Part shown: piece by piece, positions 1 to 64,000 of the stretch
Layout: each line of letters begins with the position of its first letter
Position numbering within the stretch: the stretch's first letter is position 1
NCBI GenBank assembly: GCA_016220085.1
Contig: JACRIN010000020.1
Location: 20,174 to 84,173 of the forward strand
Direction of reading: 5' to 3'
Origin: Planctomycetota bacterium
GTDB taxonomy: Bacteria; Planctomycetota; UBA1135; GCA-002686595
DNA: 64,000 bases
The notes under the pieces: generated by a model
Seen by the model: only the letters and a program-made list of their open reading frames with translations
Told to the model about the DNA's origin: nothing
Databases searched by the model: none
Translations under genes and position numbers: made by a program

Positions 1-2583
1 GAGCTCAGGCTCGAGCGCGGTGAAGCCGCCGCGGCGCTCGCGGCGCTCGAAGGCGTCGCCGACCCGTCCGACCCGCGCGATGCGTGGCTGCTCGGCCGGG
101 CGCGCGCCGACGCCGGCCGGCGCGACGAGGCGCGGGCGACGTTCGAAATCGGTGCGCAGTCGCCGGCCGAGGGTTCGTGGGAGACGTTGCTCGCGAAGGC
201 GCGCTGCCAGCGCCGGCTCGGTTTCCTCGAACGCGCGTCGCAGACCCTGGTCGCCGCGCTGGAAACCGCCGAGGCGGTCGAGCGCTCCGAGGAGCCCGAG
301 CTCCTCGTCGAGCTCGCCGAGCTCTACTTCGAAGCCGACGGTGAAGTCGAGCACGCGCAGACGAAGCGCCGTTCGCCGGTGCCGTTGCTCGAGCGCGCGC
401 TCTCGCTCGACGCCGGCAACGAGCGCGCGCGGCTCGCGATGTTCGAGATCTATCGCTTCAACTGGGTGAGGCAGCGTCGCAACGCAGGCGAGCTCCTGAA
501 CGAGCTCCTGGTCGCCAACCCGCGTTCGATCGCCGGCCTGATCGCGGCGACGGCGTCGGACCTCGACGACGGCCAGCTCTTGAACGCGCGCAACCGGCTG
601 CGCCAGCTCGACGACCTCGCGCCCGGCCGCCGCGAGGTGAAGACGCTGCACGCGGCGCTCGCGTGGGTCGAACACGAGCGCGAACGCGCCGAGGAGTTGC
701 TCGGCGAGCTCGCCGCGCTCGATCCGCGCGAGTCCGAGCCCGAACGCGAGGTCGGTTCGCATCTGAACGAGCTCTATCGCTTCGCCGAGGCCGTGCCGTT
801 CCTGAAGCGCGCGGTCGAGCGCGATCCGACCGACCACCGCGCGTGGACGCAGTACGGTCGCGCGCTCGCGAACACCGGCGACGAGAAGGGCGGACTTGCG
901 GCGCTGGTGCAAGCCGAGGAAGCCGCCGCCGGCCGCGCGGACGCGTGGCGCAACAACACGCGCATCGTGCTGCAGAAGCTCGCTCGCGACTATCTGCACG
1001 AGCCGCGCGGCGAGCTCTCGTTCGCGTGGACTCCCGCGCCCGCGCCGGTCTTCCGCACGTACTGGATCCCGTTCTACGCGGCGGAGCGCGCCGAGCTCGC
1101 GCAGCGCTACGGCTTCACGCCGTCGCCGACGCACATCGAGGTGTTCGACACCTGGGCGGACTTCTCGGTGCGCTCGACCGGGTTCGAGGGCTTCCCCGCG
1201 CTCGGCGTGTGCTTCGGACCGGTGGTCACCGCCGTGTCGCCGACATCGGAGATGCGCGGCAACTTCTCGTGGGCGCGCACGGCGTTCCACGAGTTCACGC
1301 ACGTGATCCACCTCGGGCTCTCGCACAACCGCTGCCCGCGTTGGATCACCGAGGGGCTCGCGACGTGGGAGGAGGAGAACAAGAACCTCCACTGGTCGCG
1401 CAACATGCGCCGGGACCTGGTCGACGCGCTCGCGAACGACGACCTGATCCGCGTGCGCGACATGAATCGCGCGTTCCGGAGCTCGCGCATCCTGTTCGGC
1501 TACTACCAGAGCGGACTCGTCTGTCGGATGTGGATCGAGCGCCACGGTTTTCGAGCGCTCGTGCGGGTGCTCGAAGCGTTCGATCGCGGCGCCGACCTCG
1601 ACCGCGCGCTCGCGGACGTCTTCGCGACGACGCCCGAGGCCGTCGACCGCGAGTTCGAGGCGTACGCGCGCGAGCACGTCGAGAACCTCGCGATCGAGCC
1701 GCGCTGGAGCGACGCGACGATCGCGAAGCTGCGCATCCGTCGCAGCGGCGCGGTGCCCGAGAAAGCGACCGAGAAGCGCGCGTGGGGCGAGGATCTGTGC
1801 TCGCTCGCGTGGGGCGAATGGCAACGCGGCCGGCGCCTCGACGCCGAGCAGACGCTGCGCCGACTCGACATCGCGGGCAGCGCGTTCGCGTTGCCGCGAG
1901 CGTACTTCCTGTGCGGCGAGATCGCGTTGTCGCGCGACCTCGACGCGGAGGCGCACACGGCCTACCTGCGCGGGCTCGAGCTCGGCGGCGAGGATTTCCG
2001 GGTCCGCATGGCGCTCGGCAAGACGCTGATGCAGCAAGGCGAGAAGGCGAAGGCCGAGGAGCACTTCCTCGCCGCGGAGAAGGCGTTCCCGGGCTGCGCC
2101 GAGCGCGAGCTCGCCGCGGAGATCGCGCTGTCCGAGCTCTACGCGGAGTCCGACCGCGGCGACGAAGCGCAACGGGCGCTCGCGCGCTGGCTCGAGCGCA
2201 ACGACGACTACGCTTTCGAGCTCTCGGTCGCGCGCTGGCACGCGAAGCAAGGCCGCGCCGCGGAGGCTTGCGCGTACTTCCAGCGCGCCGCGGAGGTCGA
2301 TCCGTTCCGGCGCGAGCTCCACGTCGCGTGGGCGGAGGCGCTCGAAGCGGTCGGCGACTTCGCGGCGGCGGCGCGCGAGTGGACCGTCGCGGGCGAGGTG
2401 CCGGCCGACGTCGACGCCGACGCTCCCGAGCCGCTGGCGCCGACCGAGCACGCCCGCTTCCTCGGACGCGCGGCCGAGAACCTCGTCAAGGCCGGGCGCA
2501 AGGAAGAAGCCGCGGCGGCGGCGAAGCTCGCCCTCGAGCTCGATCCCGATTGCGAAGCCGCGCTGTCGATCCTCGGGAACTGA
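1..2583 (+). CDS. TPR-repeat protein with peptidase MA-like HEXXH domain (5' partial)
   Basis: The frame is open from the first base, so the true start lies upstream of the window; 860 residues are visible. The flanks are TPR-like helical repeats rich in Ala, Glu and Arg. In the middle is a gluzincin-type zinc protease motif, HEFTH (1288-1302), followed about 16 residues later by WITEGLATWEE, whose Glu (1351-1353) is the likely third zinc ligand. This arrangement is typical of peptidase MA-like domains, which in Planctomycetes often sit among TPR arrays. It is probably an envelope or periplasmic protease or scaffold, but the N-terminus that would show a signal peptide is missing. Substrate unknown. 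The TPR and HEXXH assignment is firm; the physiological role is not known. Confidence 0.85.
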   Translation, partial: ELRLERGEAAAALAALEGVADPSDPRDAWLLGRARADAGRRDEARATFEIGAQSPAEGSWETLLAKARCQRRLGFLERASQTLVAALETAEAVERSEEPELLVELAELYFEADGEVEHAQTKRRSPVPLLERALSLDAGNERARLAMFEIYRFNWVRQRRNAGELLNELLVANPRSIAGLIAATASDLDDGQLLNARNRLRQLDDLAPGRREVKTLHAALAWVEHERERAEELLGELAALDPRESEPEREVGSHLNELYRFAEAVPFLKRAVERDPTDHRAWTQYGRALANTGDEKGGLAALVQAEEAAAGRADAWRNNTRIVLQKLARDYLHEPRGELSFAWTPAPAPVFRTYWIPFYAAERAELAQRYGFTPSPTHIEVFDTWADFSVRSTGFEGFPALGVCFGPVVTAVSPTSEMRGNFSWARTAFHEFTHVIHLGLSHNRCPRWITEGLATWEEENKNLHWSRNMRRDLVDALANDDLIRVRDMNRAFRSSRILFGYYQSGLVCRMWIERHGFRALVRVLEAFDRGADLDRALADVFATTPEAVDREFEAYAREHVENLAIEPRWSDATIAKLRIRRSGAVPEKATEKRAWGEDLCSLAWGEWQRGRRLDAEQTLRRLDIAGSAFALPRAYFLCGEIALSRDLDAEAHTAYLRGLELGGEDFRVRMALGKTLMQQGEKAKAEEHFLAAEKAFPGCAERELAAEIALSELYAESDRGDEAQRALARWLERNDDYAFELSVARWHAKQGRAAEACAYFQRAAEVDPFRRELHVAWAEALEAVGDFAAAAREWTVAGEVPADVDADAPEPLAPTEHARFLGRAAENLVKAGRKEEAAAAAKLALELDPDCEAALSILGN

Positions 2584-2620
2584 ACGCGCCGTCGCGCTAG
2601 CATGCGACGTCTTGAAGCCG

Positions 2621-3226
2621 ATGTTCGTGGTCTTGGACGGGGTCGACGGGTGCGGCAAGTCGACGCAGGCGAAGCGCCTCGTCGCGCGCTTGGAGCGCGA
2701 GTTCGGCGCGCGGCCGCTGCACGTGCGCGAGCCCGGCACCACCGAGGTCGGTGAACGCGTCCGGACGATCCTGCTCGATCGCGAGCTCGTGCTCGCGCCG
2801 CGCACCGAGGCGCTGCTCTTCTGCGCCGCGCGCTCGCAGATGCTCGACGAAGTCGTCGCGCCGGCGCTGCGCGAGGGGAAGAGCGTCGTGTGCGAGCGCT
2901 TCCACGCCGCCACGTTCGCGTACCAAGCGGTCGCGGGCGGGCTCGACGAAACGCAGGTGCTCGCGTTGCTGTCGACGTGGGCCGGCGAGCCTCGGCCCGA
3001 TCTCGAATTGATCCTCGACCTGCCGCCGGAGCGCGCCGCGCTGCGCCGCCAGGGTGCGAGCGATCGGATCGAGGCCAAGGGCCTCGAATTCCAACGCCGC
3101 GTCGCCGCGGGCATGCTGCGCTACGCGGCGTTGGTCGACCGCGCGCGCCGGATCGACGCGGACGGGGACGAAGCGGTCGTCGAAGAGCGGATCTTCGCGG
3201 AGGTGCGCGGTGGCGTCGCCCGTTGA
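2621..3226 (+). CDS. tmk: thymidylate kinase
   Basis: This 201-residue protein phosphorylates dTMP to dTDP for DNA synthesis in the cytoplasm. The P-loop GVDGCGKST occupies residues 7-15, as in other Tmk proteins. The usual DRY/DRF motif of the dTMP site appears as ERF (C-E-R-F-H-A-A-T-F-A-Y-Q), a conservative Asp-to-Glu change. A Gly/Arg-rich LID segment (RRQGASDR) follows. I chose ATG 2621 because it gives the normal short lead to the P-loop; an in-frame TTG at 2612 would add three residues. It overlaps holB by 17 bases, the common tmk-holB pairing. Confidence 0.93.
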   Translation: MFVVLDGVDGCGKSTQAKRLVARLEREFGARPLHVREPGTTEVGERVRTILLDRELVLAPRTEALLFCAARSQMLDEVVAPALREGKSVVCERFHAATFAYQAVAGGLDETQVLALLSTWAGEPRPDLELILDLPPERAALRRQGASDRIEAKGLEFQRRVAAGMLRYAALVDRARRIDADGDEAVVEERIFAEVRGGVAR

Positions 3227-4298
3227 CCGAGGGGAGCGCGGGGAACGCGCCGAGCGCGCGGACGAACGCTTGGTCGAGCCGCTCGGCCACACGCGACGCA
3301 TGCGTGAACTCGTGCGCTCCGCCGCGCGCGAGCGTCTGCCGCACGCGTTGCTCTTCACCGGCGCGAGCGGCATCGGCAAGTACCTCTCGGCGCGCTGGCT
3401 CGCGTGTGCCTTGCTTTGCACCACCGCCGACGTCGAAGCGCGGCCGTGCGGCGCGTGTCCGGGCTGTCGCCAGTTCGTCACCGCGAACCACCTCGACGTC
3501 TACGCGATCGACGAGGAGGGCGAACGCATCCCGCTCCGGAAGATCGCGTATCGCCCCGGCCACGACGAGGCCGAGTCGATCGAGGCCGAGCGCTTCCTCG
3601 GCACGCGCGCGGCCGCCGGGGGGTGGCGCGTCGTGCTCGTCCGCGACGCCGAGCGCATGACCGACGAAGCGCAGAACGCGATGCTCAAGATGCTGGAGGA
3701 GCCCGGGCGCAAAGCGCTCTGGCTGCTGACGACGTCGCGGCCGCAAGCGCTGCTCTCGACGGTGCGCAGTCGCTGCATCGCGGTGCCGTTCGACGCGCTG
3801 TCGGCGGAGGACTGCGCGGCGGTGCTCGCGCGGCACGGCTACTCGCCCGCGGACGCCAACGCGCTCGCGGTGTGGGGGCACGGCTCGCCCGGGCGTTCGC
3901 TCGCGCTCGCCGAACGTTCGGCGGGGGCGTTGCGTGCGCTGCTCGGCGGTGTGTTCGTCGGTTCGGCGGCGCCGCTCGACGCGGCGCGGGCGCTGATGCA
4001 GGTCGAGGGCGAGTTCTCGGGCTCGACGCCGCTCCAGCAGGCGCGTGATCGCGCGCGCACCGTGCTCGAACTCGCGCTCGAGATCGCCGGCGACGCCCTG
4101 CGGTTCGCTTCCGGCGTGCCGCTCGAGCGCCTGGTGCACGTCGACCTGCTCGCCGGCCTGCCGAACGACTTCCTGGCCGCCCAAACACCCCGCCTCGCGC
4201 GGAAGCTCGAGGGGTTGCTTGAGGCCCGCGCGGACATCGACAAGAATCTCGACCCTCAGAGCGTGCTCGACCGCGCTTGCCTGACGCTCGCGCCGTGA
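3210..4298 (+). CDS. holB: DNA polymerase III delta' subunit (clamp loader)
   Basis: This 362-residue clamp-loader ATPase-fold protein belongs to the DnaX complex that loads the sliding clamp. A Walker A-like GASGIGK is at residues 51-57, but it is followed by Tyr rather than Ser/Thr, so ATP binding is doubtful, as for many delta' subunits. Four cysteines (C70, C80, C83, C86; pattern C-x9-C-x2-C-x2-C) form the zinc module. NAMLKMLEEP and the SRC motif (VRSRC) are typical of the family. The GTG start at 3210 overlaps the end of tmk and avoids a long unsupported N-terminal extension. The next gene begins 8 bases after the stop, so the four genes 2621-5912 are probably one operon. Confidence 0.92.
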   Translation: MASPVDRGERGERAERADERLVEPLGHTRRMRELVRSAARERLPHALLFTGASGIGKYLSARWLACALLCTTADVEARPCGACPGCRQFVTANHLDVYAIDEEGERIPLRKIAYRPGHDEAESIEAERFLGTRAAAGGWRVVLVRDAERMTDEAQNAMLKMLEEPGRKALWLLTTSRPQALLSTVRSRCIAVPFDALSAEDCAAVLARHGYSPADANALAVWGHGSPGRSLALAERSAGALRALLGGVFVGSAAPLDAARALMQVEGEFSGSTPLQQARDRARTVLELALEIAGDALRFASGVPLERLVHVDLLAGLPNDFLAAQTPRLARKLEGLLEARADIDKNLDPQSVLDRACLTLAP

Positions 4299-4305
4299 TC
4301 ACCGA

Positions 4306-4731
4306 ATGATGAACGAATCCCAGCGGAAGCTCGCGTTGCGCGACGGACGCTACTCGCCGGAGGCGTTCCGCTTCCTGGGGGAGGCGCTCGAGCACGCCGT
4401 GCGGCTCGCCGGCAAGGAAGGCGCCGAAGGCGTCTCCAAGCACGTGACCGGCCGCGAAGTGCTCGCCGGGCTGCGCGCGTACGCGCTCGAGGTCTTCGGC
4501 CCGCTCGCCGCGCAGGTTTGGCGCTCGTGGGGCGTGCGCGACACGATGGATTGGGGCCGGATCGTCTTCCTGATGGTCGACGCCGGGCTCCTGAAGCGCC
4601 AGGACACCGACACGATCGACGACTTCGCCGACGGCTTCGATTTCGACGACGCGTTCGTCGCCAACTACTCGCCGTCGCTGCCGCCGACGATCGACGCGGG
4701 GCTCGGCGGCACGGGCGGAGCGGGGAGCTAG
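4306..4731 (+). CDS. conserved Minf_1886-type protein of Planctomycetes/Verrucomicrobia
   Basis: This 141-residue soluble protein of unknown function matches, from memory, the Minf_1886 family (TIGR04138), which is largely confined to Verrucomicrobia and Planctomycetes. Visible family landmarks are a Y-S-P-E-A-F-R-F start, HVTGREVLAGLRAYAL in the middle, FGPLAAQVWRSWGVR, and an acidic end (DDFADGFDFDDAF). A short Gly-rich tail follows. There are two possible starts, ATG 4306 and ATG 4309. It sits between holB and a membrane transporter with very short gaps, so it is co-transcribed with replication genes, but no function can be deduced. Its main value is taxonomic. Confidence 0.85.
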   Translation: MMNESQRKLALRDGRYSPEAFRFLGEALEHAVRLAGKEGAEGVSKHVTGREVLAGLRAYALEVFGPLAAQVWRSWGVRDTMDWGRIVFLMVDAGLLKRQDTDTIDDFADGFDFDDAFVANYSPSLPPTIDAGLGGTGGAGS

Positions 4732-4733
4732 CG

Positions 4734-5912
4734 ATGCTCGAACGCCTCTCGCCCGCTCGGCGCAACCTGGCACTGCTGGTCGTCGGGCTGCTGGTGATCT
4801 GGTTCTCGTGGACCGTCCGCACGGTGCTGAACCCGGTGATCCTCGGGTACCTGCTCGCCTACGTGCTGCACCCGTTGGTCGAGACGCTCGAACGGCGCGG
4901 CTGGTCGCGGCGCACCGCGGTGAACCTGATCTTCATGACGTTCGCGCTGCTGATGGCGCTGACCGCGCTCAGCCTCTTCTGGCAGGGCAAGGCGCTCTTC
5001 GAGCAGATCTCGAGCATGTTCTCGCCGACCGACGACGCGAACGTGCCCGCGCTGCAGGCGCGGCTCGACATCGCGCTCGCGGATCTCCAGCAGCAGCTCC
5101 TGAAGTGGGGCGTGCTGCAAGCCGGCACCGAGACCAAGCCGCTCGAGCCGTGGAGCCTGCACGCGGTCTTCGACGCGCTACGCAACTGGTGGCGCTCCGA
5201 GATGGGCACCGAGGCGAGCGCGCGCGCCGGCGCCGCCGCCGCGGAGGGGCTCTTCGGCGCCGTGAAGCGCGTCTCCGGCTCGGTGATGTCGGTGGTGTCG
5301 CTCGTCTTCCTGCTGCCGATCTACACGTACTTCCTCTTGTTCGAGCTCGAGCGCATCCACGCGTTCGTGCGCCGCTACCTGCCGCGCCGCGAACGCGAGC
5401 GCATCGCGCGCATCGGCGAGCAGATCGGCGAAGTGCTCGCGAGCTTCTTCCGCGGCCGGCTCTTCGTCTGCCTCTTGAAGGGGCTGTTCCTGACGGTCGC
5501 GCTCTTCCTCTGCGGCGTGCCGTACGCGGTGTTGCTCGGGTTCCTCGGCGGGATGCTCGCGCTGGTTCCGGTGGTCGGGCCGGTGGTCGCGTTCCTGCTC
5601 GCGTTCCTGGTCGCGATGCTCGAGTTCGACTCGGTGATGCAGGCGCTGATGTGGGTCGGCGGCGTGTACGGCGTCGCGGAAGTGATCGAAGGCTACGTGC
5701 TGATCCCGAAGATCCTCGGCGACAGCCTCGGACTCCACCCGGTGGTGGTCATTCTCGCGCTGACGATCGGTGGAGCGGCGCTCGGGCTGTTCGGCTTGCT
5801 GGTCGCGCTGCCGGCGACCGCGACGGTGATCATCCTCGTGCGCGAGCTGATCCTGCCGGCGCTGCGCGTGCTCGCTGAGGAGAACTCGACCGCGCCGCCG
5901 AAGACCGGCTGA
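4734..5912 (+). CDS. AI-2E family transporter (PerM/YhhT-like)
   Basis: This 392-residue integral membrane protein belongs to the AI-2E transporter family. Hydrophobic helices lie near residues 8-40 and 60-80, followed by a soluble stretch (about 90-170), then a dense C-terminal block of about five helices containing the family-like segments LLGFLGGMLALVPVVGP and GYVLIPKILGDSLGLHP. Members export autoinducer-2 or small solutes or act in osmotolerance, so the substrate cannot be assigned. ATG 4734 follows a GGGGAG ribosome-binding site and lies 2 bases after the previous stop. It is the last gene of the tmk operon and faces the S41 protease gene convergently. Confidence 0.88.
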   Translation: MLERLSPARRNLALLVVGLLVIWFSWTVRTVLNPVILGYLLAYVLHPLVETLERRGWSRRTAVNLIFMTFALLMALTALSLFWQGKALFEQISSMFSPTDDANVPALQARLDIALADLQQQLLKWGVLQAGTETKPLEPWSLHAVFDALRNWWRSEMGTEASARAGAAAAEGLFGAVKRVSGSVMSVVSLVFLLPIYTYFLLFELERIHAFVRRYLPRRERERIARIGEQIGEVLASFFRGRLFVCLLKGLFLTVALFLCGVPYAVLLGFLGGMLALVPVVGPVVAFLLAFLVAMLEFDSVMQALMWVGGVYGVAEVIEGYVLIPKILGDSLGLHPVVVILALTIGGAALGLFGLLVALPATATVIILVRELILPALRVLAEENSTAPPKTG

Positions 5913-6001
5913 CGCGACGCGCGGCTCACGCGGAGCACGTCACGTCTCGCGTCCGCGCCCGCCCGCGCCCCCGAGCATCGGCGCGCCGCATCCAAGCGCG
6001 A

Positions 6002-6031
6002 GGGCTCGCCGCCCGTCGAGGCAGCGAGCCC
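6002..6031. terminator. hairpin between convergent genes, candidate bidirectional terminator
   Basis: An 8-bp perfect inverted repeat (GGGCTCGC / GCGAGCCC) with a 14-nt loop lies in the 135-bp gap between the convergent transporter (ends 5912) and S41 protease (ends 6048). There is no U-tract on either side, so the termination role is inferred from position only. Confidence 0.4.
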
Positions 6032-6047
6032 AGCGCGACCGCCTCGC

Positions 6048-8537
6048 TCAGTGTCCGTCGAGGTTGTCCTCGAGCAGCTTCGAGAGGCTGTCGAGCGCCG
6101 CGGCGGAGAGCTTGCCGTCGCCCTTCTTCGCCTCGGAGAGCTCCTTCAACGCGTCGCGCAGCGCGACCTTCTCGTCGCCGCGCAATTGGACGCGCGCGAC
6201 GCTCTCGACCGGGATGTTCGACTGGTACTCGGCGAAGTCCGTCGGCTTCTTGGCCTGGGCCTTCAGCGCGACGCGGATCGCTTCCTGGAGCTGCTCGTCC
6301 TCGACGAAATCGCCCTGCGGGAACTCCTTGCCGCGCTGATCCTGCACGCGGCGGCGGAGCTCGGCGCGCACGAGCGCGCGCACGTCGTCCGCGGGCAACG
6401 GCGTGTTGAGCCCCTGCACGAACGCGTCGAAGTTCGGGTACTTCGACACGTCGCGGTGATCGTTGTCCGCGAGCTCTTGCATCAGCGGCTTCTTCGACAG
6501 CTCGCCCCCGGCCGGGAAGTTCGCGTCGACGTAGTCTCGCACGGCATTGGTGCGGCGGATCTTGAGCATCTCCTCGATGCGCCACGTGTCGATGCGCCGG
6601 AGATCGACGTCGAGTTCCGGTCGCACGCCTCCGTCGCTCAGGATGTTGCCTTCCTTGTCGAGCTCGCGGTGGATCGAGCGACCGGACGGCAGCAGGTAGC
6701 GCGCGATCGTCAGCTTGACGCGCGGCGCGAAATCGAACTCGCCGTTGCCGTTCGCGTCCTTGGTCAGCTTCTCCCAGTTGTCGTGGCGATTGTTGGCGTT
6801 CTCGTCCTCGTACTCGTCGTCCTCCAGGCCCGGCACGCGGATCAGGTTCTGCACCGAGCCCTTGCCGAAGCTGCGCTTGCCGATGATCACGCCGCGCTTG
6901 TGATCCTGCAGCGCGCCCGAGACGATCTCCGCTGCCGACGCGGTGAAGCGGTTGACGAGCACGCTGACCGGCATCTCGATCGGCACTACGGGTTCGCCGG
7001 TGCTCTTGAACTGCTCCTTGCCCTCGATGCGGTTCTCCGTCGACACCACCGGCGTGTCCTTCGGCAGGAAGAGACCCGCGACTCCGACCGCTTCGTCGAG
7101 CAGGCCGCCGCTGTTGTTGCGCAGGTCGAGCACGATCGACTTCGCGCCCTGGGCGAGCAGGTCCTTCAGCGCCTTGCGTACCTCGGTGGTCGCGACGCGG
7201 CTGAAATCGTTGAGCACGACCATCCCGATCGCTCCGGGCAGCATCTGCGACTGCACCGCCGGGATCGTGATCGACTCGCGCGTGATCTCGACCGCCATGT
7301 CCTCGCTCGGACGGTCGATCAGCGCGCGGTCCATGCCGCGGCGCCAGATGTACAGCTTGACCTTGGTGCCCGGACGGCCCTTCAGGCGCTTGATCACCTC
7401 GTCGACCGGCTCGCGCAGCGTCGGCCACTCCTCGATCCGCACGATCTTGTCGTCGCTCGACAGGCCGGCGCGGTACGCGGGACCGGAGTAGATCGGGTGC
7501 GTGATCGTGAACAGGCCGTCGTCCGGATCGTCGCCGACGTACGCGCCGATGCCGCCGTAGCCCGCTTCGAGGTCCTGCTCGAAGCGCGCGTATTCCTTGC
7601 CGCTGAAGTACGTCGAGTGCTCGTCCATCGCCTGGAGCATCCCGTTGAGCGCGGCGGAGAGCAGGTCCTCGCGTTTCGCGTGGTCTCCTTCGATGTGCCA
7701 GCTCTGGATCATGCTCATCACGGTGCGGAACTGCGCCTGCTCCGGCGTCTCCTTGCCGCGCTTCGAGGCGTCGTCGCTGGTGCCGCGCTGGCGCAGGAGC
7801 CCCTCGGTCTGCTCGCGGACGCGCTCGGTCTCGAGGTACGCCTCCGCGAGCCGGCCGCGTTCGCCGGGCAGGCCGGAGAGCTTCTTCAGCTCGTCGTAGA
7901 GCACGCCGGTGATCTCCGCGTTCGAGCGGGCGAGCGCGAGCGCGCCCAGCGCCCGCAGGTTCGCGTCGTTCGACGTCAGGAACTCGGTCATGCGCGCGCG
8001 CGCTTGCCGCCGCGCGTCGCCGCCGCCGAGTTGGTACCACGCGTGGGCGGCCGCCAGGTTCACCTCGGGGTCGAGTTCGCCCTTCTCGGCGGCGAGCTGC
8101 AGTCGGTCGACGAGCTCGCCGCGCTCCTCGCCGGAAAGCGTGCGGAATTCGGCGTCGGCGAGCAGGTTCGCCGCGGCGATCGCGACGTCCTTGCTCGGAT
8201 CCGAGAGCAACGGAACCAACGAGCCGACGAGCTTCGACGCGTCCGGATTCTCGCAGGCGAGGCGCAGCGCGACCAAGAAGAGCGCAGCGTTGGGCTCGAG
8301 CTCTTCCGCGCGCAAGAAACCGTCGACCGCCGCGCCGAGGTCCTTCGACGGCACGACCGACGTCACGGTCTCGACGCGCAGCCAGATGTCCTCGACCTTC
8401 CAATCGTTGCAGGCGCGCAGGTCCTGCTCGATCACGGCGCGCGCGTCGATGCTGGAGCCGTCTTTGGTCCCTTGCTGGGCGAACGCGATCGGCGCGGAGA
8501 GGACCAGCGCCAGGCTGAGGCTGCGGAGTTGGATCAT
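6048..8537 (-). CDS. secreted S41 family C-terminal processing protease with PDZ domain
   Basis: The 829-residue protein starts at ATG 8537 with a signal peptide (hydrophobic core about residues 7-20, then AFAQQG). A helical repeat region covers roughly residues 40-270. A PDZ domain lies near 320-410 (GIGAYVGDDP..., SGPAYRAGLSSDDKIVRIE). The S41 catalytic core follows, with Ser534 in T-A-S-A-A-E and Lys559 in S-F-G-K-G-S-V-Q. The 25-residue spacing equals that of the classical CtpA Ser/Lys dyad. LRNNSGG is also conserved. It should cleave C-terminal tails of envelope proteins. At about 830 residues it is roughly twice the length of a typical CtpA because of the long N-terminal region. An upstream in-frame TTG (8549) would add four residues and is less likely. 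It is divergent from moaC. Confidence 0.93.
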   Translation of the reverse strand: MIQLRSLSLALVLSAPIAFAQQGTKDGSSIDARAVIEQDLRACNDWKVEDIWLRVETVTSVVPSKDLGAAVDGFLRAEELEPNAALFLVALRLACENPDASKLVGSLVPLLSDPSKDVAIAAANLLADAEFRTLSGEERGELVDRLQLAAEKGELDPEVNLAAAHAWYQLGGGDARRQARARMTEFLTSNDANLRALGALALARSNAEITGVLYDELKKLSGLPGERGRLAEAYLETERVREQTEGLLRQRGTSDDASKRGKETPEQAQFRTVMSMIQSWHIEGDHAKREDLLSAALNGMLQAMDEHSTYFSGKEYARFEQDLEAGYGGIGAYVGDDPDDGLFTITHPIYSGPAYRAGLSSDDKIVRIEEWPTLREPVDEVIKRLKGRPGTKVKLYIWRRGMDRALIDRPSEDMAVEITRESITIPAVQSQMLPGAIGMVVLNDFSRVATTEVRKALKDLLAQGAKSIVLDLRNNSGGLLDEAVGVAGLFLPKDTPVVSTENRIEGKEQFKSTGEPVVPIEMPVSVLVNRFTASAAEIVSGALQDHKRGVIIGKRSFGKGSVQNLIRVPGLEDDEYEDENANNRHDNWEKLTKDANGNGEFDFAPRVKLTIARYLLPSGRSIHRELDKEGNILSDGGVRPELDVDLRRIDTWRIEEMLKIRRTNAVRDYVDANFPAGGELSKKPLMQELADNDHRDVSKYPNFDAFVQGLNTPLPADDVRALVRAELRRRVQDQRGKEFPQGDFVEDEQLQEAIRVALKAQAKKPTDFAEYQSNIPVESVARVQLRGDEKVALRDALKELSEAKKGDGKLSAAALDSLSKLLEDNLDGH

Positions 8538-8622
8538 AGGTGTACGCAAGGTGGAATCGGCGTCACGAGCGGCCTGTATCGGCGGCCGACGGCGTCGCGT
8601 GGGAGGGTGCGAAGGCGTAATC

Positions 8623-8628
8623 TAGGCT
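8623..8628 (+). promoter_or_regulatory. candidate -10 hexamer (TAGGCT) upstream of moaC
   Basis: TAGGCT stands in a small A/T-richer patch of an otherwise very GC-rich divergent gap, about 55 bases before the moaC ATG. A clear -35 element is not visible. The same or a similar hexamer recurs before cmk (52337), rmlA (16146, TAGACT) and accB (9385, TATGCT). Confidence 0.25.
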
Positions 8629-8683
8629 CCTCACCCGCGCGCGTTCTCCAAGGAACGAAAAACTTGCTTCGGCGCGCGGCACC

Positions 8684-9217
8684 ATGGCTCGAACCCCCGA
8701 TCGGAAGCGCGCGCTCTCGCACGTCGAGCGCTCGAAGCACGGCGACGGCGCGAACACGCGTTCGCGGATGGTCGACGTCGGAGGCAAATCCCCGACCGAG
8801 CGCAAGGCGACGGCGAGGGCGAGCGTACGGTTCCCGTCGCCGGTGGTGAGCGCTCTGTTCGCGGGCCGCGGACCGAAAGGCGCGATCACCGAGATCGCCC
8901 GCGCCGCGGGGCTGCTCGCGGCGAAGCGCACCGCGGAGTTGATCCCGATGTGCCATCCGCTCGCGCTCTCGCACCTCGAGATCCTCTTCCGGCCCCGCGG
9001 AGAGCGACGGATCGAGGTGACGTGCACGGCCGCCTGCGTCGGCCCGACCGGCGTCGAGATGGAGGCGATGGTGGGGGCGTCGGTCGCAGCCTTGACGATC
9101 TACGACATGACCAAGGCGCTCGACCACGGCATCGCGATCGAGGAGGTCGAGCTCCTGGAGAAGCGCGGCGGCAAGTCCGGCGTGTGGCGGCGACGCGCGC
9201 GACGGCGAGCGCCTTGA
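8684..9217 (+). CDS. moaC: cyclic pyranopterin monophosphate synthase
   Basis: MoaC converts the GTP-derived 3',8-cyclo intermediate made by MoaA to cyclic pyranopterin monophosphate in molybdenum cofactor synthesis. The 177-residue protein has the family motifs MVDVGGKSPTERKATA near residue 30, IPMCHPLALSH with the active-site His near residue 91, GVEMEAM, and IYDMTKALDHG with the catalytic Asp and Lys. LLEKRGGKSG marks the normal end, followed by a basic tail. The N-terminus is about 25 residues longer than in E. coli. No other moa or moe gene is in this window, so it stands alone. ATG 8684 is the only well-placed start. Confidence 0.95.
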   Translation: MARTPDRKRALSHVERSKHGDGANTRSRMVDVGGKSPTERKATARASVRFPSPVVSALFAGRGPKGAITEIARAAGLLAAKRTAELIPMCHPLALSHLEILFRPRGERRIEVTCTAACVGPTGVEMEAMVGASVAALTIYDMTKALDHGIAIEEVELLEKRGGKSGVWRRRARRRAP

Positions 9218-9233
9218 GCGCGGCGGCCGCGGC

Positions 9234-9281
9234 GCCCGACGCAAAGCCTGACGCAAGGCCCGACGCAGCGTGCGACGCAAA
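9234..9281. repeat. four tandem copies of a degenerate 12-bp repeat
   Basis: Units at 9234-9245, 9246-9257, 9258-9269 and 9270-9281 share a GNCYGACGCAAR-type core. They lie in the 250-bp gap between moaC and accB. If translated they would read as a D-A-K/R-P-type repeat, but no plausible start precedes them in that frame. They may be a leader element or slippage product; function unknown. Confidence 0.6.
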
Positions 9282-9384
9282 GGCGAAGCACGAGGGTACC
9301 GAGCGAGGGGGCCGCACCGGAGGACCGCGCGACCTGACGGCGGGCGGCGGCCGCAAGGGGGGCGAAAGGGCTTCGGTCGATCGC

Positions 9385-9390
9385 TATGCT
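9385..9390 (+). promoter_or_regulatory. candidate -10 hexamer (TATGCT) upstream of accB
   Basis: TATGCT lies about 78 bases before the accB ATG in a GC-rich gap. No convincing -35 element is seen. The same hexamer occurs on the minus strand at 37942-37947 before the PEGA lipoprotein gene. Confidence 0.25.
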
Positions 9391-9467
9391 GCCGCGACGC
9401 GGCGGCGCCTGGTCGCGCGCGTTGACGGCACCTGCCCCCCTCCAAGGCCCCGAGGATAGACGTCCGC

Positions 9468-9953
9468 ATGGACATCAAACAGCTCCAGCGCCTGGTCGCC
9501 CTGATGCAGCGCGGTGAGATCACCGAACTCGAGGTCGACGACAACAAGAACGGTCTGCGCGTGCGCCTGAAGCGCGGCACCGAGCAACCGGCGTCGAACG
9601 CACCGGTCGTCCATGTGACCCAGGGTGCCGCGGCGCCGGTCGCGCTGCCGATCGCGGCCGTGGTCGCCCCGCTCGCCGCTGAGGCCGCTCCCGCCGCCGC
9701 GAAGGAACCGGTCGGCAAGCCGTTCCCGAGCCCGATGGTCGGTACCTACTACCGCGCGCCTTCGCCGGAAGCCGAGCCCTTCGTGCGCGTCGGCACGCGC
9801 GTCGAGCCGGAGAGCGTCGTCTGCATCATCGAGGCGATGAAGGTGATGAACGAGATCCGCGCGGAGACGTCCGGAGAGATCGTCGAGCTCCTGGTCGAGA
9901 ACGGCGAGCCGGTCGAATTCGGCCAGCCGCTGTTCCTGATCAAGCCCGACTGA
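9468..9953 (+). CDS. accB: acetyl-CoA carboxylase biotin carboxyl carrier protein
   Basis: BCCP carries carboxybiotin between biotin carboxylase and carboxyltransferase in malonyl-CoA synthesis. The 161-residue protein has an N-terminal helical segment ([14 protein letters not shown]...), an Ala/Pro-rich linker (about residues 45-83) and a C-terminal biotinyl domain. That domain contains EAMKVMNEI, in which Lys125 is the biotinylation site. P-S-P-M-V-G-T-Y-Y marks the domain start. ATG 9468 is preceded by GAGGA about 11 bases upstream. It is followed 22 bases later by accC, the classic accBC operon. The carboxyltransferase genes are not in the window. Confidence 0.97.
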
Positions 9954-9975
9954 ACGCCCCCCTCCGGCTCCACTG

Positions 9976-11352
9976 ATGTTCCGCCGAATCCTGGTCGCCA
10001 ACCGCGGAGAGATCGCCCAGCGCATCATCCGCACCTGCCGCGAGATGGGCATCGAGACTGTCGCGGTCTACTCGCAGGCCGACGCCGACGCGCTCTATCT
10101 GCGCCAGGCCGACGAAACGATCTGCATCGGCGCCGCGCCTGGCTCGAAGTCGTACCTCAACATTCCGGCGATCATCTCGGCCGCCGAGATCGCCGACGTC
10201 GACGCGATCCACCCGGGTTACGGGTTCCTGTCGGAGAACTCGCACTTCGCCGAGGTCTGCAACTCCTGCAACATCCATTTCATCGGGCCGGATCCGAAGA
10301 GCATCGAGGCGGTCGGCAACAAGGCCAACGCACGCGCGATGGCGATCTCGGCCGACGTGCCGGTAGTGCCGGGCTCCGACGGCCCGGTGGAGGACGAGCA
10401 GACCGCGCTCAAGGTCGCGCAACGCCTCGGCTATCCGGTGATCATCAAGGCGGCGGCGGGCGGAGGCGGGCGCGGGATGCGGATCGCGCGCAACGACCCG
10501 AGCTTGGTCAGCGGCTTCCACGCCGCGCGCAGCGAAGCGGAGGCGGCGTTCGGCGACTCGACGGTGTACGTCGAGAAGTTCGTCGAGAACCCGCGGCACG
10601 TCGAAGTGCAGATCCTCGGGGATCGCCACGGCACGCTGCTGCACCTCGGCGAACGCGATTGCACGATCCAGCGCCGCCACCAAAAGCTCGTCGAGGAATC
10701 GCCGAGCTCCAGCATCACGCCCGAGACCCGCGCCGCGATGGGCGCCGCCGCGGTGCGCGTCGCGAAGGCCGCGAGCTATCACAATGCTGGAACCGTCGAG
10801 TTCCTGGTCGACCAGAAGAACAACTTCTTCTTCATCGAGGTCAACGCACGCATCCAGGTCGAGCACTCGGTGACCGAGCTCGTGACCGGCATCGACCTGA
10901 TCCGTCAGCAGATCCTGGTCGCGTCCGGCGAGAAGCTGCCGTGGCGCCAGGACCAGATCGAGACCCGCGGCCACGCGATCGAGTGCCGGATCAACGCCGA
11001 GGACCCCGACAAGGACTTCCAGCCGTGCCCCGGCGTGATCGACGTCTTCGTCCCCCCGGGGGGGCCTGGGGTGCGCGTCGACAGCCACGGCTACAGCGGG
11101 TATCGGATTCCGCCGAACTACGACTCCATGATCGGCAAGCTGATGGCGCACCGCGCGACCCGCGAGGCGGCGATCCGCACGATGCTCCGCGCGCTCGACG
11201 AATTCGTGATCGTCGGTCCGAAGACCACCATCCCGCTGCTGCGCAAAATCCTGAACCACCCGGACTTCAGGAACGGCGACCACGACACCGGCTTCGTCGA
11301 GCGCTACTTCGGCGCGCGCCCGGCGACGACCATCGCGCGGGACTCACAATGA
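9976..11352 (+). CDS. accC: acetyl-CoA carboxylase, biotin carboxylase subunit
   Basis: This 458-residue ATP-grasp enzyme carboxylates the biotin on AccB with ATP and bicarbonate. Visible landmarks are the start [13 protein letters not shown], the Gly-rich ATP loop [41 protein letters not shown], and the catalytic stretch [14 protein letters not shown] (canonical form EMNTRVQVEHPVTE). Length is normal for the family (about 450). Its TGA overlaps the ATG of the following lipoprotein gene (ATGA), so the operon continues into 11349-12269. Confidence 0.97.
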
Positions 11353-12269
11353 AGCTCGCCCTCCGATTCCGGCTGCCCGCGCTCTCCCTGGGCCTCGCCC
11401 TGCTCGCGCCGAGCTGCTTCTGGCTCAACACGCAGCGTTGGCCGGCTCCGATGGAGGGCCCGACCGGCGACGAACTGCCGCCCGATCCGCACCCGCACCT
11501 TCCGGGCCCCGAAGAGGCGACCGTGTTCCGCCACGCGGATCCGGTGCAGTTCCGCCCGGCGGGCGCGCTCGCGGGCTACCCGCTCGTGTTCTTCGACAAG
11601 AAGGCCCGCGCCACCGCCGGAGCCTGCGTGATCGTCTCCGCCGGCGGCCGCGCCGAAGTGTTGTGGCCTTCGGGCTCGTCGGTGGTGATGTTCGGCCAGG
11701 CGGTCGGTTGGATCGGCAGCCCGGGCCGCGGCGAGCCGCTCTTCGAGTTCCAGGACGTCGATCGCGCATCGATCGAGATGAAGGCGGGCGACAACGTGCG
11801 CCTGCTCGGCGGCGCGCTGCTGTTCGGCGATTCGGGCCCGTACCTGATCGAACGTTCGCGCGCCGACATCGTCGTCTTGAAGAACCAGTCGAAGTCGCCG
11901 GTGACGCTCGCGTTCCGCGACGAGGTATACGAGCTCGCGCCCGGCCAGGAAGTCGACCTGCCGGTGGTCTCGACCGGCACCGCGCCCGAGGAGCCGCCGG
12001 CCGACGCGCGGCTGCTCGCCGGCCGCGGCTTCCAGGTCGAGGTGTCCGGCGAGCTTGCGCGCGGCGACGACGGGCATGCGCTGCGACTGCAAGCGAACGG
12101 ACCCGCGACGCTCGACGGCCTCGGCGTGCGCGTGCGTCTCCAGGCGGGCGAGAGCGCGACCTTCAAGAGCCTCGGCGAGCCGCGCGACGAAGTCCCCGAA
12201 GCTCCGGCCGAGCCGCCGACCGACGGCCCGGCGGACGAGCCCACCCCAACCGACGGCGAGCGGCGTTGA
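11349..12269 (+). CDS. putative outer-envelope lipoprotein, unknown function
   Basis: The 306-residue product starts with a hydrophobic signal and a lipobox-like LAPSC (Cys23), so it is probably a lipoprotein. The body (about residues 60-230) is predicted beta-rich, with segments such as [16 protein letters not shown] and [12 protein letters not shown]. These loosely recall FecR-type or carbohydrate-binding beta folds, but I cannot assign a family. The C-terminus is a Pro/Glu/Asp-rich low-complexity tail ([16 protein letters not shown]). It overlaps accC by 4 bases and is followed by nucleotide-sugar genes. That suggests an envelope role, but the position may only reflect read-through from accC. 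Confidence 0.7.
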
Positions 12270-12292
12270 CGCCGCGGCCGAGCAAACCCTCC

Positions 12293-13279
12293 ATGTCGAA
12301 ACGACGCGTACTGATCACCGGCGGCGCCGGATTCCTCGGCAGTCACCTCTGCGACCGCTTCCTCGCCGAAGGGTTCGAGGTGGTCTGCATGGACAACCTG
12401 ATCACCGGGGATCTGCGCAACATCGAGCACCTGTTCGGGAACTCGTCGTTCCACTTCTACAACCAGGACGTCACCGAGTTCATCCACGTCCCGGGCGACC
12501 TCTACGCCGTGCTGCACTTCGCGTCGCCGGCGAGCCCGATCGACTACCTCGAGCTGCCGATCCAGACGCTCAAGGTCGGTTCCCTCGGCACGCACAAGGC
12601 GCTGGGTCTCGCGCGCTCGAAGGGCGCGCGCTTCCTGCTCGCGTCGACATCGGAGTGCTACGGCGATCCGCTGGTGCATCCGCAGCGCGAGGACTACTGG
12701 GGCAACGTCAACCCGGTCGGTCCGCGCGGCGTGTACGACGAGGCGAAGCGCTTCGCGGAGGCCATGACGATGGCCTACCACCGCTACCACAAGCTCGAGA
12801 CGCGCATCATCCGCATCTTCAACACGTACGGGCCGCGGATGCGTCTGAACGACGGGCGCGCGCTGCCGGCGTTCATGAGCCAAGCGCTGCGCGGCGAGGA
12901 CGTCACGGTGTTCGGCGACGGTTCGCAGACGCGCTCCTTCTGCTACGTCGACGACCTCGTCGAGGGCATCTACCGCTTGCTGCACTCCGACGAGATCTAC
13001 CCGACCAACATCGGCAATCCGGCGGAGATGACGATCCGGGAGTTCGCCGAAGCGGTGGTCGCGCTCTGCGGCTCGAACTCGAAGCTCGTCTTCAAGCCGC
13101 TGCCCGAGGACGACCCGAAGGTGCGCCAACCCGACATCACCAAGGCGCGGCGCGTGCTCGGTTGGGAGCCCAAGGTCGACCTCGCGACCGGTCTCGAGCG
13201 CACGCTCGCGTACTTCCGCTCGCGGCTCGAGCTCGTGCCGGCCAAGCCCGGCGGCAAGCCGGGCGACAAGAGGGCTTGA
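12293..13279 (+). CDS. NAD-dependent SDR, UDP-glucuronate decarboxylase-like
   Basis: This 328-residue extended short-chain dehydrogenase has a Rossmann motif ([10 protein letters not shown]) at residues 8-17, an [10 protein letters not shown] segment, and the catalytic YDEAK. The strings [17 protein letters not shown] and [15 protein letters not shown] are characteristic of UDP-xylose synthase/UDP-glucuronic acid decarboxylases, which make UDP-xylose from UDP-glucuronate. The C-terminal tail is Lys/Gly/Pro-rich. The gene opens a nucleotide-sugar block (UXS-like, glmS, 4-epimerase-like, rmlA, rmlD, rmlB) feeding the polysaccharide cluster downstream. Substrate specificity is inferred from motif resemblance only. 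Confidence 0.88.
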
Positions 13280-13282
13280 CCC

Positions 13283-15124
<1,842 letters not shown>

Positions 15125-15131
15125 GCCCCGC

Positions 15132-16082
15132 ATGAAAGTCCTGGTCACCGGAGGCGCGGGCTTCATCGGCTCGCACGTCTGCGAGGCGCTGCTCGCGCGC
15201 GGCGACGAAGTGGTCGTGCTCGACAACTTCAACGATTTCTACGACCCGCGCATCAAGCGGCGCAACGCGGCGTTGCTCGCTCGGGCGAAGGTCGTCGAAG
15301 GCGACCTGCGCGACCGCGAGCTCGTGGCGAACCTCTTCGCGAAGGAGCGCTTCGACGCGCTCGTGCACCTCGCCGCGATGGCGGGCGTGCGGCCGTCGCT
15401 GCTGGATCCGTTGCACTACGTCGACGTCAACCTGCGCGGGACGATGATCCTGCTCGAAGAGCTGCGCAAGGCTCCGAAGACGCGGTTCGTGTTCGCATCG
15501 TCGTCGAGCGTCTACGGCGCCAACGACCGCGTGCCGTTCAAGGAATCCGACGACATCCCGCACCCAGTCTCGCCGTACGCGTCGACCAAGCGCGCCGGAG
15601 AGCTCTTCGCCTGGACGCACCACCACCTCTACGGCATCCCGACCGCTTGCTTGCGCTTCTTCACCGTCTACGGCCCGCGCCAACGGCCCGAGATGGCGAT
15701 CGCGAAGTTCGTCAAGGCGATCGAAGCGGGCCAAGCGATCCCGTTCTTCGGCGACGGCTCGACGCGCCGCGACTACACGTACGTCGACGACATCGTCGAC
15801 GGCGTCGTGCGCGCGCTCGATCGCTGCGAGGGCTACCAGATCTACAACCTGGGCGAGAGCGCGACGACCTCGCTCGGTGAGCTCGTCGACCTGATCGGCA
15901 AGGCTGTCGGCCGCGAGCCGATCCTCGACCGCCAGCCGTTGCAGCCCGGCGACGTCCTGATCACCTACGCCGACGTCACCAAAGCGAGGGAAAAGCTCGG
16001 CTACCGGCCGACGACGCCGATCGCCGACGGGCTCATTCGCTACGTCGCGTGGTACCGCGCGACCGGCGGCGGCGTGCGCTGA
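15132..16082 (+). CDS. NAD-dependent epimerase, UDP-glucuronate 4-epimerase-like
   Basis: This 316-residue extended SDR has the Rossmann motif GGAGFIGSH at residues 7-15 and the catalytic Y-A-S-T-K. The string LDNFNDFYDPRIKRRN near residue 33 is characteristic of UDP-glucuronate 4-epimerases (CapI-type). GDGSTRRDYTYVDDIVDG and a PLQPGDV-T-Y-A-D end are also shared with that group. It would supply UDP-galacturonate for polymer synthesis. Together with the UXS-like enzyme at 12293, this suggests UDP-glucuronate is a branch point here, although no UDP-glucose dehydrogenase is in the window. Substrate is inferred. Confidence 0.88.
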   Translation: MKVLVTGGAGFIGSHVCEALLARGDEVVVLDNFNDFYDPRIKRRNAALLARAKVVEGDLRDRELVANLFAKERFDALVHLAAMAGVRPSLLDPLHYVDVNLRGTMILLEELRKAPKTRFVFASSSSVYGANDRVPFKESDDIPHPVSPYASTKRAGELFAWTHHHLYGIPTACLRFFTVYGPRQRPEMAIAKFVKAIEAGQAIPFFGDGSTRRDYTYVDDIVDGVVRALDRCEGYQIYNLGESATTSLGELVDLIGKAVGREPILDRQPLQPGDVLITYADVTKAREKLGYRPTTPIADGLIRYVAWYRATGGGVR

Positions 16083-16121
16083 ACCCACGGGAGTCGCTCG
16101 CGCGTTGCCGACCAGCGCGCG

Positions 16122-16151
16122 TTGCCGCTCTCGACGGCGGCAATGTAGACT
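16122..16151 (+). promoter_or_regulatory. candidate sigma-70-type promoter for the rmlA operon
   Basis: TTGCCG (16122-16127) and TAGACT (16146-16151) are separated by 18 bases in the 143-bp gap before rmlA, predicting a start near 16158 and a leader of about 68 nt. This is a by-eye match, not a scored one. Confidence 0.35.
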
Positions 16152-16225
16152 GCTCCGCTTCCCACGCTCCCCGAGCCGCCTCGCCGCGCCGATCCCCACC
16201 CCAGAGAACGCACGGAATACGTCCC

Positions 16226-16975
16226 ATGAAAGGTGTCATCCTCGCCGGAGGCCTCGGTACTCGCCTCTACCCGCTGACCAAGATCACCAACAAGCACCTG
16301 CTGCCGGTGTACGACCGGCCGATGATCTACTACCCGATCCAGTGCCTGGTGAACGCCGGCATCAAGGACATCATGGTGGTGACCGGCGGGCGCAAGTCGG
16401 GTGATTTCCTGTCGCTGCTCGGCAACGGCAAGGACTTCGGGCTCAAGCACTTCAACTACACGTACCAGGAAGGCGAAGGCGGGATCGCGGAAGCGCTCGG
16501 CCTCGCCGCTCACTGGGCCGCCGGCGAGAAGATCTGCGTCGTGTTGGGTGACAACATCATCCAGGGCAACATCAAGCGCGCCGCCGAGGACTTCGAGCGC
16601 CAGCAGCGTGGCGCGAAGATCATGCTCAAGGAAGTGCACGATCCCGAGCGCTTCGGCGTCGCCGAGATCAAGGACGGCAAGGTCGTCTCGATCGTCGAGA
16701 AGCCGAAGCAGCCGAAGACCAACCTCGCGGTGATCGGCATCTACATGTACGACCCGCGCGTGTTCGACATCATCAAGACGCTGCGGCCGTCCGATCGCGG
16801 CGAGCTCGAGATCACCGACGTCAACAACTGGTTCATAAAGGACGGGTCGATGACGTACGAGGTGCTCCAAGGCTGGTGGACCGACGCCGGCACGTTCGAG
16901 TCGCTGCACCGCTCGGCGTGCTTGATCGCCGACGGCGGCGCGAACCTGATGGAATTGCCGGCGGCGAAGAAGTGA
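16226..16975 (+). CDS. rmlA: glucose-1-phosphate thymidylyltransferase (short form)
   Basis: This 249-residue nucleotidyltransferase joins dTTP and glucose-1-phosphate to give dTDP-glucose. The signature LAGGLGTRLYPLTKITNKHL is at the N-terminus, with P-V-Y-D-R-P-M-I-Y-Y-P-I following. GDNIIQGN, IVEKPKQPKTNLAVIGIYMYD and TDAGTFESLH are family motifs. It is about 40 residues shorter than the E. coli-type RmlA (about 290) and lacks the C-terminal helical extension, as in the short RfbA subfamily. GTGA overlap with rmlD indicates co-transcription. Other NDP-sugar use is possible but less likely given the rmlD and rmlB neighbours. Confidence 0.92.
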   Translation: MKGVILAGGLGTRLYPLTKITNKHLLPVYDRPMIYYPIQCLVNAGIKDIMVVTGGRKSGDFLSLLGNGKDFGLKHFNYTYQEGEGGIAEALGLAAHWAAGEKICVVLGDNIIQGNIKRAAEDFERQQRGAKIMLKEVHDPERFGVAEIKDGKVVSIVEKPKQPKTNLAVIGIYMYDPRVFDIIKTLRPSDRGELEITDVNNWFIKDGSMTYEVLQGWWTDAGTFESLHRSACLIADGGANLMELPAAKK

Positions 16976-17850
16976 AACGCGTGCTGGTGACCGGCGCGGC
17001 GGGGATGCTCGGCAGCGAGCTCCTGCGCCGCGTGCCGTCCGGCGTGCACGCGCTCGGCACGGATCTCGTCACGCGCGACGGTCTCGACGTCCCCGGGCTC
17101 GACCTCGCGGACGCCGCGGCGGTCGATGCGGCGTGGGCGACGCAGGGTCCGTTCGACGGCGTGATCCACGGCGCGGCCTGGACCGCGGTCGACCTCGCCG
17201 AGGAGAAGCCCGCGGACGCCGCGCGCGCGAACACCGACGCGTGCCGCGTGCTCGCCGCGAAGTGCGCGGCGACCGGCGCGAGGCTCGTCGTCGTAAGCAC
17301 CGACTTCGTCTTCGACGGACGCAAGACGTCGCCGTACGGCGAGAGCGACCGCGAGAACCCGCTCTCGGTCTACGGCAAGACCAAGCGCGACGGCGAGCTC
17401 GCGGCGCTCGCTGCGCATCCGCGCGCGACGATGGTCGTGCGCACGCAGTGGCTCTACGGCCCGCGCGGCAAGCACTTCCCGCGCACGATCGCGGGGTTCG
17501 CGCGCAGCAAGGGTGCGCTCAAGGTCGTCGACGACCAGATCGGCGCGCCGACGTCGACGCTCGAGCTCGCGCCGGCGCTGTGGGACGTGCTCGCGAAGGG
17601 CGAGACCGGCGTCTACCACGCGGCGTGCGCGGGCTCCTGCACCTGGTTCGAGCTGACGCGCGAGCTTTGCGCGCGACTCGGCCTCGCGCACGTCGAGCTC
17701 ACGCCTTGCACGACCGCCGACTTCCCGCGGCCCGCCGCCCGGCCCGCGTACAGCGTGCTCGATTCCTCCAAGCTCGCGCGTCTGCGTGGCCGTCCGATGG
17801 CGGACTGGCGCGCGGCGCTCGCCGACTACCTCGTGTGCGAAAAGCTATGA
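16972..17850 (+). CDS. rmlD: dTDP-4-dehydrorhamnose reductase-like
   Basis: This 292-residue SDR corresponds to the last step of dTDP-L-rhamnose synthesis (NADPH reduction of the 4-keto sugar). Motifs are VTGAAGMLGSELL at the N-terminus, HGAAWTAVDLAEEKP, VVSTDFVFDG, the catalytic YGKTKRDGE, and RTQWLYGPRGKHF. The GTG start overlaps the rmlA TGA by 4 bases, and its own TGA overlaps the ATG of rmlB. The 3,5-epimerase RmlC, needed before this step, is absent from the window. Confidence 0.92.
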   Translation: MKRVLVTGAAGMLGSELLRRVPSGVHALGTDLVTRDGLDVPGLDLADAAAVDAAWATQGPFDGVIHGAAWTAVDLAEEKPADAARANTDACRVLAAKCAATGARLVVVSTDFVFDGRKTSPYGESDRENPLSVYGKTKRDGELAALAAHPRATMVVRTQWLYGPRGKHFPRTIAGFARSKGALKVVDDQIGAPTSTLELAPALWDVLAKGETGVYHAACAGSCTWFELTRELCARLGLAHVELTPCTTADFPRPAARPAYSVLDSSKLARLRGRPMADWRAALADYLVCEKL

Positions 17851-18863
17851 CGCTCTCCTGCATCGTCACCGGCGGCGCCGGTTTCATCGGTTCGAACTTC
17901 CTCCACCTGCTCGCCGAGACGCGACCGGACTGGAAGGTCGTCAACCTGGACGCGCTGACCTACGCGGGCAACCTAGAGAACCTGAAGTCGATCGAAGCGC
18001 GCAAGAACTACACGTTCGTGCACGGCGACATCCGCGAACCCGACCAAGTCGAGAAGGCGTTCGCGGCGGCGGGGGACGGCTGTGTCGTCGTGCACTTCGC
18101 GGCGGAGAGCCACGTCGATCGCTCGATCCAATCGGGCATCCCGTTCGTGACCACCAACGTCGTCGGCACGCAGGTGCTGCTCGACGCGTCGCGCAAGCAC
18201 GGCGTCACGCGCTTCGTGCACGTCTCGACCGACGAGGTCTACGGCTCGCTCGGCGACACCGGCTTCTTCACGGAAGAGACGCCGATCCAACCGAACTCGC
18301 CGTACTCGGCCAGCAAGGCGGCGAGCGACTTCCTCGTGCGCGCCGCATGTCACACGCACCACTTCCCGGGCCTGATCACGCGCTGCTCGAACAACTACGG
18401 GCCGTACCAGTTCCCCGAGAAGCTGATCCCGTTGATGATCGCGAACGCGAGCGAGTCGAAGCCGCTGCCCGTGTACGGCGACGGCATGAACGTCCGCGAT
18501 TGGCTGTACGTCGTCGATCACTGCGAGGCGATCCTCGCCGTGCTCGAGAAGGGCCGCGTCGGCGACGTCTACAACATCGGCGGCCACAACGAGTACCCGA
18601 ACCTCTTCATCGTGAAGACGATCCTGAAGACGCTCGGCCGGCCGGAGAGCCTGATCCACTACGTGAAGGACCGGCCCGGGCACGATCGCCGGTACGCGAT
18701 CGATGCCTCGAAGATCGAGCGGGAGCTCGGGTGGCGGCCGCGCTACAAGTTCGAGGATGCGCTGCCTCTGACGATACGCTGGTATCAGTCGCAAACCGAG
18801 TGGTTGCAACGTGTTAGGAACGGGGCGTACCGCGAGTACTACGCCCATCAGTACGGGAACTAG
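17847..18863 (+). CDS. rmlB: dTDP-glucose 4,6-dehydratase
   Basis: This 338-residue SDR converts dTDP-glucose to dTDP-4-keto-6-deoxyglucose. Landmarks are TGGAGFIGSNF near residue 8, LDALTYAGNLENL, HFAAESHVDRSI, STDEVYGSLG, the catalytic Y-S-A-S-K, RCSNNYGPYQFPEKLIP and DRPGHDRRYAID, all strongly typical of RmlB. ATG 17847 overlaps the rmlD stop. The order rmlA-rmlD-rmlB, with the EPS export genes 93 bases downstream, places deoxysugar supply directly ahead of polymer assembly. Confidence 0.95.
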   Translation: MTLSCIVTGGAGFIGSNFLHLLAETRPDWKVVNLDALTYAGNLENLKSIEARKNYTFVHGDIREPDQVEKAFAAAGDGCVVVHFAAESHVDRSIQSGIPFVTTNVVGTQVLLDASRKHGVTRFVHVSTDEVYGSLGDTGFFTEETPIQPNSPYSASKAASDFLVRAACHTHHFPGLITRCSNNYGPYQFPEKLIPLMIANASESKPLPVYGDGMNVRDWLYVVDHCEAILAVLEKGRVGDVYNIGGHNEYPNLFIVKTILKTLGRPESLIHYVKDRPGHDRRYAIDASKIERELGWRPRYKFEDALPLTIRWYQSQTEWLQRVRNGAYREYYAHQYGN

Positions 18864-18956
18864 TCCAGCCCCCGGTCCATCCGGTGGAATGGCGCTCCGG
18901 CTTTGCTCCGCAGAGCGGCGCGTCCGGTCCGATATCGCCTGCGCTGATCGCCCCAC

Positions 18957-19742
18957 ATGCCCCACGGAACTCCTCGTCTCGCCCTGCTCGCGCTCGTCGC
19001 GCTCGTCCTAGTTCTCGCGAGCTGCAGCACCGCGCCGAACAAGCGCGAGCTGCAGTACCTCAACACCGACGGCTTCGGGAACCGCTACACCGGCAACGCC
19101 GAGGACCAGAACTACGTCACGCTCGGCGACACGATCAACATCGCGGACTCGTATCACCCCGAGCTCGGCGGGGCGTACACGGTCGACATCGACGGCACGA
19201 TCGTGCTGCCGGAAGTCGGCGCGGTGTACGTCGCCGGACTGACGCGCACGGAGCTCGAAGCGTTCCTGATGCAGAAGTACTCGCCGTACTTCGCGAAGCT
19301 CGACATCAAGGTGCGCCTCGCGACGCGCGGCAAAGTGTTCTTCGTGTTCGGCGAGGTGCTCTCCGAGGGCTCGCGTCCGTTCCCCGGCGACCTGACGATC
19401 TTCGAGGCGGTCACTTCGGCGAAGCCGAACGAGCAGACGGCGAACTTGGGGCGCGTGAAGCTGATCCGCGCCGACCCGCGCGATCCGCTGGTGATCACGT
19501 GCAACTTGAGCGAGCTGATCGAGACCGGTGACTCCACGTTCAACATCCTCGTGCACGAGCGCGACATCATCTACGTCCCGCCGACGATGATGGCCGAGCT
19601 CGGCTACTTCCTCTCCGACCTCTTGTTCCCGGTGCAGAAGGTGATGCAGTCGCTGTTCTCGTTCGGTCGAGGCGGCTTCGGCGGTCGCAACCGCGGCGGC
19701 CTCGGAGTCGGCACCGGACTGGGTTCCGGCCTCGTCTTCTGA
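18957..19742 (+). CDS. polysaccharide export lipoprotein (Wza-like)
   Basis: The 261-residue protein has a signal peptide and lipobox LASC (Cys23). A polysaccharide-export (Poly_export) domain follows at about residues 50-130 (GDTINIADSYHPELGG, DGTIVLPEVGAVYVAGLT). An SLBB-like segment comes next (FFVFGEVLSEGSRPFPGDLTI, LVHERDIIYVPP). The end is Gly/Arg/Phe-rich (GRGGFGGRNRGG). Wza homologues form the outer-membrane channel for capsule or EPS. It is shorter than E. coli Wza (379). It precedes a Wzz-type protein by 12 bases, the usual pairing. The last residues resemble an amphipathic, membrane-inserting C-terminus, but this is only a guess. Confidence 0.9.
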   Translation: MPHGTPRLALLALVALVLVLASCSTAPNKRELQYLNTDGFGNRYTGNAEDQNYVTLGDTINIADSYHPELGGAYTVDIDGTIVLPEVGAVYVAGLTRTELEAFLMQKYSPYFAKLDIKVRLATRGKVFFVFGEVLSEGSRPFPGDLTIFEAVTSAKPNEQTANLGRVKLIRADPRDPLVITCNLSELIETGDSTFNILVHERDIIYVPPTMMAELGYFLSDLLFPVQKVMQSLFSFGRGGFGGRNRGGLGVGTGLGSGLVF

Positions 19743-19754
19743 ACCTCCCACCCC

Positions 19755-21401
19755 GTGGCAACGCAACCGCAGACAACCGGACAGCTCCAAGACTTCCTGG
19801 CGATCCTGAAGAGGCGCGCCTGGCAGATCGTGATCCCGTGCGCCATCGGCGTCGCGGTGGGCACGTTCGTGGTCTCGGTGATGCCGAAGAGCTACATGGT
19901 CCAGACCCAGCTCGAAGTCCACGAGATGACGCCGCCGATCGGCGGTCGCGGATTCGAGGCGACGGCGATCGCGCGCGAGGTCGCCAACGCCGGCGCGATG
20001 ATTCGCGCGCCGGAGCGCGTGCGCTCGGTCGTCGAGAAGCAGGAGTGGGAGGACTATGCCGGTCTCTCGCGCGAAGAGCAGTTCGAATACATCAACAAGC
20101 TGATCGCGCGGATCGGCGTTCCGCAGCCGTTGGTGTCCAAGAACCAACAGGGCTCGCAGTTCATCCGGGTGACCTACACCGACTCGGAGCCGCAGCGCGC
20201 CGCGCAGTTCTTGAACGATCTGCGCGAGGCGTACGTGCGCGACATGGTCTCGCGCGGCCGCGAGAACGCGAAGTCCGACCGCGACAAGCTGCAGGAGCTC
20301 CGCAAGGAGAAGGAGCAGAACTTCCTGGAGGCGACGCGACGGCTGACCGACCTCAACAAGAAGTACAAGCTCTCGGTGACGCAGCCGTCGCCCGGCTCGA
20401 ACCGCGAGCGTCCGGAAGACCCGCTGTTCACGCTGCGCAACACGACCGAGTCGAACCTCAACATCGCGAAGCAGAACCAGAAGGTCGAGAAGGCGAAGAA
20501 CGAGCAACTGCGCGAGCAACTCGAGCGCGAGCCCGAGGAAGTTCCGGAGCAATTGGTCTCGTCGGGAGTCACCGTCGACCAGCGCGTCGCCGAAATCGAC
20601 ACCCAGATCGCGACGATCAACAAGGAGATCAAGGACAAGGGTCTGCTGCCCGCGAACTCGGCGTACCAGCGCCTGCAGGACACGATCCGCAACCTCGAGG
20701 AGCAGAAGAAGCAGATCCTCGGCCTCGGCACCGCGAGCTCGATCGTCACCAACTACGTCCACAACAAGAAGCGCGACGCGCTGCGCGACAGGCTCTCCGA
20801 CAGCGATCAGCAGCTCGCCGGACTCGATGCGACCGTCACGACGCTCGAGGCGAACCTGAAGGACCTCAACGCGCGCGTGATGGAACTCGCCGACGTCTAC
20901 CGCGAGGTCAACGGCCTCTCGCAGGACTGCCAGAACGCGACGATCGCGTACGCGGCCGCCGACGAGGCCTACCAGCGCCAGAAGGACTTCTACGAGTACA
21001 TCTCCGGGCCGCCGGGCAACCCGTTCGAGGTGATCGAACGCGCGGAGCCGCCGCGCGAGCCGACCAGCCCGATCGTGCCGATGGTGATCACGATGTACGG
21101 CGTGATCGGCCTGGGTCTCGGGCTCGCGACCAGCGTGCTCGCCGAGTTCGGGCGCAACGCGTTCCGCTCGGTCGGCGACGTCTCTCGCTCGATGTCGGTG
21201 CCGGTGCTCGGAGCCGTCAACGAGATCGTCACGCGCAGCGAGCTGCGCAACCGCACCGTGCGACGCGCCGCGGTCGGCCTGGCGAGCATGGTGCTGATCG
21301 GTTCGGTGCTGTGGATGACCTGGGCCTTCGCGAACCGTCAGGACTTGCTCAGCGCGGACCTGCGCGACGCGATCCACTCGCTGCAAGAGAAGCTGCGATA
21401 G
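19755..21401 (+). CDS. polysaccharide chain-length determinant (Wzz/PCP family, no kinase domain)
   Basis: This 548-residue inner-membrane co-polymerase-type protein has one N-terminal membrane segment (about residues 23-43) and one C-terminal segment (about 510-530). Between them is a long periplasmic region whose Glu/Lys/Arg/Gln-rich stretches (about 165-400) are predicted coiled coil. The PxxP-like region before the second helix (EPPREPTSPIVP) is typical. No Walker motifs follow, so this is a PCP without the Wzc tyrosine kinase. GTG 19755 is the start. It partners the Wza-like lipoprotein upstream and the polymerase/ligase downstream. Confidence 0.88.
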   Translation: MATQPQTTGQLQDFLAILKRRAWQIVIPCAIGVAVGTFVVSVMPKSYMVQTQLEVHEMTPPIGGRGFEATAIAREVANAGAMIRAPERVRSVVEKQEWEDYAGLSREEQFEYINKLIARIGVPQPLVSKNQQGSQFIRVTYTDSEPQRAAQFLNDLREAYVRDMVSRGRENAKSDRDKLQELRKEKEQNFLEATRRLTDLNKKYKLSVTQPSPGSNRERPEDPLFTLRNTTESNLNIAKQNQKVEKAKNEQLREQLEREPEEVPEQLVSSGVTVDQRVAEIDTQIATINKEIKDKGLLPANSAYQRLQDTIRNLEEQKKQILGLGTASSIVTNYVHNKKRDALRDRLSDSDQQLAGLDATVTTLEANLKDLNARVMELADVYREVNGLSQDCQNATIAYAAADEAYQRQKDFYEYISGPPGNPFEVIERAEPPREPTSPIVPMVITMYGVIGLGLGLATSVLAEFGRNAFRSVGDVSRSMSVPVLGAVNEIVTRSELRNRTVRRAAVGLASMVLIGSVLWMTWAFANRQDLLSADLRDAIHSLQEKLR

Positions 21402-21431
21402 TCGGGTGACCCAAGGAGCGCCGGATCGCGC

Positions 21432-22814
21432 ATGCGGGACCTGATCTTCGCTTCGATCATCCTGTTCCTGCTGCCGGTCGTGTACCGGCGGCCGTTCATC
21501 GGTCTGCTCGTGTTCTCGTGGCTCGCGTACATGCGGCCGCAGGACTTGTGCTGGGGCTTCGCGCGTCCGCAGCGTTGGTCGTTCCTGGTCGCCGTCGTGA
21601 CGATGGCGGGTTACTTCTCGCGACCACGGCAGGAGTTTTATCGGCGCGACATCCGCGCGAACGCGTTAATGGCGCTGGTGGTCATCGTCGGCCTGAGCGT
21701 GCTCGCGGGGAGCGAGCAGTCGAGCGATCAGTTCAACCGGTACGTCGAGTTCGCGAAGATCGTCGGCGTTACGCTGTTCACGACGACGCTGGTCAGCACG
21801 CCGGAACGGCTGCGGGTGCTCGTCTGGGTGATCGCGATGTCGTTCGGGTTCTACGGCGTCAAGGTCGGTCTCGGCGGCGTCCTCTCCGGCGGCAACATGG
21901 AGGTGTTGCGCGGCCCGGGCGGGATGATGGAGGACAACAACGACTTCTCGCTCGCGCTCTGCATGGCGCTGCCGCTCCTGATCCACATCGGCTCGTCGGA
22001 GAAGCGCCCCGCGCTGCGCCGCGGCGTGTGGATGATGGTGCCGCTGACCGCGTTGACCGTGATCATGACGCACTCGCGCGGCGGGTTCCTGTCGCTGGTC
22101 ACCTGCCTGGGCTTGCTGACGTGGCGCTCGCGCAATCGCGTCGCCGGTTTCGCGCTCGCGGCTGTCGCGGCGCTCGTCACTGTGCTGGTGCTGCCCGATT
22201 CCGCGTTCGAGCGGCTGCACACGCTGCAGAACGTCGAGCAAGACGGCTCCGCGATGGGCCGCATCGCCGCGTGGAAGACGGCGATCCGGATGGCGAGCGA
22301 CAACCCGGTGCTCGGCGTCGGCTTCCAGATGTTCCGGCGCCACTACAGCCAGTACTCGTTGAACCCCGGCGAGTACGTGCGCGTTGCACACAACAGCTAC
22401 CTGCAGGTGTGGGCGGAGACCGGCACGATCGCGCTGATGCTCTACCTATTCCTGATCTTCTACTCGCTGTGGCGCGTGTGGTCGCTCCGGCGCGACGCGA
22501 AGCGCTACTTCAACTCCAGCTGGATCATCAACTACGCGACGATGTTCGAGGCGTCGCTCTGCGCGTTCATCGTCGGCGGCACGTTCCTCAACCGTTTCGC
22601 GTTCGACCTCTTCTACCAGTACGTCGGCATCATCATCGCGCTGGAGGCGATCTCGTACCGGGAGATGGCGCGCCTCGATCTGAGGGTGCCGACCGCGGGC
22701 AGCGATCCGTTGCTCGCCGACATCCCGGTGCACGAGGAACGTCGACGCGGCTTCCAGCGGCGACCGAAACGCAGCGGTTTCCGCAATCAGCCGCTGCTGC
22801 GGGAGGGTTCCTGA
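21432..22814 (+). CDS. O-antigen ligase/polymerase family, exosortase-associated ligase-like
   Basis: This 460-residue polytopic membrane protein has about ten hydrophobic helices. The start (M-R-D-L-I-F-A-S-I-I-L-F) and the L-A-Y-M-R-P-Q-D-L-C-W-G-F-A segment closely resemble, from memory, the putative O-glycosylation ligase family associated with exosortase A loci (TIGR03097). THSRGGFLSLV and the large periplasmic loop with N-S-Y-L-Q-V-W-A-E-T-G are the usual Wzy_C signatures. It may polymerise repeat units or ligate the glycan to an acceptor. The Arg/Lys-rich tail (about 430-460) is cytoplasmic. It is 30 bases after the Wzz-like gene. Confidence 0.85.
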   Translation: MRDLIFASIILFLLPVVYRRPFIGLLVFSWLAYMRPQDLCWGFARPQRWSFLVAVVTMAGYFSRPRQEFYRRDIRANALMALVVIVGLSVLAGSEQSSDQFNRYVEFAKIVGVTLFTTTLVSTPERLRVLVWVIAMSFGFYGVKVGLGGVLSGGNMEVLRGPGGMMEDNNDFSLALCMALPLLIHIGSSEKRPALRRGVWMMVPLTALTVIMTHSRGGFLSLVTCLGLLTWRSRNRVAGFALAAVAALVTVLVLPDSAFERLHTLQNVEQDGSAMGRIAAWKTAIRMASDNPVLGVGFQMFRRHYSQYSLNPGEYVRVAHNSYLQVWAETGTIALMLYLFLIFYSLWRVWSLRRDAKRYFNSSWIINYATMFEASLCAFIVGGTFLNRFAFDLFYQYVGIIIALEAISYREMARLDLRVPTAGSDPLLADIPVHEERRRGFQRRPKRSGFRNQPLLREGS

Positions 22815-22816
22815 CC

Positions 22817-24706
22817 ATGTGCGGACTCTGTGGCGTCGCATACGCGGATCCGCGGGTGCGCGCGACGGTTCCCGAGCTCGAGCGTTCGGCGCACACGATC
22901 CAACACCGCGGTCCCGACGACTTCGGCACGTGGATCCGAGGCGGCTTCGGGCTCGCGTTCCGGCGGCTGTCGATCATCGACGTCGCGGGCGGCCATCAGC
23001 CGTTCGAGAACGAGACCGGGCTCGTCGGGCTCGTCGGCAACGGCGAAATCTACAATTACGCGGAGCTCAAGCGCGAGCTGCTCGCGAAGGGCCACCGATT
23101 CCACTCGAACTCGGACATCGAGACGCTGGTGCACCTCTACGAGGAACACGGCGACGCGTTCCCCGAGCGCTTGGTCGGCATGTACGCGTTCGCCCTGGTC
23201 GATCTGCGCGACGAGCGAAGGCCGAAGCTCTTGCTCGGTCGCGATCGACTCGGCATCAAGCCGCTCTACTGGGCCGAGGACGCGCGCGGCATCGCGTTCG
23301 GCAGCGAGCCGAAGGCGATCCTCGAGCTCGGCTTCGGCGAGCGGCGGCTGCGGCGCGAGAAGCTGCTCGACTACTTGATCTCCGGCTACGTCGGCGGCGA
23401 CGACGCGGCGTGGTCGGGCGTCAAGCGCGTGCCGCCCGCGACCACGCTCTCGTGGACGCCGGGCGAAGCGCCGAAACTGCGTCGCTATTGGGACCTGCCG
23501 ACCGAGCGACTGCGCGTGCCCGCGAGCGAGGACGAGATCCTCGAGCTGCTCGATCGCGTCGTGCGGGACCACCTGCTCTCCGACGTGCCGCTGGGCGCGT
23601 TCCTCTCCGGCGGGATCGACTCGACCGCGGTCGTCGACGCGATGGCGCGCGTCTCGAAGGGGCCGGTGGTCGCTTGCTCGGTCGGCTTCCGCGAGAAGTC
23701 GCACGACGAGCTCGAGCTCGCAACGCGCACCGCTCTTCGACTGCGGGCCGAGCACCACACCGAGATCCTCGACCCGGATCCGCGCCTCGCCGTCGACCCG
23801 CTCGCGTGGCTCTACGACGAGCCGCTCGCCGATCCGTCGACGGTGCCGACGTTCCTCGTTTCGAAGATGGCGCGCGCCCACGTCACGGTCGCGCTTTCCG
23901 GCGACGGCGGCGACGAGGTGTTCGCGGGCTATCGCCGCTACGTCCACGACGTCGCCGAGAACCGCGTCCGCGCGAAGCTCGGCTCGGGCGGCACCAAGCT
24001 CGTCGGCGCGCTCGGCGCGCACTATCCGAAGCTCGATTGGGCTCCGCGCGTGCTGCGCGCGAAGACGTTCCTCTCGAACGTCGGTCTCGATCCGGCGCGC
24101 GCGTATTGGAACAGCGTCTCGCAGCTCTCGCGCGAGCGGGCGCTCGACTTGCTCGCGCCCGAACTCGCGCGCTCGCTGGCCGATTACGATCCGTTCGAGG
24201 CATTCGAGCGCATCTACCGCCGCCCCGCGATCGACGATCCGCTCTACCGCGCGCAGTACGCCGACTTCCACACGTACCTGCCGGACCAGATCCTCGCCAA
24301 GGTCGACCGCGCGTCGATGGGGGTGTCGCTGGAGGTGCGTCCGCCGATCCTCGATCACCGCTTCGTCGAGCGATTCGCGCCGCTGCCCGCGCACGAGAAG
24401 GTGCGGGGAGCGCGCGGCAAGCACGCGTTCCGCGAGGCGCTGCGCTCCCGCGTGCCGAGCGAGATCCTCGACGGCACGAAGCGCGGCTTCGACACACCGC
24501 TGAAGGCCTGGATCCGCGGCCCGCTCGCCGCGCCGGTCGCCGAGGCGTTGGAGTCGCTGCCCGCGGAGTGGTTCGCGCGCGACAAGCTGCGCGGCCTGCT
24601 CGCCGAGCACGCGAGCGGCGCGCGCGACCACGGACGCACGCTGTGGAGCCTCTTCGTCCTCGAGCTGTGGCGCCGACGCCACGCCGTGGTCGGCCTCGGA
24701 TCATGA
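22817..24706 (+). CDS. asparagine synthase-like glutamine amidotransferase (AsnB)
   Basis: This 629-residue protein begins M-C-G-L-C-G-V-A, so Cys2 is the class II amidotransferase nucleophile. The N-terminal Ntn domain spans to about residue 215. A C-terminal PP-loop synthetase domain carries LSGGIDSTAVVDAM and ALSGDGGDEVFAGY. FDTPLKAWIRG near the end is family typical. In EPS and exosortase clusters such AsnB paralogues probably amidate a sugar uronate or another acid in the polymer rather than make free asparagine. Here it is bracketed by the ligase and glycosyltransferases, so I favour that role. True asparagine synthesis cannot be excluded. Confidence 0.9.
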   Translation: MCGLCGVAYADPRVRATVPELERSAHTIQHRGPDDFGTWIRGGFGLAFRRLSIIDVAGGHQPFENETGLVGLVGNGEIYNYAELKRELLAKGHRFHSNSDIETLVHLYEEHGDAFPERLVGMYAFALVDLRDERRPKLLLGRDRLGIKPLYWAEDARGIAFGSEPKAILELGFGERRLRREKLLDYLISGYVGGDDAAWSGVKRVPPATTLSWTPGEAPKLRRYWDLPTERLRVPASEDEILELLDRVVRDHLLSDVPLGAFLSGGIDSTAVVDAMARVSKGPVVACSVGFREKSHDELELATRTALRLRAEHHTEILDPDPRLAVDPLAWLYDEPLADPSTVPTFLVSKMARAHVTVALSGDGGDEVFAGYRRYVHDVAENRVRAKLGSGGTKLVGALGAHYPKLDWAPRVLRAKTFLSNVGLDPARAYWNSVSQLSRERALDLLAPELARSLADYDPFEAFERIYRRPAIDDPLYRAQYADFHTYLPDQILAKVDRASMGVSLEVRPPILDHRFVERFAPLPAHEKVRGARGKHAFREALRSRVPSEILDGTKRGFDTPLKAWIRGPLAAPVAEALESLPAEWFARDKLRGLLAEHASGARDHGRTLWSLFVLELWRRRHAVVGLGS

Positions 24707-25878
24707 GGATCGCGGTCCTCACCTCGCTCTACCCGTCGGCGACGCGTCCGCACGAAGGCATCTTCGCCGAGCGACGCTGGCAAGGGATGCTCGCGCGGGG
24801 ACACTCGATCCGCGTCGCGCAGCCGCTGCCGTACGCGCCGTTCCCGTTGTCGCTCTCCGCGCGCTACGGCGAGCTCGCGAAGAGCCCCGAGCGCGAGGAG
24901 CGGTCCGGCATCGTCGTCCTGCGCCCGCGCTACCTGCACTGGCCTCGCGCGGCGCGCGCGAACGCGCAACGCTTCGCCGCCAAGGGGCTCGCGGCGCTGC
25001 TCTCCGGCGAACGCCCGGAGGTGTTGGTGTGCGACTACGCGTGGCCCGCGGGTGTCGCCGCGCACGTCGCTCTGCGCGAACGCGTTCCGTGCGTGATCTC
25101 GGGCCGCGGCAGCGACGTCCTGCAGGTCGCGGGCGAAGCGGGGCTCGCACCGGAGCTCGCGAGCGCGCTCCAGGCCGCCGGCCATTGGTGCGGCGTGTCG
25201 CGGGACCTGGTCGATCGCATGGACGAGCTCGCCGGCGCGCGCCACGGCGTGCTGGTGCCGAACGGCGTCGATCTCGCGCTCTTTGCGCCGCGCGACCGCG
25301 ACGCTCTGCGCAAGGAACTCGGGCTCGACCCCGCGCTCGCCGTCGTATTGGTCGTCGGTCACCTGATCGAGCGCAAGGATCCGCTGCTCGCGCTGCGCGC
25401 ATTCCTCGCGTGGACGAAGAGCACCGCGCCTTTCGCCAAGCTCGTCTTCATCGGCCGCGGGCCGCTGGAGGACGCCGTGCGCGCCGCCGCGGCCGCCGCA
25501 GGCAGAGCGAACGCGGTCCTGCTCGCCGGCGAGAAGCCGCCGAGCGAGCTCGCGAAGTGGTACGGAGCCGCCGACGTGCTGCTGTTGACCAGCTCACGCG
25601 AAGGCCGACCGAACGTCGTGCTCGAAGCGCTCGCCAGCGGCCTGCCGGTGGTCGCGACGCGCGCCGGCGGCACGGCGGAGCTGCTCGAGGGACTGCCGCA
25701 CGCCCTCGCGAGCACGCGCGACGCCGACGAGCTCGGCCGCCTGCTCGCTTTCGTGCTGCGCGAGCGGCCGTCCGCCGACCTGCTGCGCGCACGCGTCGCC
25801 GAGCTGTCGTGGAACGCCGGTCTCGCGACGCTCGAACGCCTGCTCGAGAGCGCCGCGCGCGCGGGAGTCGCGGCGTGA
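24703..25878 (+). CDS. glycosyltransferase family 4 (GT-B)
   Basis: This 391-residue GT-B enzyme has an N-terminal acceptor domain (M-R-I-A-V-L-T-S-L-Y-P-S, a typical GT4 start with RPHEGIFAERR) and a C-terminal donor domain beginning near VVLVVGHLIERKDP. The donor-site signature is SSREGRPNVVLEALASGLPVVATRAGG, with the EGxPxxxxEAxxxGxPV pattern of retaining GT4 enzymes. It overlaps asnB by 4 bases (ATGA) and the next glycosyltransferase by GTGA. Donor and acceptor sugars are not predictable. Confidence 0.9.
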   Translation: MRIAVLTSLYPSATRPHEGIFAERRWQGMLARGHSIRVAQPLPYAPFPLSLSARYGELAKSPEREERSGIVVLRPRYLHWPRAARANAQRFAAKGLAALLSGERPEVLVCDYAWPAGVAAHVALRERVPCVISGRGSDVLQVAGEAGLAPELASALQAAGHWCGVSRDLVDRMDELAGARHGVLVPNGVDLALFAPRDRDALRKELGLDPALAVVLVVGHLIERKDPLLALRAFLAWTKSTAPFAKLVFIGRGPLEDAVRAAAAAAGRANAVLLAGEKPPSELAKWYGAADVLLLTSSREGRPNVVLEALASGLPVVATRAGGTAELLEGLPHALASTRDADELGRLLAFVLRERPSADLLRARVAELSWNAGLATLERLLESAARAGVAA

Positions 25879-27038
25879 AGATCCTCTACCACCACCGCAC
25901 GCAAGCGGAGGACGGTCAAGCGGTCCACATCCGCGCCCTGCAGCAGGCCTTCGTCGAGGAAGGACACGAGCTCGACGAGGTCGCGCTGGTCGAGCGAGCG
26001 AGCACGCTGGCGCCGCACGCGCCGAAGGCGAAGCCGTCGCCGTGGCGCGGCGTCACCAAGTTGCCCCGTTTCGCGCGCGAGGCGGCGGAATACGCGTACA
26101 CGCTGGTCGCCGAGCGCAAGGTGCTCGCCGCCGCTCGCCGCTTCCGGCCCGACTTCGTCTACGAGCGCTACGCGTTCGGCAACCTCGGCGGCGTGCGCGC
26201 GTGCAAACGCCTCGGGTTGCCGTTGGTGCTCGAAGTGAACTCGCCGATGGTGCTCGAGCTCTCGCGGACGCGCGGACTCTCGTTCCCGGGCTTCGCGCGC
26301 CGGATGGAGACGCGCATCTTCCGGGGCGCGGACCTGGTCTGCGTCGTCACGGGCGTGCTCGGCGACATGCTCGCGGAGTACGGCGTTCCGCGCGAGCGCT
26401 TGCTCGTCACACCGAACGGCGTGCACCTCGAGCAATATCGCGAGCCGTCGCCGGAGGGCCGCGCCCGCGCGCGCGCCGCGCTCGGCCTCGACGCGCCCGG
26501 ACTCGTGTTCGGCTTCACGGGCTACTACCGCGACTGGCATCGCCTCGATCTCGTCGTCGAGGCGCTGGCGACGCCCGAGCTCCGGGACGCGCGGCTCGTC
26601 TTGGTCGGCGAAGGGCCAGCGCGAGCGGAACTCGAGGCGTGCGCACGCTCGACCGGCACGACCGCGCGCGTACACTTCGTCGGCCCGAAGCTGCACGCGG
26701 AGATCCCGGCGCTGCTCGAGGCCTTCGACGTCGCCCTCGTCCCGGCGATCAATCCGTACGCCTCGCCGCTCAAGCTGCACGAGTACATGGCCGCGCGCCT
26801 CGCCGTGATCGCACCCGACCAACCGAACCTGCGTGAGCTCCTCGCGGCGGGCGAGAATGCGTGGCTGGTGCGCCCGGGCGACGGAGAATCGCTCGCGACC
26901 GCTCTGCGCGCGCTCGCCGGCGACGCCGTGCTGCGCGCGCGCCTCGGAGCCTCCGCGCGACGGACGATCGTCGAGCGCGATCTGACGTGGCGCGGCAACG
27001 CGAAGCGCGTCGTCGACGCGGTGCGGGGACTGCGGTGA
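25875..27038 (+). CDS. glycosyltransferase family 4 (GT-B)
   Basis: This 387-residue GT4-type enzyme has a start M-K-I-L-Y-H-H-R-T-Q-A-E-D-G-Q, an acceptor-domain segment Y-E-R-Y-A-F-G-N, and a donor domain after GFTGYYRDWHRLD. The donor site VPAINPYASPLKLHEYMAARLAV shows the S-P-x-K-x-x-E-Y-M-A variant of the GT4 signature. Similar proteins with a D-G-x-x-V-H-I-R-A-L N-terminal segment occur in exosortase-linked EPS clusters. GTG 25875 overlaps the preceding stop and the gene's own stop overlaps the deacetylase start, so the run 22817-27892 is one transcription unit. Confidence 0.9.
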   Translation: MKILYHHRTQAEDGQAVHIRALQQAFVEEGHELDEVALVERASTLAPHAPKAKPSPWRGVTKLPRFAREAAEYAYTLVAERKVLAAARRFRPDFVYERYAFGNLGGVRACKRLGLPLVLEVNSPMVLELSRTRGLSFPGFARRMETRIFRGADLVCVVTGVLGDMLAEYGVPRERLLVTPNGVHLEQYREPSPEGRARARAALGLDAPGLVFGFTGYYRDWHRLDLVVEALATPELRDARLVLVGEGPARAELEACARSTGTTARVHFVGPKLHAEIPALLEAFDVALVPAINPYASPLKLHEYMAARLAVIAPDQPNLRELLAAGENAWLVRPGDGESLATALRALAGDAVLRARLGASARRTIVERDLTWRGNAKRVVDAVRGLR

Positions 27039-27892
27039 TGAGCGGGCGCACGCTGCACGCGTTCTCCTTCGACGTCGAGGAGTACTTCCAGGTCGCGAAC
27101 CTGCGCCACCACTTCCGGCGCAACGACTGGGACGGCGTCGAGTCGCGCTTGACGATCGGGATGGAGCGCATCCTCTCCGCGCTCGACCGCCATCGCTCGC
27201 ACGCGACGTTTTTCTTCCTCGGCTGGATCGCGGAGCGGCACCCATCGCTGGTCCGCCGCTGCATCGAGGGCGGACACGAGGTCGCGAGCCACGGCTACGA
27301 GCACGAGTTCCTTTGGGATCTCGGGCCGGAGCGCTTCGTCGGCGATCTCGCGCGCACCGAGGAGGCCTTGGTCGCAGCGGGGGCGCCGCGCCCGATCGGA
27401 TTCCGCGCGTCGACGTTCACGCTGACGCGGCAGACGTGGTGGGCGCTCGAAATGCTCGCCGCGCGCGGCTACCGATACGATTCGAGCATCCACCCGGTGC
27501 GCCACCCGACCTACGGCGTGCCGGACTTCGAGCCCGACGTGTCGAGCATCGCAACGGAGCGAGGACCGATCCTCGAGTTCCCGGTTTCCACGTACCCGTT
27601 GTTCGGTCGGAATCTGCCGATGGGCGGCGGGGGATACTTCCGCCTGCTGCCGGGTGCGGTCACACGCGCGGCGCTGCGCGCGCTCGAGAAGCGCGGCCGC
27701 AACGGGCTCTTCTACCTGCATCCGTGGGAGTTCGACCCCGAGCAGCCGCGCTGCCCGGCGGGCGCGACGGCGCGCTTCCGCCACTACCTGAACCTCGATC
27801 GCACGCTGCCGCGGCTGGAGCGCATGCTCGCGGAATTCCGCTTCACGACGATCCGCGAGGTGCTCGCCTCGCGCGGTCACGCCTTCGTCTGA
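27038..27892 (+). CDS. polysaccharide deacetylase, XrtA/PEP-CTERM-associated type
   Basis: This 284-residue NodB-fold deacetylase removes acetyl groups from N-acetylated sugars. The first motif is F-D-V-E-E-Y-F-Q-V at residues 11-19, the second is GHEVASHGYEHEF with two metal-ligand His residues, and F-R-A-S-T-F-T-L follows. F-D-V-E-E/D-Y-F-Q and the long C-terminal half containing HPWEFDPEQPR match, from memory, the exosortase-locus deacetylase subfamily (TIGR03006, DUF3473). No signal peptide is seen. The ATG overlaps the preceding TGA by one base. It ends the plus-strand EPS run, facing the TPR gene convergently. Confidence 0.9.
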   Translation: MSGRTLHAFSFDVEEYFQVANLRHHFRRNDWDGVESRLTIGMERILSALDRHRSHATFFFLGWIAERHPSLVRRCIEGGHEVASHGYEHEFLWDLGPERFVGDLARTEEALVAAGAPRPIGFRASTFTLTRQTWWALEMLAARGYRYDSSIHPVRHPTYGVPDFEPDVSSIATERGPILEFPVSTYPLFGRNLPMGGGGYFRLLPGAVTRAALRALEKRGRNGLFYLHPWEFDPEQPRCPAGATARFRHYLNLDRTLPRLERMLAEFRFTTIREVLASRGHAFV

Positions 27893-27932
27893 GAATCCGT
27901 GAAAGCCACGACGCGCCGGGGCACGGACCTGC

Positions 27933-27954
27933 GGCGTCGGAGCGCTTCGACGCC
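27933..27954. terminator. hairpin between convergent genes, candidate terminator
   Basis: A 7-bp inverted repeat (GGCGTCG / CGACGCC) with an 8-nt loop containing AGCGCT lies in the 156-bp gap between the convergent deacetylase (ends 27892) and TPR gene (ends 28049). No U-tract is present. Apart from this hairpin I see nothing else in the gap. Confidence 0.4.
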
Positions 27955-28048
27955 TTCACGCAGTCGCGTCGTCGCGCCTCCTTGCAGGACACGCTCCGGC
28001 AGTTCCTCGGGCCGATACGTGGGTTCGCTCGCGGACTCCGAGCGACGC

Positions 28049-31000
28049 CTACTTCGCTTCCGTCGCCGCCTCGGCGTTCGACGAGCGACCTGGGATCTGC
28101 AGCGCGAGGTGCGAGAGCGCGCTCAACAGGTTCTGGCGCACCGGATCGGTCACCATGCCGCGCACGGTCTCGAGCACCTGGCTCGCGACCTGTCGGTCCT
28201 GGTAGCGCGCGCGCTGCACCAGCTGCGTGCCGTAGAACTGCCCGAGCTCGACGACGCTGACGCGGCCGGTCGCGCGCTCGCGTTGTTCCCAGAGCCGCGC
28301 GAGCACTTCGATGCCGGTGTCGCGCGAGGACGGTCCGGCGTTGCAGAACGCGCGCGCCTGGGTGAACTCGAGGTCCAGGTCCGGCGTCGTCGCGTTCTCG
28401 AGCCGCATGGCGACGTCGATGTTCTCCTGCACGCGCTCGAGTTTGCGGCCGCTGCTGGAGAGCAGCCAGGCGATCGCGCGCCGCGTCTGGCCGTCGGGCA
28501 CCATGCGCTGCACGAACTCGTAGAGCTCGACCGCTTCGTCGGGCTTGCCGCGATCCGCGAGACACTCGCCGAGCATCAGCCACGTCTCGATCGAGCCCGC
28601 GCGCTTCTCTAGCTCGCCGCGCACGAACTCCTCCGCGCGCTCGGGATCGAGCGAAGCGTAGAAGTTCTTCCAGCGCCGCACGGAGCCGGCTCGCAGCGTG
28701 TCGAGCGCTTCGTTCAGCGTCGAGCTGCGGAAGCGGCGCAAGCGCTCGTACGCGCGGGCGACGCCGACCGCCGGCAGCGACGGCGCGGAGCCGACGTCGA
28801 GCTTCGCGAGCTCGAGCGCGACCCACGGGTCGGTCGGGAAACGCTTCGCGAGCGTATCGAGCCGCCCGGCGCGCAACGCCGGGGTGATCTGGTCCTTCGC
28901 CCGCAGGGTCGCCTCGTCCATCAGCGCGATCAGAGCGCCGACGAGCTTCGAGTCGGACGTGACCGGCGTCACCTCGCACGCGCGCGCGAGCGCCGCGACG
29001 GCGCCGCTCCAATCGCCGCGCGCTTTCTCGATGTCGGCGAGCTCGACCAACGCCGGCAGAAGCATCGGGCTCGCGTCGAGCGCGGCGCGCGCCGCGGTCG
29101 CCGCGGGCTCGAACTCGCCCTTGGCGGCGAGGTCCATCGCGCGAATCAGCAGGTCCTCGGCTTCGTCGCCGCTCTGCGCGCCGAGCGCCTTGCGCCGCGC
29201 GTTGCGCAGCCGCACGAGTTCGATGTCGTCGAAGCGACCGACGCGCGCCTGCGTGACGTCCTCCAGCAAGCGCCAGCCCGGCGCGAAGCGCGGGAACGCG
29301 CGCACCAGCGTCGTCAGGATGTCCTCCGCGCGCCCGTCGTGCCCGAGCAGGAGCTCGGCGCGAGCGGCGAGATAGGTCGGCCACAGCGAGCCCGGCTTCG
29401 GCGCCGTGCCGAGCGAAGCGCAGTGCGCGACGCACCACGCGGCCCACGGACGGTGCGTCGCCGCGAGCACGAGCCCGAGCGCCTGGCGCGGATCGCCGGT
29501 CGAGCCTTCGCCGCGCAGGAAGACCATCGTCTCCGCGTCGCTCTCGTCGCCGAACGGCCGGATCTCGGCGACCGGCGTGCCGCGCATCAGCGCGATGCCG
29601 GCGGACGCGAGCGCCCAGAGCGGATCCTCGGCTTGGTTCTTCACGCCGTCGGCGAGCGCGCGCTCGGCCTGGTCGACGCGCTCGTCGTAGAACGCGAGGA
29701 TCGCGTTGTGCAGCGGCGACGCCTTGAAGCGCGTGCGGTTGAGCTCGCGCACGTGGAACGGCAAGCGGCTCCACGCGCGATCGTCGAGCACGAGCATGAG
29801 GCGCCCGAACTCCGGTCCACCGTTCTCGTCGAACGCCGCCGCGCGCTCGAGCAGGTCCTCGGTGTCACGACGCGAGCCGCCGAGCCACGCAATCTGCGCC
29901 ATGCGGAGATAGAGCGCGCCGCCGCGGTGCGCTTCCTGCGCTTCGATCGCCTTCGCGAGCGCGCCGGCCTCCAGGGCGCGGCCGGAGGAGAGCAGGAGCT
30001 CGATGCCGAGCAACGCGCCCTGCGGCTCGAGCTGCGCGTCCTTGCCGACCGAACGCACCCATTGAGCGAGCCGCGTGTCGTCCTTCGAGCGCAACGCCGC
30101 GGCGAGCGCGAGCGGCAACGCCTGGCCGTACTGCGCCGAGCCCGGCTGCACTTCGGCGAGCACGTCGAGCACCGAGCTCCAACGCTGGAGGTCGGCGTAG
30201 AGCGTTGCGATCAGCAACCGACCTTCATCGCCGAGCGGCGCGGTGTCGAGCGCATAGAGTCCGTTCAGCGCCTCGGAGGAACGCCCGTCCTGGCGCAGCG
30301 TGCGCGCGGCGAGCAACCGTCCGGTGCGCTCGGGATCGAGACGAACGAGTTCGAGCAACTCGGCGTCGGTCAGCGTGTCCTCGGAGAGCCGCTTCAGTTG
30401 GCGTAGCACCGCGGCCTCGGGGCCCGCGCGCCGCAGATGCTCGATCCACTGCTCGGCCGCCGTGCGCTCGTCGCCGGCCTCGAACGCGAGGTCCGCGAGC
30501 AGGTCGACCGCGGGCAGGAAGCCCGGGTAGTTGTCGAGGATCCGTCTGCAGGCGGACATCGCCTGCGGCGCCGTCCCGCGCTGCACGTGCAACTGCGCGA
30601 GCCGCCAGAGCTCGAACGCGCCCGCGGGGCCGAGCGGCGTCGAAAGACCTTGCGCGGCGAGTTCCTCGATCAACACCTCGAGCGCGACGCCGCTCGCGGC
30701 CATGTGGGCTTGGCCGGCTTCGCCCCAGCGCGGCATCAAGTCGGCGCGTTTCTCGGGCAGCAGCCGCACCGCGTGAGTCAACGCGTCCTCGATCTTGTCG
30801 AGCGATTCCGGTTCCGTCTGACGCAGCACCTCGGCGTAGCGCAGCCACTCCTCGCCGCTGGTGTCCGGCGCGACGCGCAGAAGCTCGATCAACGCGGGCT
30901 TCTCCTGCAGGATCTCGCCCTGCGCCTGCGCGCACTTCGCTTGCGCGCGCCGGGCGAGTTCGATCGCGTTCGGCACCGGCTCGAACGCGTCGGTCTGGAG

Positions 31001-32143
31001 GTAGCGCGCCAGCGCCGTCAGCGCCGGGCTGCATTGGCGGTCCTCGGCCTCGCCGATCGCGATGTAGAACTGCGACGCGGAACGGAGCTCCTCGTCGGAG
31101 TAGAGCCGCATCTGCTGGCCGATGTACGTCAACTGACGCCAGCGCTCGGACTGATAGAGCGCGAGACACCACGTCGAGAAGAAGGCCTGGTCGGGCACGA
31201 CGCCGCGCGCGAGCTTGGTGTCGATCGTGTCGCAACCGAGCTCCGGCCGGCCGAGCACGACCAGCGCGCGCAGCACCGAGAGCATGATGTCCCGATCCGC
31301 GTGCGCCACGGGATGCACGACGATCGCTTGCGCGAAGTCGACGGCGTCCTGCATGCGGCCCGAGCGCTCGAGGATCTGCTGGTACGCCTTCTGCGCGTCG
31401 CGCGAGAGCTTGCCGCGGAAGGACTGCACGAGCGCGACGCGCGCATCCGAGAGATCGCGACTCGACAGGTCGACGATGCGCAGCACGTCGCGCGCCTCGG
31501 ACTCCTCCGACGCCTCGAAGTCGCTGCGCAGGTCGTGGAGCACGGCGACACGCAACGGGTCGCTGACGTCCATCCCGGCGGCGCGTTGCACGAGCGTGAA
31601 CGCGGCGCGAGCTTCTTCCTCCGCCATCACGCTGCGCGTCAGGTCGTTCGCCTCGATGATGCGGCGCTGCGCGAGCGCGATCAGGATGAGACCGCGCTGC
31701 GTCCACGCCTCGATCAGGTCGGGCTCGCGCTTCAGCAGGCCGGACACGCGCTCGAGCGCGCCGTCGTAGTTGCCATCGCGCACGTCGAGCTCGACCAGCC
31801 GCAGCTCGACTTCGGAGTCGCCGGGCCGCCACGTGTCGAGCACCGCTTGGTAGTCGCTGCGCGCCTGCGTCAGCGATCCGATGCCGCGCAGCATCGCCGC
31901 GCGCGTCACGAGGATGTCGGCGACGAGCTTCTTGTCGGGCGCGTTGGTGGCGAGCGCCATGCGCAGCGCGAAGTCGAGGTCGGAGAGCGCCCCGCGATTG
32001 TCGGGATCGGGCCCTTGCACGCGGTGGCGCGCGGACTCGAGCAGTTCCTTGGGCGTCCGCTCCCCGCCGCTGAACACCAGCCCGCCGAGCAGGCCGACGG
32101 CCGCCAAGCAGACCAGCACGAGGATCCAAGTCGTGAAACGCAT
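28049..32143 (-). CDS. giant membrane-anchored TPR-repeat protein
   Basis: The 1364-residue protein has a single N-terminal membrane segment (about residues 5-27, TWILVLVCLAAVGLLGG), so most of it should be periplasmic. The rest is a long array of helix-turn-helix repeats with TPR character (Ala, Leu and Arg at repeat positions). No catalytic motif is visible. It lies 20 bases downstream of the sigma-54 activator gene on the same strand. In XrtA/PEP-CTERM EPS loci a sigma-54 activator (PrsR) and a TPR protein (PrsT) are commonly neighbours. This pair may be a distant counterpart, but at 1364 residues this protein is longer than PrsT proteins I know. It probably scaffolds the EPS machinery. 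Confidence 0.85.
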   Translation of the reverse strand: MRFTTWILVLVCLAAVGLLGGLVFSGGERTPKELLESARHRVQGPDPDNRGALSDLDFALRMALATNAPDKKLVADILVTRAAMLRGIGSLTQARSDYQAVLDTWRPGDSEVELRLVELDVRDGNYDGALERVSGLLKREPDLIEAWTQRGLILIALAQRRIIEANDLTRSVMAEEEARAAFTLVQRAAGMDVSDPLRVAVLHDLRSDFEASEESEARDVLRIVDLSSRDLSDARVALVQSFRGKLSRDAQKAYQQILERSGRMQDAVDFAQAIVVHPVAHADRDIMLSVLRALVVLGRPELGCDTIDTKLARGVVPDQAFFSTWCLALYQSERWRQLTYIGQQMRLYSDEELRSASQFYIAIGEAEDRQCSPALTALARYLQTDAFEPVPNAIELARRAQAKCAQAQGEILQEKPALIELLRVAPDTSGEEWLRYAEVLRQTEPESLDKIEDALTHAVRLLPEKRADLMPRWGEAGQAHMAASGVALEVLIEELAAQGLSTPLGPAGAFELWRLAQLHVQRGTAPQAMSACRRILDNYPGFLPAVDLLADLAFEAGDERTAAEQWIEHLRRAGPEAAVLRQLKRLSEDTLTDAELLELVRLDPERTGRLLAARTLRQDGRSSEALNGLYALDTAPLGDEGRLLIATLYADLQRWSSVLDVLAEVQPGSAQYGQALPLALAAALRSKDDTRLAQWVRSVGKDAQLEPQGALLGIELLLSSGRALEAGALAKAIEAQEAHRGGALYLRMAQIAWLGGSRRDTEDLLERAAAFDENGGPEFGRLMLVLDDRAWSRLPFHVRELNRTRFKASPLHNAILAFYDERVDQAERALADGVKNQAEDPLWALASAGIALMRGTPVAEIRPFGDESDAETMVFLRGEGSTGDPRQALGLVLAATHRPWAAWCVAHCASLGTAPKPGSLWPTYLAARAELLLGHDGRAEDILTTLVRAFPRFAPGWRLLEDVTQARVGRFDDIELVRLRNARRKALGAQSGDEAEDLLIRAMDLAAKGEFEPAATAARAALDASPMLLPALVELADIEKARGDWSGAVAALARACEVTPVTSDSKLVGALIALMDEATLRAKDQITPALRAGRLDTLAKRFPTDPWVALELAKLDVGSAPSLPAVGVARAYERLRRFRSSTLNEALDTLRAGSVRRWKNFYASLDPERAEEFVRGELEKRAGSIETWLMLGECLADRGKPDEAVELYEFVQRMVPDGQTRRAIAWLLSSSGRKLERVQENIDVAMRLENATTPDLDLEFTQARAFCNAGPSSRDTGIEVLARLWEQRERATGRVSVVELGQFYGTQLVQRARYQDRQVASQVLETVRGMVTDPVRQNLLSALSHLALQIPGRSSNAEAATEAK

Positions 32144-32163
32144 CGGGGAGGGGTGGGAAGCCC

Positions 32164-33591
32164 TTAGGTTGCGGGTTCGGAGGAGGGATGTCCAGGCGCG
32201 GATGGCGTGCGTGAGCGGGAGGGGATCCCGAGCAGCCCGTGCTTGCGCATCTTGTTGAACAGGGTCGTTCGGTTGACGCCGAGCGACGCCGCCGTCGCCT
32301 TGCGGCAGCCGCCGTGCTGCTCCAGGGCGCGGCGGATGAGCTCGCGCTCCGGCTCGGCGAGCGCGTCCTTGAGGTGCAAGAGCGACGGCAGCGAGAGTTC
32401 CGGAGCCGCGCGGACCGGGTCGAGGCCGGCGGCGAACTCGACGCCGAGGTCAAGGGCCTCGATCCGCTCGCGGCGAGCGAGCAGGACCGCGCGTTCGATC
32501 GTGTTCTCGAGCTGACGGACGTTGCCGGGCCACGGCGCGCGACAGCGCGCGACCAGCGCTTCCTGCGAGAGCCCGTCGACCGGTCGGCCGTACTCCGCCG
32601 CCGCGCGGACGACGAAACTCTCCGCGAGCAACGCGACGTCGCGCGGACGCTCGCGCAGCGGCGGCAGGTGAATCGGCACGACCGCGAGGCGCCAGTAGAG
32701 GTCCTCGCGGAAGCGTCCCGCGCGCACCTCGTCCTTCAAGTCACGATTGGTCGCCGCGATGACGCGCACGTCGACGTGACGCGTCTCGGTGTCGCCGACG
32801 CGCTCGAAGAGCTTGTCCTGCAGCACGCGAAGCAGCTTGACCTGGAGCTCCGGCGGCGCGGTCGCGATCTCGTCGAGGAACAACGTGCCGCCGTCGGCGG
32901 CTTCGAAGCGGCCCGTTTTGTCGCGCGTCGCGCCGGTGAACGCGCCGCGGACGTGGCCGAAGAGCTCGCTCTCGAGCAACGTCACCGGCAACGCGCCGCA
33001 GTTGACCTCGACGAACGGCTCCTCCGCGCGCGAGGAGCGCTGGTGGATCGCGCGGGCGAGCATCGTCTTGCCCGTGCCGCTCTCGCCGGTGATCAAGAGG
33101 TGCGCGCGCGTGTCGGCGACGCTCTCGACCAAGTGCTTCACCTCGAGCATCTTCGGGTCGCGGGAGAGGATGTTGCCGAGGCCGAAGCGCTCGCCGAGAC
33201 TCTCCTTGAGCCGCGCGTTCTCGCTGCGCAGCGCGGAGTCCTCCAGCGCTCGCTTCAAGCTCAGCAGCAGCCGATCCGCCGCGATCGGTCGCGTGAGGTA
33301 GTCGGCCGCGCCGCGCCGCATCGCCAGGACCGCATCGCCGATCGAGCCGAACGACGCGAGCACCAACACCGCGGGCCCATCCGCTTCGCTCGAGCAGAGC
33401 ACCGACCAATCGAAGTCGAGCGTCGCCGGGTCGACGATCCACGCCGCTGGAGGAGACGACGGAGCGTGCGGGTCGAGGTCGCGAGGATCGAGCCCGGCGT
33501 CGGAGAGCGCGGCACGGATGCGCTCGCGCTCGCCGCCCTCCGGCAGCACGATTCCGATCACGGCTCGCGCCTTCGCGGCGGTCGCGCTCAT
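32164..33591 (-). CDS. sigma-54-dependent activator with degenerate receiver domain
   Basis: This 475-residue NtrC-type activator has an AAA+ domain (about residues 140-375) with GESGTGKT (Walker A), an intact GAFTGA loop that contacts sigma-54, LFLDEI (Walker B) and an arginine-rich sensor region. The C-terminal Fis-type HTH has [17 protein letters not shown]. The N-terminal receiver is unusual. It lacks the acidic pair, has Ala where the Thr/Ser should be (L-A-S-F-G-S-I) and Arg in place of the conserved Lys (L-T-R-P-I). It is therefore unlikely to be switched by phosphorylation. ATG 33591 is preferred; an upstream frame extension (to 33759) looks non-coding. Likely in an operon with the TPR gene. 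Confidence 0.9.
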
Positions 33592-33808
33592 GTCCAAGCT
33601 CCCAAACGCATCGTGTCGCGGCTTTTCGACACGCGCGTTCGCGGGGCTGAACGCTCGGGCGCCGAAGCGACGCTGGAAGGACTTTCCGGAGCGCTTCCGG
33701 GCCGCTCGAACGCGGGACGGATCGCCGGCCGCGGCTTCCTGCGACCGGCGTGGGGTCAAAAAACCCTCCCGCTCGGTCGATGGCGTGGGGTACTTTCAGA
33801 GTTCGTCC

Positions 33809-34756
33809 ATGGCCCCCGCTCTTTCGATCGTCGTCCCCGTCTACAACGAGGAAGAGAGCCTCGAGGAGCTCCACGCCCAGATCGCTCGCGCGCTCGATGC
33901 GTGTGGACGCACCGCCGAGGTCGTCTACGTCGACGACCACTCGCGCGACAAGAGCCTCGCGGTGCTCCTGAAGCTCCGCGAGAGCGACCCGCGCATCCGC
34001 GTCATCCGCTTCACGCGCAATTTCGGTCAGACCGCGGCGATGGGGGCCGGCTTCGACTACGCGCGCGGCCACGTGGTCGTCACGCTCGACGCGGACCTCC
34101 AAAACGACCCGGCGGACATCCCGCGGCTCCTCGACGAGCTCGACAAGGGCTTCGACGTCGTCGCCGGCTGGCGACGGTCGCGCCAGGACGGCTTCCTCTT
34201 GCGCCGGCTGCCGTCGCAGGTCGCCAACCGGCTGATCGCGTGGGTGACCGGCACCGAGATCCACGACACCGGTTGCACGCTGAAGGCGTTCCGACGCCAA
34301 GTCGTCAAGAACCTACCGATCTACGCGGAGCAGCACCGCTTCTTGCCCGCGATGTCACGCCAGAGCGGCGCGCGCGTGTCCGAGATCGTCGTCAATCACC
34401 GCCCGCGCGTTCACGGGCAGTCGAAGTACGGCATCGAGCGCGCGCTGCGCGTCTTCCTCGACCTGTTCGCGATCAAGATGATCGCGCAGTTCGCGCACCG
34501 GCCGTTGCACTACTTCGGGCTCTTCTCGTTGCCGTTCGCGGCGATCAGCATGGTCGCGCTCGTCTTCGGCGTCTGGGACTACCGACACGGCCGGATCGAG
34601 GCCGAATGGCCGGATTTCGTCGTCCTGGTCGTCGGGCTGTTCCTTTCGCTCGCGTTCTACTTCATCCTGCTCGGCCTGCTCTCCGAACTCGCGGTCTCCG
34701 CCGCCGGCATGCATCGCCGGCGCGTGCTCGATCGCGTGCTCAGCCACTCGGAATGA
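33809..34756 (+). CDS. membrane-associated GT2 glycosyltransferase (DPM/ArnC-like)
   Basis: This 315-residue GT-A enzyme has intact catalytic motifs: SIVVPVYNEEESL, VYVDDHSRD, and TLDADLQNDP, whose DAD is the metal-binding DXD. Two C-terminal hydrophobic helices (about residues 232-255 and 270-300) anchor it in the membrane, as in dolichyl/undecaprenyl-phosphate glycosyltransferases. It probably transfers a sugar to undecaprenyl phosphate for membrane glycan assembly. It is immediately followed by a sequence-related but motif-less paralogue at 34761. It is divergently oriented to the sigma-54 activator across a 217-bp gap, in which I see no convincing -24/-12 element. Confidence 0.92.
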   Translation: MAPALSIVVPVYNEEESLEELHAQIARALDACGRTAEVVYVDDHSRDKSLAVLLKLRESDPRIRVIRFTRNFGQTAAMGAGFDYARGHVVVTLDADLQNDPADIPRLLDELDKGFDVVAGWRRSRQDGFLLRRLPSQVANRLIAWVTGTEIHDTGCTLKAFRRQVVKNLPIYAEQHRFLPAMSRQSGARVSEIVVNHRPRVHGQSKYGIERALRVFLDLFAIKMIAQFAHRPLHYFGLFSLPFAAISMVALVFGVWDYRHGRIEAEWPDFVVLVVGLFLSLAFYFILLGLLSELAVSAAGMHRRRVLDRVLSHSE

Positions 34757-34760
34757 CACC

Positions 34761-35822
34761 GTGACCACCATCGTCGAGCCCCAGAAGAACCCGCAGGTCG
34801 CCCCGCCGCGCGCCGAAGCGCCGCCGCGCGAGCTCGACGTCTCGATCATCGTTCCGATCGCGCTCCAGGACGCCGAAGTCGACGACGTCGTCAAGGCGCT
34901 CGGCGCCGAGCTCGACCGCGCCGGCAAGACGTGGGAGTGCATCCTGGTGTTCGACGCCGTCCGCGGACCCGCGTACCACGCGGCGCAAGCGCTCGCGGCG
35001 GCGCGCGGAGAGCAGATCAAGCTGATCAGCTTCAAGGCGCCGTTCGGCGAGTCGATGTGCTTGAGCGCCGGCGTCGAGCGCGCGCTCGGCCGCGTGATCC
35101 TGACCTCGCCGCCGTACGTGCAGGTCGATCCGGTCGAGATCCGCGCGATGCTCGCGAAGATCGACGCGGGCGCGGACTTCGTCACGCCCTGGCGCAAGCC
35201 GCGCGTCGATCCGTGGCCCAACCGGATGCAGTCCGCGTTCTTCAACTGGGTGATCCGCCAGATCATCCAGGCCGAGTTCCACGACCTGAATTGCTACTTG
35301 CGCGCGATTCGGCGCGAGGTGTTCGACGACCTCGCCGTGTACGGCGACATGTACCGCTTCCTGCCGGTGATCGCTCACCGCAAGGGCTTCCACGTCGTCG
35401 AGGTGCCGGTGCGACACCTGCGCGAGTGGGGCAAGACCGGCATCTACGGCGTGGGCGTCTACGTGCGGCGCTTCCTCGACGTGCTCGGCGTGATGTTCCT
35501 CACGAAGTTCACGCACAAGCCGCTCCGGTTCTTCGGCTCGGTCGGCGCGCTGACGCTCGGCATCGGCGGCTTGATCATGACGGTGATCCTGTACCAACGC
35601 CTGTTCCTCGGAGCGGCGTTGTACGGTCGACCGATCTTCGTGATCGCGGTGCTCTTGCTGGTGCTCGGCATCCAGATCATCGGGTTCGGCTTGCTCGGCG
35701 AGATCATCATCTACACGCAAGCGCGCAACCTGCGCGGCTACCGGATCGACCGCATCTACGACGATCGCGACGAGCCGCCTGCCGCGCCGCCCGAGCCCGC
35801 CGCGGCTCGCGGAGCGAAATGA
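34761..35822 (+). CDS. GT2-fold protein lacking catalytic motifs (pseudo-glycosyltransferase)
   Basis: The 353-residue protein aligns along its length with the GT2 enzyme just upstream (start S-I-I-V-P-I-A, R-F-L-P-V-I-A-H-R-K-G, H-K-P-L-R-F-F-G and two C-terminal membrane helices). The active-site motifs are replaced. VDDHSRD becomes F-D-A-V-R-G-P, and the DXD region T-L-D-A-D-L-Q-N-D-P becomes T-S-P-P-Y-V-Q-V-D-P. Nucleotide-sugar and metal binding therefore seem lost, while the membrane and acceptor-side parts remain. It may be a regulatory or partner subunit of the active enzyme. GTG 34761 starts 4 bases after the first gene's stop, and its own stop overlaps the FemAB ATG. Confidence 0.85.
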   Translation: MTTIVEPQKNPQVAPPRAEAPPRELDVSIIVPIALQDAEVDDVVKALGAELDRAGKTWECILVFDAVRGPAYHAAQALAAARGEQIKLISFKAPFGESMCLSAGVERALGRVILTSPPYVQVDPVEIRAMLAKIDAGADFVTPWRKPRVDPWPNRMQSAFFNWVIRQIIQAEFHDLNCYLRAIRREVFDDLAVYGDMYRFLPVIAHRKGFHVVEVPVRHLREWGKTGIYGVGVYVRRFLDVLGVMFLTKFTHKPLRFFGSVGALTLGIGGLIMTVILYQRLFLGAALYGRPIFVIAVLLLVLGIQIIGFGLLGEIIIYTQARNLRGYRIDRIYDDRDEPPAAPPEPAAARGAK

Positions 35823-36922
35823 CTTCCGGGCTCGAGGCTTCACCCCGACCGGACGGAACGCCGATCACCAGCTCCCCGATGATCGCCCCCGCAGTGGAAA
35901 TCCGCGCCCTTCTCCCCGCCGACGAAGCGTCCGTCGAAGCCTGGATCCGCGCCGCGCCCGGCGCGTCGTTCTTCCATCGCGTCGGCTGGCGTCGCGCGGT
36001 CGAGCGGGTGTTCGGACACGAGCTAGTCGACCTCGTCGCGTGGCGCGAAGGCCGCGTCGTCGGGATGCTGCCGCTCTCGCGGTCGCCGGGCTTGCGCGGC
36101 GCAAGCCTGATCTCGTCGCCGTATGCGGTCTACGGCGGACCGATCGGCGACTCGCGCGACATCGAGGTGCAGCTCGCGGCGGAAGCGAAGCGAATCGCCG
36201 AGACGACGCGCGTGCGCAGGCTCGAGCTGCGCTGCTTCGAAGATCCCGGCCTCGACCTCGTGCCGTCGGAGCTCTACGCGACGTTCATCCAGGACCTGCC
36301 CGACGATCCCGCCAAGGTGCTCGCGTCGATTCCGAAGAAGGCGCGCGCCGAGGCCCGCAAGGCGCGCGAGCGCCATCAACTGACGCTCTCCGACGGCCGG
36401 TGGTACGCGCCGGACCTCTACCGGCTCTTCCTGAACAACAAACGCAAGCTCGGCTCACCCGGCCTGCCGCGCGCGTGGTTCGAGGAGCTGCTCGCGCGCT
36501 TCGGCGACGAGTGCGTCGTGCACATGGTGCACAAGGACACGCAACCGTTGATGGCGGTGATGTCGTTCGTGTGGCGCGACACGCTGCTCGCGTACTACGC
36601 CGGCACCGCTGACGGCGCCGATCGCGAGTACAGCGCGTCGAACTTCATGTACATGGCGCTGCGCGAGTGGGCGGTCGAGCGCGGGCTCGCACGCTTCGAT
36701 TTCGGCCGCAGTCGCAAGGACGCCGGCGCGTTCTCGTTCAAGGAGCACCAAGGCTTCGTGCCGCGCGACCTGCACTACCGCTATCACCTGGTCCGAGATC
36801 GCGAGCTGCCTTCGTTCACGCCGTCGAATCCGAAGACCAAGGTGCTGCGCGACGCGTGGTCGAAGATGCCGGTGTGGGTGAACGCACGGCTCTCGAACGT
36901 GCTCGCGCGCTACTTGCCCTGA
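35819..36922 (+). CDS. FemAB-like acyltransferase-fold protein, exosortase-system-associated type
   Basis: This 367-residue protein has a tandem GNAT fold as in FemAB peptidyltransferases. Landmarks are ASFFHRVGWRRAVERVFGHE near residue 48, L-L-P-L-S-R-type segments, Y-Y-A-G-T-A-D-G-A, and the C-terminal FGRSRKDAGAFSFKEHQGF. The last pattern (F-G-R-S-x-x-x-x-G-A-F-x-F-K) matches, from memory, the PEP-CTERM system-associated FemAB family (TIGR03019). It may add aminoacyl or acyl groups to the glycan or an anchor. ATG 35819 overlaps the preceding stop; an alternative in-frame ATG at 35879 would remove a Pro/Ser-rich lead. Its last 13 bases overlap the 3' end of the convergent gmhB. Confidence 0.85.
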   Translation: MTSGLEASPRPDGTPITSSPMIAPAVEIRALLPADEASVEAWIRAAPGASFFHRVGWRRAVERVFGHELVDLVAWREGRVVGMLPLSRSPGLRGASLISSPYAVYGGPIGDSRDIEVQLAAEAKRIAETTRVRRLELRCFEDPGLDLVPSELYATFIQDLPDDPAKVLASIPKKARAEARKARERHQLTLSDGRWYAPDLYRLFLNNKRKLGSPGLPRAWFEELLARFGDECVVHMVHKDTQPLMAVMSFVWRDTLLAYYAGTADGADREYSASNFMYMALREWAVERGLARFDFGRSRKDAGAFSFKEHQGFVPRDLHYRYHLVRDRELPSFTPSNPKTKVLRDAWSKMPVWVNARLSNVLARYLP

Positions 36923-37518
36923 GAGTCGGCGCGCTCGGCGGCGAGGATCGCGCTCGCGGCCGCCGCCAGGTCCGCGACGTAGAGCTCGGGCCCTCCGCCT
37001 TCGGCCCGCGCTCGCTCCAGCTCGCGTGCGCCCTTGCCGGTGGCGACCAACACCGTGCGCGCCCCGACCGCACGCGCGGCCGCGAGATCGCGCAGCGCGT
37101 CGCCGACGAGCCACGAGCGTTGGAGGTCGAGCCCGAGGCGTCGTGCGGCGTCGTGCAGCATCCCCGGCTGCGGCTTGCGGCACGCACACGCGCGCCGGTA
37201 GGGAGGCAGACCCTCGCGATCGTGGTGCGGACACGCGACGAAGAGGTCGATCCGCGCGCCGCCGAGCGCGAGCTCGTCCGCGATCGCTCGATGCACGCGC
37301 GCGAGGCGTTCGTGGTCGAGCCAGCCTTGCGCGATCGCGCTTTGATTGGTGACGACGACCAACGCGAAGCCGGCCGCGGACAGCGAGGCGAGAGCGCGCG
37401 CGGCGTCGGGGGCGAGTTCGAGCTGCTCCGGAGAAGCCAGCGCGCCCTCGATCTCGCGATTCAACGTGCCGTCGCGGTCGACGAACACCGCGCGGCGTGC
37501 GCCGAACTCCGCGCTCAC
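36910..37518 (-). CDS. gmhB: D-glycero-beta-D-manno-heptose-1,7-bisphosphate 7-phosphatase
   Basis: This 202-residue HAD phosphatase acts in ADP-heptose (or GDP-heptose) synthesis. The HAD nucleophile motif is V-F-V-D-R-D-G-T-L-N-R-E, followed by V-V-V-T-N-Q-S, and the zinc-binding loop is C-P-H-H...C-A-C-R-K-P-Q-P-G-M, both diagnostic for GmhB. V-G-D-A-L-R-D is the third HAD motif. The GTG start overlaps the TGA of the PEGA lipoprotein gene upstream on the same strand. No other heptose gene is in the window. Some histidinol-phosphate phosphatases look similar, but the zinc loop favours GmhB. Confidence 0.9.
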   Translation of the reverse strand: MSAEFGARRAVFVDRDGTLNREIEGALASPEQLELAPDAARALASLSAAGFALVVVTNQSAIAQGWLDHERLARVHRAIADELALGGARIDLFVACPHHDREGLPPYRRACACRKPQPGMLHDAARRLGLDLQRSWLVGDALRDLAAARAVGARTVLVATGKGARELERARAEGGGPELYVADLAAAASAILAAERADSQGK

Positions 37519-37913
37519 CCTTGCTCGGCGCGGCGCAGGCGCACGAAGATCCGGCCGGGGCTGCTGCCGCGATCGACCTTCACCGGAGCCAGGCCGTCGA
37601 CGTAGTTGAGCCAGAGCGGGAAGCGCCAAACCTGCCAGTTGAGGAACATTTCGCTCCACAAGATGACGTACACGCGTCCGCCGGCGGTCACCAGGCGATC
37701 GACCGGCTGATAGCCTTCGAGCTCGAACTTCAGTTGGTGATCGTCGCGATCGATGTCGAGCACGCACGGCGTCAAGTAGCCCGAGTCGCGGCCGTCGACC
37801 GACACGCGCGCGCCCGGCGGGCTCGTCGAGAGCGCGACGCCCGGGCGTTGGACGATCTGGCACGACGCGAGCAGCGCGAGGACGAGCGCCGGAACGATGG
37901 AGCGTGAGGACAT
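37515..37913 (-). CDS. small PEGA-domain lipoprotein
   Basis: The 132-residue protein starts at ATG 37913 with a signal peptide and lipobox LLASC (Cys about 17). A PEGA-type surface domain follows (V-A-L-S-T-S-P-P-G-A-R-V-S-V-D-G-R-D-S-G). PEGA domains are short beta-rich modules of envelope proteins. The rest (W-R-F-P-L-W-L-N-Y-V) is predicted beta. Upstream frame extension beyond 37913 looks non-coding. A TATGCT hexamer 29 bases upstream on this strand (37942-37947) may be the -10 box. It overlaps gmhB by GTGA. Function unknown. Confidence 0.82.
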   Translation of the reverse strand: MSSRSIVPALVLALLASCQIVQRPGVALSTSPPGARVSVDGRDSGYLTPCVLDIDRDDHQLKFELEGYQPVDRLVTAGGRVYVILWSEMFLNWQVWRFPLWLNYVDGLAPVKVDRGSSPGRIFVRLRRAEQG

Positions 37914-37941
37914 GCGAGGTGAGGAGAAGTCGGGCCCGACG

Positions 37942-37947
37942 AGCATA
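37942..37947 (-). promoter_or_regulatory. candidate -10 hexamer (TATGCT) for the PEGA-gmhB pair
   Basis: On the minus strand TATGCT lies 29 bases upstream of ATG 37913, in the 91-bp divergent gap shared with the GT-C gene. A -35 box is not clear. Confidence 0.25.
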
Positions 37948-38004
37948 GCTCGGCCGATCTCCAGTTGCCTTCGTCGACCGGCTTTGGAACGCTCCTGAAG
38001 CCCG

Positions 38005-39432
38005 ATGTCCCACCCCTCCCAAGCCCGCGCGCCGGGCGGCCCCCCGCTCGGACTGGTGATCTTGCTGGTCGCCTTCGCGGCCTTGCGCTTCTTCCGACTC
38101 GGGGAGTGGGGGCTCTGGATCGACGAAGCGTTCACCCTGACCGACCTGCGCGCCGCGGCGGCCGGACGCGAGCCGTGGCCCGACAATCCGCTCGGATACC
38201 GCCTGGTCGCCGAGTGGCTCGACCTGGTCGGCGTGCAGACCGAGCTCGCGTTGCGCGTCGTGCCCGCCGTCTTCGGCGCGGCGCTGCTGCCGCTCGCCTA
38301 CTGGGCATTCCGACCGTTCGCGGGCGCCCGCAACGCGGCGATCGCGGCGGTGCTGCTCGGCGCGAACACGTGGACGCTCTATTGGGCGCAGAACGCGCGC
38401 TTCTATTCGATCGCGCAGACGCTCGGCGTCGTCGGAGTCGGGTTCCTCGCGCGCGCTCTCTTCCAGAGCGGCACGTGGCGAGCTTACGTCTTGCTCGCGT
38501 TCGCCCTCGCGGCCTTCGGCGCGGCGACGCTCGCCCACCCCTCGGCGTTGCTGTTCGCCGGCGCGGCGTGCGCGGCGCCGGTCGTGCTGTGGCTCGCCCG
38601 CGTGCGACCGGACGGCGCGTTCGGGCGCGTGACGCTGACGCTGGTCGGCCTCGCGATCGCGTGCTCGGCTCTTGCGATGCCGTGGGCGCAAGAGCTCTGG
38701 ACGCGCTATCAGGAGAGCAAGTCGGGCCCGAGCCCGTTGCACTTCGTGCTGACCACCGGTTACCACGTCACGCCGTGGCTCGCTGCCGCCGCGGCCGGCG
38801 GCGTGTTCGTCGCGCTGCGCAAACGCGAGCCGTTCCGAGCGTGGGTGGCGGCCGCGCTCGTCGCGACGATCGCCGCGGCGCTGTTGCTCTCGCTGCAAGC
38901 GCGCGTGTCGGCGCAGTACGTGTTCGTCGCGCTGCCTGCGGTCGCGCTGCTCGCTGCGTATGGGCTCGAAGCGCTCGGCGAGCACAAGGCCGCATTCGCC
39001 CGCGCCGCGTTGACCTTGATGCTCTGCGCGTCGGCCGTGGATCAAGCGCACTACTTCTTCGCTCGCAACGGCGATCGCGAGCGTTGGCGCGAGGCGTACC
39101 AGTTCGTCTGGAACTCGCGCGGCGCGGGCGATCTGATCGTCGGCATGGCGGGTCCGGTCGGCGAGTACTACCTGGCGCCGGACTCGACGTCGTTCCGCCA
39201 ACCGCTCGCGCTGGTGCCGCTGACGACGCACAACGCGTACGTGACGATGCAGTGGGCGCGACGTCAGCGCCGCGTGTGGTACGTCGTCCTGGACGAGTGG
39301 CTCGAGGAGTGGCCGCGCGATCAGCGCGACGCGCTCGTGCGCTACCTCGATGACGGCGGACGGATGCTCGCCGAGTTCCCCGTGCGCCACCCGATCCGCG
39401 ACCTGACGGTGCGGGTCTGGCTGGTCGAGTGA
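38005..39432 (+). CDS. GT-C family membrane glycosyltransferase (GT39/ArnT-like)
   Basis: This 475-residue polytopic membrane protein has about ten predicted helices. It has an early acidic loop G-L-W-I-D-E-A-F-T-L, the W-x-D-E pattern that carries the catalytic Asp of GT-C enzymes. N-T-W-T-L-Y-W-A-Q-N-A-R-F-Y is a typical dolichyl-phosphate-mannose-transferase-like segment. The soluble C-terminal part (about residues 350-475) should be periplasmic. It probably uses a lipid-linked sugar to glycosylate a protein, lipid or glycan. It shares the W-x-D-E-A start and FYSIAQ-like loop with the second GT-C gene at 57856, so the two are distant paralogues. Confidence 0.85.
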   Translation: MSHPSQARAPGGPPLGLVILLVAFAALRFFRLGEWGLWIDEAFTLTDLRAAAAGREPWPDNPLGYRLVAEWLDLVGVQTELALRVVPAVFGAALLPLAYWAFRPFAGARNAAIAAVLLGANTWTLYWAQNARFYSIAQTLGVVGVGFLARALFQSGTWRAYVLLAFALAAFGAATLAHPSALLFAGAACAAPVVLWLARVRPDGAFGRVTLTLVGLAIACSALAMPWAQELWTRYQESKSGPSPLHFVLTTGYHVTPWLAAAAAGGVFVALRKREPFRAWVAAALVATIAAALLLSLQARVSAQYVFVALPAVALLAAYGLEALGEHKAAFARAALTLMLCASAVDQAHYFFARNGDRERWREAYQFVWNSRGAGDLIVGMAGPVGEYYLAPDSTSFRQPLALVPLTTHNAYVTMQWARRQRRVWYVVLDEWLEEWPRDQRDALVRYLDDGGRMLAEFPVRHPIRDLTVRVWLVE

Positions 39433-39453
39433 GCGGCGGAGCGCGGAAGAGCT

Positions 39454-40017
39454 CTACGCGCGGCCGAGGAACTCGCCGTCCTCGCACCGCACCTTGATCT
39501 GCTCGCCCATCTGGATGTGGATCGGGACCTTGACCTTGAGGCCGGTCTCGAGCACCACTTCCTTCTTCACGTTCGTCGCGGTGTTGCCCTTCACGGCGTG
39601 CTCGGCTTCGGTGACCTTGAGCACGACAGCCGCGGGGAGCTCGAGCCCGATCGCGCGCCCCTCGTGGAAGGTCGCCAGCACGACGGTGTTCTCCTTGACG
39701 AAGCCCATCTTGTCCTCGACGAGCTCGGCCGGCATGTTGAACTGCTCGAAGGACTCCTGGTCCATGAACACGTACTCGCCGCTCGCTTCGCGGTAGAGGT
39801 ACTCGCAGTTCTTGCGTTCGAGGTGCGCGACCTCGAGGACATCGCTGGATCCGAGGCGCTGCTGACTGGTCGCTCCGCTGCGCAAGTCGCGGGTCTTGAT
39901 GTGGATGATCGCGCGCAGGTTGCCGGGCGTGTGGTGGGAGTACTCGGTGATCAGGAGCAGCTTTTGGCCGTCCTGGAGGACCATGCCCTTGCGGAGTTCG
40001 GTGGCTCGGACGCCCAT
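39454..40017 (-). CDS. efp: elongation factor P with PGN-type tip
   Basis: EF-P binds between the ribosomal P and E sites and relieves stalling at proline runs. The 187-residue length and three-domain sequence are standard (ATELRKGMVLQDGQKLLL, E-Y-V-F-M-D-Q-E-S-F, and the end I-K-V-R-C-E-D-G-E-F-L-G-R-A). The tip loop is T-P-G-N-L-R, so the residue equivalent to E. coli Lys34 is Asn33, with Arg at 35. A lysine- or rhamnosyl-arginine-modified tip is therefore not possible at the usual position. Such PGN tips occur, from memory, in Planctomycetes/Verrucomicrobia EF-P. It is convergent with the GT-C gene, 21 bases apart. Confidence 0.95.
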   Translation of the reverse strand: MGVRATELRKGMVLQDGQKLLLITEYSHHTPGNLRAIIHIKTRDLRSGATSQQRLGSSDVLEVAHLERKNCEYLYREASGEYVFMDQESFEQFNMPAELVEDKMGFVKENTVVLATFHEGRAIGLELPAAVVLKVTEAEHAVKGNTATNVKKEVVLETGLKVKVPIHIQMGEQIKVRCEDGEFLGRA

Positions 40018-40226
40018 GTGCGAAGCGGTACGGAAAGGGGTGGGGAGGACGCGATCGTGGAGCGAAGGGCGAAGATCCTAACACCGCCGCCTCACGGATG
40101 CGCGTCCACACGGGCCATGCGCGTTCGCGGCGCGCGGGTCGAGCCGCCGACCGCTTGCAATTCCGTTGAAGAAGTCACCGACCCGGCTCGCGCGCGTGCC
40201 TCGCCCCGCGACTTGTCGACCGGCGG

Positions 40227-41648
40227 CTAGAACCGGCGGCGTTGGCTCGAAGAGGGGATCGACAGCGCCTTGCGGTATTTGGTGACCGTGCGGCGCGCGA
40301 TGTGGATCCGATCGCGCTCTTCGAGGCGGGCGGCGAGCTGGTCGTCGGAGAGCGGGGAGTCCGGATCCTCTTGGGAGACGAGCTCGGCGATGCGCTGCTT
40401 GATCGCAGCTTGGCTCTCGACCTCGCCGTCCTCGTTCGCCGTGCCGCCGGTGAAGAAGAACTTCAGGGGGAAGATCCCGCGCGGCGTCTCGGCGTACTTG
40501 CCGGAGACGGCTCGGCTGACCGTCGAGATGTGAACCTTGACCACGTCGGCGACTTCCTGCATGCGCAGCGGCTTCAACGCCTTGATGCCCTTGTCGAGGA
40601 AGTCGTGCTGGCGGACGAAGATCGCGTCGGCGATGCGCTGGAGCGTGCTGTGGCGTTGCTGCACCGCGTCGATGAACCAGCGCGCGGCTTCGACGCGCTT
40701 CTTGACCCACTCCTGCACGCCGTCGCCCTTCTTCGCTTGGCGCAGCAGCTGGCGGTACATCGGGTTCAGCGTGATCTCTCGTACGCGCGCGCGGTTCAGG
40801 CGGACCTCGTAGCGGCCGTCGATCTCCTCGACGGTGACGTCGGGGAGGATCACCTCGGTCCGCGCTTCGCCGTACTGCGCGCCGGGCGCGGGCTCGAGCG
40901 TGCGGATCGTCTCGATCGCGTGCTTGACGTCCTCGATGCTGCGGCCGGTCGCCTTCGCGATCCGCGGCAGGCGGTTGGTCGTGATGTCCTCGAGGTGGTC
41001 GACCACCAGCGTGCGCACCAACGGCGTGTCGATGCCGCTCGCGTCCAGCTGGAGCAAGAGGCACTCGCGCAGATCGCGCGCGCCGAGCGCGGGGTGGATC
41101 GCCTCTCGGAACGCGGCGAGCACCGCCTCGAGTTCCTCGGGCGTCGCGTTCTCGACGCCGCAGTCGCGGGCGAGATCCTCGCGCGGCTGGGGCAGGTAGC
41201 CCTTCTCGTCGAGCGACCAGATCAGGTACTCGGCGATCTTGCGGCCGCGCTCGTCGAGTTCGAGGAACGCGAGCTCGTCCATCAGCGCCTCGGACAAGCT
41301 CTTCGGCTTCTCCGGCGTGTTCTGCATCGCCTCGAGCTTGCGCTCGCCGTCCTCGTCGTACGCGCCCTGGGAGCGCGAAGGCGGGCCGATCTCGCGGTCA
41401 TTGGTGCGGCGCTCGAGCACCTCGAGCAACGCCTCGACCCGACCGGCTTCCGCCGCGGTGCGTTCCTCGGGTTCGGGGTCCGGCTCGGGCTCGGCGAGTT
41501 CGAGGAACGGGTTCTCGGTGAGCTCCTGCTCGATCCGCTCCTCGAGGTCGATCGCCGGCAGCTGCAGGATCTGCATTGCCTGGATCATCTGCGGCGACTG
41601 GACGAGTCGCTGCTCCATGCGGGCGGATTGATGCAGTCCGAGTCTCAT
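40227..41648 (-). CDS. rpoN: RNA polymerase sigma-54 factor
   Basis: This 473-residue sigma factor binds -24/-12 promoters and requires AAA+ activators. Region I is Gln/Leu-rich at the start (L-V-Q-S-P-Q-M-I-Q-A-M-Q-I-L-Q-L). The acidic region II lies near residues 50-85. The core-binding domain follows, and the RpoN box A-R-R-T-V-T-K-Y-R-K-A-L lies at the C-terminus. Full-length and intact. Two sigma-54 activators are in the window (32164-33591 and 44995-46386). The 209-bp gap to efp contains nothing I can identify. Confidence 0.97.
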   Translation of the reverse strand: MRLGLHQSARMEQRLVQSPQMIQAMQILQLPAIDLEERIEQELTENPFLELAEPEPDPEPEERTAAEAGRVEALLEVLERRTNDREIGPPSRSQGAYDEDGERKLEAMQNTPEKPKSLSEALMDELAFLELDERGRKIAEYLIWSLDEKGYLPQPREDLARDCGVENATPEELEAVLAAFREAIHPALGARDLRECLLLQLDASGIDTPLVRTLVVDHLEDITTNRLPRIAKATGRSIEDVKHAIETIRTLEPAPGAQYGEARTEVILPDVTVEEIDGRYEVRLNRARVREITLNPMYRQLLRQAKKGDGVQEWVKKRVEAARWFIDAVQQRHSTLQRIADAIFVRQHDFLDKGIKALKPLRMQEVADVVKVHISTVSRAVSGKYAETPRGIFPLKFFFTGGTANEDGEVESQAAIKQRIAELVSQEDPDSPLSDDQLAARLEERDRIHIARRTVTKYRKALSIPSSSQRRRF

Positions 41649-41737
41649 GCTGTGGTGGGGCCGGCGGGCGATCCGGTCACGAAGTATAGAGCCTCGTGGC
41701 GCGAAAGTTGGAGCGTCGCAATCGCCAATCCCAAGGG

Positions 41738-41756
41738 TCCGGACGTTCTGTCCGGA
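41738..41756. repeat. inverted repeat (7-bp stem, 5-nt loop) between rpoN and downstream gene
   Basis: TCCGGAC / GTCCGGA with loop GTTCT forms a perfect hairpin in the 181-bp region upstream of rpoN and downstream of the unknown gene at 41830. A second inverted repeat (AGCGCGCGC, 41768-41776, with GCGCGCGCT, 41794-41802) follows, and then an A8 run near 41809-41816. The first hairpin could end transcription of the upstream minus-strand gene, but there is no U-tract in the right orientation. Confidence 0.4.
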
Positions 41757-41829
41757 TCGGACCGCGCAGCGCGCGCGAGAAGGGGTGACGGCCGCGCGCG
41801 CTTGTTCGAAAAAAAACTTGGAGCTCGCG

Positions 41830-43608
41830 TCAGCGCTGCACGAGTTCGATCGTCAGCCCCTGCAGCGCACCTTCGCTGGGGAAGAGCTCGACGCGCGGAT
41901 GCGCTCGATCGATCGAGCCCCGTTCGGTTCGGAAGCCGCGGGTGACGAGCTGCATCCGACCGAGCCGAGCCTCCTCGCGCGAGAGCTGCGCGGTGACCTG
42001 GCTCGACGCCGACCAGCCGGCGAGCTCGAGCCGCTCGCCGATCCAACGGCCCTGGACCCAACCGCCGTCGATCACGCGCTCGACGCTCGGGGTCGGCATC
42101 CAGGTCTCGGTCGCGATCTGGATGGAGTAGCCGTTCATCACCGTCCGCTCGTTGGCGACCAGCAACCGTACCGTTGCGCCAGAGACCGCGGGGACGAGCG
42201 CACGCAGCTTGCCGTGCTTCAGCACGAGCTCGGCCTCTCTCTCGCGGTCCTTCGAGGCCGCCTGGATCAGCGCCTCGAGCTCGACGGTCGCTTGCGCCTC
42301 GGAGCGGGGGACGCAGAGGAAACCGGGCGCCCACAGCACCGAAGCGACCGAACGCGCGGCGCCGCGCGCGCGGGCCTCTTCGAACACCTGGGCGAGCGTC
42401 GACGCGGTGAGGGGCTCGAGCACGCCGGCGGTGGACGCTTCGTCGGCGCCGACTTCGTCGAGGCCCGCGCCGGGCACGACCGGCGGGAGCGCGAAATCGG
42501 GCGCTTCGAGCCACGCGGTGTCGAAGGCGCGCCATGGACCCTCGGTCGGGTCGACGGTAGTGCGCGCCTCGATCCAGAGGGTGCACTGTTCTTGCGCGAA
42601 AGGCGCGCCATCGAGCGCGACCGCGAGCACGCCGCCGCTCGCGACGCTGCCGCCGAACGCGACCTGCACCGCATGGACGCTGGGTTGCTGGATCACGCCG
42701 AGGTCGGGGGTGCCCGCGTCGAACACCGTCATCGCGCCGGGCTCGGCGAGGTCGAGCCAGCCGTTGAGCCGCACGCGCGTGCCGCCGTCGGCGCGCGCGG
42801 CGTAGAGGTGCAGGGTGCGACCGGAGAGCGCGCGGACGAGCTTCGGCTCGGCGACCCCGCTCGACGACGCGACTTCGCCCGCCCACGCTCCGAGGAAACC
42901 CGCGGACTCGCGCGAGCCGAACACCGCCACCTCGCCCGACACCACGCGGCGTTCGCCCCACGGCGCGTTCGCGCGCGTCGCGGTCTCGAACTCCGGCCGC
43001 GCGGGGTGCGTCGTCGTCGCGAGCGACGGCGTCAACCAGACGCGGAGCTCGACCTGGAGCGCCTGCGACGCGCGCTCGAGATCGGCGAGCCGAGCACCCG
43101 CCTCCGAAAGCGCGATCGGCGAACCGCGCACCAAGAGCGGCGGTCCGCCGGAGAGCACGCGCAGATCCGACTGCGTGCGCCGCGACTCCTCTTGGAGCCA
43201 ATCGATCACGCTGCGCAGCGGCACGGTCGGCCGCGGAGCGGGGGATTCGCGCTCCAGCGTGTCGCCGGGCAGCAGCAAGTGGTGGCCGCGCACCAACCGA
43301 GCAAGGTAGGGCGCCGGAGGAGCCTCGACGCAGATCCCTGGAACTTGGAGAGCCGTCCAGCCGGTGCGTTCACCCGACTGGGATGCGACCGCCGGGGCAG
43401 ACTGGGCGGTCTGCACGGCCGAGCCAGCCGGGCCCGGCGCGGCGGACGTGGTCGGCGCGGCCGGCGTGATGAGCGCGATGGGCGCGGCGATACCGAGCAA
43501 CAGAGCGATCGCGATCAAGTGGAGGCCTCCGTGCGCAGCGCCGAACGGCGACCGCGGACCCGCAGGATAGTCGCGCGCAGGACTCCGGGCGACACGCCGA
43601 AGGTGCAA
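41830..43608 (-). CDS. large exported protein of unknown function
   Basis: The 592-residue frame has a hydrophobic signal-like segment (LIAIALLLGIAAPIAL) near residue 31, then an Ala/Pro/Ser/Thr-rich linker and a long body with many short beta-like stretches (W-L-D-L-A-E-P-G, W-I-E-A-R-T-T-V, G-R-W-I-G-E-R-L-E-L-A-G-W). I do not recognise a family. TTG 43608 gives the longest frame. A start at TTG 43518 would place the hydrophobic core at the N-terminus as a normal signal peptide, and the sequence TATCCT on this strand near 43565 could then be its -10. It is divergent from the FHA-like gene. Probably secreted or periplasmic. Confidence 0.7.
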   Translation of the reverse strand: MHLRRVARSPARDYPAGPRSPFGAAHGGLHLIAIALLLGIAAPIALITPAAPTTSAAPGPAGSAVQTAQSAPAVASQSGERTGWTALQVPGICVEAPPAPYLARLVRGHHLLLPGDTLERESPAPRPTVPLRSVIDWLQEESRRTQSDLRVLSGGPPLLVRGSPIALSEAGARLADLERASQALQVELRVWLTPSLATTTHPARPEFETATRANAPWGERRVVSGEVAVFGSRESAGFLGAWAGEVASSSGVAEPKLVRALSGRTLHLYAARADGGTRVRLNGWLDLAEPGAMTVFDAGTPDLGVIQQPSVHAVQVAFGGSVASGGVLAVALDGAPFAQEQCTLWIEARTTVDPTEGPWRAFDTAWLEAPDFALPPVVPGAGLDEVGADEASTAGVLEPLTASTLAQVFEEARARGAARSVASVLWAPGFLCVPRSEAQATVELEALIQAASKDREREAELVLKHGKLRALVPAVSGATVRLLVANERTVMNGYSIQIATETWMPTPSVERVIDGGWVQGRWIGERLELAGWSASSQVTAQLSREEARLGRMQLVTRGFRTERGSIDRAHPRVELFPSEGALQGLTIELVQR

Positions 43609-43637
43609 TCCGCGGCGCGAAGCGGTAGGAAGACGCC

Positions 43638-44366
43638 GTGGCCTACGCCTGGATCGAACGTACGACGCCGCAGGGCAGCGAGCGTCATGAGCTGGAGCGC
43701 GGCTTGACGCGGCTCGGCGGCGCGCGTGCTCACGTTGCGATCGAGGGCGTGGTCGACGACGAGCTACAGCTCTGGGACGATCCGCCGAAGCTCGTACACC
43801 TCGGCGCAGAACCGCATCCGACGGTCAACGGCCGAACGTGCAGCGAGACGGCGCTCGAGCCCGGCGACGTGATCGAGTGGCGCGGCGCTCGGTTCAGCTT
43901 CCGCGCGATCGCGCGTCGCGCGCAACTCGCGTTGGAGGAGGAGACCGCGGCTCCCGAGCACGCTGCGCGGCTGCGAGCCGCTCGACGCCTGCTCGCAGGG
44001 TTCGCCGTCGAGCACGAACTCGTCGACGTGGACGCGCTGCGTCGTTGGCGCGCGTCCGCCGGCAACCTCGAAGTCGATCGTTGCGCGGAAGAACTGCTCC
44101 GCACGCTCGACAAGGACGCCGCGCGGAAGCTGCTCGAAGCCTCGGCGCGCGAGCTCGCCACGCGAATCGAGCCGCCGCGCGGCAAACCGGCGCCGCGTGT
44201 CCCTCGCGAAGCTCCGGCGGTCCAGCCGAGCACCGCGCGCGACACATTTTGGAGGCTCGCCTTCGCGCTCGCGTTGGTCGCCGCGATCGGCGCCGTCCTG
44301 ATCTGGGCGCGCGCCCGCCACGGCGTCAGCCTCGATGCCTGGATCGACCGAGCTCTGGGCGGCTGA
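43638..44366 (+). CDS. FHA-like domain protein with C-terminal membrane anchor
   Basis: The 242-residue protein starts at GTG 43638. Residues about 15-90 resemble a forkhead-associated fold (T-V-N-G-R-T...L-E-P-G-D-V-I-E-W-R-G-A-R-F-S-F), but the usual G-R-x-x-x-x-x-I and S-x-x-H recognition residues are poorly preserved. A helical middle (about 95-195) follows, and one hydrophobic segment near residues 205-225 (L-A-F-A-L-A-L-V-A-A-I-G-A-V-L-I-W) anchors it, so the FHA part is likely cytoplasmic. It heads a three-gene regulatory run with the GGDEF-like and NtrC-type genes. Binding partner unknown. Confidence 0.65.
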   Translation: MAYAWIERTTPQGSERHELERGLTRLGGARAHVAIEGVVDDELQLWDDPPKLVHLGAEPHPTVNGRTCSETALEPGDVIEWRGARFSFRAIARRAQLALEEETAAPEHAARLRAARRLLAGFAVEHELVDVDALRRWRASAGNLEVDRCAEELLRTLDKDAARKLLEASARELATRIEPPRGKPAPRVPREAPAVQPSTARDTFWRLAFALALVAAIGAVLIWARARHGVSLDAWIDRALGG

Positions 44367-44462
44367 GACGGCGCTTCGGAGCGGCGAGCACGTTTTTCGG
44401 TCAGGGTGCGGGCGTGGAACGCCGATTTGGTAGAAGGCCGGATCGGCCGAGAGCCCCGAAAC

Positions 44463-44984
44463 ATGACTTCGAGCTTCCAAGACAGCGAACCGAACCTCTT
44501 CTCGCTCTCGCAGATCATGCACTTGATGCGGGTCGAGTTCAGTCGCGCGCAGCGCTATCGCTACCCGGTCGCGTGCTTGATCGTCTCGGTCGACCGCTTG
44601 AACCAGCTGCGCGATCTGTACGGCTACGACGCGAAAGAAGCGATCCTGAGCGAAGTGATCGAGCTCCTGCGCACGACCACGCGCAGCTGCGACTTCCTCG
44701 GACGACTTTCCGACGATCGCTTCCTGGCGGTCGTGCCGCACACGCCCGCGGACGGCGCGCGCGTGCTCGTCGAGCGCCTGCTCGCCGCGACTCGCCAGCT
44801 CGAGTTCCAAGCGGAAGGCCGCGAGCTCGAGGTGACGTGCTCGATCGGCTCGTCGCACAACGAAGGAGGCGCGACGCTCTTCTTCGACGCGATGCTCTCG
44901 GCGGCCGAGGGCGCGCTCGCCGAGGCGCAGTCCGGCGGCGGAGATCGCTACGTGGCTCGTGACCCGGGCACCGGCGCGAGCTAA
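44463..44984 (+). CDS. degenerate GGDEF-domain protein
   Basis: This 173-residue protein has the fold markers of a diguanylate cyclase domain: D-R-L-N-Q-L-R-D-L-Y-G-Y, I-E-L-L-R-T-T-T-R, D-F-L-G-R-L and a T-C-S-I-G-S end strand. The signature half-site GGDEF reads S-D-D-R-F, so c-di-GMP synthesis is very unlikely. It may instead bind nucleotide or act as a protein-protein sensor. ATG 44463 is preferred; a GTG at 44406 is possible. It lies 10 bases upstream of the NtrC-type regulator at 44995, suggesting a shared pathway. Confidence 0.75.
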   Translation: MTSSFQDSEPNLFSLSQIMHLMRVEFSRAQRYRYPVACLIVSVDRLNQLRDLYGYDAKEAILSEVIELLRTTTRSCDFLGRLSDDRFLAVVPHTPADGARVLVERLLAATRQLEFQAEGRELEVTCSIGSSHNEGGATLFFDAMLSAAEGALAEAQSGGGDRYVARDPGTGAS

Positions 44985-44994
44985 GACGGCTCGC

Positions 44995-46386
<1,392 letters not shown>

Positions 46387-46763
46387 GTCACGCGCCCGGC
46401 TGCCGGCGACGAACGCATCGAGCGACGGCTCGGAAGTATCGCGGGGTGCGCGGCGCTCACCGACTGCAACTAAGTGCTGCGCCTCGTCCAGGATCTGAAC
46501 TGACCGCGCGACGCGAGTCGTTCGCAGTCTCGCGCGCGGGGCGTCCGCGGAACCGACCCGACGAAGTTGTCCGCCGCGGCGACCTGCGCACCGATACGAC
46601 TACCTACCCCGTTGAGCGAAAGGGCGGCCAGGTCGAGACGCGCGGTTTGCGTGCGGCGACTCGCGCCGAACAGTCGCTCCGCGAAAGCGCCGCGCACGGT
46701 CGACGGATCCGTCGTCCGAGAACTCTTGCGCGGCGTATCCAGGACTCGACGGAGAATCACCCC
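46387..46763. other. 377-bp gap upstream of the exported propeller gene
   Basis: No gene is supported here. A few short frames are open, but none has a start, ribosome-binding site or recognisable product. The only discrete element I can name is a 14-bp palindrome at 46701-46714. I saw no convincing -24/-12 promoter, although sigma-54 regulation would be plausible beside a sigma-54 activator. Confidence 0.6.
46701..46714. promoter_or_regulatory. perfect 14-bp palindrome, candidate operator
   Basis: CGACGGATCCGTCG is a perfect palindrome 49 bases before ATG 46764 of the propeller gene. Such a site could bind a dimeric regulator, but in GC-rich DNA chance palindromes occur, so the role is tentative. 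Confidence 0.3.
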
Positions 46764-47891
46764 ATGAAACGACCGAACGCATCCATCCTCGCACTGGCAC
46801 TTCTGGCGCACGGTTCCACAGCACTCGCGCAGACGACGACGCGCATCACCAGCGGGGCCTCGAGCTGGTCGAGCCCTTCGACGGACAAACTCGGCAAGAC
46901 GCTGATCTACACCCAGGGCGGCACGACGATCCTGCACACGCCGTCGAAGTCGTACGCGATGCCGGTCGCCGTGTCGGCCTCCTCACCGTTCTTCTCGCAG
47001 GGCGGCAAGGTGCTCGTGTACGCGTCGGACGGCGATCCGCTCGGCACGAACGACGACGGCAACGACGAAGTGTTCCTGCTCGACCTCAACAAGCGTCGCA
47101 CGGTGCAGCTCACGACGACCGCCGACCCCGCGTCGGCGTCGAGCGTCACGACCGACAAGTACGGCAAGCGCGTCGTCTTCCTTTCGGACGCGGACCTCGT
47201 CACGGGCTCCAACGCGGACCTGAACCCCGAGGTGTTCCTCTACACGGTGTCCACGGGCGTTTTCGAGCAACTGACCGACACGACCGGGGTCAACCAGAAC
47301 CGCAACCCGCGGATCAGCGCCTCCGGCAAGCTCGTCGTCTACGACTCGGATGCCGATCCGCTGACGACGAACGCCGACGGCAACGTCGAGATCTTCCTCT
47401 ACGCGGTCGGCACGGCGACGACGACGCAGCTCACCACCACGACGGTCGGTGACTGCTCTCGTCCGTCGATCTCCGCCGACGGGCGCTTCGTCGCGTTCGA
47501 GTCCGACACCACCGAGCTCGCCGGCGCCAACGCCGACGGGCTGGACGAGGTCTATCGACTCGACCGAAAATCGTCGACGTTCCTGCGCCTAACCGACTCG
47601 ACCGAGGCGTCGGATCGCGCGTTCGTCTCCGGGAGCGGCGCGTACGTCGTGCTCGAAAGCGAGGGCGATCTCGTCGTCGGGGGCAATCTCGACGGTTCGA
47701 ACGAGCTCTATCTCGCTGCGATCACGAAGGCAGGCGTGAGCACGTTGACGCAAGTCACCGCGGGCGCGGTCGGGACTTCGAGCCGCAGCGCGACGTGCGA
47801 TCACCTCGCGAAGCGGATCTACTTCCGCTCCGACGCGGACCTGACCTCGCAGGGCAGCGGGGACGACCACATCTTCCTCTACGTCCGCTGA
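46764..47891 (+). CDS. exported WD40/PD40-like beta-propeller protein
   Basis: The 375-residue protein has a clear signal peptide (K-R-P-N-A-S-I-L-A-L-A-L-L-A, cleavage near A-L-A-Q). About five to six blade-like repeats follow, each with a pattern such as G-K-x-V-x-x-x-S-D-x-D, N-x-D-x-N-x-E-V-F-L-Y and T-x-Q-L-T-x-x-T. This resembles the TolB-like PD40 repeats of secreted proteins. Acidic N-D-D-G-N-D-E loops could bind calcium. It is probably a periplasmic or extracellular binding protein. It is convergent with the lipoprotein gene ending at 47905, with only 13 bases between. The ligand is unknown. Confidence 0.85.
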   Translation: MKRPNASILALALLAHGSTALAQTTTRITSGASSWSSPSTDKLGKTLIYTQGGTTILHTPSKSYAMPVAVSASSPFFSQGGKVLVYASDGDPLGTNDDGNDEVFLLDLNKRRTVQLTTTADPASASSVTTDKYGKRVVFLSDADLVTGSNADLNPEVFLYTVSTGVFEQLTDTTGVNQNRNPRISASGKLVVYDSDADPLTTNADGNVEIFLYAVGTATTTQLTTTTVGDCSRPSISADGRFVAFESDTTELAGANADGLDEVYRLDRKSSTFLRLTDSTEASDRAFVSGSGAYVVLESEGDLVVGGNLDGSNELYLAAITKAGVSTLTQVTAGAVGTSSRSATCDHLAKRIYFRSDADLTSQGSGDDHIFLYVR

Positions 47892-47904
47892 GACCGAACG
47901 GGTG

Positions 47905-49116
47905 TCAACGCGTGAGTACGCCGGGTAGTCCGTACCCGGGCGGCCTCGCGAGCAGCACCACCCGGCCGGAGTAACCCGAGGTGACGAGCTCGTCGGTCGC
48001 ATTGCGGCCGTCGAGCTCGCCCGCGCAGAGCCAGTGGCCCTTGTCGCGGTCGACGAACAGAGTCTCTCGCGTCCAAGCGCCCGCGCGACGCGAGAGCAGC
48101 TCGACTTCCTTCGAGTAGCCGAAGACTGCGATCGTCTCGACGTTCGCGTCGGCGTCGAAGCGACCGGCGGCGATGCCGCGCAGGCCTTGCGGACCGGCGT
48201 AGACGAGCTCGTTCCTCCATGCGTCTCCTTCGCGCTCGTGCCGGAACACGCGCCCGTCGTCGCACGTGCTGTAGACCACCGTCGGACGGCCGGGGCGCGC
48301 GGGCGCGAGCGCGACGCGCCCGACGCCCATCGGCACTTCGAGGATCGTGGTCCAGCGCGGGCCGTCGCGTTCGAGCCGCAGGATCTCGACTCGTCCGTGG
48401 CGACCGGCGGTGACGATCTCGGGCGGCGACGCGCCGCCGGGCAACACCAACGCGTCGCGCACGCGGCCGGGGATTTCGGCGAGCACCGTCACATCGAAGC
48501 CATCGCGACCGTCGCTGCGCGCGGTCAAACGCGCGAGCTTGCCCGGACGCGTGAACGCGATGAGCTCGGGGCCGTCGTGCGCGAGATCGAGCTCGCCGCC
48601 GACCAACGTGTGGATCTCGTGCCCGGGGAGCTGGGCGATGATGCGGCTGTCGAGGAACGTCTCGAGCCGAGTCGTGATCTGATAGAGGTTGCCGTTCTGG
48701 GAGCCCGTGTAGAGCTCGACGCCCGGCACGCGCGGATCGAGGTCGGCCTGAACCAACCCGCCGAGCCACTTGCCGTCGTGCACGGTGCTGACCGGGGTCC
48801 ACTTGCCGCTGTACGACCAGAGCGCGTGGAAGCGTCCGCGGTCGTCGAGCGCTGCGATCTCCGGACAGCCGAATTGCGGATAGATCTTGAGCACGCCGAC
48901 GGTCCAGACGCCGACCTTGCCCTGGTCGACCACCAGAGACGCGTTCCAACCCGCGAACGCCGGCAGCGGGATCTCGTCCTCGGTCGGTGCGCCGGTCGCG
49001 GCGCCGGTCGTGACGGCGGGCTCGGCGGCGGAGCGCGCCTCGCCGTCGGGGTCCGGCAGCGCGCGGCAGCCGGTGAGCACACCGCACACGAGCACCGCAG
49101 AGAGAGTGAGCTTCAT
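47905..49116 (-). CDS. propeller/FG-GAP-like lipoprotein paired with TonB receptor
   Basis: This 403-residue protein starts at ATG 49116 with a lipobox L-T-G-C (Cys17). The body is beta-rich, with repeated segments of the type A-D-L-D-P-R-V-P-G-V-E-L-Y-T-G-S-Q-N-G and G-R-F-D-A-D-A-N-V-E-T-I-A-V, as in FG-GAP/VCBS propeller repeats. It is likely an outer-membrane-anchored propeller. It lies 79 bases downstream of the FecA-like receptor gene on the same strand, so the two are probably co-transcribed and may capture a substrate together. Frame beyond 49116 is not coding. Substrate unknown. Confidence 0.82.
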   Translation of the reverse strand: MKLTLSAVLVCGVLTGCRALPDPDGEARSAAEPAVTTGAATGAPTEDEIPLPAFAGWNASLVVDQGKVGVWTVGVLKIYPQFGCPEIAALDDRGRFHALWSYSGKWTPVSTVHDGKWLGGLVQADLDPRVPGVELYTGSQNGNLYQITTRLETFLDSRIIAQLPGHEIHTLVGGELDLAHDGPELIAFTRPGKLARLTARSDGRDGFDVTVLAEIPGRVRDALVLPGGASPPEIVTAGRHGRVEILRLERDGPRWTTILEVPMGVGRVALAPARPGRPTVVYSTCDDGRVFRHEREGDAWRNELVYAGPQGLRGIAAGRFDADANVETIAVFGYSKEVELLSRRAGAWTRETLFVDRDKGHWLCAGELDGRNATDELVTSGYSGRVVLLARPPGYGLPGVLTR

Positions 49117-49195
49117 GGGAGAGAGCTTGCGCTGGAGACGTCCGAAAGGGAAACGCGCCGCGGCGAGCACCACGGCCGCCGCGCCGGTTGTCGAC

Positions 49196-51316
49196 TCAGA
49201 ACCCGAGCTGAAAGCCTGCATACACTTGCTGCGGAGCGCCCGCGACCTTGCCGCCACCGAAGAATCCGCCGCGCGAGTGCACGAACCACTCCGAGTCGAA
49301 GAGATTGGTCGCGCCGACGAAGAATCGGCCCGCGGCCTTCTTCCCGAGCGAGAGGTCCTTCGACACTTGCGCGTCCCACACGGTGCGCGAAGGATTGAGC
49401 CCGATGTCTCCGTTCGAGCTCTCCGCGACGGTGTTCGCGTCGTCGGAGAACGACTCACCGACGTGCGTACCCCCGAGCGAGAAGCGCCATCGAGAGCTCG
49501 TCTCGTACTGGATCGACCAGGCGAGCTTCTCCTCCCACGCGTACGGAGTTTCGTTCCCGTCGTTCGTGGAGTTGGCGGCGTCGACGATCTCGGAGTCCTG
49601 CGTCGTCAGAGTCCCGTAGAGCGAGAATCCGTCGAGCGCGTCGACCGCTTCGCCCGCGTTCCACCGCACGACGTAGTCGACGCCGCTCGCCTCGATCTCG
49701 CCGATGTTCCGGTACACCGAGTTCGTGTCGAAGAAACCGATCTCGCCGAACTCGGTGTTCCAGACGGCGATCGAGCCTTCGAGCCCACCGGCGGCGTCGA
49801 TTCGGACCCCGGCCTCGATCGACTCGCCGCGTTCGAACTCCAGGCTCTGGTCGGGACTGGTCGGGCTGACGCCGAAGCCCCACACCTGCGGCGCGCGGAA
49901 GCTGCGCTGCCAGTTCGCGAAGAGCGCGGCCCATTCGGCGACCTCGTAGGAGGTGCTGATGCCGGGCAACACGTCGAAGAACGTCTCGTCGAAGTCGCCC
50001 CCGACCACGGCGTCCTCGCCTTGCGCGACGGGGATCCACTCCGCGCGCACGCCCGCGACCAAGGTCCAAGCGTCGGTCAGGTGGAGCGTGTCGTCGACGT
50101 GCGCTCCGACCGTCGTGAGCTCGTACTCCGCGTCTTGGATCAGCGCGGACACGCCGGTCGCGTACGTGGTGCGATCGGTGGTGCGATTCGGCAGGAGTTC
50201 CTCGTTGACCCGCAGGCCCCAGTAGAGCGCGTGCTCGAGTCCGAAAGCCTCGAACCGATCCTCCGCTCGAAAGCCGGCGGCGAGCGAGTACGCATCGTCG
50301 TCGATCACGCGCAACTCGGTCGGCGCGCCGAACGCGGGTCGCTCGGCGGTCAGATTCCGCCGGGTCTGCGAGAACGAGCCGAACCACTCGAAGGAACCGC
50401 CGCCGGTGTCGACGTGCCGGACCACGTCGGCGAGCGCCCGAAAGCCGCGGAAGACGTTCTCGGGGCGCGTGTTGGCGAAACGGTCCTGATCGTACTCCGC
50501 GACGGTCAAGCCGCCGGGAGGGCGGTGCTCGTTCTCGATGTAGCTCGCGTGCAACGAGAGCCAGTCGCGCTCGCCGAGCGCCCAGCGCGTCTTCAGGTCG
50601 GCGGTCGTGTACTCGAAGTCGGAGTCCGCGCGGAAGCCGTCGCCGTGTCGCTCACCGAGGGTGAGCAGGTAGCCGAAACGGCCGTCGTCGTCGCCGGCGC
50701 TGAAGAGCGTGCTCTGGTATCCGTACGAGCCGACCGTCGCGCGCACGTCGTAGCTCTCCTCCTTCGGAATCGGCGGCGTCAGCAAGTTGAGCACGCCGCC
50801 GACCGTGTTCGGCGAGTAGCGCACCGCGTAGCCGCCGCGGATCAGGTCGATCGCGTAGACCTGCTCGGTGAGCAACGGGAAGAACGAGAACGCGGTCCAA
50901 CCGTACGGAAGCGGACTCGCCGCCACACCATCGATCGCGACGTGCAGGTACTCGGTGAGGCCGTCGTCGGGGATACCGCGGATGGAGAAGCTCGGCGCGG
51001 ACGATTCGCCGCCGTTGTAGGGCCGCGTCGAGACCGCCGGAAGGTACTCCAGCAAGTCGTTGAGGTCGCGGGCCCCGATGCTCTCGACCTCTTCGGGACC
51101 GAGTACGTCGCGCGAGCCGGTCGCGCCGAGCGGGACCCTCGGCACGCCTTCGCGTTCGAGCGTGCCGAGCACGATCGTCTCGGGGATCGGTGTCGGCGCG
51201 GGAGCGTCCTGCTTGGCGGGCGCTTGGGAGGAAGCGACGGACGACGTGAGGACGACGGGCAAGGCGTGGAGCGCGAGGCGCGAACACGCCGCGAACGAGA
51301 GCGGTCGAGTTGTCAC
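49196..51316 (-). CDS. TonB-dependent outer-membrane receptor, FecA-like
   Basis: This 706-residue receptor has a signal peptide, then a TonB-box-like E-T-I-V-L-G-T near residue 46, a plug domain (about residues 70-190) and a 22-strand-type beta-barrel ending in F. The plug segment P-L-P-Y-G-W...F-F-P-L...I-D-L-I-R-G-G-Y-A-V-R-Y-S-P-N-T-V-G-G-V-L-N closely matches the E. coli FecA pattern, which transports ferric dicitrate. Ligand here is not certain. GTG 51316 is the start. No tonB, exbB or exbD is in the window. It is divergent from lpxH across a 240-bp gap. Confidence 0.92.
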   Translation of the reverse strand: MTTRPLSFAACSRLALHALPVVLTSSVASSQAPAKQDAPAPTPIPETIVLGTLEREGVPRVPLGATGSRDVLGPEEVESIGARDLNDLLEYLPAVSTRPYNGGESSAPSFSIRGIPDDGLTEYLHVAIDGVAASPLPYGWTAFSFFPLLTEQVYAIDLIRGGYAVRYSPNTVGGVLNLLTPPIPKEESYDVRATVGSYGYQSTLFSAGDDDGRFGYLLTLGERHGDGFRADSDFEYTTADLKTRWALGERDWLSLHASYIENEHRPPGGLTVAEYDQDRFANTRPENVFRGFRALADVVRHVDTGGGSFEWFGSFSQTRRNLTAERPAFGAPTELRVIDDDAYSLAAGFRAEDRFEAFGLEHALYWGLRVNEELLPNRTTDRTTYATGVSALIQDAEYELTTVGAHVDDTLHLTDAWTLVAGVRAEWIPVAQGEDAVVGGDFDETFFDVLPGISTSYEVAEWAALFANWQRSFRAPQVWGFGVSPTSPDQSLEFERGESIEAGVRIDAAGGLEGSIAVWNTEFGEIGFFDTNSVYRNIGEIEASGVDYVVRWNAGEAVDALDGFSLYGTLTTQDSEIVDAANSTNDGNETPYAWEEKLAWSIQYETSSRWRFSLGGTHVGESFSDDANTVAESSNGDIGLNPSRTVWDAQVSKDLSLGKKAAGRFFVGATNLFDSEWFVHSRGGFFGGGKVAGAPQQVYAGFQLGF

Positions 51317-51494
51317 GAGTAGAGCTTTGGACGGCGGTCGGGACGGAACGCGAACGTGTCGCGGTGGGGGACGAAGGCGCTCCGGATGGCAACGAGCATG
51401 CCGCTGCGTCGCCGCGCGTTCGGCCGCGCCGCACCACGCGGTCGCGTGGCGCTGCCGTAACGAGACGATCGGGCCGCGTGACGTCCGCGCGCGC

Positions 51495-51500
51495 TATAAC
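51495..51500 (+). promoter_or_regulatory. candidate -10 hexamer (TATAAC) for lpxH
   Basis: TATAAC is the most A/T-rich hexamer in the 240-bp gap between the TonB receptor and lpxH and lies 57 bases before ATG 51557. No -35 match is visible. Confidence 0.25.
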
Positions 51501-51556
51501 GAGTCGATGCAAGCGAAGCGCGAACGCACGCTGCCATCCAGGCTGGAGCTCGACGG

Positions 51557-52318
51557 ATGAGCGCGAGCCCGCGGCCCGAGATCGAGGTCAGGGTCGGCGC
51601 GCTCTGCATCGGCGATCTGCACCTCGACGCGTCGGACGCGGCGTGCGCGCACGCGCTGCGCGACTTCCTCGGCCGACACCGCACCGCGCCGGCGCTGGTG
51701 ATCCTCGGCGATCTCTTCGAAGCCTGGGTCGGTCCCGCCCACGCGCGGCTGGTCGGAGCGCAACGCGTGCTCGCGACGCTGCGCGAGTGGACCAGCGCAG
51801 GTCGCGCGCTCCATCTGATCCCCGGCAATCGCGACTTCTTGCTCGGCGCGGACTTCGAGGCCGCGTGCGGAGCGCGGGTGCATCCGCGTGGCGCGCTCGC
51901 TCGCTCGTCGCACGAGCGCGCGTTGCTGATTCACGGCGACGAGCTCTGCACGCTCGACGTCGGCTACCAACGCCTCAAACGGATCTTGCGCTCCGCGCCG
52001 ATGCTCGCGCTCGCGCCGCGGCTGCCGAGCCCGCTCGCGCTGGCGGTCGCGAAGCGTCTGCGGACGCGCTCGGTGCGCGCGGTCGCGGCGAAACCGAGCG
52101 CAGAGACCGCGCAGCAGCCCGACGAAGTGCGGCGGCAAGCGCTCGCCGCCGGCGTCGAAACGGTGCTCTGCGGCCACGCGCACGCCTTTCGGGACGAGCA
52201 ACTCCCCGCCGGGCCTCGCTGGGTGGTCGTCGACGCGTTCGGAGGCGCGCGCGATGTCGCCGTCGTGGGGGAGGCCGGGCGCTGGGTCGTGGGGGGCTCC
52301 CGCGGCGACCGAGCTTGA
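51557..52318 (+). CDS. lpxH: UDP-2,3-diacylglucosamine diphosphatase-like metallophosphoesterase
   Basis: LpxH hydrolyses UDP-diacylglucosamine to lipid X in lipid A synthesis at the inner membrane. The 253-residue protein shows the metal motifs G-D-L-H-L-D near residue 19, I-L-G-D-L-F-E-A-W-V-G, I-P-G-N-R-D-F-L-L-G, I-H-G-D-E-L-C-T-L-D-V-G-Y-Q and C-G-H-A-H, in the same order as E. coli LpxH. The last part replaces the E. coli L-G-A-W-H segment with V-D-A-F-G. Its presence suggests a lipid A pathway in this organism, though the other lpx genes are not in the window. Confidence 0.88.
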   Translation: MSASPRPEIEVRVGALCIGDLHLDASDAACAHALRDFLGRHRTAPALVILGDLFEAWVGPAHARLVGAQRVLATLREWTSAGRALHLIPGNRDFLLGADFEAACGARVHPRGALARSSHERALLIHGDELCTLDVGYQRLKRILRSAPMLALAPRLPSPLALAVAKRLRTRSVRAVAAKPSAETAQQPDEVRRQALAAGVETVLCGHAHAFRDEQLPAGPRWVVVDAFGGARDVAVVGEAGRWVVGGSRGDRA

Positions 52319-52342
52319 TCCCCGGGCTCCGGCCGATAGGCT
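52315..52342 (+). promoter_or_regulatory. candidate sigma-70-type promoter for cmk
   Basis: TTGATC (52315-52320) and TAGGCT (52337-52342) are 16 bases apart, with the -35 element overlapping the lpxH stop codon. They precede cmk ATG by about 60 bases. By-eye match only. Confidence 0.35.
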
Positions 52343-52404
52343 ACTCGCCCCCCTGGACTCCCCCCTTGGATTCGTAGGGGACTTCTAAGCCGGTTCTCCC
52401 CGCC

Positions 52405-53067
52405 ATGATCATCGCCATCGACGGGCCCGCCGGCGCCGGCAAGAGCACGGTTTCCCGCGGCCTCGCGAAGGCGCTCGGGTTCCTGTTCCTCGACACCGGC
52501 GCCATGTATCGCGCGGTCGCCCTGAAGGTGCTCGAGTCGGGCGCGAATCCGGAGTCGGAGGCGCAGTGTCGCGAGACGGCCGAACGCCACCGGCTGAGCT
52601 TCGACGCGGCGGGGAAGATTCTGATCGACGGCACGCCGGGCGAGCCCGACGTGCGCTCGGAGCGCGTGGAAAAGATCGTCTCGGCGGTCTCGGCCCATCC
52701 GCGCGTGCGTGCAGTGATCGTCGCTCGCCAACAGGCGATCGCGAGCGCGGCGCACGACGTGGTCGCCGAGGGACGCGATACGACGACGGTCGTCTTCCCG
52801 AACGCCGAGCTCAAGCTCTTTCTCAACGCATCCGCCGCTGAACGCGCCCGTCGCAAGGCGCACGAAGTCGGCAAGCCCGAGCGCCAGCGAGCGATCGAGA
52901 GCGACCTGTTGCGCCGCGACACGATCGACTCGACGCGCGCGCACTCGCCGCTCGTCAAAGCGCCCGACGCGCTGGTGATCGAGACCGACGGCAAGTCGCC
53001 CGAGCAGGTGATCGCCGAGCTGCTCGCCCACGTGCACGCGCGCCGCGCGGCGCAGCCCCAGGGATGA
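52405..53067 (+). CDS. cmk: cytidylate kinase
   Basis: This 220-residue kinase phosphorylates CMP and dCMP. The P-loop G-P-A-G-A-G-K-S-T is at residues 7-15, D-T-G-A-M-Y-R-A follows, and V-A-E-G-R-D-T-T-T-V-V-F-P marks the CMP-binding region. A-S-A-A-E-R-A-R-R-K is the LID. The next gene starts at the overlapping stop (ATGA), giving cmk-plsC-rpsA, a common bacterial arrangement. A candidate promoter lies just upstream. Confidence 0.96.
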   Translation: MIIAIDGPAGAGKSTVSRGLAKALGFLFLDTGAMYRAVALKVLESGANPESEAQCRETAERHRLSFDAAGKILIDGTPGEPDVRSERVEKIVSAVSAHPRVRAVIVARQQAIASAAHDVVAEGRDTTTVVFPNAELKLFLNASAAERARRKAHEVGKPERQRAIESDLLRRDTIDSTRAHSPLVKAPDALVIETDGKSPEQVIAELLAHVHARRAAQPQG

Positions 53068-53783
53068 CCGACGCGAGCGAGCACGCTGCGCCCGAACGCC
53101 CGGTGCGCACCGACAAGACGTGGGTCTACCACGCATGCCGGAGTGCGACCTGGCTCGGCTACCGGCTCGCGCTGCCGCCGACGTTTCGCGGAGTCGAGCA
53201 CTTGCCGAAGACCGGTGGAGTGCTGGTCGCCGCGAACCACCAGTCGTTCCTCGACATCCCGCTGATCGCGCAATCGACCGGCCGCCACGTCTGCTTCGTC
53301 GCGCGCGACACGCTCGCGCACAGCAGGCTGCTCGCCTACATCATGAACGGCTGCAACGCCGTCCTGATCGGGCGGGGCAAGGGCGATCGCGCCGCGCTGC
53401 GAGCGATCGTCGCGCACCTCGAAGCCGGAGATTGCGTCGCGATGTTCCCCGAGGGGACCCGCACGCGCGACGGCACGCTCGGCGCCTTCCACTCCGGTGC
53501 CCTGGTCGCCGCGCGCAAGGCGGGCGTCCCGCTGGTGCCCGCCGCGATCGACGGCAGTTGGCGAGCGTGGCCGCCGGGCCGCTCGCTCCCGCGCCCGACC
53601 CGCCTGTCGCTCGAGTACGCGCCCGCCGTCGACTCCGCGCTTCCCGACGCGCTCGAGCGCGTGCGCGCCGCGATCGCCGAGCGCTTGCCGCCCGCGGCTC
53701 GACCCCATCCACCTTCCGCTCCGGACTCCGAGTCGGTTTCGAACGCCGACTCGCCGTCCGCTCGCGCGGAAGGCCGTCACTAA
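53064..53783 (+). CDS. plsC: 1-acyl-sn-glycerol-3-phosphate acyltransferase family protein
   Basis: This 239-residue membrane-associated acyltransferase makes phosphatidic acid. The catalytic HX4D motif is N-H-Q-S-F-L-D-I-P-L near residue 53 and the substrate-binding motif is F-P-E-G-T-R-T-R-D-G. ATG 53064 overlaps the cmk stop. The C-terminal 30 residues are a Pro/Ser-rich tail. The gene sits between cmk and rpsA, as it does in many genomes. A related acyltransferase with another acceptor cannot be excluded. Confidence 0.92.
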   Translation: MTDASEHAAPERPVRTDKTWVYHACRSATWLGYRLALPPTFRGVEHLPKTGGVLVAANHQSFLDIPLIAQSTGRHVCFVARDTLAHSRLLAYIMNGCNAVLIGRGKGDRAALRAIVAHLEAGDCVAMFPEGTRTRDGTLGAFHSGALVAARKAGVPLVPAAIDGSWRAWPPGRSLPRPTRLSLEYAPAVDSALPDALERVRAAIAERLPPAARPHPPSAPDSESVSNADSPSARAEGRH

Positions 53784-53833
53784 CCCGATCCTCAAACCCT
53801 CAACTCGAACCCGTTTCGTTCAACCACCCTTTC

Positions 53834-55573
53834 ATGGCCCTAGCATCCCGTCGCATCAAGCAATACGACCTAGACCCCGCTGAACTCGAGCGCATGGTTC
53901 AGGTGTCCCTCGGAGGCGTCTCCGAGCCCGACCTGAAGCACCAACTCGAATCCTCGGTCAAGGACATCACCCCCGGCACGATCGTGAACGCGCGCGTCGA
54001 CTCCGTCGACGACCGCACCGGCATGGTGGTGATGGACATCGGCGGCAAGTCCGAAGGTCAGATCGCGATCGCCGAGTTCGGCGACGCCCTGCCCACCGCC
54101 GGGCAGATCTTCGAAGTCTTCTACGAAGGCCTCGACGAGAACGACACCGCGTTGATCTCGAAGCGCCGCGCCGATCGCCTGCGCTCCTTGGAACGCGTGT
54201 CGAAGAAGTACAAGGAAGGCGACGAGATCCAGGGCATCGTCCAACGCAAGATCAAGGGCGGTCTCTTGGTCGACGTCGAAGGCGTCAACGTCTTCCTGCC
54301 GGCGAGCCAGGTCAACCTGCGCCGCACGCACGACATCTCCGACTTCGTCAACGAGCCGATCCGCGCGCGCATCATCAAGATCGACGCGGAGCGCATGAAC
54401 ATCGTCATCTCGCGTCGCAAGCTGCTCGAGGAAGAGCGTCAGAAGCAGAAGGAATTCCTGCTCTCCGACATCCAAGACGGCCAGATCCGCAAGGGCGTCG
54501 TCAAGAACATCGCCGACTTCGGCGTGTTCGTCGACCTGGGCGGCATCGACGGTCTGCTCCACATCACCGACATGACGTGGGGTCGCATCAACCACCCGAG
54601 CGAGATGGTGCAGCTCGATCAAGAGATCGAGGTCAAGGTGCTGCGCGTCGACGCGGAGCGCGAGCGCATCGCGCTCGGCCTCAAGCAGAAGCAGCCCAGC
54701 CCGTGGGAAGGTATCGAGACGCGCTACCCGGTCGCTTCGAAGCACAAGGGCGCGGTGGTCAACATCATGTCCTACGGCGCGTTCGTGAAGCTGGAGGACG
54801 GCGTCGAAGGGCTCGTGCACATCTCCGAGATGTCGTGGACCCGTCGCGTCAACCATCCGAGCGAGATCGTCAAGGTCGGCGATCCGGTCGAGGTCGTCGT
54901 GCTCGAGTACAACAAGGAGAAGCAGGAGATCTCGCTCGGCATGAAGCAAGCCGAAGCGAACCCCTGGGATCTCGTCGACGAGCACTACCCCGTCGGCACG
55001 GTCATCGAAGGCACGGTGCGCAACTTGACCTCGTACGGCGCATTCATCGAGATCGAGGAAGGCATCGACGGCCTCCTGCACGTCTCGGACATGAGCTGGA
55101 CGAAGAAGATCACGCACCCGTCCGAGATGGTGAAGAAGGGCGACAAGATCCGTTGCGTCGTGCTCTCGGTCGATACGCAGAAGAAGCGCATCGCTCTGGG
55201 CTCGAAGCAACTCTCGCCCGACCCGTGGATGGACGAAATCCCGTCGAAGTACCACGTCGGCGACCTGCTCACCGGCACGATCACGAAGACGACCAACTTC
55301 GGCGCCTTCGTCCGTCTCGAGGAGGAGCTCGAAGGCTTGCTGCACATCTCCGAGCTCGCGGACCACAAGATCTCGAGCCCCGAGGAGATCGTGAAGCCCG
55401 GCCAGAAGGTCGAAGTGCGCGTCATCCGCGTCGACACGGAAGAGCGCAAGATCGGCCTGTCCTTCGTGCACGCCGACTTCGAGGAGAACAAGGCGATCCT
55501 CGAAGAGCACGAGCGCCGCGCGAAGCTCGCGGAAGCCAAGAAGCCGGCCGAAGGCGAAACGCCTCAGGCCTGA
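53834..55573 (+). CDS. rpsA: 30S ribosomal protein S1
   Basis: This 579-residue protein has six S1 RNA-binding domains, at roughly residues 45-112, 128-195, 215-285, 300-370, 386-456 and 473-543. The repeats show the expected pattern (G-T-V...F-G-A-F-V...L-E-G-L-L-H-I-S-E-M/L). S1 recruits mRNA to the 30S subunit and unwinds structure, which may matter in this GC-rich genome. The N-terminus (M-A-L-A-S-R-R-I-K-Q-Y) starts at ATG 53834, 50 bases after plsC. The C-terminal tail is Lys/Ala/Glu-rich. Confidence 0.97.
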   Translation: MALASRRIKQYDLDPAELERMVQVSLGGVSEPDLKHQLESSVKDITPGTIVNARVDSVDDRTGMVVMDIGGKSEGQIAIAEFGDALPTAGQIFEVFYEGLDENDTALISKRRADRLRSLERVSKKYKEGDEIQGIVQRKIKGGLLVDVEGVNVFLPASQVNLRRTHDISDFVNEPIRARIIKIDAERMNIVISRRKLLEEERQKQKEFLLSDIQDGQIRKGVVKNIADFGVFVDLGGIDGLLHITDMTWGRINHPSEMVQLDQEIEVKVLRVDAERERIALGLKQKQPSPWEGIETRYPVASKHKGAVVNIMSYGAFVKLEDGVEGLVHISEMSWTRRVNHPSEIVKVGDPVEVVVLEYNKEKQEISLGMKQAEANPWDLVDEHYPVGTVIEGTVRNLTSYGAFIEIEEGIDGLLHVSDMSWTKKITHPSEMVKKGDKIRCVVLSVDTQKKRIALGSKQLSPDPWMDEIPSKYHVGDLLTGTITKTTNFGAFVRLEEELEGLLHISELADHKISSPEEIVKPGQKVEVRVIRVDTEERKIGLSFVHADFEENKAILEEHERRAKLAEAKKPAEGETPQA

Positions 55574-55589
55574 GCGGGTACTCCCCGCC

Positions 55590-56606
55590 ATGAGCGCGGC
55601 GCGGTGGTGTCTCCTTGCGGTGCTGGTCACCGCTTGCGGCACCCCGCGCCGCGCGGTCGTTTCCGACGATCCGCTGGTGCTCGATCCCGAGCTCCGTCCG
55701 CGGATCGCCGCGTTCGAACCGGCGTTCGATGCGCTGACCGCCGCGCTCGACGACGACGACGAGCCGAGCGCCCGCGCGATCCTCGCGCGGATCCGCGCGC
55801 TGCGCCCCGGGGGTCCCGCGGCGACGGTCGTCGAGGCGTTCCAACGCGTCCTCGACGGGCGCGCGGCGGTGCACGAGCTCGAGCTCCGGCTCGTCGTGCG
55901 CGGCAAGCCGACCGCGAAGGGCGGCCGACGCCTCGCGCTCGCCGCGGTGTCGAGCCACGACACGCCGGTGACGATCTACGCCTCGGCGGCGCGCGTCGAA
56001 TCGTCGCTGTTCGGCATCGACGTGCGCGGGTTCGAGCACCGGTCGGCGTACACGCGACCGATCGAGGCGCTCGCCGAGCTCGAGCTCGATCCCGACGATC
56101 CCGAGTTGCTCGACGTCGCCGAGTTCGACGTGCCGCTCTCGAACGAGCTCGCGGTGCGCGCGCACTTCGAGGTCGTGCTGGTGCAAGCCGAGATCGAGCT
56201 CGATGGTCGGCGCTTGCCCGCCGCGACGTTGCGCGTCGCGCCGTGCGAGGTCGACCAACTCGCGACCTTCCTGCCGACCGATCCGGTCGAGCCCGCCGAG
56301 CTCGCGCGGTGCCTCGATCAGCCCGGCTTCGCGTTGCCCGCGGCGCTCGAGCGCGCGGTGCGCATCGCGCCCGATCGCCGCGACGAAGCGCTCGAAGCGT
56401 GCGCGCCGGTGCTCGCGCGGATGAACCGCATCGATCTCGAGCGCGCGGCGCCTTGCCTGCGCTGGCTCTCCGGCGACCGAGACCGCGGGGGCGATCCCGA
56501 TCGCTGGAGGACGTGGGCGGTACAGCGCACGCAGCGCGAGCCGCCGACGCCGACGCTGGACTTGCCTGCGCGCGGGCGCGACACTCCGCCGCCCCAAGGA
56601 CCATGA
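55590..56606 (+). CDS. putative lipoprotein of unknown function
   Basis: The 338-residue product begins with a short signal and lipobox-like V-T-A-C (Cys about 16). The body is Ala/Arg/Glu/Asp-rich, with a beta-like middle (L-R-L-V-V-R-G-K-P-T-A, T-I-Y-A-S-A-A-R-V) and a helical C-terminal part ending in a Pro-rich tail. I recognise no family. It starts 17 bases after rpsA and its stop overlaps the tyrS ATG (ATGA), so it is in one transcription unit with both. Confidence 0.65.
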   Translation: MSAARWCLLAVLVTACGTPRRAVVSDDPLVLDPELRPRIAAFEPAFDALTAALDDDDEPSARAILARIRALRPGGPAATVVEAFQRVLDGRAAVHELELRLVVRGKPTAKGGRRLALAAVSSHDTPVTIYASAARVESSLFGIDVRGFEHRSAYTRPIEALAELELDPDDPELLDVAEFDVPLSNELAVRAHFEVVLVQAEIELDGRRLPAATLRVAPCEVDQLATFLPTDPVEPAELARCLDQPGFALPAALERAVRIAPDRRDEALEACAPVLARMNRIDLERAAPCLRWLSGDRDRGGDPDRWRTWAVQRTQREPPTPTLDLPARGRDTPPPQGP

Positions 56607-57811
56607 GCACGCTCTCCGCCCCCGACGAACTCGCTCTCTTCCGCCGCGGCGCCGTCGACCTCGTCGAGGAACGCGATCTCGCCGCGCGGCTCGCCAAGGC
56701 CCGCGCCGAGCGCAGGCCGTTGCGCGTCAAGTTCGGCATGGATCCGAGCTCGCCCGACCTGCACGTCGGTCACGCGGTGCAATTGATGAAGCTGCGCGCA
56801 CTGCAGCAAGCCGGCCACCAGATCGTGTTGATCGTCGGCGACGCGACCGCGATGGTCGGCGATCCGTCGGGTCGCAACAAGCTGCGCCCGCAGCTCTCGC
56901 GCGCCGACGTCGAGGCGAACCTGGTCACGTACACGTCGCAGGCGGGCAAGGTGCTCGACATGACGCGCACCGAGGTCCACAAGAACTCGGAGTGGTTCGA
57001 TCGGATGCGTTTCGAGGACGTGTTGAAGCTCGCGAGCAAGGCGACCGTCGCTCGGATGCTCGAGCGCGACACGTTCGAGAAGCGCATGGCCGCCAGCGAG
57101 CCGATCGGCGTCCACGAGTTCCTCTATCCGCTGATGCAGGGCTGGGATTCGGTGATGATCCGCGCCGACGTCGAGCTCGGCGGCACCGATCAGCTCTTCA
57201 ACCTGCTGGTCGGTCGCGACCTCCAGGAGAAAGAAGCGCAGCCGCCGCAGCTCTGCATGACGTTGCCGCTGATCAACGGTCTCGACGGCCGCAAGATGTC
57301 GAAGAGCTACGGCAACGCGATCGCGTTCACCGACTCCGCCGTCGACATGTTCGGCAAGGTGATGAGCCTCTCGGACGACGTGATGCGCGCGTGGTTCGAG
57401 CTCCTGACCGCGGTGCCCGCGGCGGAACTCGACGCGCTGCTCGCCGGCCACCCGCGCGAGGCGAAAGCGAGGCTCGGCGAGGAACTCGCGAGCTTCTTCC
57501 ACGGCCGCGACGCCGGCCGCGCGGCGCGCGAGGGCTTCGATCGACAGTTCCGCGACAAGGAACTGCCGACCGACATCCCGAGCATCGTCTACGGCAAGCC
57601 CTGGCCCGTCGAGGGTCTCGCGCTCGCGGTGCTGCTGCGCGAGATCGGCCTGTGCGCGAGCTCGTCGGAGGCGCGCCGCCTGATCGAGGGCGGCGGTGTG
57701 AAGCTCGACGGCGCGGTCGTCGCCGACGTCAACGCGCGCGTGCCGAGCCCGGCGGGGGAGCTGTTGCTCCAAGCGGGCAAGCGCAAGTTCGCGCGCGTAC
57801 GCGCGGGCTGA
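56603..57811 (+). CDS. tyrS: tyrosine--tRNA ligase
   Basis: This 402-residue class I synthetase charges tRNA-Tyr. The HIGH-like motif is H-V-G-H (D-L-H-V-G-H-A-V-Q) near residue 53, the KMSKS motif is R-K-M-S-K-S-Y-G-N near residue 230, and G-G-T-D-Q-L-F-N-L lies between. An S4-type C-terminal domain (about residues 340-400) contains S-S-S-E-A-R-R-L-I-E-G-G-G-V-K. It is the last gene of the rpsA run and faces the GT-C gene convergently. Confidence 0.97.
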   Translation: MSTLSAPDELALFRRGAVDLVEERDLAARLAKARAERRPLRVKFGMDPSSPDLHVGHAVQLMKLRALQQAGHQIVLIVGDATAMVGDPSGRNKLRPQLSRADVEANLVTYTSQAGKVLDMTRTEVHKNSEWFDRMRFEDVLKLASKATVARMLERDTFEKRMAASEPIGVHEFLYPLMQGWDSVMIRADVELGGTDQLFNLLVGRDLQEKEAQPPQLCMTLPLINGLDGRKMSKSYGNAIAFTDSAVDMFGKVMSLSDDVMRAWFELLTAVPAAELDALLAGHPREAKARLGEELASFFHGRDAGRAAREGFDRQFRDKELPTDIPSIVYGKPWPVEGLALAVLLREIGLCASSSEARRLIEGGGVKLDGAVVADVNARVPSPAGELLLQAGKRKFARVRAG

Positions 57812-57829
57812 GCTAGGTTCGCGCGCGCG

Positions 57830-57853
57830 GGCGGGCTACCGGTCGAGCCCGCC
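57830..57853. terminator. hairpin between convergent genes, candidate bidirectional terminator
   Basis: GGCGGGCT / AGCCCGCC with an 8-nt loop is a perfect 8-bp stem in the 44-bp space between tyrS (ends 57811) and the convergent GT-C gene (ends 57856). No U-tract is present, as with the other convergent-gap hairpins in this window. Confidence 0.45.
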
Positions 57854-57855
57854 GC

Positions 57856-59493
57856 TCAATCCGTCCGCCGGAGCAGCGTCAGCGGCGCGACGGGGAACGG
57901 GATGCGCGACCAATGCGCCGACGGATCGGGGTTGTTGCCCCACGGGATGTCGGGCGCGTCGAGCGCACCTCGCTGGTAGCGAGCGCGAGCGAGCGCACGC
58001 TCGTACGCAGGCCAGTGCACCCAACGGACGGTCCGACGCAGCACCGCCCAACGCGCGGGCGTCGGCGCTTCGACGCGGAAGCCCGCGATGCCGCCGCGCA
58101 CCGGCACGTCGAGGTAGAACGCGAGCGGCAGGTCTTCGTAGTTCGCGAGGATCTCGTCGTCCGCTCGAAGTTGACCGCGCAGGTACTCGACGACCGCGCG
58201 GTTCGGATCGGGCGCGCTCCCGAAGAGCTCGCTCGCGAGCACGCCGAGCTCCGCGCGGACGACGCGGCCGGGCGCGCACAGGTCGTCGAAGTCCGCGGAG
58301 AGCGCGCGAGAGAGCGGCGCCGCGAACAGCGGGCTCGCGACCGCGAGCGCAGAGACGCCGATCGCGAGCACGCCGGCGCGCCGCGGCAGCCAGCGCCGTC
58401 CGGCCTCCCACGCGACGCACGCGGTGATCAACGCGCCGAGCGGCGCGAACGCGATCACGTAGCGCAGGAACGGATAGGGGCTCGCACGCACCATCCACGC
58501 GAGCTCGGCGAGCACCACGGCGAGCGCGAGCGCGACCAGACGCCGCGTCGGTGCCTCGGCGCGCTTGGCGAAGACGACCAGCGCGAGCGCCGCCGCCGCG
58601 AGCGTGAACGGCAGCACGTACTGGTTCGCGAGGAACGCGAGGCCGCCCGCGCGCACCGCGAAGGGCGTGTCGGTCGGCCGCAGTCGGTGGGCGAGGTCGA
58701 AGTAGAGAATCGACGGCAAGTAGAGAGCGCCGAGCACGGCGAACGTCGCGAGCGCCTCGACCTTGCGCGTGCGATCGAAGAGCAGCGCGTCGGCCGCGAA
58801 CACCGCGAGCGCCGCGAACGGGCTGCCGAAGTCGAACTGGAACCACACGAACGCGACGGCGACGAACACGGCCGCGCCGAAGCGCGCGCCTTCGCGCCAA
58901 CGCAGGTACGAGACGAACGTGGCGAGCGCGAAGCACGAGCTGGGCGCGTAGTACCGGCACTGGCGCGCATGCACGAACCAGTAGACGTTGAAAGCGAGCA
59001 CGAGCACCGCGAGCCACGCCGGCGCCGTGCCGACGCGCCGTGCGAGCGCGGCGAAGAGCAGCGCCAGCGCGGCGGCGCCAGAGACGAGGAACGGCAGCCG
59101 CAACACGAATTCGTCGGTGCCGCCGAGCTCGTGCGCGACGCCCGCGAGCAGGAACGAGCCCCACGGATGCCCGATCCACGTCGTGTCGGCCGCGAAGTCG
59201 CCGCGCGCGGCGAGATAGGGGATCGCGGTCTCGATGGACTTCATCGCGGCGCCGATCGCGGCCTCTTCGCCGGCGCGGAAGTCGTCCATGGTGACCAGGT
59301 TCTTGCCGTCCCAGGCGAGCGGCCGGCCGTGCTCGACGAAGCTCTTGCCGAGCAACGCGGTCGCCGCCTCGTCCTGCCAGAGCGCCCTGCGGCCCGCGCC
59401 GATCGAAAGCCACGCGAGCGCGAGCGCGAAGACCAGCCAAGGAGTCCGTCGACTGGTCCTGGCCGACACTCGTCCTCTCTCGCTCTGCTCCAC
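57856..59493 (-). CDS. GT-C family membrane glycosyltransferase (GT39-like)
   Basis: This 545-residue polytopic protein has about ten to twelve hydrophobic helices. The early loop R-A-L-W-Q-D-E-A-A-T-A-L carries the W-x-D-E motif of GT-C enzymes. V-Y-W-F-V-H-A-R-Q-C-R-Y-Y-A resembles the N-x-x-F-Y-W-A-Q-N-A-R-F-Y loop of the GT-C gene at 38005. The C-terminal soluble domain (about 420-545) is predicted periplasmic and ends W-G-N-N-P-D-P-S-A-H-W. It probably transfers a sugar from a polyprenyl-phosphate donor. GTG 59493 is the start. Acceptor unknown. Confidence 0.82.
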   Translation of the reverse strand: MEQSERGRVSARTSRRTPWLVFALALAWLSIGAGRRALWQDEAATALLGKSFVEHGRPLAWDGKNLVTMDDFRAGEEAAIGAAMKSIETAIPYLAARGDFAADTTWIGHPWGSFLLAGVAHELGGTDEFVLRLPFLVSGAAALALLFAALARRVGTAPAWLAVLVLAFNVYWFVHARQCRYYAPSSCFALATFVSYLRWREGARFGAAVFVAVAFVWFQFDFGSPFAALAVFAADALLFDRTRKVEALATFAVLGALYLPSILYFDLAHRLRPTDTPFAVRAGGLAFLANQYVLPFTLAAAALALVVFAKRAEAPTRRLVALALAVVLAELAWMVRASPYPFLRYVIAFAPLGALITACVAWEAGRRWLPRRAGVLAIGVSALAVASPLFAAPLSRALSADFDDLCAPGRVVRAELGVLASELFGSAPDPNRAVVEYLRGQLRADDEILANYEDLPLAFYLDVPVRGGIAGFRVEAPTPARWAVLRRTVRWVHWPAYERALARARYQRGALDAPDIPWGNNPDPSAHWSRIPFPVAPLTLLRRTD

Positions 59494-59536
59494 GCGGGAC
59501 GCGAGTCTAGCAGCGGAGCGCGCGGCACGCCGCGGC

Positions 59537-59590
59537 GCGGCTTGCGCGGTTCGAGCGGCTCACGCGGCTCACGCGGGTCGCGCGGTTCAC
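59537..59590. repeat. six tandem copies of a degenerate 9-bp repeat
   Basis: Units at 59537, 59546, 59555, 59564, 59573 and 59582 share the consensus GCGGYTCRC; the third and fourth are identical (GCGGCTCAC). They lie in the 122-bp gap upstream of the GT-C gene and downstream of the DUF1573 gene, both on the minus strand. The unit length is a multiple of three, but no plausible start uses it. Possible variable-number repeat affecting expression of the GT-C gene. Confidence 0.65.
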
Positions 59591-59615
59591 GCCCGGCAGC
59601 GCGGTTCGGCGCCGT

Positions 59616-60851
59616 TCAGCGCTTGGTTGCGATCGCGTACGGGATCGCGACCTCGCCCTGGTCGTCGGTCTCGACGGTCAAGGTGCCCGCGAGCTCGCCC
59701 GGCGCGGGGCTCGACAGCCGAGCGCGCAAGAGCCAACGCGGGCTCTTGCCGCTGTCGTCGGGCGTCGCGGGCTCGGCGTCGGCGACGATCAGGCCGTCGG
59801 CCGCCGCATCGGGCTTGATCGCGAGCACGCGGAACCGCTGACCCGACAGGTGACCGAAGATCTCGACTTCGCAGGTCGTGCCCTCGTCGAGGCCGACGAA
59901 CACGAGCCGCGCGGGACGGATCTCGAAATCCGGCACGCCGGTGCCGACGATCGGCACGCGCACGACCGGGCCCGTGCCTTCGCCGTGCGGCCCGGTGGTC
60001 GAGAGCTCGACGAAGCGGTCGATCGGTCCGCGCGCGACGGGCGCGGCGAGCTCGACATCGAGCGTCCATTGATCGGGCACTACGCCCTCGTCCCAACGCA
60101 CGCTCGCGAGCACGCCGGGGCTCGCGCGCTCGACGCCGATCAGCTTGCGCCCGTCGACGTCGAGGCCGACGATCTTCGTCGAGCCGCGCGCGCCCTCGGA
60201 CTCCGCGACGTCGCCGAAGCGCAGCGTGCCCGGCACCGCGAGGAACGAGAGCTGCACGATCAAGTGCACCTCGATCGCGAGGAACGGATTGGTCGCGGAG
60301 TCGGTGGTCAGCACGAGCCGCACGCGCTTGGTCGCGTTCTGCACCGGCACCAGGCGGGTGTCGGAGACGACGACGAGTTCCGCGACCGCATCGGGCGGCA
60401 CGACGAGCATCGGCTCGTCGTCCCTCTCGCCCTCGACGCGCGTGCCGTCGGCGGCGACGTACGCGATCGTCGCGGACGTGCACGAGCAACCGGCCTGGAG
60501 CTCGCGCACCGCGAGCGGTCGGCCCTCGGAGTTCTTCAGGCGCACGGTGCATTGCGCGGTCTCGCCGAACGGCACGACGCCGAGGTCGTAGTCCCAGGGC
60601 AACGCCGGATTCGGCGCGTCGACGATCTGGAAGCCGCCTGTCGGGGCGGGCTCGGCCGCGACGCCGGCTGAAGTGCCGGGCGCGGCTGCCGACGCACCGG
60701 GCGCCGCTGCCGAATCACTGGGCGCAACGCCCGGGGGCTGCGTGCCCGAATCGTTGCAAGCGACGCCCGACACGGCCGCACCGAGCGCGAGGAGACCCGC
60801 GGCCAAGCGACGAACGACGAACGACGCGTGGAATCCTGCCAGAGCTCCCAT
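59616..60851 (-). CDS. DUF1573-domain lipoprotein
   Basis: This 411-residue protein starts at ATG 60851 with a signal and lipobox V-A-C (Cys32), followed by an Ala/Pro/Ser/Gly-rich linker. A DUF1573-type Ig-like domain begins near residue 80 (Y-D-L-G-V-V-P-F-G-E-T-A...G-C-S-C-T), a module common in Planctomycetes and Bacteroidetes envelope proteins. Two further beta-rich segments (about 180-290 and 295-410) look like repeats of the same fold. The upstream frame to 61088 is not coding. It is divergent from glyA. Probably a periplasmic-facing structural or binding lipoprotein. Confidence 0.85.
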   Translation of the reverse strand: MGALAGFHASFVVRRLAAGLLALGAAVSGVACNDSGTQPPGVAPSDSAAAPGASAAAPGTSAGVAAEPAPTGGFQIVDAPNPALPWDYDLGVVPFGETAQCTVRLKNSEGRPLAVRELQAGCSCTSATIAYVAADGTRVEGERDDEPMLVVPPDAVAELVVVSDTRLVPVQNATKRVRLVLTTDSATNPFLAIEVHLIVQLSFLAVPGTLRFGDVAESEGARGSTKIVGLDVDGRKLIGVERASPGVLASVRWDEGVVPDQWTLDVELAAPVARGPIDRFVELSTTGPHGEGTGPVVRVPIVGTGVPDFEIRPARLVFVGLDEGTTCEVEIFGHLSGQRFRVLAIKPDAAADGLIVADAEPATPDDSGKSPRWLLRARLSSPAPGELAGTLTVETDDQGEVAIPYAIATKR

Positions 60852-60946
60852 GCGGCGGTCCTTTGTACCCGCTGCGTCGCTTTCGGCAACCGTCTCCGCA
60901 GCTCTCGGCGTTGATCCCTGGCGGAAGAGCCCCAGAATGGTCGCCC

Positions 60947-62215
60947 ATGACCACCGCCCATTCCGCCACGTTCTCACCGGCCGCGCCGAAGCACCTTTCC
61001 GACGACGCCGTGTGGAGCGCGGTCGATCACGAGCGAGGACGGCAGGAAGCGCAGCTCGAGTTGATCGCGTCCGAGAACCACACCTCACGCGAGGTGATCG
61101 CGGCGATGGGGACGGTGCTGACCAACAAGTACGCCGAGGGCTATCCCGCGAAGCGCTACTACGGCGGCTGCGAGTACGTCGACGTCGTCGAGAACCTCGC
61201 GATCGAGCGCGCGAAGCAGCTCTTCGGCGCGCCCCAAGCGAACGTGCAGGCGCACAGCGGCACGCAGGCGAACGTCGCCGCGCTGATGGCGATGGTCCAG
61301 GCGCGCGACAAGGTGCTCGCGATGTCGCTCGACCACGGCGGCCACCTCTCGCACGGCCATCCGAAGAACTTCTCCGGCATCTTCTACGAGTTCCACTCGT
61401 ACGGCGTCGAGCCGGGCACCGAGCGCATCGACATGAACCGCGTGCGCGAGCAAGCGCTCGCCGTCAAGCCGAAGCTGATCCTCGCGGGCGCGTCCGCGTA
61501 CCCGCGCACGCTCGACTTCGCGGCGTTCCGCGCGATCGCGGACGAGGTCGGCGCGAAGCTCCTAGTCGACATGGCCCACATCGCCGGCCTGGTCGCCGGC
61601 GGCATGCACCCGACCCCGGTGCCGCACGCGCACGTGACGACGATGACGACGCACAAGACGCTGCGCGGTCCGCGCGGCGGCTTGATCGTCTGCCACGACG
61701 ACTTCATCAAGCCGATCAACAGCGCGGTGTTCCCCGGCGGCCAAGGCGGTCCGTTCATGCACGTGATCGCGGCGAAGGCGATCGCGTTGCGCGAGGCGTC
61801 CGGACAGAGCTTCGCGGACTACGCGAAGCGTGTCGTCGAGAACGCGCGCGTGCTCGCCGAGACGCTCGCCTCGCGCGGCTTGCGGATCGTCAGCGGCGGC
61901 ACCGACAACCACCTGATGCTGGTCGACGTGCGGCCGATGAAGCTCACCGGCAAGGACGCGGAAGAGCTGCTGCACAAGGTCGACCTGACCTGCAACAAGA
62001 ACCTGATCCCGTACGACACCAACCCGCCGTCGAAGGCGAGCGGCGTGCGTCTCGGCACCGCCGCGATCACCACGCGCGGCCTCGGCGTCGCGCACATGCG
62101 GCAGCTCGGCAACTGGATCGCCGACGTGCTCGCAAACCCGACCGACGACTCGGTGGCGAAGCGCGTCCGCGGCGAGGTCGCTTCGGTCGCGAAACAGCAT
62201 CCGATCTACGCTTGA
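60947..62215 (+). CDS. glyA: serine hydroxymethyltransferase
   Basis: This 422-residue PLP enzyme interconverts serine and glycine with tetrahydrofolate. Landmarks are E-L-I-A-S-E-N-H-T-S, T-N-K-Y-A-E-G-Y-P-A-K-R-Y-Y-G-G, D-M-A-H-I-A-G-L-V-A, and the PLP Lys in T-T-M-T-T-H-K-T-L-R-G-P-R-G-G. All are in order and the length is normal. ATG 60947 has TTGATC...CAGAAT upstream (60911-60938), which would give an almost leaderless transcript; this is tentative. A GC hairpin follows the stop codon. Confidence 0.97.
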   Translation: MTTAHSATFSPAAPKHLSDDAVWSAVDHERGRQEAQLELIASENHTSREVIAAMGTVLTNKYAEGYPAKRYYGGCEYVDVVENLAIERAKQLFGAPQANVQAHSGTQANVAALMAMVQARDKVLAMSLDHGGHLSHGHPKNFSGIFYEFHSYGVEPGTERIDMNRVREQALAVKPKLILAGASAYPRTLDFAAFRAIADEVGAKLLVDMAHIAGLVAGGMHPTPVPHAHVTTMTTHKTLRGPRGGLIVCHDDFIKPINSAVFPGGQGGPFMHVIAAKAIALREASGQSFADYAKRVVENARVLAETLASRGLRIVSGGTDNHLMLVDVRPMKLTGKDAEELLHKVDLTCNKNLIPYDTNPPSKASGVRLGTAAITTRGLGVAHMRQLGNWIADVLANPTDDSVAKRVRGEVASVAKQHPIYA

Positions 62216-62222
62216 ACTCCCC

Positions 62223-62239
62223 GCGGCGCCGGGCGCCGC
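62223..62239. terminator. GC hairpin after glyA, candidate terminator
   Basis: GCGGCG / CGCCGC with loop CCGGG forms a perfect 6-bp stem 7 bases after the glyA stop, in the 52-bp gap before the selenoprotein gene. It could end or attenuate glyA transcription. A GAAAGGA ribosome-binding site for the next gene follows at 62254-62260. Confidence 0.4.
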
Positions 62240-62267
62240 AGCGGCCTCGACCCGAAAGGACAATCCC

Positions 62268-63674
62268 ATGCGATGGCGCGTCGTACCGATCGTGCTCTTC
62301 ACCGCGCTCGCGGGCGCCTGCGGCTCCGGGGACGACCAGGGGGCCGGGAAAGCCGGGAGCGCGGACCCATCCACGGCGCCGTCCGCGCCCGCGGTGACGG
62401 CCAACGAGCCGAACGAGCCCGCGGCGCCGACTGCGGAGACCGTGCCGGCGATCCGAGCGATCCCGGTCGCGGCCGCAACGCAGCCCGCGACGCCCGACAC
62501 GCCCGACACAGGCGTCTCGACGCTCGATCCGCGCGCCGAGCGCTTGGCCGCGATCGAGAGCGAGTACGACGCCGCGAGGAACGCGTTCTTCGCCGCGTAC
62601 CGCGCCGCGTTCGAGGGCAAGGACAACCCAACGCTGCAGGAGCTGCAGGCGTTCCAAGCGGCGAATCCGGAGCCCGAGCTCGCGCCGTACGTCGCCCATG
62701 CGAAGGCGCTGCTCGACGAGGACGAGACCGACGTCACCGCGCTGCGCACGATCGAGTGGTTGCTCGAGAACTCTCCATCGCGGGACTCGACCGCGCCGTG
62801 GATCGCGGTGCTCGTGAAGCACCACGCCGGGCGCGCGGAGCTCGCCGAGCTCTGCGACCTCTTGGTGCGCCACGGCGAGGTGGCGTTCGTCGAACGCCTG
62901 CTCGCGGAGTCGCCGCATATCGACGTGCGCGGTCGCGCGTGCATGGCGCTCGCCGACGGTCTGAAGGAGGACATCGAGCTCGCGCGCAACCTCGCGGACG
63001 CGAACGAGGGCGATCTCGAAGGCTGGAGGGGCTTCCTTGGCGCCGAGCGCGTCGCCGAGTTGCGAAAGCTCGAGCCCGGCGAACTCGAACGCCGGATCGA
63101 GAAGCTCTACGAGCGCGTCGTCGCCGAGTTCGCCGACGTCGAGGTCGGCGCGGGCACCAAGCGCGAGACGACGCTCGGCGCGCGCGCGGGCGCGGAGCTC
63201 TTCGAGATTCGCAACCTCGCCGTCGGAAAGCCCGCGCCGGAGATCGAGGGTCAGGATCTCGACGGCGTCGCGTTCAAGCTCTCGGACTACCGCGGCAAGG
63301 TGGTGCTGCTCGACTTCTGGGGCCATTGGTGAGGCCCTTGCCGGGCGATGTACCCGCACGAGCGGTCGCTCGTGGAGAAGTATGCGAAGGAACCGTTCGC
63401 GATCGTCGGCGTCAACAGCGACGACGACCTCGCCGAGCTCGTGAAAGTCCGTGAGCAGGAGCGCATCACGTGGCGCTCGTTCTGGAACGGACCGCAGGGC
63501 ACGCAAGGCCCGATCTCGAAAGCGTGGAACGTGCGCGGTTGGCCGACGCTCTACGTGATCGATACCGCGGGCGTGATCCGCTACAAGTCGGTCGGCGCGG
63601 ACGAAGAGGCGCTCGACGCGATGCTCGCGAGCTTGCTCGCACGACCCGGGCAACCGGCCGCGCCGGTGAAGTAG
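62268..63674 (+). CDS. predicted TlpA/thioredoxin-like lipoprotein selenoprotein (UGPC)
   Basis: This is one frame of 468 codons interrupted only by TGA at 63330-63332 (codon 355). Before it the sequence reads L-L-D-F-W-G-H-W; after it G-P-C-R-A-M-Y-P-H-E. The TGA thus replaces the first Cys of W-C-G-P-C. The downstream part is conserved in thioredoxin-fold style (A-I-V-G-V-N-S-D-D-D, W-R-S-F-W-N-G-P, W-N-V-R-G-W-P-T-L-Y-V-I-D), so it is not decayed. A signal with lipobox L-A-G-A-C (Cys18) and an Ala/Pro/Thr linker precede a helical domain (about residues 75-310) and the redoxin domain (about 325-468; G-K-P-A-P-E-I-E-G-Q-D). Start ATG 62268 has RBS GAAAGGA. A SECIS-like hairpin lies at 63357-63374. 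I infer a periplasmic, lipid-anchored thiol-redox selenoprotein. A sequencing error or pseudogene is the alternative. Confidence 0.85.
63330..63332 (+). other. in-frame UGA predicted to encode selenocysteine
   Basis: The TGA lies at codon 355 of the TlpA-like gene, at the position of the resolving-partner nucleophile in the C-G-P-C motif. One base change from TGC/TGT would restore Cys. The second motif Cys (C358) is intact, giving U-G-P-C. Confidence 0.8.
63357..63374 (+). promoter_or_regulatory. candidate bacterial SECIS element
   Basis: The sequence CACGAGCGGTCGCTCGTG folds into a perfect 7-bp stem with a GGUC tetraloop (63364-63367). It starts 24 nt after the UGA, and the first loop G is 32 nt after it, within the range described for bacterial SECIS elements. 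A GGUC-type apical loop is also the core of the E. coli fdhF SECIS, where the loop Gs and U contact SelB. It lies inside the coding frame, as bacterial SECIS elements do. The caveat is that GC-rich DNA often forms hairpins with GGTC-like loops. Confidence 0.7.
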
Positions 63675-64000
63675 TCGCCGGATGCAATACCGCGCCCCAA
63701 ACTCATCCGAACGACCGCCGGAGCGGGCTCCGCTGCGCCTGACATCGCGCAGCTCGCGGGTTCCTGGATTCGCACGCCAACGGCAATGCTGCACACCGGG
63801 ATCTCGCACCACCCGAACTTCCGCAGCTTTCAGATTGACAGGTTTGCGAAGGGGGGAGATTCTGGCTCTCCTCCAGCTTGAGTGGGTAGCCGAATCGCCC
63901 GAAAGGCGGGATTCGAGGCTGGGGATCGCAGCGGAACGCCGGTAGCGGTGGAGAGAAACGGCGTAGCGGGAAGCGCAGGGCGTCTGGAGCGACAGGCGCA
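63675..64000. other. 326-bp terminal region without an intact gene
   Basis: After the selenoprotein gene no complete gene is visible. The only coding-like signal is a recombinase-like fragment at 63829-63945. An imperfect inverted repeat (GAATCGCC / GGCGGGATTC around a CGAAA loop, about 63891-63914) lies inside that fragment. The stretch around 63830-63870 is less GC-rich than neighbouring genes, which fits acquired DNA. The window ends before any following gene can be judged. Confidence 0.6.
63829..63945 (+). pseudogene. fragment resembling a tyrosine recombinase (integrase) catalytic region
   Basis: A 38-residue stretch reads F-R-L-T-G-L-R-R-G-E-I-L-A-L-L-Q-L-E-W, which matches the box I pattern of phage-type tyrosine recombinases (T-G-L-R-x-G-E-x-x-x-L), with the first catalytic Arg. 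It ends at TAG 63943-63945 without the later H-x-x-R and Tyr motifs. The open frame to the left (from 63682) does not look like integrase. I read it as a remnant of a mobile element. Chance resemblance is possible. Confidence 0.5.

Follow-up and report, generated by a model that had tools for sequence, protein, structure and literature searches.

In a 64,000-nucleotide stretch of a planctomycete draft genome (hereafter the window, by which the whole stretch is meant), we found a gene whose in-frame UGA (codon 355) is very probably (about 0.92) read as selenocysteine (Sec) with the help of a hairpin that begins 24 nt further on. The product would be a ResA/TlpA-like redoxin, predicted to be anchored in the envelope and to have Sec-Gly-Pro-Cys as its active site. 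A first-pass annotation, made from the letters of the window, had proposed a selenoprotein at this place, and this proposal is now supported by the Sec machinery of the genome, by a UGA column conserved among relatives and by a hairpin that is conserved and partly covarying. Taken together with a search of the phylum for the UGA and hairpin pattern, these observations make Sec insertion very likely.

The reading frame runs from ATG to TAG and its sole interruption is one TGA, located, as first annotated, at the nucleophile of a W-C-G-P-C motif; the active site of the predicted protein is thus W-U-G-P-C (Table 1). The redoxin domain had been said to continue through the 113 codons downstream of the TGA, and this proved correct: the best Pfam match, PF00578 (AhpC-TSA, E = 1.9e-19), spans the TGA, Redoxin (PF08534) is matched as well, and 3gl3 and 4hqz are relatives in the PDB by sequence. 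The modelled redoxin fold is nearest to ResA-like proteins (4nmu, 3gl3 and ResA entries), with a model-based target TM of about 0.88. For the full-length product the AlphaFold model had a mean pLDDT of 86.3, with values of at least 90 at 359 of the 468 residues, and the helical domain modelled alone reached 96.2; a PDB structure search with this helical domain gave nothing significant (best E 0.17). Counting from the active site, Met361 stands at the place of the active-site glutamate of ResA, which is Glu80. The lipobox is a known sequence pattern, here applied to LAGAC at the end of the signal peptide, and among the database matches listed (see below) lipobox-like patterns were present in 34 of the 49 homologues whose entries stop at the UGA, versus 7 of 51 Cys homologues.

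Table 1. Positions of the window gene, its parts and its upstream neighbour (window coordinates).
Feature	Position	Strand	Remarks and basis
Whole gene	62268..63674	+	468 codons plus stop; TGA at codon 355, predicted to be read as Sec
Shine-Dalgarno-like AAAGGA	62255..62260	+	7 nt upstream of ATG; by eye
Signal peptide with lipobox-like LAGAC at its end	62268..62321	+	Pattern match; Cys18 would be the lipidated residue
Ala/Pro-rich linker, predicted disordered, residues 19-87	62322..62528	+	Low pLDDT
All-helical domain, about residues 88-290	62529..63137	+	AlphaFold model
ResA/TlpA-like redoxin domain, about residues 319-459	63222..63644	+	Pfam, PDB sequence and fold matches, AlphaFold model
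In-frame TGA, predicted Sec355	63330..63332	+	Frame reading, column conservation, hairpin pattern search
Cys358 codon	63339..63341	+	Presumed resolving residue
Predicted SECIS hairpin CACGAGC-GGUC-GCUCGUG	63357..63374	+	Loop 63364-63367; folding and conservation
glyA (serine hydroxymethyltransferase)	60863..62215	+	Upstream neighbour; ends in TGA used as stop

Divergent from glyA, a minus-strand frame at 59616-61088 matched DUF1573 weakly (22.3 bits, the Pfam cut-off being 26.1) and contained no in-frame UGA; a DUF1573 selenoprotein is on the list in the accessible part of a 2026 review of prokaryotic selenoproteomes. When the neighbours of a dozen relatives were inspected by eye in raw translations, no common partner was found except glyA at one locus (L023), and no relative was found in the viral contigs scanned.

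A protein database search gave 1438 matches, of which the best 120 were listed. Among these 120, 53 end exactly before the UGA (one being the window's own entry), 8 begin just past it, 4 of the latter both beginning and ending at a UGA, 51 are continuous with Cys at this position and 13 show none of these patterns. These data bear on the possibility that the UGA mainly terminates translation, with a truncated lipoprotein of linker and helical domain as the main product and readthrough being minor or regulated by selenium. Recoding in E. coli amounts to 30-40% in vivo and depends on selenium, according to the accessible part of PMC4513850, and some truncated product is therefore expected here too. 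As the main outcome, termination is nevertheless improbable, given that the redoxin family pattern is kept after the UGA and that continuous Cys versions exist. It would also leave an incomplete redoxin fold according to the AlphaFold model; the first-pass annotation had remarked that the gene would, if not recoded, yield a protein without its active site.

The position was followed in 138 distinct aligned segments, in which the column held UGA in 112 and Cys in 26 and no other residue, although the scan would also have accepted S, T, D, E, G, A, W and R; the alignment with Cys homologues that had been suggested as a check thus placed the UGA in a Sec/Cys column. All 61 related genomes searched had a match, with one TGA in most of the strong matches listed. 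The segments were taken mainly from TGA-bearing rows of these matches plus 20 rows without TGA, so the ratio of UGA to Cys is not a frequency. At least 50 of the 61 genomes and seven of the eight families contributed 107 of the 112 UGA segments, the other five coming from named records. When a Cys member (P0095) was used as query against 199 genomes of the phylum, TGA-bearing genes were still the best matches. On a rapidly built tree of 186 redoxin domains, left unrooted, at least 22 changes between U and C were required, which we do not take as evidence for either gain or loss. One UGA member with an identical hairpin (L024, 5001-5909) lies on a contig labelled Limisphaerales bacterium (Verrucomicrobiota), reflecting either misbinning or gene transfer.

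A search for sel genes had been named as a check, and selA, selB, selD and the gene for tRNA-Sec were all present in the window genome: SelA scored 481 bits, SelB and SelD were both over the cut-off, and tRNA-Sec scored 72.9 bits and was found by ARAGORN too. Among the 61 related genomes SelA was over the cut-off in 59; it was not found in G023 (67% complete) and G032 (80% complete), the latter of which has a UGA member. The selD of the window genome (L010, minus strand) has an in-frame UGA of its own (CAG-U-AGK), shortly followed by a GCAA hairpin seen by eye. That many genes of the family tolerate an in-frame UGA would also be expected if UGA were reassigned throughout the genome or generally read through in the absence of a Sec-specific signal. 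This is very unlikely in view of the Sec machinery, of the adjoining glyA, which ends in TGA, and of the confinement of the UGA to a single redox column with its own hairpin. Moreover, TGA is the next stop in 48 of the 112 UGA members; in one of these 48 the TGA, three codons on, forms the second U of a UxxU motif, and some of the remainder may encode Sec in an additional domain. A recent nonsense change or an assembly error at a Cys codon, conceivable in a draft of 5.55 Mb that is 86% complete and in 111 contigs, can be practically dismissed because the UGA recurs in 112 segments from so many related genomes and in 19 further families (see below), with the frame open for a median of 109 codons up to the next stop and the domain kept.

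The hairpin with the GGUC loop was found 24 nt after the TGA as annotated, with a stem of 7 bp and a folding energy of -10.5 kcal/mol. The published bSECIS rules (PMC13188914) ask for a loop of 3-9 nt, a stem of 4-16 bp, a G within the first two loop bases, a distance of 16-37 nt from the UGA and at most -7.5 kcal/mol. The folding check on these rules came out positive for the window gene, with a 4-nt GGUC loop, 7 bp and 31 nt in addition to the energy given above. Of 200 shuffled sequences, 1 had a hairpin as stable, and 6 of 100 codon-shuffled versions reached its energy. The 70 nt after the TGA showed no excess of folding compared with shuffles (z = -0.74, 43 of 200 as good), and a 42-nt stretch had z = -1.18. 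No SECIS was returned by Rfam for the whole window at gathering scores or for 63200-63500 at relaxed scores. From the window sequence alone, the hairpin is thus not clearly above chance; judged by its conservation, it clearly is.

Two registers of the hairpin were recognised among the 112 UGA members. Register A has GGTC at positions +32 to +35 counted from the UGA (68 members), and a complete 6-bp stem was present in 66 of these 68. In register B, seen in 34 of the remaining 44, the hairpin has 5 bp and is shifted downstream by 7 nt, the loop occupying +39 to +43. The outer codons of this second hairpin co-occur (GCG with CGC in 14 cases, ACG with CGT in 9 and GAG with CTC in 7), and the bases of its two variable pairs are matched in 73 of 88 cells, compared with a mean of 54.6 and a maximum of 65 in 2000 permutations; the register was defined post hoc by reading the 44 leftover sequences, before it was put to the permutation test and compared with the Cys controls. 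The loop of register B lies 38 nt from the UGA, just beyond the 16-37 nt of the bSECIS rules, and for this reason the scan with these rules missed it. Altogether a hairpin could be assigned to 36 of the 44 members outside register A; in the other 8, out of all 112, no recognisable hairpin was found, and a paralogue in the window genome (L084) is among these 8. In L130, L141, L142 and L126 a hairpin at about +16 replaces, or occurs besides, registers A and B.

The Cys segments served as controls. The bSECIS rules were passed by 80 of the 112 UGA segments versus 3 of the 26 Cys segments, and a full hairpin in either register was found in none of 44 Cys segments (the 26 plus 18 read from 20 extra regions, one of which held a UGA member). 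When all UGA segments are considered, register A or B was present in 150 of 164, a proportion biased upwards given that part of the set was found through the hairpin.

The codons that encode the hairpin are nearly invariant. For the residues H-E-R-S-L-V, 103 UGA members, some of them found through the hairpin pattern, used CAC in 101, GAG in 102, CGG in 102, TCG in 103, CTC in 102 and GTG in 90, and the 63 members found independently of that pattern gave almost the same picture (CAC 62, GAG 62, CGG 62, TCG 63, CTC 62). By contrast, one Ser and one Arg position further upstream in the same genes are each encoded by several codons, TCG making up 21 of 99 at the Ser and CGG 7 of 83 at the Arg. 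Codons between the UGA and the hairpin were also biased (Arg+4 CGG in 53 of 58, Gly+1 GGC in 41 of 45), which indicates that the constraint is not limited to the hairpin. As a control for codon choice the Cys segments are good but imperfect, since none of the 44 retains H-E-R-S-L-V. Among the paired variants, some have changed on both sides of the stem and thereby alter the protein: CATGAGC/GCTCATG replaces V by M, CACGAAC/GTTCGTG replaces L by F, and AACGAGC/GCTCGTT replaces H by N.

A search independent of the protein was made in 392 Planctomycetota genomes with a pattern consisting of TGA, 24 free bases and the hairpin, allowing at most two mismatches. Matches were obtained in 75 of the 392 genomes, and the reversed pattern used as a control gave 6 matches. 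The pattern itself does not demand UxxC or UxxU, and one or the other was in frame at 116 of the 120 places listed, in 72 genomes. These genomes made up 27 of the 41 in the order of the window organism and 45 of the 351 outside it, the latter across 19 families. UGA and hairpin relatives thus occur in many Planctomycetota families and the family spans the phylum, which goes beyond what a reading of the single window could show, and the hairpin pattern is directly usable for the repair of annotations.

Variants of the active site and of the layout were also present. Five members from four families carry UxxU (ULTU, URTU or ULSU) together with the register A hairpin (L132/L232 in G043, L229 in G364, L230 in G350, L231 in G387 and L284 in G123); in this subfamily the two UGA codons are three apart and are followed by A-x-W-P and the hairpin, and the motif is possibly a diselenol active site. 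Two loci (L233 and L234) each have two UGA redoxin domains within one frame, and in L233 both hairpins contain a compensated A-U pair. The database fragments P0059, P0071, P0078 and P0086, each lying between two successive UGA codons, fit such a tandem layout. The window genome itself has 21 PF00578 matches and two further UGA redoxins: C98:33402, with a register B hairpin seen by eye, and C83:40745 (the L084 mentioned above), which reads H-W-U-G-P-C.

In the mechanism that we propose, SelB and Sec-tRNA would recognise the hairpin and insert Sec at the UGA, and the product would be exported and anchored by a lipid at Cys18. Sec355 would then attack a substrate disulfide and Cys358 would resolve the intermediate. 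Given that Sec is first in the CxxC motif, that the fold is ResA/TlpA-like and that export and a lipid anchor are likely, the protein probably acts in the envelope, outside the cytoplasm, as a thiol/selenol-disulfide reductase. TlpA and ResA keep the cysteines of secreted proteins or of metal centres reduced, and by analogy with them our best guess is that the window protein may have a task of this kind. Four heme-copper oxidase matches over the cut-off indicate that the window organism is likely aerobic, and the protein might, for instance, reduce cysteines of oxidases or cytochromes.

The nearest relatives in fold and among the NCBIfam models are the Cys proteins ResA, TlpA and DsbE, from which the window protein differs by having Sec for Cys and an additional helical domain. 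By the curated cut-offs it is not an orthologue of any of the three, since its scores of 66, 47.9 and 55.7 bits fall far short of the required 170, 230 and 123. Three NCBIfam models of thioredoxin-fold proteins carry Sec or (seleno) in their names, and these too scored the window protein (P0001) below their cut-offs: NF041054 (WAxxUGC; 34.2 versus 300 bits), NF041057 (Rcas_1661 (seleno)lipoprotein; 11.8 versus 190) and NF053656 (TUGYCR; 12.1 versus 100). None of the NCBIfam models scanned claims the window protein. Sec in a lipid-anchored position had been called unusual, and this has to be softened, since NF041057, a thioredoxin-like (seleno)lipoprotein model, provides a precedent for a lipid-anchored Sec redoxin. 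An algal TlpA selenoprotein is also known, in which Sec insertion relies on a different kind of SECIS. This protein is likewise TlpA-type and thioredoxin-like, but it is eukaryotic and has a hemerythrin-type metal-binding domain, as described in the accessible part of PMC7539508.

The architecture had further been put forward as one not yet described among selenoproteins, and this too has to be softened. UxxC redoxin selenoproteins are already catalogued under broad labels in the accessible parts of PMC2398784, PMC9312934, PMC13188914 and PMC1088965, and those listed in PMC9312934 and PMC13188914 include a Prx-like thiol:disulfide oxidoreductase (PF00578), a thiol-disulfide isomerase-like protein (cd02966/PF13905) and a redoxin family (PF08534). 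Like the window protein, such proteins have a thioredoxin-like fold with U first in UxxC, and PF00578 is also the best Pfam match of the window protein, but the accessible descriptions do not include the lipobox and helical layout, planctomycetes or a two-register SECIS. The distinction was drawn from these descriptions, and the catalogued proteins may overlap with the planctomycete family. A Sec peroxiredoxin was considered and rejected, as the PxxxTxxU motif of these enzymes (accessible part of PMC13188914) is absent and the site reads W-U-G-P-C. From the same phylum, planctomycetes with full Sec machinery are treated in PMC4807772, the accessible part of which names the selenoproteins FdhA and FmdB; a redoxin may be in its fuller list. 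In the open-access literature searched, no description was found of this planctomycete Sec-redoxin family, of its layout of lipobox, helical domain and Sec-redoxin, or of the two registers, UxxU and the tandem forms.

Given that 53 of the 120 matches listed end at the UGA and that no scanned NCBIfam model claims the window protein, the use of Sec in the phylum is probably under-recorded. Planctomycetes have no occurrences in the accessible part of the 2026 selenoproteome review cited above, and selenoproteins are described there as rarely retained by aerobic bacteria, with which the heme-copper oxidase matches of the window genome contrast. We consider it reasonably probable that Planctomycetota possess an undescribed, expanded selenol-redox system of the envelope, with Sec-TlpA proteins of the UxxC type, a conserved UxxU subfamily with a diselenol site and tandem forms that carry two Sec, and that at least one of the organisms using it encodes heme-copper oxidases. 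In such a system part of the protein sequence next to the active site would be dictated by an 18-nt SECIS, nearly frozen throughout the phylum, and by a second register placed 7 nt downstream, so that the RNA structure would have shaped the enzyme. In the two registers codons vary together, at times replacing the amino acid, and this offers a natural experiment on the extent to which a recoding signal in RNA can constrain a protein.
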